Source: a virus. From it: DNA of 34,692 nt. Each line of letters opens with the position of its first letter. Position 1 is the first letter of the stretch. Below, one piece after another: positions 1 through 34,692 of this stretch. The notes below the pieces were generated by a model that did not search any database, was not told where the DNA came from, and saw only the letters and a list, made by a program, of their open reading frames with translations. The stretch lies in IMG/VR virus record IMGVR_UViG_3300035670_000760, positions 1 to 34,692 of that record. One strand, given 5' to 3'. The position numbers and the translations under genes are program-made.

Positions 1-127
1 GTGGGCCCGCTACAGAACTTGGATTACCCGTAAGACCTTGTGGTCCTTGGTTGCCCTGCGGGCCTTGTCTTCCCTGAAAACCCTGTGTACCTACTGTACC
101 TTGTATCCCCTGTGGTCCTTGGTTGCC
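1..127. repeat. Inverted terminal repeat, left copy (127 bp)
   Basis: Bases 1-127 are an exact reverse complement of 34566-34692. Identity stops at base 128 (t here, c in the other copy). Both copies encode the same collagen-like residues ending in SSVAGP, in the same codon phase. An identity of exactly 127 bases that begins at the very first base suggests an assembly-graph overlap (k = 127) rather than a genome terminus. Confidence 0.97.
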
Positions 128-1372
128 TTGAAAACCTTGTGGTCCTGTTATGCTAGGTCCTTGATTACCTTGTGGTCCTTGGTTTCCTTGTGATCCGGTA
201 GGTCCTTGATTGCCCTGAGCGCCGGTAGTACCTTGTACTCCCTGTGGTCCTTGGTTGCCTTGAAAACCTTGTATTCCTTGTGGTCCTTGATTGCCTTGTG
301 GGCCCTGATTACCTTGTGGTCCTTGTCTTCCCTGAAAACCTTGTGTACCTACTGTACCTTGTATCCCCTGCGGTCCTTGGTTGCCCTGTGGTCCTGTGAG
401 AGATAAATTAGATCTATATACAACATTTCCTTGATTATTTACTAATAATATATTAGTTTCGGATGTACCTAGTGGAACTTTGGTTAATTTCAAACTTCCA
501 GAAAAAGAACCTGTGTAATTAAATATACTTCCTGATATTATATCCTCTAAAGGTCGTGCTATTGATCTGTTTCCTACACCATAAAAAATTTGACCATTTA
601 ACAGGTTTGGTGTCGCATTTGCTCTACCTGCACCTAATACCACACCTCCCCCATTAGTAGGGTGTACTTTAGTTACAATACCTAAATTCTGTATTAGATT
701 TGATCCAGTTGGAGGTACATTAGTGTATCCACCACTAGATCCAACATATATGACTTCTCCATTTTGGAAAGCAGATGTATTTACTTCTGTTATTAATCCG
801 GATATTATACCGAGACCCTCCGCTCCAGCTGTTAATGTTTGAGCTAATATAAAAGTAGCGGGCATTGTAGAAGCTACGGAAGCACTTGCAGCAATAACCC
901 CCACAATATTACCTGATGTTCCGGACCCAGTTGCATGTACCGGAGTTCCTTTGTAAAGAGTATATCCAGATACATTCTTTACATTTTCTACGATAGTGTC
1001 TAAATTACCAAAGAAAAGATTACCGGCTCCATCTGTTTCGATAACTTGACCGGCAATACCATCTATTGCAGGATAATTTAATCCACTTGCAGTTAATTCA
1101 GATAAAACATTTAATCTATTTACAATTAAATTAGATCCTGTAATATAACCAACTTGAGAGAAGTCAACATAAGAACCAGAAACCAACAAAGAACCAGATA
1201 TTACGGCGCTTCCAGAAAAGGGAAAACCTACCCCACCACCAGAATTTAGAGCGTATGATGCGGTTATTGCATAAGATGAGGATATTAAGTTATATAACCT
1301 AGACCCGTCTCCATCGAAAGACCCAGAATAATACCCTGATCCAGAAATAATAGTAGGCCTGTAAATTAACAT
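1..1372 (-). CDS. Tail fibre protein with collagen-like repeats, 3' end cut by the window edge
   Basis: This reading frame starts at ATG 1372-1370 and stays open to base 1, giving 457 codons without a stop, so the C-terminus lies outside the window. The N-terminal part (MLIYRPTIISGSGYYSG, then a GDGSRLYNL / SSSYAITASYA stretch) resembles tail fibres and appendages of Bacteroidota phages. A middle domain of about 200 residues (around YTLYKGTPVHATGSG to VVLGAGRANATPN) is beta-rich and resembles a domain common in phage fibres. From about base 396 downward the protein becomes a Gly-X-Y collagen-like array rich in GNQGPQ units, expected to form a trimeric shaft. The gene has its own upstream element (1381-1393) just after a terminator, so it looks like a separate late transcription unit. 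The last 127 bases match the other window end in inverted orientation. Receptor-binding function is inferred; the tip that would carry it is missing. Confidence 0.85.
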   Translation of the reverse strand, partial: MLIYRPTIISGSGYYSGSFDGDGSRLYNLISSSYAITASYALNSGGGVGFPFSGSAVISGSLLVSGSYVDFSQVGYITGSNLIVNRLNVLSELTASGLNYPAIDGIAGQVIETDGAGNLFFGNLDTIVENVKNVSGYTLYKGTPVHATGSGTSGNIVGVIAASASVASTMPATFILAQTLTAGAEGLGIISGLITEVNTSAFQNGEVIYVGSSGGYTNVPPTGSNLIQNLGIVTKVHPTNGGGVVLGAGRANATPNLLNGQIFYGVGNRSIARPLEDIISGSIFNYTGSFSGSLKLTKVPLGTSETNILLVNNQGNVVYRSNLSLTGPQGNQGPQGIQGTVGTQGFQGRQGPQGNQGPQGNQGPQGIQGFQGNQGPQGVQGTTGAQGNQGPTGSQGNQGPQGNQGPSITGPQGFQGNQGPQGIQGTVGTQGFQGRQGPQGNQGPQGLTGNPSSVAGP

Positions 1373-1380
1373 GATTAACC

Positions 1381-1393
1381 TTTATTATAAATA
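1381..1393 (-). promoter_or_regulatory. Candidate late promoter element TATTTATAATAAA
   Basis: Read on the minus strand, this 13-mer ends 8 bases before the ATG of the fibre gene at 1372. It matches, with one substitution, identical 13-mers before the genes at 9023 and 19961. It lies between a terminator (1411-1447) and the fibre start, where a new transcription unit must begin. Promoter identity is inferred from position and recurrence; no start site is known. Confidence 0.6.
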
Positions 1394-1410
1394 TTGCATA
1401 ATGTACTAAT

Positions 1411-1447
1411 TAAAAAGCCCCGCCAAATTTTTTAGCGGGGCGAAAAA
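1411..1447 (-). terminator. Rho-independent terminator after the 1463-1843 gene
   Basis: On the minus strand a 7-bp perfect GC stem (GCCCCGC and GCGGGGC, window positions 1441-1435 and 1423-1417) encloses an 11-base A/T-rich loop and is followed by TTTTTAATTA. It sits 16 bases past the stop codon of the upstream minus-strand gene. In the plus direction no T run follows, so it should act mainly on minus-strand transcripts. Confidence 0.9.
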
Positions 1448-1462
1448 TCGAATAGTTTTCAA

Positions 1463-1843
1463 TTACACTAAGTCTTGAATTTTTTGCTTGATTGCAAAGA
1501 ACTTTGCCTGATTCCAAGCAAATACTTCATACAATTCTACTACAATGCCGAAGCCTTTAGTAACTGTATCAACTACTTTGTCTTGAGCTACGCCTGTACG
1601 CTTTGCAATTTCCGCATGTGCTTTTTTAGCTTCTTCCACACTCAAGTTTTTAAGTTGGTTGATTGCCATAGGAGCATCGGAAACAATCTCTTGAACTTTA
1701 AAGAATTCAGGAGTCAACGCAATAAGGTCAGGAATTACTTGAAATCCATCAGCAAATACGTTTTTTACATTTTTTCCTAAATCAATTACGTCGCAGATAG
1801 TGTCTACTACTTCGTCGTAACCTAGATCATCAAAATTTGCCAT
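1463..1843 (-). CDS. Small helical protein of unknown function, 126 aa
   Basis: I do not recognise this protein. It starts MANFDDLGYDEVVDT and looks almost wholly alpha-helical, with alternating hydrophobic and charged stretches. There is no signal peptide and no clear membrane segment, though residues 35-50 are fairly hydrophobic. Codon use and AT content match the neighbours. It is followed by the strongest terminator in the window (1411-1447) and preceded by a 73-base A/T-rich gap, so it looks like a monocistronic, possibly abundant transcript. A plus-strand frame across the same bases (1475-1780) has no protein-like character and is a shadow. It lies between a virion fibre gene and two small genes of unknown role, so context does not settle whether it is structural. 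Confidence 0.8.
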   Translation of the reverse strand: MANFDDLGYDEVVDTICDVIDLGKNVKNVFADGFQVIPDLIALTPEFFKVQEIVSDAPMAINQLKNLSVEEAKKAHAEIAKRTGVAQDKVVDTVTKGFGIVVELYEVFAWNQAKFFAIKQKIQDLV

Positions 1844-1916
1844 TTTATTAATTTTAAAGAGTTAATTAATAATAGATATTACGGTATCTTCAAAATATAT
1901 GCCATTTTATGTTAAA

Positions 1917-2465
1917 TTAATTGTAACAAATATCATTTTCTAATTTACCTAGTATCTTAAAAACTTTTTTGTATTTATATCCGGTTACTATATCTAGTGT
2001 TTTTACCTTATCTAATTCAGAATCAGGTATTTTCGTATATATGTATCCATCTAAAAAGCAATAATTGTAAACGTAAGTATGTATATCTTCTTCAGTATTG
2101 GAAAAGATCAATAGGATGTCATCATTTATTAAAACCTCTACTTGTACGTCATCGTCAGGATGCAAGGGATTGCCTTCATCGTCCATTTCATTCATTTCCT
2201 CGTCAGAATAAGAAAAAGCATCAAAAGAATCCTCATTGCCGTCCAAAAAGGAAAAAAAGTCATCCATTTCTTTAGAATCTTCTATCGTGTTACCAAAAAT
2301 GTCAAAATTATTGGAATCAGCAGAAAATATCATGTTAAATGTCTCCCTATTCAAATCAAAGTTATCGTCGGGATTTTTTAATAAGATATTGTTGTATAAA
2401 AACAATACTCTATCATGCTCCGACATGAAAGATAATGTGTCATTCAATCTTTTCTTTAAATTCAT
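1917..2465 (-). CDS. Acidic phage protein of unknown function, 182 aa
   Basis: I do not recognise this protein. Its middle third (about residues 55-110) is strikingly acidic, with long runs of D and E (for example around SKEMDDFFSFLDGNEDSFDAF and the later HPDDDVQVEV). The C-terminal part looks like a small alpha/beta domain (VYNYCFLDGYIYTKIPD). No signal peptide or membrane helix is visible. Its start overlaps the end of the upstream gene 2440-2799 by 26 bases, so the two are probably one transcript and translationally coupled. Such an acidic segment could mimic DNA or bind a basic partner, but that is speculation. Confidence 0.8.
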   Translation of the reverse strand: MNLKKRLNDTLSFMSEHDRVLFLYNNILLKNPDDNFDLNRETFNMIFSADSNNFDIFGNTIEDSKEMDDFFSFLDGNEDSFDAFSYSDEEMNEMDDEGNPLHPDDDVQVEVLINDDILLIFSNTEEDIHTYVYNYCFLDGYIYTKIPDSELDKVKTLDIVTGYKYKKVFKILGKLENDICYN

Positions 2466-2799
2466 CCTGTAGCATTTGTTTTAACTTATCTAACAAATCT
2501 TCTACATCATTGTTTTCATCTACATCTAAATCTATCATGTAAGGTACTAAGGCATTTCCCTTATTGTCAAAAACATCCTTATTTGCATAAATGTAGAATT
2601 GACATTTTATAGATGGACATAATGTAATTTCGGCTCTAACTTCTCCCTCATCTCCTCCTATGGGTATTAAATTTTCTTTCTCTTTAAAATGTACTGTAAG
2701 TGATTTTATTTTAAAGAATGCTTCCGGGAATATCTTCTTTAGATATACCATGTGTCCCATGTGTTCAAAATCAGATAATGCTTTTATCATTGTTGTCAT
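2440..2799 (-). CDS. Small phage protein of unknown function, 119 aa
   Basis: I do not recognise this protein. It begins MTTMIKALSDFEHMGHM. A second ATG three codons in could also serve, but the first is closest to the upstream region. The middle has beta-like stretches (EVRAEITLCPSIKCQFYIY) and the C-terminal 35 residues form a charged helix (DVEDLLDKLKQMLQDEFKEKIE). There is no signal or membrane segment. It is the first gene leftward from the divergent region 2800-3243, so it is probably the leader of a two-gene minus-strand operon with the acidic protein that overlaps its end. No clear host-type promoter could be placed in front of it. Confidence 0.8.
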   Translation of the reverse strand: MTTMIKALSDFEHMGHMVYLKKIFPEAFFKIKSLTVHFKEKENLIPIGGDEGEVRAEITLCPSIKCQFYIYANKDVFDNKGNALVPYMIDLDVDENNDVEDLLDKLKQMLQDEFKEKIE

Positions 2800-2981
2800 A
2801 ATGTATAATGTGTTTTAATTTATAATCAATTATCAATAAATGTATGTTACATGTTCTACTATAAATAGATTTTACATGTATTTTTCATGTTTTTTTTAAT
2901 TTTTTTATTTTACTGGGGGGCATGATTTCTATTTTGAGATACCCTCCAAAAAATCTACATGTTAATAAAATGTTAAAATTT

Positions 2982-3057
2982 CATGATTATACATCAATAG
3001 TCAACTTTTGTCAAAAAAATTATGTTAACATGCACCATGTCTAAATGTATAATCATG
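2982..3057. repeat. 13-bp perfect inverted repeat with 50-bp spacer
   Basis: CATGATTATACAT at 2982-2994 and ATGTATAATCATG at 3045-3057 are exact reverse complements. The 50-base spacer contains the 10-bp palindrome ATGTTAACAT (3022-3031). The arms include CATG, the core of the ACATGT boxes scattered through the region. The spacer is long for an RNA hairpin and fits better with paired protein-binding sites. Confidence 0.8.
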
Positions 3058-3200
3058 TTTAATGCTCATTAATATCTTTAAAACAAAATGAAAAACATCA
3101 ATAACATGTGAATCTAACATAATTATATATGTAATTGTTTTCTTTATATTACATAGCATTCATGTAAAAACATGTAGATAATAAAAAAATGCAAAAAAAG

Positions 3201-3230
3201 TTGATTATATAAAAAAATTGACTACCTTTG
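3201..3230 (+). promoter_or_regulatory. Bacteroidota-type sigma promoter
   Basis: A TTG at 3201-3203, a 19-base spacer, and TACCTTTG at 3223-3230 match the known Bacteroidota primary-sigma consensus (TTTG, 19-21 bases, TAnnTTTG). Transcription would start about 6-8 bases downstream, leaving a very short leader before the ATG at 3244. The next gene is therefore probably read by unmodified host RNA polymerase, as expected for an early gene. Confidence 0.8.
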
Positions 3231-3243
3231 TAAAAAAAATAAC

Positions 3244-4809
3244 ATGATCAAAGACATTAAAACACAAAAAAGAATATCATATCTTCTTTTGACCTGCGCT
3301 ATTTTCCTAGCTTCCGTCGTAGGTTTTTTCTCTGTAAAAGGATTATCTCAAGTTTTCGCCGGAGCAGGAATGGCCATCATTCTTTTAGGTGCCGGGATAG
3401 AAGTATCAAAACTTGTCATCGCATCATTCCTCCATAGATACTGGGATAAACTAACTTTCGGGTATAAAGTGGGGGGATTAATTTTCTTATTCCTTGTCAT
3501 CTTTGTAACATCTTCCGGGGTCTATGGCATTCTTTCTCAAGCATATACCGAGAATAAAAATAAGCTCATGGCATCTAAATCGGAAGTTGCATTGATTGAA
3601 GAGAAAAAGAAATTCTTCATAGACAAAAAGAATGATTTGCAAAGTGAGTATAAGCAAATTATTTCTGACATTACTCAAACAAGATTACAAAGAAATACAA
3701 CATCTTCTGGAATGATGAGCGATTCAAAAGATGTTTACACAGATAGTAGAGGAAGAACATCATCAAGATCAAATGCATCTACTAGAAAAGATTATTTACA
3801 ACAAGTAGAAGGTCTTAACTCTGACATTGGAAAAATGGAAAGCAGAAGGGATGGAGTATATGTGGACATCACAAATATTTCGGATTCTATTTTTTATTAT
3901 GAAACAAAGATTATAGCTATAAAATCAAGTAACGATGTAGCTGTAGAACTTGGACCTCTCATTTATCTTTCTGAAGTTACTAATACAAGTTTAGATAAGG
4001 TACTATTTTGGTTTTTAATGGTTATTGTATTCTTAGCAGACCCATTGGCTATTGCATTATTAACTGCTTATCACTATACTCAAAAAGTAATCATAGAAGA
4101 AAATGAAAAAGATTCTGATAATATTGAAAAGAATCCTATTCCAGAAACGCCGAAAGAGAGAAGCCCTTTAGCAGAATTTTACTCGGATGATTTAACGGAG
4201 GAGGATACAAGATATATTCAAGATTTTAATGAGAAGGTAAAATTTACTAGTTCTTTTGCAGAATTTACTAGCTCTTTTGCAGAATTTACTAGCTCTTTTG
4301 GAGAACCTCTAGTTGGTTCAAGAGTACCTACAAACTCAAATAATTTACAAGGTGATTTTTCATTGTCAATGGCTCTATCAAAACCGAAAAGAAGAGGGAG
4401 ACCTACAGGAAGTAAGAATAAACCAAAAAATAACAGTATAGAATCCACTAATGAATTTGCAGATATGACTATTGTAAAAGGATCTTTTAATGAGGTTAAG
4501 GAAGATTCTGACGCAGCAATTGCAGAACAAGTAATACTTCAAGAAATAGTTACCGGAAGTTTTGACAGTTTCGTTCAAGAAGAGATAGAACCAGAAGTAA
4601 TAGAAGAAGTTGAATCAGAAGTAATAGAAGAAGTTGAATCAGATGTAATAGAAGATATTACTTTTGAGCCTATAGACGAAGATTACGATATTTCTTCAGG
4701 TGAGCAAGAAGAAGAAATTATAATACCTGCTTCTAAAAATCAAGTAAAAAGTAGAAATTATAGAGAGCCTAAGACTGATGTAAAAAAAAACTCTCTGAAT
4801 CGGAATTAA
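3244..4809 (+). CDS. Multi-pass membrane protein with coiled coil and charged C-terminal tail, 521 aa
   Basis: Three hydrophobic helices are visible near the N-terminus (about residues 11-31, 37-61, 75-97). A long charged coiled-coil stretch follows (about 100-235), then a fourth membrane helix (about 251-275, FWFLMVIVFLADPLAIALL). The remaining 245 residues are polar and probably disordered. They contain three copies of a 7-residue unit (E/K)FTSSFA, an AT-hook-like RRGRP motif (about 383-387) in a basic patch, and acidic EVIEEVES repeats. The arrangement suggests an inner-membrane protein with a cytoplasmic tail that could touch DNA or a partner. The specific role is unknown. Transcription should come from the host-type promoter 13 bases upstream. 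The annotated stop (TAA at 4807-4809) is five codons after an A AAA AAC heptamer; a -1 shift there would add 25 residues (see 4785-4868). Confidence 0.88.
   Translation: MIKDIKTQKRISYLLLTCAIFLASVVGFFSVKGLSQVFAGAGMAIILLGAGIEVSKLVIASFLHRYWDKLTFGYKVGGLIFLFLVIFVTSSGVYGILSQAYTENKNKLMASKSEVALIEEKKKFFIDKKNDLQSEYKQIISDITQTRLQRNTTSSGMMSDSKDVYTDSRGRTSSRSNASTRKDYLQQVEGLNSDIGKMESRRDGVYVDITNISDSIFYYETKIIAIKSSNDVAVELGPLIYLSEVTNTSLDKVLFWFLMVIVFLADPLAIALLTAYHYTQKVIIEENEKDSDNIEKNPIPETPKERSPLAEFYSDDLTEEDTRYIQDFNEKVKFTSSFAEFTSSFAEFTSSFGEPLVGSRVPTNSNNLQGDFSLSMALSKPKRRGRPTGSKNKPKNNSIESTNEFADMTIVKGSFNEVKEDSDAAIAEQVILQEIVTGSFDSFVQEEIEPEVIEEVESEVIEEVESDVIEDITFEPIDEDYDISSGEQEEEIIIPASKNQVKSRNYREPKTDVKKNSLNRN
4240..4302 (+). 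repeat. Three 21-bp tandem repeats in coding sequence
   Basis: Three successive 21-base units at 4240-4260, 4261-4281 and 4282-4302 differ at only a few bases and encode KFTSSFA, EFTSSFA and EFTSSFG. They fall in the polar tail of the membrane protein. A second in-frame repeat (24-base unit, EVIEEVES) lies near 4594-4650. Confidence 0.9.
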
Positions 4810-4868
4810 GGAATATGTCACCAGCTCAAATAAAAGAGTGGTACAAAATAAACAAAAATACTAAATAA
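4785..4868 (+). other. Possible -1 frameshift site with 25-codon extension
   Basis: The zero-frame codons at 4786-4791 (AAA AAC) with the preceding A form the slippery heptamer A AAA AAC, inside a run of nine A (4782-4790). Zero frame ends after five more codons. The -1 frame continues without interruption for 25 codons, reading LSESELRNMSPAQIKEWYK and ending at TAA 4866-4868. That sequence is charged and helix-like, more protein-like than the zero-frame end SLNRN. Alternatives are an indel error in the A9 run, or a separate 17-codon frame from ATG 4815. No clear downstream stimulatory hairpin was seen. Confidence 0.5.
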
Positions 4869-4892
4869 ATTGTTACACCAAAAAAAGTTTTT

Positions 4893-5492
4893 ATGAAATC
4901 ACAAGAGTTGTTTAAAGAATTTACAGATTTATTAGAGTTACGCGTAGCTAGCGAAAGAAAAGAAAAGTTTTTAAAGTTACTATCAGACTATGAGACTACA
5001 TTACAAAAAGCTCCGGCTTCTATGTTTTTAGACAATAATTATTGTTATGAAGGAGGTCTACTACAGTTTGCAATTAACACCTACAATTTCGGATTAGGCC
5101 TTTGTAAATTATATAAGTCCACCGACATTGCCTTAGATTTTAATTTAGAAGAGTTTACAGTAGCCGCATTATTTAATTCCATTGGACTATGTGGTGTAGA
5201 TGAAGATCCTTTCTTTGTAGAGGAAACCTCTGACTGGCATAGGAAAAATTTAAATAGAGGATATAAGTTTAATGACGTAGCTAAGTTTTTAGTAGCTTCT
5301 GATAAGTCTTTATATTTGTTGCAGAAATATGTGACTTTATCATACAATGAATATGTTGCAATAAAAATTCAAGCGGGGCTATACGACGATTCAGCATCCA
5401 AATATTTACAAATACCAGAGACCAAAAAAGTAACTTTAGGTTCTATCATTATGGCATCTACAGACGCAGCAAGACAAATGGTTTCTTCATAA
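4893..5492 (+). CDS. HD-domain-like protein lacking the catalytic HD residues, 199 aa
   Basis: The scaffold follows a family of HD-superfamily phosphohydrolases that I know from phages and Firmicutes. The order is an APAS segment (40-43), YEGGLL (52-57), an ALFHD-like helix (92-96), a GHGEKS-like helix (134-139), QKY then LS (144-150), an AI..HMG-like segment (156-162) and a final helix. The metal-binding positions are replaced: family EH is QF at 58-59, family HD is NS at 95-96, family GHGEKS is VASDKS at 134-139, and family WHMG is IQAG at 159-162. It is therefore probably a catalytically dead relative kept as a binding or regulatory protein. It sits in a row of plus-strand accessory genes before the sigma factor. 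The assignment rests on remembered family patterns; a structure prediction would settle it. Confidence 0.6.
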   Translation: MKSQELFKEFTDLLELRVASERKEKFLKLLSDYETTLQKAPASMFLDNNYCYEGGLLQFAINTYNFGLGLCKLYKSTDIALDFNLEEFTVAALFNSIGLCGVDEDPFFVEETSDWHRKNLNRGYKFNDVAKFLVASDKSLYLLQKYVTLSYNEYVAIKIQAGLYDDSASKYLQIPETKKVTLGSIIMASTDAARQMVSS

Positions 5493-5502
5493 AAAACAAA
5501 AC

Positions 5503-5805
5503 ATGCTAATAATATCAATAATAATAAACGTAATACTTTTATACATAGCCATAGTAAATTTCTCTAAAAATGAAAAATTACTTATAGAATCAGAGAAATA
5601 CTTAAATGAGTTAGAAAAAGAAAATGATAATTACTTTAATATAATACTATCCATAAGATCAAGAGTAAGAGATTCACTAGACACAATGAGAACCCTAGAT
5701 AGAATCGGAGCATTTGAATCAGATGATGAAGTTGGAATAGTATTTAAACAGTTAAGTCACACGATAGAGGAACTAGATTTACTTTTTACAGCGGATAAGA
5801 AGTAG
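5503..5805 (+). CDS. Small membrane-anchored coiled-coil protein, 100 aa
   Basis: Residues 1-20 (MLIISIIINVILLYIAIVNF) form one strongly hydrophobic helix directly at the N-terminus. A charged coiled coil follows (about 22-60, ending near IRSRVRDSLDTM) and then a short conserved-looking segment RIGAFESDDEVGIVF. The topology is a single-pass protein with its bulk probably in the cytoplasm. The RIGAFESDDEVG segment looks like one I have seen in small T4-like phage proteins of unknown function, so the family is likely conserved, but I cannot name it. The gene ends in tandem stops TAG TAA and is followed directly by a terminator (5812-5843), so it closes the transcript that begins near 3244. Confidence 0.82.
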   Translation: MLIISIIINVILLYIAIVNFSKNEKLLIESEKYLNELEKENDNYFNIILSIRSRVRDSLDTMRTLDRIGAFESDDEVGIVFKQLSHTIEELDLLFTADKK

Positions 5806-5811
5806 TAACAC

Positions 5812-5843
5812 AAAAAAGTCATCTTTTAAGGTGGCTTTTTTTT
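5812..5843 (+). terminator. Rho-independent terminator before the sigma gene
   Basis: The run AAAAAAGTCATC (5812-5823) pairs with GGTGGCTTTTTT (5830-5841), allowing two G-U pairs, around a 6-base loop, and ends in a T tract. It lies just after the stop of the 100-residue membrane protein and 13 bases before the sigma gene. It should separate the two transcripts or make read-through into the sigma gene partial. Confidence 0.8.
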
Positions 5844-5855
5844 ATTGGATATAAT

Positions 5856-6536
5856 ATGAAAAAATTAAAGAAAAAAATGTACTTTGATGATACGGTACAA
5901 AATTCAATAGTAGAATATAATAAACTTACGTCACAAAAAGAAAAAAATATATTATACGAATTAAATATATATCCTGCATTTTGTAAACTCGCAGAAAATT
6001 TAATAAATATGGGTAAATATATGTACATTGATTTACCGTATGAGGATTTACATTGTCAAGTAGTTTCCATGCTGACTATAAAAATGCATAGATATAATGA
6101 AGAACGAGCTAAAGCATATTCTTTTTTTACCCGGATTGCTATAAATTATCTTATCATGGAAAATAAGAAAGGATATAAAAATAGAGTAGGAGAAGCAGAG
6201 TTATGGGAAATAGATGAAGAGAGAGATATAATAAACGAGGTAGTCACTAAACATTATAAAGATTCTTTGGATGACTTTATGAATTTATGGACGGGAGAAT
6301 TATATGAAAAATTAAGATGCACATTTAAAAATAATTTAGATAAAGCGATAGCAGATTCGATTATTGACATTTTTAAGCATCGCAAATCTTTATATGCATT
6401 TAATAAGAAAGCATTATATGTATTAATAAGAGAAAGATCTAATATTCCCATGACAAATACGAACAGAATCACTAAGATAGTAAAAATATTTAAAGATGAT
6501 TTTGATTTTCAATTTAATAAATACATGAAAAAATAA
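5856..6536 (+). CDS. gp55-like late sigma factor, 226 aa
   Basis: The protein has the arrangement of T4 gp55-type late sigma factors. A helical N-terminus precedes a sigma region 2-like core (about residues 65-105). There, LPYEDLHCQVVSMLTIKMHRY leads into AKAYSFFTRIAINYLIMENKK, matching the family's HAYITQACFNAFVQRIKKE pattern. That core binds the beta' clamp helices and the -10 DNA. The C-terminal part (about 180-215, IRERSNIPMTNTNRITKIVKIFK) could be a small helix-turn-helix, and the end (DDFDFQF) is acidic and aromatic, as expected of a sliding-clamp-binding tail. The gene follows a terminator; its own promoter is unclear, although TATAAT lies immediately before the ATG. A recurring 13-mer before virion genes (9009-9021, 19939-19951, 1381-1393) is the likely target. 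The family call is good but based on motif resemblance only. Confidence 0.75.
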   Translation: MKKLKKKMYFDDTVQNSIVEYNKLTSQKEKNILYELNIYPAFCKLAENLINMGKYMYIDLPYEDLHCQVVSMLTIKMHRYNEERAKAYSFFTRIAINYLIMENKKGYKNRVGEAELWEIDEERDIINEVVTKHYKDSLDDFMNLWTGELYEKLRCTFKNNLDKAIADSIIDIFKHRKSLYAFNKKALYVLIRERSNIPMTNTNRITKIVKIFKDDFDFQFNKYMKK

Positions 6537-6537
6537 T

Positions 6538-6990
6538 ATGGAAGATATAAAATTATTTGATGATTTTAGCATGTCAAATCTTCTAAAAGAGATTTATGGC
6601 AATTCTAAAAAAAGATCAAAAGAATTAGATAAAACATTAAAAGGATTAGACGGAGTTGTACAAAGTGTAAATGACGCAGTAGTTATCCTACCGGTAGTTA
6701 AAGAATTTTTTGATGTAATGGTTAAAAATGATGACCAACTTATAAAAATGGCAGCTATTGTACAAAGAATGTATAGTAAAGCAGCATCTATTTCAAGTGG
6801 TGATTTTAACTTGACTGAAGAAGAAAAAGAAATGCTACTTCAAGAATTATCTCAAGAAACACAGAAAGAACTGAATGAATTAAAGATGCTACAAAAAGCT
6901 GAGGGGGATTTATTAGATGAATTTAAAGACATAGATAAACAACTAGAAGATGGGCTATTTAGTATCGGCGGAAGTGATAGAGACCTATAA
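6538..6990 (+). CDS. Coiled-coil phage protein of unknown function, 150 aa
   Basis: I do not recognise this protein. It is largely helical: an N-terminal charged stretch ([20 protein letters not shown]), a more hydrophobic middle (about residues 45-80, [15 protein letters not shown]), and a long acidic coiled coil (about 95-140) made of E, K, L and D. There is no signal peptide. It starts one base after the sigma gene stop and overlaps the next gene, the spike/hub protein, by 41 bases in another frame, so it is probably translated with them. Position before a baseplate gene hints at a structural, chaperone or assembly role, but the sequence does not prove it. Confidence 0.8.
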
Positions 6991-8989
6991 GGCGTATGGT
7001 AAAAATCAAAAAGATGATAAAGGTAGAACACTTCCGTTAGGCTCTGTAAAAATTAAATTACATCCAAATTCATTAATAGGAAATGTTAGGGCTCACTATG
7101 CTAGACCTTTATTCACTAACTTTAGAAATGTACCTTTAAGAGGAGAACATGTAGTTGTTTTTGAGCTTACCGGGTATGATGGTACAGATGCCCCAAATTT
7201 AGATAAAGTATTATACTATATTCCATTACCGATTAATACAACTAATGATTCGGTAATAAATCAGATACCTCACGTATCTAATAGATCTAAAACGTCTGAC
7301 AATAAACCGGCACCTCCTTTTGTTACTCCCGGAAATACTTTCCCAAAGAGACCTTATACGGCTAATTTTATACAACCTTTTGAAGGAGATACTACTTTTA
7401 CTGGTAGAGGTGGTTCTTCTCTAAGGCTAGGTATTGGGTCTGGTCCCCATCCACAGCATGAGAAACAGCCTACATGGAAATCTGGAAAAGCTGGAAATCC
7501 AATAACTATAGTGGCTAATAAACCTATAGGACCAAACAAACCATTACCAAATGAAATCAAAGATATACCGAGTAGAGAAATAAAAGATTCATTATCCTAT
7601 GCTATAGAAGACGCAGCTAATGATTTCTCTACTACTTATTGGACTTCCGATCAATCTTTACCAAGATTTGTTTCGGTTAGAGCATGTCCCTCTCCTTTGT
7701 CTAGTATCCCAAGTTTTAATAGAGCTCAATCGGCTACAAATGCGGATAGAATAGTGATTCAAGCAAAGAAGGATAACATGATGCTAATTGCAAAAAAAAT
7801 AATGTATTTATCCGCTTCAAAAATAAGACTTACTACTGATAAACATGATGTAGATTTTGACGACCTTGTAGATTTTGTTTTGGGATTATGGGAGAATTTA
7901 AAAAATGTAGCTAGTCCTGCTGGTATAACCACTGCTGCTGGACCTTCTTTAGCGTCTCCATGGCTACCTAGTATAATATCACTAAGACCAAGATATACAA
8001 TAAATCCTACTAGAGGTGTTTGGGGTGGAGGATGTTCTCAAGGATTTCCACAACCTCCCGCATTACCCGCTAATTTTAAGTTAGGAACTGATGGATTATC
8101 TCGAGTAGCTCCTACAGGCTTTACAAATAGCATACCCGGAATGGATGGTAAAGCAGGAGGTTCTGTAACAGCTTCTCCCGATATGCCCGGAGGATCTGAT
8201 TCTACTACAAATTCAATAGGTAATCCATCTGGTGACTTACCTAATTTTTCTATAGATGCTAACGTTTCTCTTCCTGAAGTAAAATTACCGGGAACTCCTG
8301 GAGGAGCTAGCAACCCTAACACATCTCCTACTCCCGAAGTTGGCGGCGAATCTACCGAACCCGATGGTACTCCGTCAAATACACCCGGTACACCTCAAGG
8401 CGAAGGAACCTCCTCACCTCCGGGTACTCCTGGCGGGCCGGGAGGACCTGATGGACCTGGTGGGCCTGGTGGACCTGGTGGGCCTGGTGGGCCTGGTGGG
8501 CCTGGTGGAGGAAATCCCTCAAGTACTCCCGGAGAACCAGGCGGACCCGGTGGTCAAAACGGACCCGGTGGTCCGGGATCACCCGGAACTCCTTTTAATC
8601 CGGATGAAGATTTAATAAACATACCAATAGATTATATATATCCGGATGGTAAATGTTATGGACATTTATTCAAGATAGTATCTATTTTAAAGAGTAAAAG
8701 AACTTTAGCAATAGTTTCTGACATTGTTTATTTAATATTAGTTATAAAAGAAAACTGTAAACCGGGGTGGTATATAGTAGGAGATAAATTTAAGTATAAC
8801 ACAGATATAGAAAAATTACTTTCAACTAATTTGTTTATACTAGAAGAATCTATGCTTGTAGAAAAAAAGATATTAGTTAATTCAGATTGTATAAGAAAAG
8901 AATTAGAAGTTACTTTATACGAAGATAATTACGCTCATTTATCTCATGAATTAGTGGATTTAAATAAAATAGTAGAAGTTAATTTTTAA
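6950..8989 (+). CDS. Baseplate spike/hub protein with OB-fold and Gly-Pro-rich region, 679 aa
   Basis: The N-terminal 110 residues look like the OB-fold of gp5/VgrG-type spike proteins. [21 protein letters not shown] is followed by [25 protein letters not shown], the usual pattern in which a short charged loop precedes two strands and a GE-VVV strand. Around residues 140-165, [20 protein letters not shown] matches a motif (EGD, GR-G-S-R-G) common in contractile-tail baseplate proteins. Residues about 470-550 are collagen-like, with runs of GPG and GGP encoded by near-identical 9-base units. A C-terminal domain of about 125 residues is unrecognised. The ATG at 6950 lies inside the upstream gene; no later start preserves the OB-fold. 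Spike, baseplate hub or a related puncture-device role is inferred. No lysozyme domain is visible, unlike T4 gp5. Confidence 0.72.
8436..8512 (+). repeat. Short-period Gly-Gly-Pro repeat
   Basis: A run of 9-base units close to GGTGGGCCT encodes repeated GGP triplets within the spike protein. The bases are markedly more G-rich than the surrounding A/T-rich sequence, and near-perfect units suggest slippage-driven growth. Copy number may vary between strains. Confidence 0.85.
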
Positions 8990-9008
8990 ATTTATTAAGC
9001 AGTTTAAA

Positions 9009-9021
9009 TATTTATTATAAA
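9009..9021 (+). promoter_or_regulatory. Candidate late promoter element TATTTATTATAAA
   Basis: This 13-mer occupies most of the only gap between the spike gene and the baseplate-wedge operon and ends one base before the ATG at 9023. The identical 13-mer lies before the gene at 19961, and a one-base variant before the minus-strand fibre gene. With the -10 part at its left end, transcription would start close to the ATG, giving an almost leaderless message. Confidence 0.6.
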
Positions 9022-9022
9022 C

Positions 9023-9427
9023 ATGGACAAGAATTCTCTTATAAAATACTTAGTAAAAGAAATATCTCAAGAATTAAAGAAAGAGATAAAATCTATAATT
9101 AAAGAAGAATTTAATAATCTTAATAATAAAAATACAAGTAAGGTAGTAGAAAATACTTATGTTATAGAAAAAAACTCGGTTAAATCTAATAGCTCCTTAG
9201 ATTCTCTCCTATCAGCAACAGCTCCTTTTAATAGCCTAGACATGGATTATGGTCCATCTGTAACTACTGAAAATACGAGTATATCTAATTATTCTTATAA
9301 AAATGAACCTTTAGTTGATATGGATGGAAAGGTTGTATTGCCTTCATCAGAAGGAGGTAATTTAATGAGTAAGTTACTTTCTAGAAATTATACACCTGTA
9401 TTGAAAAAATCAGAAAAAATAAAATAA
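9023..9427 (+). CDS. Small coil-containing protein ahead of gp25, 134 aa
   Basis: Residues 1-40 form a strongly charged amphipathic helix (LVKEISQELKKEIKSIIKEE). The rest is Ser/Asn-rich and probably flexible, with a short segment around GNLMSKLLSRNYTPVLKKS at the end. The family is not recognised. The ATG is fixed by the upstream stop and the candidate promoter. The stop codon TAA (9425-9427) shares its last base with the ATG of the gp25 gene, showing translational coupling to the baseplate wedge genes. A small linker, chaperone or minor baseplate component would fit this position. Confidence 0.8.
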   Translation: MDKNSLIKYLVKEISQELKKEIKSIIKEEFNNLNNKNTSKVVENTYVIEKNSVKSNSSLDSLLSATAPFNSLDMDYGPSVTTENTSISNYSYKNEPLVDMDGKVVLPSSEGGNLMSKLLSRNYTPVLKKSEKIK

Positions 9428-9939
9428 TGGCTAGAATAATATATAAGGCATATCCACCTGATACTAAATTAGATAAAGCCGTCGGTATTTTATTGCCTTT
9501 TAATAGAAATACATTTGTTAAAAGTGCATTAGAGGCTTACAATAAAAAACCTTCAAGAGACGTAGGACCTTTTCAATTATCGTATACTACCGAAGATCAG
9601 GCAATTAGTAATTTGATAAATTTATTAATGACTAGAAAAAGCGAGCGGTATATGCAACCTAATTTTGGCACTATACTTAGAGATTTTGTTTTTGAACAAA
9701 ATAGTTCGTTCAATAGAGGTTTTTTAGAGTCCTCATTAGAGGAAGATATAGGATTTTGGCTTCCGTACATAGTTCTTAAGGATTTAAGTGTAGGCATTGG
9801 AGGTAATCAAAACTATGGGTATTCAGAACAAGAAAATTCAGTTAACGTTAGAATAACATTTTCCGTTACAGAAAGAGGGGCCAATAGAGCAATAATAATC
9901 TATAATTCGGGTAATGATTTAGCCGCTGAAATATTATAA
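9427..9939 (+). CDS. 25: Baseplate wedge protein, gp25/GPW family, 170 aa
   Basis: This is a gp25-like protein, part of the inner baseplate wedge that nucleates the contractile sheath. It matches in length and in the characteristic core: TTEDQAISNLINLLMTRKSE (54-73) followed by RYMQPNFG (74-81), where the family has its conserved E-R, P and G. A second conserved part comes after ED-GFWLPYIVLKDLSV (about 105-122), and the final strand (VNVRITFSV) is typical. It directly precedes the gp6-like gene, as in T4-type baseplate clusters and contractile injection systems. The N-terminal 45 residues are longer than in the minimal family fold. It overlaps the previous stop by one base. Confidence 0.92.
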   Translation: MARIIYKAYPPDTKLDKAVGILLPFNRNTFVKSALEAYNKKPSRDVGPFQLSYTTEDQAISNLINLLMTRKSERYMQPNFGTILRDFVFEQNSSFNRGFLESSLEEDIGFWLPYIVLKDLSVGIGGNQNYGYSEQENSVNVRITFSVTERGANRAIIIYNSGNDLAAEIL

Positions 9940-9941
9940 AA

Positions 9942-11828
9942 ATGAGTAAAAGAAGTAATTTAATTAGTAAGGACGTAAAATATGTAAATAAAGATTTCGG
10001 AGAATTCAGACAATCTTTAATAGATTTTTCTAGAAATTACTTTCCTGATACATATAATGATTTTAACGAAGCATCTCCAGGTATGATGTTTATAGAACTA
10101 GCTTCTTATGTAGGAGATGTTCTATCATTTTACACCGATATTCAATTAAGAGAGTCTTTATTATCTACTGTACAAGAAAAGATTAATTTATACAATATTG
10201 CCAATTCTTTAGGATTTAAGCCATCCTTAATTACAGGAGCTTCAGTAGATTTAGATATATACCAGATAGTACCTTCTACAGGAAATGGACCTAATAATAA
10301 ACCTGATTTTAAATATGCTTTATCTATAGATTCAAATTTAGTAGCTACAAGCGGGGAAAATGTCACATTTAGAACAATTGAATCTGTTGACTTTAGATAT
10401 AGTTCCTCCTTAGACCCTACCGAAATATCTGTTTATTCTATTGATAATGCGGGAGAAGTGGAAAATTATTTATTTAGAAAAAAAGTAAAAGCAGTATCGG
10501 GAACTATTATATCAAGACAGTTTACTTTTGCATCTCCTAAACCTTACGATAAAATAACTTTACCAGAAACTAATGTTCTTGAAATACTAAGTATAATAGA
10601 CTCAGATGGAAACCGATGGTATGAAGTACCTTATTTAGCCCAAGACACTATACCAATTCCGGTACAGAATTTACCACATAATGATCAAAATTTGTCTCAA
10701 TACAGAGATTCTGCACCTTATTTACTAACCTATTTACAAACAGAAAGAAGGTTTGTAACTAGACTTAGACTAGATGATAGAACTGAAATACAATTTGGTG
10801 GCGGTGTTAGTAGTGAAGTTGATGAAGAAATTGTACCTAATCCTTTTAATGTAGGGTCCGGATTAAATTATTTTGAAAGAGTTGTTGATTTAAGTATATC
10901 TCCTGAAAATTTCTTATATACAAAAACTTACGGTTCGGCTCCCTCTAACACTACTCTTACAGTACAATATACTATTGGAGGTGGTATTCCGGATAACGTA
11001 TCTGCAAACTCAATAACTACTATAACATCTATAAATATATTAACTCCTTTAGGCGCTTTAGACCCTACTCTATATAATGCATCGGTAGGGTCTCTTGTTA
11101 TAAATAATCCAGAACCGGCTAGAGGAGGCATATCAGATAAGCAAATAGAGGTATTAAGAGAAGAGGCTATAAATCATTTTTCCGCACAGAATAGGGCAGT
11201 AACAAAAGATGATTACATGGTTAGATGTTACACTCTACCACCTAAATTTGGAGCAGTAGCTAAGGCTCACATTGAAAGAGATGCACAAACTAGGGCTTAT
11301 GGAACTTTCGATTTTATTCCAAATCCATTATCTTTAAATTTGTATTTACTAGGATATGATAATAATAAAAATTTTACCCCTTTGAATATGGCGGTAAAAA
11401 TGAATCTTAAGAATTATCTACTACAATACAGAATGTTAACGGACGCTATAAATATAAGGGATGCATTTATTATAAACATAGCCATAAGTTTTGAAATATT
11501 AACATCTGCTACATATAATTCAAATGAAGTTCTTCTACAATGCTTATCTAATCTTAGAGATTATTTCTCTAATGACAAAATGCAGATAGGTCAACCTATT
11601 TATATAAGTGAAGTTATGTGTTTGATTAAAGATGTACAAGGAGTGAAAAATATACTATCATTTGATATACATAATAAATACAAGGAAGATGAAGGATATT
11701 CTGGAAATTATTACGATATAGCCACGGCAACTAGAAATAATATTCTATATCCGGCATTAGATCCTTCAATTTTTGAAGTCAAGTATAAGAACAGAGACAT
11801 ATTAGGAAGAGTAGTAAATTTAACATAA
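9942..11828 (+). CDS. 6: Baseplate wedge protein, gp6-like (baseplate J family), 628 aa
   Basis: The length is close to that of T4 gp6 (about 660 residues). The N-terminal segment is diagnostic: FPDTYNDFNEASPGMM (34-49) leads into FIELASYVGDVLSFYTD (50-66) and an LLSTVQEKINLYNIANSLGF stretch (73-92), as in gp6/gpJ-type wedge proteins. A central region with VRC-TLPPKFGAVAKAHIERD, following an AQNRAVTKDDYMVR segment, matches the family's second conserved block. The protein forms the iris-like ring that ties wedges together around the hub. Its ATG is two bases after the gp25 stop, and the DNRLRE gene begins one base after its own stop, so all three are one transcript. Confidence 0.92.
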   Translation: MSKRSNLISKDVKYVNKDFGEFRQSLIDFSRNYFPDTYNDFNEASPGMMFIELASYVGDVLSFYTDIQLRESLLSTVQEKINLYNIANSLGFKPSLITGASVDLDIYQIVPSTGNGPNNKPDFKYALSIDSNLVATSGENVTFRTIESVDFRYSSSLDPTEISVYSIDNAGEVENYLFRKKVKAVSGTIISRQFTFASPKPYDKITLPETNVLEILSIIDSDGNRWYEVPYLAQDTIPIPVQNLPHNDQNLSQYRDSAPYLLTYLQTERRFVTRLRLDDRTEIQFGGGVSSEVDEEIVPNPFNVGSGLNYFERVVDLSISPENFLYTKTYGSAPSNTTLTVQYTIGGGIPDNVSANSITTITSINILTPLGALDPTLYNASVGSLVINNPEPARGGISDKQIEVLREEAINHFSAQNRAVTKDDYMVRCYTLPPKFGAVAKAHIERDAQTRAYGTFDFIPNPLSLNLYLLGYDNNKNFTPLNMAVKMNLKNYLLQYRMLTDAINIRDAFIINIAISFEILTSATYNSNEVLLQCLSNLRDYFSNDKMQIGQPIYISEVMCLIKDVQGVKNILSFDIHNKYKEDEGYSGNYYDIATATRNNILYPALDPSIFEVKYKNRDILGRVVNLT

Positions 11829-11829
11829 A

Positions 11830-12954
11830 ATGCAGTATTCAGTATATCCAACAAGAGATGCCACTATATATGAAGGAAAACCTAATTTAAATTCAGGTTT
11901 AGATTCAATAATAGAGTTAGAAAAGATATCTAACAATGTTGCAGATTCTAATGATGTTTACTATAATTATAATTATAACTCTAGGATATTACTTCAAATA
12001 GATTCTAATGAGATAAATAAATTAATTCAGAATGGAACTATAGGAAGGTCAAGCAAGTATTATTTAAATTTATTTTCCGCACAAGCTGATAAGTTGTCCT
12101 TATCTTATTCAATATATGCATATCCTGTTAGTGAATCTTGGAATCAAGGAAAAGGATATTATAATGCTTCTCCTCAAATTAAAGACGGAGTTTCTTGGAC
12201 TTACAGGAATGGTTATTTTAATATGACAGGTAAACAATGGGCTTCCGGCTCCTTTGTTGCGGGAACTACCGGTTCATACGTAACACAAAAAGGAGGTGGT
12301 ACTTGGTACTATCAAAGTGGATACGTTGCATCGCAATCTTTTGACCAGGAAAGTCCGGATGTAAGAATGGACATTACTAACATTGTTCATAAATGGATTT
12401 CAGGTTCTATTCCCAATAATGGCCTTATCATAAAAAGAAGTGATAATGATGAGAAAAGTTGCGATGTCATGGGATCCGTAAAATTTTTCAGCAGGGAAAC
12501 TCATACTATATTCATTCCAAGATTAGACATTGTATGGAATGATGCAGACTTCTCAGGAACATCATCATTTGCTCAAGTACCAAACGAAGACTTCGTATTA
12601 CATTTCAAAAATAAAAAAGCATCTTACTACCCAACAGATAAAACAAAGTTTAGATTCTTAGTAAGAGATAGAATCCCAGTTAAAACATATTCTACATCCT
12701 CAAATTACATTTCAAGTAAAAGATTACCAACATCTTCTTATTATGCAATACAAGATGAACAAACATCTATGTACGTTGTTCCATTTGATGATAGAAATGT
12801 AATAAGCTGTGACAATAAAGGAAATTATTTCAAAGTAAATTTTAATACATTTCTTCCAAATAGATATTATAAAGTTCTAATTAAAGTGAAGATGGATGGA
12901 GGAGACATTGAAAAAACAATTGATGATTCTATATATTTTAAAGTTAGCAAATAG
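11830..12954 (+). CDS. DNRLRE-domain virion protein, 374 aa
   Basis: Residues about 5-235 follow the DNRLRE/CBM96-like pattern. A start YPTRDATIYEGKPNLNSGLD leads to the RILLQIDSNEI strand. Several W-centred segments follow (SESWNQGKG, GKQWASGSF), then DVRMDITNIVHKWISGSIPN with NNGLIIK, and finally a FFSRETHTIFIPRLDIVW strand. This is a jelly-roll often found in surface proteins and in Bacteroidota phage virions, sometimes carbohydrate-binding. The C-terminal 140 residues are beta-rich and unassigned. Position directly after gp6 places it in the baseplate or its peripheral fibres; glycan binding is only an inference. The next gene starts with GTG inside this gene's TAG stop. Confidence 0.75.
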   Translation: MQYSVYPTRDATIYEGKPNLNSGLDSIIELEKISNNVADSNDVYYNYNYNSRILLQIDSNEINKLIQNGTIGRSSKYYLNLFSAQADKLSLSYSIYAYPVSESWNQGKGYYNASPQIKDGVSWTYRNGYFNMTGKQWASGSFVAGTTGSYVTQKGGGTWYYQSGYVASQSFDQESPDVRMDITNIVHKWISGSIPNNGLIIKRSDNDEKSCDVMGSVKFFSRETHTIFIPRLDIVWNDADFSGTSSFAQVPNEDFVLHFKNKKASYYPTDKTKFRFLVRDRIPVKTYSTSSNYISSKRLPTSSYYAIQDEQTSMYVVPFDDRNVISCDNKGNYFKVNFNTFLPNRYYKVLIKVKMDGGDIEKTIDDSIYFKVSK

Positions 12955-15323
12955 TGGAAGAAAATAATAACATAAATATACATAGATTATCAGATCCAAA
13001 TAATAGAAGATCAGGCCCTAACTTATCTATTGGAGAATATACCTATTTAAATGGAGACATCTATAAAGGTCAATATCATGTGGATGAGTATGGAAAATAT
13101 ATGTCTGGAAGATTTACTACAGAAGAATCTAAAGAGTTAATAAAAATTGGGGATGCATTAGATGTAAATAATAAATTAGAAATATCTCTTCCCGTCCCAA
13201 AAAATGAAATTAATACATCTAGTGAAAAGGACGACTATGTAAATTATAAGATTGTTAGAAGATATGAAGGAAATGTAGAAAAAGTCATATTTGGAACAAT
13301 AAAAGAAAGAGTACCTGAAATAGAAGGACAAAATAAAAACAGATATTCCACCGAAGATATAAATAAAGCAAACAAGCCAAAATTAAAAGTAAATCTTAAG
13401 GGAATAAAATACGTGCCCATAAGTTATAAATTAAAAGGAACTACTTTGTCTGTAGATCCTGGATATTATTTTATTAGACCTGAAAAAGTTATTGTTTCTG
13501 ACTTCATACTTTCTAAGGTAATTGACGCAAATTTTAATTATTTCATTGGAGTTAATAATCAAGCATTAACAGATATCTCGGTATGTCTTTTGCCTAATAA
13601 CGAGACATTAGAAGTTATGATGTTTGAAAGAAATAAGACCTATAATGACGTAATATCTATTGAACGAGTAGATTTCTCCGAATTAGCTACTTATCCACTA
13701 GGAACCTTTGTCAAAATAGCTGAAGTTGGGGCAAGACCTTTAGAAGGATACACTTACTATTTTATAAACACTAATAATAACGGAAATTGTCTAGATTTAT
13801 CATCTTCTTGGACACCCGCTGTTAGGAAAAAAGTAAGAAATATTATTGATCCTATGGTTCCGATTATTAATAATATACCTTCAACAATTATTAATAATAT
13901 CCCACCTGAACCTTTTGTTATTATTGTTAGTGGATCGGAAGGAAGACCTGGAAAAGATGGTAAAGATGGATTGAATATAATTGGAGGAGGTGGAGTTGGA
14001 ATACCTGGACCTGCTGGTAAAGACGGAAAAGACGGAAAAGATGGTAAAGATGGCAAGGATGGACCTACTGGACCTATTGGACCTATTGGACCTATTGGAC
14101 CTGCCGGACCTGCGGGACCTGCGGGACAAAATGGTCAGCCCGGACAGAATGGAGCTAACGGAGTACCAGGACAAAATGGACAACCCGGAGGGTTAGGACC
14201 ACAAGGACCTGCCGGACCAACCGGAGCATCTGGTACTAATTCTTTCTGCCCAGAATGCCCCAAAGATAATACAGAAGGTACCGGAGGTGGAACAGGCACA
14301 GGTGGTACTGATACCGGAGGTGGAACAGGCACAGGTGGTACTGATACCGGAGGTGGAACAGGTGGTACTGATACCGGAGGTGGAACAGGTGGTACTGATA
14401 CCGGAGGTGGAACAGGTGGTACTGATACCGGAGGTGGAACAGGTGGTACTGATACCGGAGGTGGAACAGGTGGTACTGATACCGGAGGTGACCTAGGTGG
14501 AGGAACAGGAGGCACTAGCACAGGAGCTGGTAATAAATACTGGAGAATGATTCCTTGTAATTCAAGCACTATTCCAGGGTATATCTCCACACAACCTAAA
14601 TCTAATCAAATTTATTATAGCTCTACAAAACGTCTTTTTTATTATTGGGATGAATTAGAACCAAATTTCTACCCTACCACACTAAACATAACAATACTTA
14701 CCGATTTACTTGAAATAAAAGGAGTTACAAATTGTCCTGGTATAGGAGGAGGAACTCCTGGTGGTGGAACTCCTGGAGGTGGTGGTGGAGATACTAATAA
14801 AATAGTAATATACGAACTTGTATCTTGTACTGATGAAACCGATAAAATATATACTTCTTTAAGTATAGGTAGTATTAATCAAATCTGCACTTTATTTTTG
14901 AATAGTGGAAATAAGAGCTATCAGTATAGAGGTAATTCTGCTCTTGTAGATAGAAATCAAGCCCCTCCTTTGGTCACTGTTTCCATAGATTTAAATAATT
15001 TTAATTGCCCTACAATATTAGGTCCATCAGGAGGGGGAGGGCCTGGTGGGGGGCAAGACACTAGCTCTATAGATATAAGAGGTGGTACGCCTGGAAATAC
15101 TATAGACTTTTTGAGTTATCAAAATATTAGTAATAATTCAGGTATTGATGATACAAGAGGTAGTGGCGGTAGTGGTACAGGTGGTGGTACAGGTGGTGAT
15201 ACAGGTGGTCGTCCTATGTTGCCATTCTTCCGAACTAATGGTCGACGTGATCCAGCCGGGGGTGGTTCAAGTGGTGGTAGTGGTAATCCTCCTTACGATC
15301 CATTTTCTCGAAAGAATAATTAA
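12954..15323 (+). CDS. Collagen-like virion protein with Gly-Thr-Asp minisatellite, 789 aa
   Basis: The start is GTG 12954-12956, overlapping the upstream TAG by one base; the frame has no better ATG. Near the N-terminus, GDIYKGQYHVDEYGKYMSGR then FTTEESKEL is a motif I know from phage structural proteins (Y-G-YH-G-M-G, then S-L). Residues about 327-429 are Gly-X-Y collagen-like (GKDGKDGKDG, GPIGPIGPAGPAG). Residues about 441-526 are pure GGTDTGGGT repeats. Two Cys-flanked domains of about 65 residues follow (starting near WRMIPC and YELVSC), joined by Gly-rich linkers, and then a Gly/Ser-rich tail. The protein is probably a long trimeric fibre or decoration attached near the baseplate. Functional detail is unknown. 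Confidence 0.75.
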   Translation: MEENNNINIHRLSDPNNRRSGPNLSIGEYTYLNGDIYKGQYHVDEYGKYMSGRFTTEESKELIKIGDALDVNNKLEISLPVPKNEINTSSEKDDYVNYKIVRRYEGNVEKVIFGTIKERVPEIEGQNKNRYSTEDINKANKPKLKVNLKGIKYVPISYKLKGTTLSVDPGYYFIRPEKVIVSDFILSKVIDANFNYFIGVNNQALTDISVCLLPNNETLEVMMFERNKTYNDVISIERVDFSELATYPLGTFVKIAEVGARPLEGYTYYFINTNNNGNCLDLSSSWTPAVRKKVRNIIDPMVPIINNIPSTIINNIPPEPFVIIVSGSEGRPGKDGKDGLNIIGGGGVGIPGPAGKDGKDGKDGKDGKDGPTGPIGPIGPIGPAGPAGPAGQNGQPGQNGANGVPGQNGQPGGLGPQGPAGPTGASGTNSFCPECPKDNTEGTGGGTGTGGTDTGGGTGTGGTDTGGGTGGTDTGGGTGGTDTGGGTGGTDTGGGTGGTDTGGGTGGTDTGGDLGGGTGGTSTGAGNKYWRMIPCNSSTIPGYISTQPKSNQIYYSSTKRLFYYWDELEPNFYPTTLNITILTDLLEIKGVTNCPGIGGGTPGGGTPGGGGGDTNKIVIYELVSCTDETDKIYTSLSIGSINQICTLFLNSGNKSYQYRGNSALVDRNQAPPLVTVSIDLNNFNCPTILGPSGGGGPGGGQDTSSIDIRGGTPGNTIDFLSYQNISNNSGIDDTRGSGGSGTGGGTGGDTGGRPMLPFFRTNGRRDPAGGGSSGGSGNPPYDPFSRKNN
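14280..14490 (+). repeat. 27-bp minisatellite (two 33-bp plus five 27-bp units)
   Basis: Two 33-base units and then five 27-base units encode GGTDTGGGT repeats; the 27-base units appear identical at base level. Such uniformity implies recent expansion by slippage or recombination, and length variation between strains is likely. The units keep the frame, so copy number changes only the linker length. Confidence 0.93.
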
Positions 15324-15343
15324 AATTAATTCAATAATCAGAT

Positions 15344-18300
15344 ATGATAGATAGATTCATAAATAAAGATAAAATAAAGGATTCGTCATCATTAATTGAA
15401 GGAGTATCATTTGATTATGAGCCATTCATGAGTCTAGACATATCAAAAGCAATAGTAGATGAGATAAAAAATCCATTCTCTATAGATTCTCATGTTTATA
15501 ATACAAGTTATGATCTAGTTAAGTCAGCTTATAATGTAAAAAATGATTTTGATTCTACTTATGATGATATAAATTTTGACGTATGTAAATTATTTTTTGA
15601 TTCAGAAATATTTGAGGGAACGTATAAAATTTGTTTTAATTTTCTTTACAACATTTTTGGAAATATAGATAATCAATATTTTTATATCCAAGAAATTAGT
15701 CCGGATGAGTTAGAATTAAAATTAGCTATAAGGCCTACCTATCTAAAAAATAACCCAGACGTAATAGAGAAATTAAAATTATTTAAAAATAAAGTTTCTT
15801 ATTTAAGAACATTAGGATTCATTAATAATATTGTTTTAAATTTAGGAGAAAATAAAATTTACTCAATTATAAACATAAAAGTTGATTGCGATAATGAGTA
15901 CGTTATTTACGTTAAGTTATTAAAACCCATAGAAAATTTAAAAACAGGAAATCTACTACATATATGCTATAAAGTAGCTGAAGATTATTTCGATTCATTT
16001 ACTGTCACTTCTCCCGAAATCGTTAGCGAGCCTAGAACTTTAACACCTAATTATTCTATAAACACTCTGAGTGGTGAATCTACTAATTACAATACATGGA
16101 ATAGTTTGCTTCCTTCAAAAGATGAAAACATTTATCATTATTGGGATACTTTATTAGATTCAAACTACGAAACTGCTAATACAATTATAAATAGAGTTAT
16201 ATCTTCTTCAGCTTCAGTTCCTTTAAATATAGATTACTCTGTGTTTTCTAATTTTGTATTTTATGGATCCGCACAAGAAAGATTAAAAAATTACAATTAT
16301 AAACTCCAATTAATTGAATTTTACAATAGCCAAAGTAATGCAATAAAAATAAGTAATTCTTCAGGCAGTAACTTCGGTATTGCTGACCACAACAAAATAA
16401 TAAAAAGAGCCTATCAAGTTAAAAATAGTTTTGATGAATTTGAGAATTATTTATATTACTCTTCGGGAAGTGTTTTTTCTTACGACATAACAGGTAGTAT
16501 TACTCCTGCACCTAAATACATATCTCAAAATAAGTATTACAATTATCATATAACATCTTCCGCCTATAATTATTGGTATTCGTCATCTTTGTCTAAAGCA
16601 AGAAAATTTGATAGTACAAATTACAATACATTATACGAAGCAACTCCAGGTCATATTGTTAATGATTCAGACAACTCCGAATATTTTGTTTTTCTTGACA
16701 TGATAGGTCAGCATTTCGATAATTTATATGCTTTCATTAAGGAATTAACATCCATTCACAGGAGAGATGAGCATCCTAAAAGGGGTATTCCTAATGAACT
16801 TCTTAAAACTTATGCAAAATCTTTAGGTTGGGAAGTAAATAATGGGTATCAACTTAGTAATCTTTGGTTATATAAGTTAGGTACAGATAATACAGGAAGT
16901 TTTTTAGAGACAGGTACTTTAGCCTCTCAAGCACATGAATATTTAACACATCAAATTTGGAGAAGAATAGTAAATAACATACCTACTCTTTTAAAAACAA
17001 AAGGTACAGAGCGAAGTCTAAAATCTTTGCTTTCAATATACGGTATTCCTCAAACATTAATTAGTATCAAGGAGTATGGTGGAGCAAGACCTCCTAAGTA
17101 TAATCCTACTCATAAAAGTTATAGGTATCAATACTTGTTAAAATTCGATGGTAATCAATTCGTTAAAATTCCGTGGGGGCAATCTATATCTCCAAACGAA
17201 AATCAAGTATCAGCTCCTAGAGTTTCAGAATTTAGATTTAAAACAACTGAATCATCTAGCCTTAGTATGAGTCTATGGTCTATAGAGGATTCTAAAAATA
17301 GTAATAAAGTATATAATAATTTAGAATTAGTAAGTTACCGAGCCTTTTCAACTGCATCAAGGAGTGGTAGTTATGCTTACGGTTTTTTAAGATATAAGAG
17401 CGCACAAAGCACATCCAATTCAACATCTTCTTTCTCTATAAAAACAATTCAATCCCAGTATTATCCATTTTTTGATGGAGACGCTTGGAATGTTAGAATA
17501 TATACGGATAGAAATATAACAGACACTAAAAAAACAGGATCTATACACATTGAGTGGAAAAAATCTAGTGGTAATTTTGAAAATTGGATTAGTTTTTCTG
17601 GTTCCATGATTGTTACTTCCTCTTCCGACATTTCATTCTCTTGGGGTTCTACTAGTTCGCTATCTACCCCACACAACATAATACTAGGAGGCTCTACGGG
17701 TAGCCAACACGCAGGAGTAAACTCTAGTAGATATAGAGGATTTTTACAAGCATATAAAGACTACAGCGACATATATTCAGAAAAAGTATTTGAGGAACAT
17801 ACACTAAACCCAGCGGCTTATCATGGTTCTTCATACACAGCATCTTTTGACACATTAAACAGGTTCTATCCAATGGGTGTAGATGCTCTTAGATACGATC
17901 ATTCTACTTATAGATTCGTATCTTCCAGTCACCCTAACCGAATAAAATCACAATATACTACCGCTAGCTTCATAGGATTCTCCGGGTCTCAAGAAAATCA
18001 ATATAAACCTTATTCAGAAATTTACTATAGTTACTCACCTTCTATAGGGGCAAGTGTTATAAAAAGTGATAAGATAAGAATAGAAGAATCTTTTTACACT
18101 AATCAATTATCTCCGGAAAAAAGAGTTCAGATAAATACTTTTGATACAGATCCCGTTGATTCAAATAAATTAGCTGTAGTATTTAGCCCAACAGATCAAG
18201 TAAACAGAGATATATCGAATCAATATGGAGGTATAGATTTAGATAATTTAATTGGAGACCCCTCTGATTTATATAGAGATGAGTATAATAATCTTAGAAT

Positions 18301-19921
18301 AAATCGAGAAAATTATTGGAAAAAATATAAGGATAGAAACAATTACAACAAATACATAGAAATATTTTCACTTTATGATTATTCTATATTCGAGCAGATA
18401 AAACAATTAGTTCCCGCTAGATCAAATCTTATAGCAGGTATTTTATTAGAGGAAAATATATTAGAAAGGGCTAAAGTCGCAAGAAAAAACCCTTCTATGA
18501 CTAACCCACAATATGAAAAAACAATCATAAAAACGGATAGTCAAGTCGGAGAATATATCTTGTACACAGGTTCTATAAGCTACGCACCTCCGGTAGAGAT
18601 GTCACATAAAAAATATACATCATCCTTAGATTTTAACATACTACCTGATTTTGAACAAATAAAATATAGCACGAGTACAGATATGCCACCTGATTTAGAA
18701 TTAGAGTACAGGAAATTTAAATCAGAATTACCAGTTACTGTAACTCCTGACTTTAAACATGAAAAAATAACATCTACTTTAAATTATTATGATGGATATT
18801 CTTTATTATTTTCAAATTTAGATTCTCATAAAGTTAATCAAAATGGAAAATTATATGAATTCGGCGGGGAAACATACTTATACAAATATGAAAACTTAAT
18901 GGACACCATAGAAATGAATAGAGATATGAAATACATGTACTCTATATCAGAAAATGGAAAATTAGAAGAAATACAATCAACTATCAATCCAGATAATGAT
19001 GTATTCAATATAGATTCACAAAATTCATCTTTACATCTAAATAACATCTCTAACATATCAGACATAGGAACATTAGAACATGTAAAAGGAATCATTAACT
19101 TATATAATACAAATGGAGTAAATGATGAAAATGACATTAATTCAAACATGGAATCCTTATACTATTTTGATGATGAAAGAAAATTAATTGAATCATACGC
19201 AACTTTAAATAGACATTTATCGTTTATAGGAAATGTGTTGCATGCTAGCGGATCTACAGAGGAAAACATTGCATATAGATTTAAAAGAAATGGAACATAT
19301 AAAGATAGAGTATTAAATAGAAGAAAGATTAATTTTTATGATGGAAACACAAATGTAATATCAAATGATTTTAAATTGGATTCGTCATGTTATAAGATAG
19401 AAAATATAGTGGGTAAAGTTACTAATTTCAATATCGATAATTTTTACAATGGCAATAACTCATACAATTATGTTTTGTCATCTAGTTTCCATAATTTTAA
19501 TTCTACATTGACTAAATTACAACTGAAAGAATATTTATATAAGAATGAATATGTAATAAATGATGCTGGAAATATTTATAGGAATAAATTGTATGTTACT
19601 CAATCTATTATAGAATCTGAAAGAACTAATTTAAAATATAAAAAAGTAGTATATCATTACTCATCTAGCACCGCCGTAAATTATTCTTCACAGTATCAAA
19701 AAAATCTAAATCTGGCGACATTGATAAACACAAAAAATTATTACTCATCTTCTCTAGTTCCTACTAATTACCAATACGTTGAAGACTCTGTACCTAATAG
19801 GCTTAGATTTACTGGATGCAAATTAACCGGATTAGACTTTAATGTAGATACAACAGATACTATTGACGGTGGACCTGTTGTAGAGTACAGAGAAGTTAGC
19901 GCAAATCAAATAATAGTGTAA
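15344..19921 (+). CDS. Large tail/baseplate protein with LamG-like domain, 1525 aa
   Basis: This is the longest gene in the window. A central block is recognisable. FIKELTSIHRRDEHPKRG then IPNELLKTYAKSLGW (about residues 464-497) is followed by HQIWRRIVNNIPTLLKTKGT and ERSLKSLLSIYGIP (about 537-569) and then IKEYGG. This matches phage tail proteins that attach fibres to the baseplate (a gpI-like pattern in large phages). Residues about 590-760 look like a concanavalin/LamG beta-sandwich, starting at YLLKFDGNQFVKIPWG and including SGSMIVTSSSDI. The N-terminal 450 and C-terminal 600 residues are unassigned and beta-rich with many Tyr, Ser and Asn. By position it may be the gp7-like or gp10-like wedge component, but homology to either is not visible. 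Transcription probably continues from 9023. Confidence 0.65.
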   Translation: MIDRFINKDKIKDSSSLIEGVSFDYEPFMSLDISKAIVDEIKNPFSIDSHVYNTSYDLVKSAYNVKNDFDSTYDDINFDVCKLFFDSEIFEGTYKICFNFLYNIFGNIDNQYFYIQEISPDELELKLAIRPTYLKNNPDVIEKLKLFKNKVSYLRTLGFINNIVLNLGENKIYSIINIKVDCDNEYVIYVKLLKPIENLKTGNLLHICYKVAEDYFDSFTVTSPEIVSEPRTLTPNYSINTLSGESTNYNTWNSLLPSKDENIYHYWDTLLDSNYETANTIINRVISSSASVPLNIDYSVFSNFVFYGSAQERLKNYNYKLQLIEFYNSQSNAIKISNSSGSNFGIADHNKIIKRAYQVKNSFDEFENYLYYSSGSVFSYDITGSITPAPKYISQNKYYNYHITSSAYNYWYSSSLSKARKFDSTNYNTLYEATPGHIVNDSDNSEYFVFLDMIGQHFDNLYAFIKELTSIHRRDEHPKRGIPNELLKTYAKSLGWEVNNGYQLSNLWLYKLGTDNTGSFLETGTLASQAHEYLTHQIWRRIVNNIPTLLKTKGTERSLKSLLSIYGIPQTLISIKEYGGARPPKYNPTHKSYRYQYLLKFDGNQFVKIPWGQSISPNENQVSAPRVSEFRFKTTESSSLSMSLWSIEDSKNSNKVYNNLELVSYRAFSTASRSGSYAYGFLRYKSAQSTSNSTSSFSIKTIQSQYYPFFDGDAWNVRIYTDRNITDTKKTGSIHIEWKKSSGNFENWISFSGSMIVTSSSDISFSWGSTSSLSTPHNIILGGSTGSQHAGVNSSRYRGFLQAYKDYSDIYSEKVFEEHTLNPAAYHGSSYTASFDTLNRFYPMGVDALRYDHSTYRFVSSSHPNRIKSQYTTASFIGFSGSQENQYKPYSEIYYSYSPSIGASVIKSDKIRIEESFYTNQLSPEKRVQINTFDTDPVDSNKLAVVFSPTDQVNRDISNQYGGIDLDNLIGDPSDLYRDEYNNLRINRENYWKKYKDRNNYNKYIEIFSLYDYSIFEQIKQLVPARSNLIAGILLEENILERAKVARKNPSMTNPQYEKTIIKTDSQVGEYILYTGSISYAPPVEMSHKKYTSSLDFNILPDFEQIKYSTSTDMPPDLELEYRKFKSELPVTVTPDFKHEKITSTLNYYDGYSLLFSNLDSHKVNQNGKLYEFGGETYLYKYENLMDTIEMNRDMKYMYSISENGKLEEIQSTINPDNDVFNIDSQNSSLHLNNISNISDIGTLEHVKGIINLYNTNGVNDENDINSNMESLYYFDDERKLIESYATLNRHLSFIGNVLHASGSTEENIAYRFKRNGTYKDRVLNRRKINFYDGNTNVISNDFKLDSSCYKIENIVGKVTNFNIDNFYNGNNSYNYVLSSSFHNFNSTLTKLQLKEYLYKNEYVINDAGNIYRNKLYVTQSIIESERTNLKYKKVVYHYSSSTAVNYSSQYQKNLNLATLINTKNYYSSSLVPTNYQYVEDSVPNRLRFTGCKLTGLDFNVDTTDTIDGGPVVEYREVSANQIIV

Positions 19922-19938
19922 AATATTATATTTCAAAG

Positions 19939-19951
19939 TATTTATTATAAA
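19939..19951 (+). promoter_or_regulatory. Candidate late promoter element TATTTATTATAAA
   Basis: This 13-mer is identical to the one at 9009-9021 and ends 9 bases before the ATG at 19961. It fills the 39-base gap after the 1525-residue tail gene, so it could start a separate, strongly expressed transcript for the following surface proteins. The A-rich leader ACAAACAAA after it fits Bacteroidota translation starts. Confidence 0.62.
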
Positions 19952-19960
19952 ACAAACAAA

Positions 19961-20644
19961 ATGGGATACCTAAACAATAACCAAATAACAGTAGATGCTA
20001 TTTTAACCCGCAGAGGACGGGAATTACTTGCACGAGGAAGAAATGAATTCCAAATTACACATTTTGCTTTAGCCGATGATGAGATTGATTATTCACTATG
20101 GAATACAGACCATCCACTCGGTACAGCATATTATGGAATTACCTTAGAGAATATGCCATTAACAGAAGCGGTAGTGGATGAAACTCAAATGATGAAATAT
20201 AAATTGGTTACACTACCTAAAAGAACAGTTAGAATACCAATTATATCCGTAGGTCAAACAGCCGTAACCTTAACAAATGGAGAAGAAATAACAATATCTC
20301 CAAGAACTATAAATTTTGAAGGCGGAAATACTACTTTTGGTTACACCGCAACTTTATCCGATAGCGATGTAGCTTCTTTTGTTGGCGTAACTAGAACTCC
20401 TGCTCAAAATAACGGTCAAGATTTAGCTCCCTCAACTCCTCGAGCTATCACAGATACCGAAGCAGCGCAGGCAATAAGTGTAACAGGATTGTCTTTCACT
20501 TTAAAAGCAAAAGGTTCCACGCTAAATCAAAGAAAAGCTACGTTAGCAATAGTAGGAAACGAGACCGGAGGTAGAGTATCCATTAGCTTAACAGTGAATA
20601 GAATTACTACAGGAACAACTCCTGGAGCTGGTATAACTGAATAA
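19961..20644 (+). CDS. Conserved Bacteroidota-phage virion protein, 227 aa
   Basis: The N-terminal 85 residues (GYLNNNQITVDAILTRRGRE, then FALADDEIDYSLWNTDHPLG and ENMPLTEAVVDE) form a pattern I have repeatedly seen in Bacteroidota phage structural genes of unnamed function. The C-terminal part (about 90-227) alternates beta strands and Thr/Asn/Gly loops, like an Ig-like or BIG-type domain. There is no signal peptide. It has its own candidate late promoter, so it may be abundant in the virion. It is followed at 14 bases by the first member of a paralogous surface-protein family. A role as a fibre- or baseplate-associated adaptor is a guess. Confidence 0.7.
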   Translation: MGYLNNNQITVDAILTRRGRELLARGRNEFQITHFALADDEIDYSLWNTDHPLGTAYYGITLENMPLTEAVVDETQMMKYKLVTLPKRTVRIPIISVGQTAVTLTNGEEITISPRTINFEGGNTTFGYTATLSDSDVASFVGVTRTPAQNNGQDLAPSTPRAITDTEAAQAISVTGLSFTLKAKGSTLNQRKATLAIVGNETGGRVSISLTVNRITTGTTPGAGITE

Positions 20645-20658
20645 ACAATAAAATAAAA

Positions 20659-21756
20659 ATGGCAAATACAGATATATTTACTACATTCAATACGGCCGAT
20701 ATTGTACCTAACCAAGAGGAAGTAATTACTAGAGCTTTATTCTCAAATAATGATGGTAACTTAACAACCTTTTTTACATCTTCCGGACAAACGGCAACAC
20801 AAAAGAGGTATTATTATGAAATTTTTAATAGCTCTTCAAACGCTCTAGGCTCCGAAGCTCAATTTAGTATTGCTTATGGTCAATACAACGGCTCCGGATC
20901 CGCTGATGAAGGTGGTCAAATAAACGATACACCAACTAGAGCTATCTATGGACAGTACAAGCAACTATGTTTAGATCCCGGAGAAAGAAAGTTTATAGTT
21001 AATGGAAAATCTACGGATAGTATTTATGTTATTAATGTAAACAGAGCTAGATTACGAGAATCTTTAGATGTAGGTACTTTAGAAATAAATTTAGCTTATC
21101 TATCAGGTTCTCAATTTATTGCCGGGCCTGGTAGTAACTCTACGCATACCGGATCAAATGTAAGATTAGCCGGAAATAATAAATATATGAGGTTAATTGA
21201 TGACTCCAAGTCCAATCCTGCCTCTGTAACCACCGCCGGAAAGGTATATAATTTAGTATCTGGATCTTTAGAATCTGGTGTATATAATCCTAGCAATCCT
21301 CAAAAATTTGGTTTAGTATATCCAAATTTAGGTATTGTTGTAATGGATGGTACTGCACTTGATAAATCGGCTTCTTTTGGCACAGTATCTGGCTCTGAAG
21401 TTGCAGGAGATAACGCCTTCAAATTATATAGGTCTATGTCTGGTTCCGCAAAGTTCCAAGATTTATCAGGTGATTTCTTAGGTTTTCAAGCTAGAAGTTC
21501 TGAAAAAGTAAAATCTACTCATTATTTTGTAAGAGTTAGAAATGACCGATACAACTTTAGCAATAATCCAACATTTATAACAGGTTCAGAGGGGGATTTT
21601 TCACAACCTACATTTATAAATGACCCTAAAGTATACATTACAACAGTAGGCATGTATTCAAATTCTTATGAATTACTTGCGGTGGCTAAATTATCAAAAC
21701 CTTTACAAAAAAGTTTTACTAGAGAAGCTCTTTTGAAGGTAAAATTGGATTTTTAA
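20659..21756 (+). CDS. Virion protein, paralogue A of a three-gene family, 365 aa
   Basis: Residues about 18-365 align by eye with residues about 746-1141 of the next gene. Shared stretches include LFSNNDGNLTTFFT, FSIAYGQ, TPTRAIYGQY, DSIYVIN, LSGSQF-AG and STHTGSNVRLAGNN. The pair also shares the ending VYITTVGMYSN-ELLAVAKLSKP. The last 50 residues resemble the C-terminus of 25218-26873 as well. The protein is beta-rich with many Gly/Ser and no signal peptide, as expected of a tail or fibre component. The start ATG follows an A-rich leader (AATAAAATAAAA). Function beyond virion structure is unknown; the family looks like a locally duplicated tail-surface module. Confidence 0.72.
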   Translation: MANTDIFTTFNTADIVPNQEEVITRALFSNNDGNLTTFFTSSGQTATQKRYYYEIFNSSSNALGSEAQFSIAYGQYNGSGSADEGGQINDTPTRAIYGQYKQLCLDPGERKFIVNGKSTDSIYVINVNRARLRESLDVGTLEINLAYLSGSQFIAGPGSNSTHTGSNVRLAGNNKYMRLIDDSKSNPASVTTAGKVYNLVSGSLESGVYNPSNPQKFGLVYPNLGIVVMDGTALDKSASFGTVSGSEVAGDNAFKLYRSMSGSAKFQDLSGDFLGFQARSSEKVKSTHYFVRVRNDRYNFSNNPTFITGSEGDFSQPTFINDPKVYITTVGMYSNSYELLAVAKLSKPLQKSFTREALLKVKLDF

Positions 21757-21790
21757 TAATCAGTATTTAACGGCGAAAATATAGTGTGCA

Positions 21791-24700
21791 ATGAATTTTG
21801 AAGTATATTACTACTTATCTGAACAAGATAAACGAATCTATATAGACTCTCTCCCTTTTTCTGCGAGAGACCAATATTTAAGAGATTATGACTCCTGGTA
21901 TTATAGTCCGAATAATCCTATTACTAACCGGGAGACTAATATAAGTAAAGTAATAAATGTATCAGCGTGTTCAAGCGGTACTTTACAAACAAATTCTTAC
22001 ACAGTAACAGCTACGCCATCAAATATAGATAGAGAAATAAACAGTATTTTATCTAATTTTGAAACGGAGAAGTCTCTTAATCCTAATTATTCTTATACCT
22101 ACGGAATAGATTCTCCCGCTCCTTTTTTGAATTGCCAGACAGTAAGTCCCGGAGGAGGTTCAGGTGGCGGTACATTTACTTTATATTCTGTCTATTGTCG
22201 AAATGGATTTGCAATTACCTCCGAAAAAACATTCCCGGTAGGTACAGATAGGAATCAAGCTACTCTTACTATTTATGAAGAATTAAGCAATCTTTTAGGG
22301 GTAGACCCTGGATCTATTACTACTAGCGACGTATTTCTTCCTACAAGTACAAAGAACTGCGCCACTTCTTCACCACCTCCGTCTCCCCCGTCTCCTCCGC
22401 CTAGTCCTATTACTAGAACTTTATACGCCGCATATTGCATACAAAGACTTACTGCCGGTTTATCATCAACTCAAGATATTCCGACCTTTCCTTCCTCTTC
22501 TTCTAAAGTATTAGATTTAACAAATGTATCTGCACAACAGCTTCAGCCGTTTTTATTTAATCAATCTCAATTATTTCAACAGGAACTTAGACAATCCGGA
22601 GCTACTCAGATTAGAGTACAATTTGATTCACCTCCTCCAAGTGAAAGTTGTTTACCTGTAGATAGAGAATTGACAGTAGACAATAATTACTCTACTACTC
22701 TGCATATAGCTTATTGCGTAAACGGTACAGTAACAAGACAGTCAACAATTATAGTCCAATCTAATCTTCAATTATTTTTAGAGAATAGAGAAAATTTAAT
22801 AAGCCAATATTATTCTCAGTATAAGACTTTATTAGACAGAGAACTTTCCTCATTAGGTTATACAAATTTAACGATAGCTTTTAATGACCCTCCTAATATA
22901 TCTTGTTTATCCTCCCCACCACCTACACCTACTACTAGAACTTTATATGCCGCTTATTGCGTACAAAGACTCACTCCTGGTTTATCATCAACTCAAGATA
23001 TTCCAACTTTTCCTTCTAGTTCTTCTAAAATAATAGATATAACAAACACGTCTGCGCAACAGATTCAGCCTTTTTTAGTTAAGCAATCTCAATTATTTCA
23101 AGATGAACTTAGACAATCCGGAGCCACTCAAATTCGATTGCAATTTGATTCACCCCCTCCAAATGAAAATTGTTTACCCGTAGATAGAGAAACAAGTGTA
23201 ACAAATTTTTACTCCGCTACTCTTTATGTGGCATACTGTAGAAATGGTGTAGTTTCAAGAGAATCCAAAAGAGTAATCCAGTCTAATCTTCAACAGTTTG
23301 TAGATAACAGAGAAAATTTAATAGCTCAATATTATAAAGAATATAAAGAAGCATTAGAAGCTAGATTTGCTATTACTAACTTAACTATAGATTTTGACAG
23401 CCCTCCAAATATTTTTTGCGGCGGAAGCGTAACTCTATATGCTGCTTATTGTATTGGCGAAAAAGCGGAAACAAAAACAAAAGTGGTATCATTAAGTTCG
23501 GTAACTTCCGAACAAATGGTACAACCTTTTATTTACAAGAATGTAGAACTTTTTAAAATAGAATTAGAAAGATTAGGTGCTAAGAAAATAGAGATGAGCT
23601 CTCTAAGCATGCCTGATTTGCCTAAGTGTGATATCTCAGGTCCATCCAGAATACTATATGCATCTTTTTGTTTAAGTGGACAAAATGGAAGTTCCTCAAA
23701 GGAAGTAAGCATAACTAATATAACTAACGATAAGTTAAAGGTTTTCTTAGAATCACAAGCTAAGACCTATGAAGATGCGATAAGAGCATCCGGAGCTGAG
23801 TCGGTAGTTACTAATTATGATACTCCACCCATCCCTCTTTTTTGTGTAGATATAGGAGGTGGAACAACAGGAGGGCCTGATGGACCCGGACCTGACGGAC
23901 CCGGACCAACGCCTCCTCCCGCAACTACTACTCTTAGACCTACAACTACTACTACTACTACTACCTTAAGAACTCCTAACTCTTATTGGCTGAAAAAAAT
24001 AAATCCGACAGATAATAGAAGATATGTATTTGATGTAACAGAAGGTCTTTTCTCAAATAATATAAGAAATTTAACTACTTTTTTTACGGGAAGTACTTCT
24101 GAAAATTACAGCAGGTATTATACACATGTTTATGATGAAAATCCTAAAACATCCTTAACATCTTCTATTCAATTTAGCATCGCTTATGGACATAGTGGTG
24201 GATCTGGCTCTTTAGATGAAGGAAACAAAATAAATATAACACCTACAAGAGCTATATATTCTCAATACAGGAACTTAGTTTTAGGTAAATCCAATATAAA
24301 ATTTAATCTCACAGGAAGAGAAACTGATAGTATTTATGTCATAAATTATCAATCAAAAAGATTAAAAGATAGATTAGACGCTGGAGTTATAGAACTCAAT
24401 ATTGCTCATTTATCAGGTTCTCAATTCTTGGCAGGAGGTGGTTCAATATCAACTCATACAGGTTCAAATGTAAAATTAGCAGGAAATAATAGAGTTTTAA
24501 GATTAATTGACGATTCAAAAATAAGTACTTCCCCAGATTACACAGACGTAGGATACTCTTACAATATAGTTTCCGGAACTTTAGAAACCGGAGTTTATAA
24601 TCAAACTGCTCCACACTATTATGGTAAATTAATTCCATCTTTAGGCGTAGTTATTTTAGACGGTAATAAATTAGACCTTTCGGCTTCTTTTGCAACATCT

Positions 24701-25216
24701 AAGGCATCTGAAATAGAGGGATATAATGCTATTAAATTATATAAATCCTTTTCAGGATCTGCCTTAGTACAAGATAATAGTGGAGACTATCTAGGTATGA
24801 AAGCTAGAAGAGTAATAAGAGAGTACAACGATTATTATTTTATAAGAGTGCTAAATAATGAGTATAATTTTACAAATAATCTTAGTAGAATAAAATCAGA
24901 AGTTCCTGATTTCATGGTATATAAAGATGCAGATCCGGGAAATCCTCATTGGAAGACAAATCTAGGACTCCCTTTGATACCTTTGCCAGTAGATCCAACA
25001 TCACTTCAAGGACTTGAGGACATCAGAAGAAGGACTTTACTAAAGTTAGAAAATGGAGAAATAACGGAACCTTTTGCAAATAATTCTCAAGTGTATATTA
25101 CGACAGTAGGTCTTTATAATGCGCAAAGAGAACTTATTGCAGTAGGCAAACTACCTAAACCTATACTAAAAAACTTTACAGAAGAATCTATATTTACTGT
25201 AAAACTTAAGTATTAA
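21791..25216 (+). CDS. Large repeat-containing virion protein, paralogue B, 1141 aa
   Basis: The protein is modular. After a short N-terminal region (1-50) it carries a series of about seven or eight domains of roughly 65-100 residues. Each opens with a strand ending in Cys (LYAAYC, LHIAYC, LYVAYC, LYASFC) and closes with a second Cys (ESC, NISC, ENC, IFC, PKC, LFC). Two adjacent domains are duplicated as a 522-base block (22412 and 22934). A Pro/Gly and Thr-rich linker (about 690-735, with TTTTTTTT) leads into a C-terminal domain (about 746-1141). That domain is paralogous to the whole of the preceding protein, with an extra loop of about 40 residues near 1040-1090. It is probably an extended fibre whose end domain shares its binding or capping role with its neighbours. 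Confidence 0.75.
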   Translation: MNFEVYYYLSEQDKRIYIDSLPFSARDQYLRDYDSWYYSPNNPITNRETNISKVINVSACSSGTLQTNSYTVTATPSNIDREINSILSNFETEKSLNPNYSYTYGIDSPAPFLNCQTVSPGGGSGGGTFTLYSVYCRNGFAITSEKTFPVGTDRNQATLTIYEELSNLLGVDPGSITTSDVFLPTSTKNCATSSPPPSPPSPPPSPITRTLYAAYCIQRLTAGLSSTQDIPTFPSSSSKVLDLTNVSAQQLQPFLFNQSQLFQQELRQSGATQIRVQFDSPPPSESCLPVDRELTVDNNYSTTLHIAYCVNGTVTRQSTIIVQSNLQLFLENRENLISQYYSQYKTLLDRELSSLGYTNLTIAFNDPPNISCLSSPPPTPTTRTLYAAYCVQRLTPGLSSTQDIPTFPSSSSKIIDITNTSAQQIQPFLVKQSQLFQDELRQSGATQIRLQFDSPPPNENCLPVDRETSVTNFYSATLYVAYCRNGVVSRESKRVIQSNLQQFVDNRENLIAQYYKEYKEALEARFAITNLTIDFDSPPNIFCGGSVTLYAAYCIGEKAETKTKVVSLSSVTSEQMVQPFIYKNVELFKIELERLGAKKIEMSSLSMPDLPKCDISGPSRILYASFCLSGQNGSSSKEVSITNITNDKLKVFLESQAKTYEDAIRASGAESVVTNYDTPPIPLFCVDIGGGTTGGPDGPGPDGPGPTPPPATTTLRPTTTTTTTTLRTPNSYWLKKINPTDNRRYVFDVTEGLFSNNIRNLTTFFTGSTSENYSRYYTHVYDENPKTSLTSSIQFSIAYGHSGGSGSLDEGNKINITPTRAIYSQYRNLVLGKSNIKFNLTGRETDSIYVINYQSKRLKDRLDAGVIELNIAHLSGSQFLAGGGSISTHTGSNVKLAGNNRVLRLIDDSKISTSPDYTDVGYSYNIVSGTLETGVYNQTAPHYYGKLIPSLGVVILDGNKLDLSASFATSKASEIEGYNAIKLYKSFSGSALVQDNSGDYLGMKARRVIREYNDYYFIRVLNNEYNFTNNLSRIKSEVPDFMVYKDADPGNPHWKTNLGLPLIPLPVDPTSLQGLEDIRRRTLLKLENGEITEPFANNSQVYITTVGLYNAQRELIAVGKLPKPILKNFTEESIFTVKLKY
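22412..23417 (+). repeat. 522-bp direct duplication of a two-domain block
   Basis: The block starting at 22412 is repeated from 22934. Long stretches are nearly identical (for example around TATCATCAACTCAAGATATT), while other parts differ by scattered substitutions. The period of 522 bases equals 174 codons, so the frame is kept. It encodes two consecutive Cys-bounded domains, which indicates an older tandem duplication. Confidence 0.9.
23920..23966 (+). repeat. ACT-rich trinucleotide tract (Thr linker)
   Basis: ACT triplets predominate here and encode TTTLRPTTTTTTTTLRT, a low-complexity linker between the Cys-bounded domains and the C-terminal domain. The triplet run is prone to copy change without frame loss. 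Confidence 0.85.
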
Positions 25217-25217
25217 T

Positions 25218-26873
25218 ATGAGTACATTCGCGCCAATAAGAGGTGAGGATTTTAATATTGCGCCGTTTGAAGTAAACAAGGAGTATTATATTCTCACCGG
25301 AAGTTATGCTAAACAAGGTTATAAAGTACAGCAAGGACTTTATTATAATGGACCTATTCACATAAGTTCGTCAAAAGACGTAACATATCCAAAAAATTCA
25401 GATGGGTCTTATAAGTATATTGTCTATAGTTCACTCAATCATCTATATTATAAAAGAGGATTCGCATGGGCTAATTCTTTAGAGGGGTGGGACAGAAATA
25501 GAACTACTAAAAATTTGTTTTTAACCGCTAGTCTACTTTCTATACCTTCTTTAAATTATGGAGACAAGATTAAAGAAAGTACATTATATTTAAAAGGATT
25601 GAACAACAATGTACTTTTAGTAGATGATGGGCACAATAACTTATACGATAGGAATATAAATACAAGCTCTTTCCTTAATCCGGATAATTTATGTGGATAT
25701 TGGGGATTCCAGGACGCACATAAAGCATACCGATATGGAAGAGGCGGGAAAAAAACATTATTTATAAGATATGAAAGTGAAGTTATTGAGCCACAAGAAA
25801 AATCAAAATCTTATCAAGTAGCTTATCCAAGTGGAATTACTATAAACGGTGTTAGAACAGGATTAGCTGCGGAATTTTATGGCGATGGCTATATCCACAC
25901 TAAAAATTTTGACGCTGTTAGTTTTGAGTCAGCAGATAATTTTACTATAAGTTTTTGGCTAAAAGCACCGATATCTCAGAGTGTGTTAACTAGCAATAAA
26001 AATACAGTAATTGACAAGAAGTCCATATTGTATAGGGAAGAATTCGGTAGATTAAAAAGAGTAAACAAAGGTAATTTATTAGTAACCGATGTTTTTTCAT
26101 CATCTTCTTTTAAATATTACCCAGTAGATTATTATCCTTATGAGTTTTCGGTACACAATCACACTCATCCACAACCAGGAAAATTGTCGTTTAGTCGATC
26201 AGATGGTTTTTCTACATTACAATTAACATCATCTAATTCCATTTTAGATGATAATTTCCATCATGTTTGCTTAGTAAAAACAGGTTCTAATATTCAGCTA
26301 TATGTCAATGGAACATTAAATGCATCAAGAGCAGATGTTAAAGATGAAACTGTCAATGTAAGTGATATCATGATAGGGGCATCTTCTTTTGACGGAAGAA
26401 ATGGATATACAGGACTTATAGATGAATTAAGGTTTTATAATAAAGCAGCTACTCCTCAAAATGTTTCTAGTCTATATACTACATCTTCTATTGCATGTTA
26501 CCAAACAAATAGAGTAGGAAATGTATTTTACAGGACGGGTAATTTAGTAATCACAAGTTTAGATAGACAATATCATGAAATTTTATCTAACAATTGGTTG
26601 CTTTATTATAAAAATAGCTTAACTTTGTATGAGTTTGAAATGTTGATTAGAATTAAAAGAGGTGATTTTAATCTTACATTGAACCCTTCTTCTACTAAGA
26701 CTGTTAAGAGTACAGAGTATTTAGATGATTTCACAGGTTCTTTATCTCCTTACATAACTACTATTGGCTTGTACAATAAACAAAACGAACTAATTGCAGT
26801 AGGTAAAATGGGACAAGCGATAAAGAAAAGAGATGATGTGGATTTAAATGTTATTGTAAAATTTGATTATTGA
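25218..26873 (+). CDS. LamG-domain virion protein, paralogue C, 551 aa
   Basis: Residues about 207-430 form a LamG/concanavalin-like domain: AAEFYGDGYIHTKNFDAVSF, SADNFTISFWLKAP, DDNFHHVCLVKTGSNIQLYVNG, VSDIMIGASSFDGRNGYTGLIDELRFYNKA. This is the usual order of the laminin-G fold and often means glycan binding. The first 200 residues contain FLTASLLSIPS and SFLNPDNLCGYWGFQD segments seen in other phage surface proteins. The last 45 residues (ITTIGLYNKQNELIAVGKMGQAI) match the C-termini of the two preceding genes, marking it as the third member of that family with a different main domain. Its ATG comes one base after the previous stop. It is the last virion gene before the DNA-metabolism cluster. 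Confidence 0.8.
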   Translation: MSTFAPIRGEDFNIAPFEVNKEYYILTGSYAKQGYKVQQGLYYNGPIHISSSKDVTYPKNSDGSYKYIVYSSLNHLYYKRGFAWANSLEGWDRNRTTKNLFLTASLLSIPSLNYGDKIKESTLYLKGLNNNVLLVDDGHNNLYDRNINTSSFLNPDNLCGYWGFQDAHKAYRYGRGGKKTLFIRYESEVIEPQEKSKSYQVAYPSGITINGVRTGLAAEFYGDGYIHTKNFDAVSFESADNFTISFWLKAPISQSVLTSNKNTVIDKKSILYREEFGRLKRVNKGNLLVTDVFSSSSFKYYPVDYYPYEFSVHNHTHPQPGKLSFSRSDGFSTLQLTSSNSILDDNFHHVCLVKTGSNIQLYVNGTLNASRADVKDETVNVSDIMIGASSFDGRNGYTGLIDELRFYNKAATPQNVSSLYTTSSIACYQTNRVGNVFYRTGNLVITSLDRQYHEILSNNWLLYYKNSLTLYEFEMLIRIKRGDFNLTLNPSSTKTVKSTEYLDDFTGSLSPYITTIGLYNKQNELIAVGKMGQAIKKRDDVDLNVIVKFDY

Positions 26874-26874
26874 C

Positions 26875-27300
26875 ATGGCAGGATTTTTTAACAATTCATT
26901 TAAGACTAGGCTAGCGCAGAAAGAGGGGTACAGATCTAATTTCGAGAAGTCTATTGCTTTACAGATATCAGGCTCTTTGGGAGTAGACCCTAAAGATTTG
27001 TATGAGAAAAAAGTTATTAAGTACATAAAACCGGAAACTCCTAGAACTTATTTAGCGGATTTCGAGTTACCTAATAATATTATCATAGAAGCTAAAGGAA
27101 GATGGACTTTAGAAGAACGTAAAAAAATGATGGATATTATTTCATGCAACCCTCATTTAGATATAAGGATTGTATTCCAGGATCCTCATGTAAGAATTTC
27201 AAAAGGAGCAAAAACCACTTACGCCGAGTGGTGCAATAAACACAACATAAAATGGGCGGCTTATTCGATACCTAAACAATGGTTTGAAGAGAAAAAATAA
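26875..27300 (+). CDS. T7 endonuclease I-type Holliday junction resolvase, 141 aa
   Basis: The protein matches phage T7 endonuclease I (gp3) over most of its length. The match covers YRSNFEK near the N-terminus, TYLADFELPNNIIIEAKGRW in the core, HLDIRIVFQDPHVRISKGAK, and TYAEWCNKHNIKWAAYSIPK with a W-F end. The catalytic residues correspond: E24, D62, E72 and K74 here for T7 E20, D55, E65 and K67. The enzyme cuts four-way and branched DNA before packaging and during recombination. I start it at ATG 26875, one base after the previous stop, because MAGFF then aligns with the T7 start. An upstream TTG at 26863 would lie inside the previous gene. It is followed closely by primase and the SbcCD fusion. 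Confidence 0.93.
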   Translation: MAGFFNNSFKTRLAQKEGYRSNFEKSIALQISGSLGVDPKDLYEKKVIKYIKPETPRTYLADFELPNNIIIEAKGRWTLEERKKMMDIISCNPHLDIRIVFQDPHVRISKGAKTTYAEWCNKHNIKWAAYSIPKQWFEEKK

Positions 27301-27306
27301 TTATAT

Positions 27307-28215
27307 ATGCGTTTTAGATTATTATCGGTTTTAGAGGAAGTGCTAGGTCCTTCGGATTCAGCGGGTAAATCAGACATTGTTTTCCATTGTCCCTTCTGCA
27401 ATCACCACAAAAAGAAGTTAAGTGTAAATTTAACTAATCAGAAGTATCATTGTTGGTTTTGTGAAGCCAAGGGTAGGAGTATAAGTAATCTTTTCTACAA
27501 ATGTGGTGCGACAAAGAATCAAATTGACCAACTTAGAAATGTTTTAGAGTATTATCAAATGAAAGACGATACTCAAATAGACATTCCTACTGCCTTATTG
27601 AAATTGCCCGATGAATATGTATCATTAGACAAGGTTCCTAACAAAGCTGTATTAAGTTTCTTAAGGAGATTTAAGCCTTCTTTTACAAGTCAGGACATAG
27701 TAAGACATAAGGTTGGATATTGCCTAACAGGTAAGTACGCAGGCAGGATTATACTACCATCTTATGACAAGAACGGCACACTTAATTTTTTTGAAGGCAG
27801 AGATTTTACAGGTCTTTCTCCTTACAAATATTTAGGCGCTGCTGTCAAGATAAATGATATTATAGTCAATGAGTTTTTCTTAGATTTTAAATTCCCTATA
27901 GTTATTGTAGAGGGTTTTTTCGACAGCGTATCAGTAAGAAGAAATGTGACTTATCTAACAGGCAGTATTATTTCAGAGAAGTTAAAACATAGACTACTCA
28001 TGGAAGAAACTCCTTTAGTATATGTGGCTATTGACCCGGATAAAAAGAAACAAGCTATAAAGTATTGTTTAGAATTAGGAGCCATGGGTATTCCTACCAA
28101 GCTAGTTGACTTAGGTACAAAAGATCCTAGCGATTTAGGGTACGATGATACATGGGATGCTATAGAAGGAGCAGTTGAAATTAATGAGTATTCAGCAATA
28201 ACAAATTTATTATGA
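27307..28215 (+). CDS. 61: DNA primase, gp61-like (zinc finger plus Toprim), 302 aa
   Basis: An N-terminal zinc-binding domain has CPFC (28-31) and CWFC (49-52), the CHC2-type ribbon of phage primases. The Toprim core follows: RIILPSYDKNG (147-157), IVIVEGFFDS (198-207, with the catalytic Glu 202), AIDPDKKK (241-248, with the two metal-binding Asp), and a KDPSDLG segment (272-278). The domain order and the length of about 300 residues fit T4 gp61-type primases, which make RNA primers for lagging-strand synthesis together with the helicase. No helicase domain is attached. The start follows the resolvase stop by six bases, and the stop TGA overlaps the next ATG (ATGA), so the cluster is one transcript. 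Confidence 0.92.
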   Translation: MRFRLLSVLEEVLGPSDSAGKSDIVFHCPFCNHHKKKLSVNLTNQKYHCWFCEAKGRSISNLFYKCGATKNQIDQLRNVLEYYQMKDDTQIDIPTALLKLPDEYVSLDKVPNKAVLSFLRRFKPSFTSQDIVRHKVGYCLTGKYAGRIILPSYDKNGTLNFFEGRDFTGLSPYKYLGAAVKINDIIVNEFFLDFKFPIVIVEGFFDSVSVRRNVTYLTGSIISEKLKHRLLMEETPLVYVAIDPDKKKQAIKYCLELGAMGIPTKLVDLGTKDPSDLGYDDTWDAIEGAVEINEYSAITNLL

Positions 28216-31200
28216 TTCTAATAAAGAACACAGGAAGAAAAGTTGATAAGATTTTTCACATTTCAGATATTCATGTTTACAATTATCAAAGACATGAAGA
28301 ATATATAGAAGTGTTTGAGAAATTGTATAAAATCATTGAGGAGAGAATGACACCCAATTCCATTATATTTTTGGGCGGGGATATCGTACATTCAAAAACA
28401 AACATGTCCCCAGAATTATTCTCAGTAGTATCTAATCTATTATCTACATTATGTAACATGCTTCCTACCATAGTAATATTAGGAAACCATGACTTAAATC
28501 TAAATAATAAAACAAGATTAGATGCATTAACTCCCATTATAAACAGTTTAAATTTACCTACATTACATTTCTTAAATGAAACAAATGTATATCGATATGA
28601 ACAAATAGGATTTAGTTTATTACATGTTAAAGATAAAATTGAAAATGTAATCCCCGCAAAATCTTTTGATGCAGAAACAAAGATATTAATGTATCATGGA
28701 CCGGTAAAGAACTCGGCAACAGCATACGGATATCTATTAGAAGGAAATTACTTAGATGTATTAGATCATGCAGATTATGATTACATCTTATTGGGAGACA
28801 TTCATAAACATCAATATCTCAATTTAGAAAAGACAGCAGCTTATCCATCTAGTCTAATACAACAGAACTTTGGAGAAGATTTAACACATGGAATCATCGA
28901 ATGGGATTTAAATAATAATACAAGTGAGTTCATTAAGATAGCATCTTCAAATGGTTACTATACATTTAAATTGAAAAATGATAAAGTAGCTGAAAAAATA
29001 CCTGGAGATTTACCCTATAATCTTAATGTAGCTATCACCGCCGAAAATTGCACTCAAGAATTTATAGACTCTTTTTGTTTAGCCTTAGAAAAAAAATATA
29101 ATGTTCTCCGTATAAAAAAACCAAAAGTAACTAAATTTATTATAGACAATGGCAAAGGAGAAGTATCACTAGACAAAGAGAACATAATAAGAGACTTTGA
29201 ATGGAGACACTCAATGCTAGAAAGATATGTTCAAAACGAGTTAAAACAGGAGTATCAAGCAGATAAATTTCTAGACATCCATAAAACAGCTTCTTTAGAA
29301 TTAGATGAACCTTCTGAATTTATAGGCGTAACATGGAAGCCTATACGATTTGAATTTTCTAATATGTTTTCCTACGGAGAGGGTAATGTATTTAATTTAG
29401 GAGAGCTAGGAGGACTGGTTGGATTATTCTCACCAAATGCTTCCGGAAAATCTACTTTATTAGACGCTATGACTTACTGTATTTTTGACAAATGTAGCAA
29501 GACAAGTAGTGGAGCCGAAGTAATGAATACATCCTCTGATTTCTTTTCTTGTAAATTAGAGTTATCGGTTGCGGGTGAATCTTATTTTATCGAACGCAAT
29601 GGTAAGAAGGGAAAAGATGGAAAAGTAAAGGTTGTTGTTAATTTCTATAAGGAGGATGGAACTTCTTTAAACGGCGAGCAAAGATATGAAACAAATGACA
29701 GTATTAGAAAGTATCTAGGAAGTTATGAGAATTTCATGCTTATAACAATGTATGACCAACATAATAAATCTGACTTCATTGATAAAACTCAAAAAGACAA
29801 AAAGGATTTATTGTACAAGTATTTTGATATAGACATCTTTGAGAAATTAAATGATACATCTAAAGAGCATCTCAAGCAATTAAAATATGAAATTGAGAAT
29901 CACCAAAAACAAAAATACAACGAATCTGTAACGGAGTATGAAAATAGCATAATAGATATAAAGTCCAAGCTAGTACAAGTAGAAACTAGCTTAGAGTTAA
30001 ATAAAAAGAGCTCTGATGTTCTGTTCATACAAATAGAAAACAAAAGAAAAGAACTTGTACCATACCCTAAGCAATCTATAAACTATGCCACAAAAATAGA
30101 CGAGGAGAGCAGGAATGAGACAACCCTTAGTTCATCCTTAGAAGATAAGAGAAAGTTGTTTGTAGAGGCTAGAAATGCCCTTAAAACGCATCTATCTGAA
30201 TTAGAATCTATGGGAGAAGTAGTTGACGTGTCTTCTGATTTAGTTACGATAAGAAAAACATTATCTGATTTTGACAGAGACATTGCGGTAACTGAATCTG
30301 AAATAAAATCTAGTGGTAAATTAATAGACCACTTACAAGGTTACGAGCATGACCCTAACTGTGTGTATTGTGTAAAAAACAACAAATACGCATTAGATGG
30401 AGAAAAAGCTAAAAAAGAATATCCGGAGTTACTAAAAAAATTAGATCAACTCAAGCAAAGTAAAAATGAATTAGGAAAAAGTATAAAGAATTTAGAAGCA
30501 GCGGACTCTCTATATAAAAAATACAAAGATAAGAAAAATGGAACAGATAGGCTTAAATCTAATTTAGACAATATAGAAAGTCAAGCAAATATTATTAAGG
30601 AGAAAATACAAATCTCAAAAAACTTGATTTTAGATTACTCCGAAAAACTAAAAGAGCAAGAATCCTATAAAGACATAGAGCAGAAAAACGCTGAAATAGA
30701 AAGTGAAATAGCTAAATTACTAGATGAGAAAAAATCAATAGATGACGCTATATACCACTTAGCCTATACTATTGGAGGTCATAAATCTACTATAGAAAAC
30801 AACGAGTCAAAAATCAAAGACATCAAAATAAAAATTAAAAAGTTTAAGGATGATACTTTAACGTATAATAATTATTTTGTTTTTGAGAAGGCAACTAGAA
30901 GAGATGGAATTCCTCTTTTCATTATTAAAAATTATTTGCCTGTCTTAGAAAATGTTGTCAATGATGCCTTAAAAAATGTAGCAGCATTCAATGTTCAATT
31001 TGAGTTATCTGATAAAACATTGGAAGTATTCATATCTTATGTAAATGGACCTAAATGGCCTCTATCTTTAGCATCTGGAATGGAAAGATTTATATCATCT
31101 TTAGCCATAAGAGCAGCATTAAATCATGTTACTGTACTTCCAAAACCTGACTTCTTTTTTATCGATGAGGGATTTGGTGTACTAGATTCTGATAATATTG

Positions 31201-31343
31201 CTAATGTAGGATTATTCTTAGAAGAGCTTACATCATATTTTAGATTTATATTATGCATATCACATTTAGATGTAGTTAAAGATTATGTAGCAAAGGAACT
31301 ATTTATTGTAAAGGAAAACGGACATTCTCAATTAATATCATAA
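28212..31343 (+). CDS. Fused SbcD-SbcC (gp47-gp46) recombination nuclease-ATPase, 1043 aa
   Basis: One chain carries both subunits that T4 and bacteria usually encode separately. Residues 1-240 are the Mre11/SbcD-type metallophosphatase: DIH (19-21), GGD (55-57), GNHD (91-94), HGP (162-164), GDIHKH (195-200). From about 340 the Rad50/SbcC-type ATPase begins, with Walker A FSPNASGKST (about 406-415). A long coiled coil with a CVYC zinc hook follows (717-720). Then come the second coil, the signature SLASGMERF (about 950-958) and Walker B FFFIDEGFG (about 979-987) with the adjoining D-loop. All key residues look intact. The complex trims DNA ends to load recombinase for recombination-dependent replication. 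The start overlaps the primase stop by four bases. Confidence 0.95.
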   Translation: MILIKNTGRKVDKIFHISDIHVYNYQRHEEYIEVFEKLYKIIEERMTPNSIIFLGGDIVHSKTNMSPELFSVVSNLLSTLCNMLPTIVILGNHDLNLNNKTRLDALTPIINSLNLPTLHFLNETNVYRYEQIGFSLLHVKDKIENVIPAKSFDAETKILMYHGPVKNSATAYGYLLEGNYLDVLDHADYDYILLGDIHKHQYLNLEKTAAYPSSLIQQNFGEDLTHGIIEWDLNNNTSEFIKIASSNGYYTFKLKNDKVAEKIPGDLPYNLNVAITAENCTQEFIDSFCLALEKKYNVLRIKKPKVTKFIIDNGKGEVSLDKENIIRDFEWRHSMLERYVQNELKQEYQADKFLDIHKTASLELDEPSEFIGVTWKPIRFEFSNMFSYGEGNVFNLGELGGLVGLFSPNASGKSTLLDAMTYCIFDKCSKTSSGAEVMNTSSDFFSCKLELSVAGESYFIERNGKKGKDGKVKVVVNFYKEDGTSLNGEQRYETNDSIRKYLGSYENFMLITMYDQHNKSDFIDKTQKDKKDLLYKYFDIDIFEKLNDTSKEHLKQLKYEIENHQKQKYNESVTEYENSIIDIKSKLVQVETSLELNKKSSDVLFIQIENKRKELVPYPKQSINYATKIDEESRNETTLSSSLEDKRKLFVEARNALKTHLSELESMGEVVDVSSDLVTIRKTLSDFDRDIAVTESEIKSSGKLIDHLQGYEHDPNCVYCVKNNKYALDGEKAKKEYPELLKKLDQLKQSKNELGKSIKNLEAADSLYKKYKDKKNGTDRLKSNLDNIESQANIIKEKIQISKNLILDYSEKLKEQESYKDIEQKNAEIESEIAKLLDEKKSIDDAIYHLAYTIGGHKSTIENNESKIKDIKIKIKKFKDDTLTYNNYFVFEKATRRDGIPLFIIKNYLPVLENVVNDALKNVAAFNVQFELSDKTLEVFISYVNGPKWPLSLASGMERFISSLAIRAALNHVTVLPKPDFFFIDEGFGVLDSDNIANVGLFLEELTSYFRFILCISHLDVVKDYVAKELFIVKENGHSQLIS

Positions 31344-31346
31344 TAA

Positions 31347-34300
31347 ATGGCTTTTGGATTAACATCACCATCATCTGAAGAAAATAAAAGATTAACTAGT
31401 TCTGGAATAAAGAGCTATATAAACGAATTTACTCTTTTTGATGGAGATGCTTTAAGTTCTAATTATTTTGGTCTATCTTTACCCGCTGAATTTTTAAAAG
31501 GAGCTAATGAAATAGGAATTAACCCCACGCAAAATTTAGTTAAAGGGACTCAAGTTTTTGTTGAAGTATATGATTCGGAGGGTAACTTAATTCCGCATGA
31601 AATAAAGAATGTTGCAAATGCTAATGGTTCTGCTATTGTAACTGTTACCATCGGAGATAATGTACCGATAGGAAATTGCGAAATTTACATAGCAGGTACA
31701 GCTAATTTTGACGTACTAAGAAATAGAAGATTAACAAATTTATCATCACCTAATATTATATGGGTAGGTAAATTGTTGTCTAATACTAAGAAAAAAACAA
31801 TAGGAGATATAAAATATACAATACCTCCTAAAGTAGATTTAACTCCTGAAACAAGAGCTTTTCAAAACTTTTCCGGAAGTAGAGCTACAGGAAGTTGTCA
31901 TGCAGTTAGTTTGTCTTATGTGTCATCCACACCACCGTCTCAATACTCTCCTAATTACTCTTCTAATACACCCGAATTGTTTGATGGGGTACCTATTGAG
32001 TCTACGCCCAATATAAACTCATCTGGAAGTTTAGCTAATTCTGGTAACTTTTCTATAACGACTGACGCAAATAACCTTAGCACAATAGTAGCTAATACAG
32101 GCGCTCCGTTTAAAAAAGAAATGGAAAAGGGCACAATATCTTTAACCCCTGATATTTCCAAGTATTTACCCGGGGATTTACCCTCCGGATATTCGCCAAC
32201 AGTTCCCTCTTACACTGCAACTATTGTAGAGGTAATTAGTAGCACTCAAATAAAAGTAGATAAGCAATTTTTTTACAGAGAATCTTACGTAAATAAAAGA
32301 AAAGAATCTTCTGAAATCTACATAACTAGATTTGATTCATCTAATATATGTATAGACTATTTCAAAAGCCCGGACACAAGCGATGGACAAAAGAAAACAG
32401 GATATGCAAAAATATGTGTTAAGAATGCTAAACCTGTATCAGGAGATGTCGATAGAGTAAAAGTTTCCGCAAAAGCTGCTGGAGGAGTTGGAAGCCCTGT
32501 TAGTCTAGGAGAATTCAAAATACCAAAAACAAGTAAATTAACAGATAATTCTTCTTATGACTTTTCAGCTAACGGAGGCGTAGAGAGCAAAAAAGTAGGA
32601 AATATAAAAGATAGCTCTGATATATCTAGCTATTTTGATATTAATAAATTTAGAAAACAGGATTCTTCTTATGAAAACATAGGAGCAAGTGGGATAACTA
32701 CTTCCGCAAATAGTGGAAACATAGTAAACGCTCTTGATGTACAACACAATAAACAAGAAAACGAAGTAGTAAATATAACAGTAAAAGATTCTTTTTTATC
32801 TAAATCAGTTCCCGACACTGAATACACTGTGCAAATATCCGCATTTTCTGAAAAAGATGCTAACGGGAAAACTCCACAACTTGACATATACATTCAAGGT
32901 CCTGACGTAGAAAAGTCACCATTATCTATAAATCAAGTAAACGCATCATCCCCCTCTAGCACATCTGAAAAGAATTCATTTGGAACTTTTTTAGGATCTT
33001 TAATAGGAGGTAATAATAAGTCTGAAATAAAAAAGACTTTTACATTTAAAGCCACATCTGAAGATAATATAAAACCTAATTTTATTATAAATGCTGGGCA
33101 ATGGAATGTATCTGACATTGATATATTTCCAAGTGCATCAGATGGTGGAACTCCTAATGAATTTTGCATTGATATTCCATTAGATAATTTACCAATTGCT
33201 AAGATAGACACAGAGTATATTTTTGAAATAGAGTTTTTAAATGCTAATGGAGTTTCGGCTAATTTTTCAACAACAGTTTATGGGGTAAAAGTTAATGTTG
33301 ACGTTACTATTGATGAACAACTTTTAATTAATACCTTCAATAGCAGTCCCGCATTCCAATCATTAGTAGCAAGTTCTTCAACAAAAGGAGATAAAGGAGA
33401 CATAGGACCAAAAGGAAATTCAGGATTAAAGGGCAATAGTGGATCTAAAGGTGAAATTGGAGACACTGTTTTTACGGGGTCTTTGGACAGCTGCAACATA
33501 ATAACAGTTAATCACGGAACGGGTATACCATATCCGGTATTTACTATATATTCTAACGATGGCAAATCAGTAATACCTGAAAACTATACAGCAATAGACG
33601 AGAATACTATTGAAATAACTTTCGGAGAATGTTTCAAAGGTTTTGTATCTATAGCAGGAGGAGGAGAGAAAGGACCTAAAGGAGCTCAAGGAGACCTAGG
33701 CTCTGCTGGTTTAAAAGGTAATCAAGGACCACAAGGCAACCAAGGACCTCAAGGTAATCAAGGCCTTACAGGAAATCCGAGTTCTGTATCGGGTCCAAAA
33801 GGTAATCAAGGATTCCAAGGTAATCAAGGACCACAGGGTAATCAAGGTACAGTAGGTACACAGGGTTTTCAGGGAAGACAAGGACCGCAGGGCAATCAAG
33901 GATCACAGGGAGTACAAGGTACTACCGGCGCTCAGGGTAATCAAGGACCTACCGGATCACAAGGTAATCAAGGACCTCAAGGTAATCAAGGACCACAAGG
34001 TAATCAAGGTCTTACAGGCAATCCAAGTTCTGTGGTGGGACCACAAGGCAATCAAGGACCACAAGGTAATCAAGGACCTACCGGTTTACAGGGTATTAGC
34101 GGACCTCAAGGCAATCAAGGATCACAGGGAGTACAAGGTACTACCGGCGCTCAGGGCAATCAAGGACCACAGGGAATACAAGGTTTTCAAGGCAACCAAG
34201 GACCACAAGGAATACAAGGTACAGTAGGTACACAGGGTTTTCAGGGAAGACAAGGTCCACAGGGTAATCAAGGACCACAAGGTAATCAAGGACTACAAGG

Positions 34301-34692
34301 GATACAAGGTACAGTAGGTACACAGGGTTTTCAGGGAAGACAAGGCCCGCAGGGAAACCAAGGACCACAAGGTAATCAGGGACCACAAGGTAATCAAGGT
34401 CTTACAGGTAGTCCAAGTTCTGTAGCGGGCCCACAAGGCAACCAAGGACCACAAGGTAATCAAGGTCTTACGGGTAATCCAAGTTCCGTAGCGGGACCGC
34501 AAGGCAATCAAGGACCTCAAGGTAATCAAGGACCTACCGGTTTACAGGGTATTAGCGGACCACAGGGCAACCAAGGACCACAGGGGATACAAGGTACAGT
34601 AGGTACACAGGGTTTTCAGGGAAGACAAGGCCCGCAGGGCAACCAAGGACCACAAGGTCTTACGGGTAATCCAAGTTCTGTAGCGGGCCCAC
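31347..34692 (+). CDS. Collagen-like tail fibre protein, 3' end cut by the window edge
   Basis: The frame starts at ATG 31347 (four bases after the SbcCD stop) and stays open to the last base, 1115 codons, so the C-terminus is missing. The first 650 residues include several beta-rich domains (for example TQVFVEVYDSEGN, GDNVPIGNCEIYIAG) with a plain, Ser/Asn-rich character. A short collagen-like segment lies at 33380-33465. It is followed by a 60-residue globular insert (ITVNHGTGIPYPVFTIYSND, then ENYTAIDENTIEITF) that resembles a repeat domain of phage fibres. From about 33658 to the end is a long GNQGPQ-type array. A trimeric tail fibre is the best reading. The last 127 bases are shared, inverted, with the fibre gene at the left edge. 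Confidence 0.82.
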   Translation, partial: MAFGLTSPSSEENKRLTSSGIKSYINEFTLFDGDALSSNYFGLSLPAEFLKGANEIGINPTQNLVKGTQVFVEVYDSEGNLIPHEIKNVANANGSAIVTVTIGDNVPIGNCEIYIAGTANFDVLRNRRLTNLSSPNIIWVGKLLSNTKKKTIGDIKYTIPPKVDLTPETRAFQNFSGSRATGSCHAVSLSYVSSTPPSQYSPNYSSNTPELFDGVPIESTPNINSSGSLANSGNFSITTDANNLSTIVANTGAPFKKEMEKGTISLTPDISKYLPGDLPSGYSPTVPSYTATIVEVISSTQIKVDKQFFYRESYVNKRKESSEIYITRFDSSNICIDYFKSPDTSDGQKKTGYAKICVKNAKPVSGDVDRVKVSAKAAGGVGSPVSLGEFKIPKTSKLTDNSSYDFSANGGVESKKVGNIKDSSDISSYFDINKFRKQDSSYENIGASGITTSANSGNIVNALDVQHNKQENEVVNITVKDSFLSKSVPDTEYTVQISAFSEKDANGKTPQLDIYIQGPDVEKSPLSINQVNASSPSSTSEKNSFGTFLGSLIGGNNKSEIKKTFTFKATSEDNIKPNFIINAGQWNVSDIDIFPSASDGGTPNEFCIDIPLDNLPIAKIDTEYIFEIEFLNANGVSANFSTTVYGVKVNVDVTIDEQLLINTFNSSPAFQSLVASSSTKGDKGDIGPKGNSGLKGNSGSKGEIGDTVFTGSLDSCNIITVNHGTGIPYPVFTIYSNDGKSVIPENYTAIDENTIEITFGECFKGFVSIAGGGEKGPKGAQGDLGSAGLKGNQGPQGNQGPQGNQGLTGNPSSVSGPKGNQGFQGNQGPQGNQGTVGTQGFQGRQGPQGNQGSQGVQGTTGAQGNQGPTGSQGNQGPQGNQGPQGNQGLTGNPSSVVGPQGNQGPQGNQGPTGLQGISGPQGNQGSQGVQGTTGAQGNQGPQGIQGFQGNQGPQGIQGTVGTQGFQGRQGPQGNQGPQGNQGLQGIQGTVGTQGFQGRQGPQGNQGPQGNQGPQGNQGLTGSPSSVAGPQGNQGPQGNQGLTGNPSSVAGPQGNQGPQGNQGPTGLQGISGPQGNQGPQGIQGTVGTQGFQGRQGPQGNQGPQGLTGNPSSVAGP
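33658..34692 (+). repeat. Modular collagen-like repeat array
   Basis: The array is built from reused cassettes in varying order. They are GPQGNQGPQGNQG, GTVGTQGFQGRQGPQG, GLTGNPSSV(A/S/V)GP, GVQGTTGAQG and GLQGISGP. The same cassettes appear in the minus-strand fibre gene at 1-396. Near-identical copies recur every few tens to hundreds of bases, so short-read assembly through it is unreliable, and the copy number shown may not be real. Confidence 0.9.
34566..34692. repeat. Inverted terminal repeat, right copy (127 bp)
   Basis: This copy is the exact reverse complement of bases 1-127. It sits inside the collagen-like array of the plus-strand fibre gene, in the same codon phase as the left copy, and ends exactly at the window edge. 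Confidence 0.97.

Follow-up and report, generated by a model that had tools for sequence, protein, structure and literature searches.

Paired cysteines in a phage gene

Phage proteins are synthesised in a reducing cytoplasm, and a long, regular series of cysteine pairs in one of them raises the question of what these pairs do and what the protein carrying them is for. The protein in question is the product of gene B (1141 aa; positions 21791–25216, + strand), found in a linear IMG/VR virus record of 34,692 bp, the whole of which was analysed and is referred to here as the window. It consists of a conserved N-terminus, eight two-cysteine domains, a linker and a C-terminal anchor. We consider it fairly probable that gene B encodes an adhesin array that is stapled by disulfides, shuffled in blocks and located close to the baseplate in a phage with a contractile tail.

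The 16 cysteines of the gene B product all fall into eight pairs (residues 60/115, 136/190, 216/287, 309/372, 390/461, 483/543, 554/613 and 627/685), with 54–71 residues within pairs and 11–26 between them, and the last 456 residues contain none. When 16 cysteines were placed at random within residues 60–685, the two gap classes were separated in 25 of 200,000 placements, and gaps of 50–75 residues combined with spacers of at most 30 were reproduced in 0 of 200,000. The remaining 19 listed ORFs of the window average only 0.66% cysteine (61 in 9243 aa, as against 16 in 1141 for gene B); thus, cysteine is concentrated in gene B.

Along the gene, with all parts on the + strand, an N-terminal segment of about 49 aa with a YYYLSEQDK motif (21791–21937) is 82% identical between the window and relative L011 and 52–63% identical in several other pairs. 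It is followed by domains d1 (21938–22141, type T04, starting with SAC), d2 (22166–22366, T02), d3 (22406–22657, T14), d4 (22685–22912, T15), d5 (22928–23179, T14, a copy of d3), d6 (23207–23425, T15, a copy of d4), d7 (23420–23635, T19) and d8 (23639–23851, T20). The linkers between them are short, with Pro, Gly, Ser or Thr abundant in many. A Gly/Pro/Thr-rich linker and lead-in (23852–24019) leads to the C-terminal anchor domain (24020–25213; 398 residues, no Cys), which shows 82–85% identity across five orthologues. The initial annotation had counted about seven domains opening with a strand that ends in YC or FC. Seven do so (d2–d8, 22166–23851), but the total is eight, d1 having been overlooked.

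Relatives of gene B were recovered solely through the anchor. An alignment of close anchors (A4) led to 21 loci, 19 of them orthologues at 69–82% identity; the other two (L110 and L111, 26–27% identity) are distant, yielded no ORF that met the filter and were left out of the comparison. The gene is complete in 17 of the 19 orthologue contigs, which together with the window gives 18 complete genes; the truncated L098 and L103 are excluded from this count. Cysteines are present in 16 of the 18, always in even number (8, 12 or 16). Since the two remaining complete orthologues lack any Cys domain, the array is not essential there, which we count against our explanation. Cysteine-bearing orthologues are those of the window, L010–L013, L015 and L096–L107. 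In all 16 complete Cys-bearing genes, the window included, pairs alternate with linkers, the gaps being 50–102 residues within pairs and 11–64 between pairs (64 is reached in L013). The number of framed domains thus varies among relatives, a comparison that the initial annotation had proposed; all complete Cys-bearing genes have an even number of them (4, 6 or 8), possibly by chance, given few independent lineages.

A family of small two-cysteine domains

From 15 distinct proteins (L014, which yields none, among them) we took 76 Cys-framed domains, 65 of them distinct: 58 are small, with 50–71 residues between the cysteines, and seven belong to a second type with 97–102. Pairs were assigned by order along the protein, and the small domains then align with each Cys in a single column. 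Both cysteines are present in 58/58 distinct small domains and no other column is invariant, a result that bears out the proposed one pair per domain and its conservation in relatives. Before the first Cys there is an L/V/I strand residue in 58/58 domains and Y/F in 51/58. Clustering at 50% identity produced 25 small-domain types, many of them about 20–30% identical to each other, in addition to the second domain type (T01). In leave-one-type-out HMM searches, 25 of 25 small-domain types outscored all 2000 shuffles in which the cysteines were held fixed; therefore, the small domains form one family and not just a Cys-driven alignment.

AlphaFold2, given d6 together with the 58 sequences, returned a β-β-α-β fold with a pLDDT of 91.9 and a pTM of 0.75 (strands 2–12, 15–25 and 56–62; helices 28–33 and 35–53), from an input alignment assembled out of Cys-framed pieces, which we count against our explanation. 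In this model Cys 11 ends strand 1 and Cys 71 lies in the tail past strand 3. Hydrophobic alternation suggests that the strand-1 cysteine faces away from the helix side. A Foldseek search with the d6 model matched nothing in PDB or BFVD at E≤0.001. The best VIA hit was a designed protein (Z 5.3, rmsd 3.3, 58 aligned), with PurS at Z 4.7 (rmsd 2.9, 54 aligned); PurS, ribosomal proteins, T4 Dmd and others at VIA Z 3–5 were taken to reflect a common small fold.

The initial annotation could assign the array to no known family, and our profile, structure and sequence searches led to the same result. Profile searches against PHROGs, Pfam, NCBIfam and PDB assigned the array to no family, and the best match of the small domain to solved structures had an E-value of 0.96; at the thresholds used, the domain is missing from all four resources. 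Several apparent matches were discarded: those of L013 to phrog_15511, phrog_38031, InlK and ClfB lie at its Pro-Thr linker or straddle it, the one in L010 lies on a Gly-Pro-Thr stretch, and TIGR03769 in L011 and L107 is weak, below the cut-off and located in the second domain type. Pfam matches to Ig, BACON or PKD were found in 0/58 small domains, and PKD in 1/11 second-type domains, at an E-value of 0.15 that falls short of the cut-off. For the small domain we likewise set aside an all-β sandwich of the Ig-like, PKD or BACON kind, d6 being predicted to adopt β-β-α-β instead.

Searches for the array itself were similarly empty. Among 50,697 phage records, tblastn detected no homologue with the window array at E≤10; the arrays of L011 and of L112 gene A, searched at E≤1, likewise had none. 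In IMG/VR the window array as query found 0 relatives, and d6–d8 gave one short match of about 31 residues (L090). No array homologue appeared at E≤1e-4 when 295 genomes from the same class as the Flavobacteriaceae MAG G012 were searched, and none was found in four records including Mel-JY01 and immuto; these nulls show nothing by themselves, as the sole positive control was on virus records. Query P0001 did not match any genome contig. A literature search covering titles and abstract openings (bioRxiv and most subscription papers lie outside it) found no description of this small two-Cys domain.

Intradomain disulfides as the likely use of the pairs

The initial annotation left the choice between a disulfide and a metal site. 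The former is favoured: the Cys pair alone is invariant and conserved His is lacking, which agrees with a disulfide but not with a metal site inside the domain. Across alignment columns holding at least 29 residues, His occurs once in the 58 small domains, and acidic residues never make up more than half of a column except in one that is partly gapped (23/41). Metal binding, by two cysteines with other ligands or by four cysteines from two domains, is thus extremely unlikely in our estimate. Although the sharing of a site by two domains would need just such even pair totals (8, 6, 4) as complete Cys-bearing gene B orthologues have, the pairs are separated by linkers of 11–64 residues, and in a related array, that of L112 gene A, the framed pairs number 11.

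How the cysteines are paired is best judged from the second domain type. These domains of about 100 aa with the same Cys framing, present in relatives of gene B, are an amendment to the initial annotation. They have either both cysteines (7 distinct) or neither (6 distinct); the two are kept or lost together. The Cys-less form occurs in L010, L015, L096, L100, L104 and L105 (L103 repeats L105). Its remaining sequence stays recognisable, and the neighbouring small domain retains its pair. Since the second type loses both cysteines while neighbours keep theirs, intradomain bonds fit. A chain of loops, in which the last Cys of one domain is bonded to the first of the next, could be accommodated by the short window spacers of 11–26 residues, but the Cys at either end of every array would then lack a partner, the chain would have to span up to 64 residues in L013, and the neighbours of Cys-less second-type domains would hardly keep both cysteines; we regard it as very unlikely.

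Each small domain is therefore probably held by its own Cys pair, and this disulfide is more likely than the function that we propose for the array as a whole. The cysteine at the end of strand 1 would bond with that at the C-terminal end, stapling the domain's tail onto strand 1. As the sole invariant residues are a Cys pair in a protein made in a reducing cytoplasm, maturation by oxidation outside the cell is indicated, and the disulfides would probably arise after lysis. No thioredoxin-family gene was found in seven records, which are fragments or of unknown completeness, so that this negative is not firm; we count it against our explanation.

Disulfides in a contractile tail have a precedent. 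In Agrobacterium phage Milano they are reported to occur in sheath, baseplate and short tail fibre, and cysteine makes up 1.4% of its proteins versus 0.9% in T4 (PMC10811340). The gene B phage would resemble Milano in being contractile-tailed and in having disulfides in baseplate or fibre proteins, including, as in the Milano short tail fibre, bonds within one protein (PMC10811340). In contrast, the Milano bonds form a network through sheath, tube and baseplate (PMC10811340), whereas the gene B pairs sit in repeated small domains; and Milano proteins in general have 1.4% Cys (PMC10811340), whereas the other 19 ORFs of the window average 0.66%. The same source suggests another use of such bonds. 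In Milano some tail disulfides have to be reduced for contraction to take place (PMC10811340), and by analogy the gene B pairs, oxidised in the free virion, might be reduced at the host surface, so that the array loosens and signals contact. We think this very unlikely. The Milano bond reported as broken on contraction joins moving sheath parts (PMC10811340), whereas the gene B pairs look intradomain; moreover, orthologues without any Cys exist, and the second domain type stays recognisable after losing its pair.

Block exchange and duplication beside a constant anchor

The conservation of gene B is uneven. In nine relatives the array is 24–38% identical to that of the window and the anchor 83–86%. 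The upstream gene, a stand-alone anchor paralogue (20659–21756, + strand; 54% identical to the anchor), is 88–98% identical to its window counterpart across ten relatives. Comparison of relatives with each other reveals mosaics. L104 shares 99% identity with L096 over d1–d2, 34% over d3–d6 and 96% over the anchor; with L105 the corresponding values are 29%, 95% and 100%. Likewise, along gene B L107 is 81%, 22% and 93% identical to L010, and 29%, 86% and 96% identical to L012. Plainly, blocks of domains have been exchanged between phages beside a conserved anchor. With anchor and neighbours constant and domains differing, gene B amounts to a clean natural experiment in block exchange.

Domains have also been duplicated in place. 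The 522-bp tandem duplication reported in the initial annotation is real: its copies on the + strand, 22391–22912 (d3+d4) and 22913–23434 (d5+d6), are identical at 398 of 513 aligned bases (77.6%) with 18 gap columns, and their alignment score of 535 compares with a maximum of 21 among 200 shuffles. Two domains were thus copied together; d4 and d6 have diverged more, to 56% protein identity. Adjacent copies are not confined to the window, where the T14-T15 pair stands twice: T03 is doubled in L012 and T01 in L011, and there are further cases. Tandem copying, which had been put forward as the way the series grows, is one of two routes, but the main change is exchange of whole blocks. As to the source of the blocks, a profile search of a 142,581-bp record (G001), which may be incomplete, matched just the six domains of its gene B, and thus no store of spare domains was seen there. 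No RVT_1 domain indicative of a diversity-generating retroelement was found in eight records, although these are fragments or of unknown completeness and the result is not firm.

Anchor and gene neighbourhood

Upstream of gene B are a gp25-like gene (PF04965, 9.6e-10) and a gp6-like wedge gene, and downstream is a LamG-domain gene; these neighbours place it among the baseplate and fibre genes of a phage with a contractile tail. The anchor has relatives in an uncultured 484-kb phage, in Microcystis phage Mel-JY01, Rhodothermus phage RM378 and Flavobacterium phages immuto, and in three MAG contigs. They occur in at least 590 of at least 600 matched IMG/VR stretches, of which 80 were kept. In Mel-JY01, immuto and RM378 the homologous C-terminal anchor is 22–33% identical to that of gene B, and in the first two it is similarly placed among baseplate/fibre genes. 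Mel-JY01 also has the anchor fused to other N-terminal parts. The two-Cys domains are absent from all three at the thresholds used. From this context we infer that the gene B product is on the virion, and our guess, from the isolate relatives, is that the host belongs to Bacteroidota.

The anchor alignment (A7) has 73 rows, made up of 71 of 77 references and two window sequences. Among these rows, four are LamG-type paralogues with 19–21% identity and little in common beyond the C-terminus, which may weaken the model. The latter is mediocre (pLDDT 74.7), which we count against our explanation. Structure searches with it gave no convincing match, the top of the Foldseek list including 42-residue pieces of neck proteins from phages Bas63 and Sf14. 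The tail-collar fibre N-terminal family PF12571 is absent from the 21 families matched by any of the 73 anchor sequences. Against it, the C-terminal portion of the LamG protein next to gene B scores 12.5 bits, below the cut-off of 23, and neither gene B nor the anchor paralogue has a match in the equivalent portion.

Two further features of this region were observed. The consecutive genes at 20659–21756, 21791–25216 and 25218–26873 end in a common motif, YITTVGLYN...AVGKL.KP, with 45–50% identity over about 45–55 residues, which is perhaps a common docking element. In Mel-JY01 (L006:11076–13940), the part preceding the anchor is different and the whole protein has 21 Cys; possibly, that part is another Cys-rich module on the same type of anchor.

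A probable modular adhesin

Hypervariable and swapped N-terminal modules on a conserved anchor, as found in gene B, characterise modular receptor-binding adhesins of phages. Because the variable, exchanged blocks sit on a constant base in the baseplate region, we favour a reading in which the array contacts the receptor. The conserved C-terminal anchor would hold the protein to the particle, the string of β-β-α-β domains with short linkers preceding it would meet the host surface, and block exchange and duplication, with anchor and neighbours nearly constant, would change the grip of the phage. Alternatively, the array could be a stiff, disulfide-stapled spacer that sets reach, with receptor binding performed elsewhere, by the LamG protein or collagen fibres. 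The variation in domain number (4, 6 or 8 Cys pairs), the stalk-like linkers and repeats and the LamG-domain protein encoded next door are all in keeping with a spacer. A stalk, however, need not diversify, whereas here 25 types, many of them only distantly similar, have been swapped in blocks beside an anchor that is 83–86% identical. A spacer role is thus unlikely.

If the adhesin reading is true, the array is an interchangeable gripping arm for different hosts, and given a cultured host it can be tested directly whether host range follows the make-up of the array. Variable combinations of small domains are also a feature of the Ig-like, BACON and PKD adhesins of Bacteroidota phages, which mediate adhesion (PMC13370021). 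Those domains are Ig-like (PMC13370021), whereas the small domains of gene B have no Ig, BACON or PKD match. Of published ideas these adhesins and the Milano disulfides come closest, and by our tests the small domain fits neither. Modular phage adhesins are thus already known; what appears to be new, judging by the sequence and structure searches, is the unnamed two-Cys domain that would build one.

The same kind of domain in a second gene

Gene A of the window (12954–15323, + strand) encodes a collagen-like repeat, a CPEC motif and then Cys-bounded domains. It has nine cysteines, the odd one lying in the last domain; this breaks strict pairing, and we count it against our explanation. CPxC, kept in 23 of the 28 gene-A ORFs found (two of the other five are cut off and three are of the array type), together with a collagen-like repeat is reminiscent of the cystine knots by which collagen trimers are stapled. 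In the lineage of L112, L113 and L154 (the third contig with this architecture), gene A has 11 Cys-bounded domains and no collagen repeat (L112:12013–15846). The Cys-less gene B orthologues, L014 and L109, come from records in which gene A has 11 Cys-framed domains. The small-domain HMM scores two L112 gene-A domains at 24.6 and 19.0 bits, versus 16.7 for the best of 10,977 scored shuffles; a third domain, at 14.0 bits, is exceeded by four shuffles. By these scores, domains of one kind sit in gene B in some lineages and in gene A in another. It is possible, though we hold this more tentatively than the proposal for gene B, that an undescribed two-Cys β-β-α-β family of oxidation-locked domains makes up a combinatorial adhesin whose array has moved between genes A and B or been loaded onto them independently, the array being the evolving unit.

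Two other ORFs of the window deserve mention. A 1043-aa ORF (28212–31343) combines Metallophos with an AAA_23/SMC-like ATPase, an apparent SbcD-SbcC-like fusion. The last ORF (31347–34691), which runs out of the window, has six collagen-repeat stretches (PF01391, 8.2e-50).
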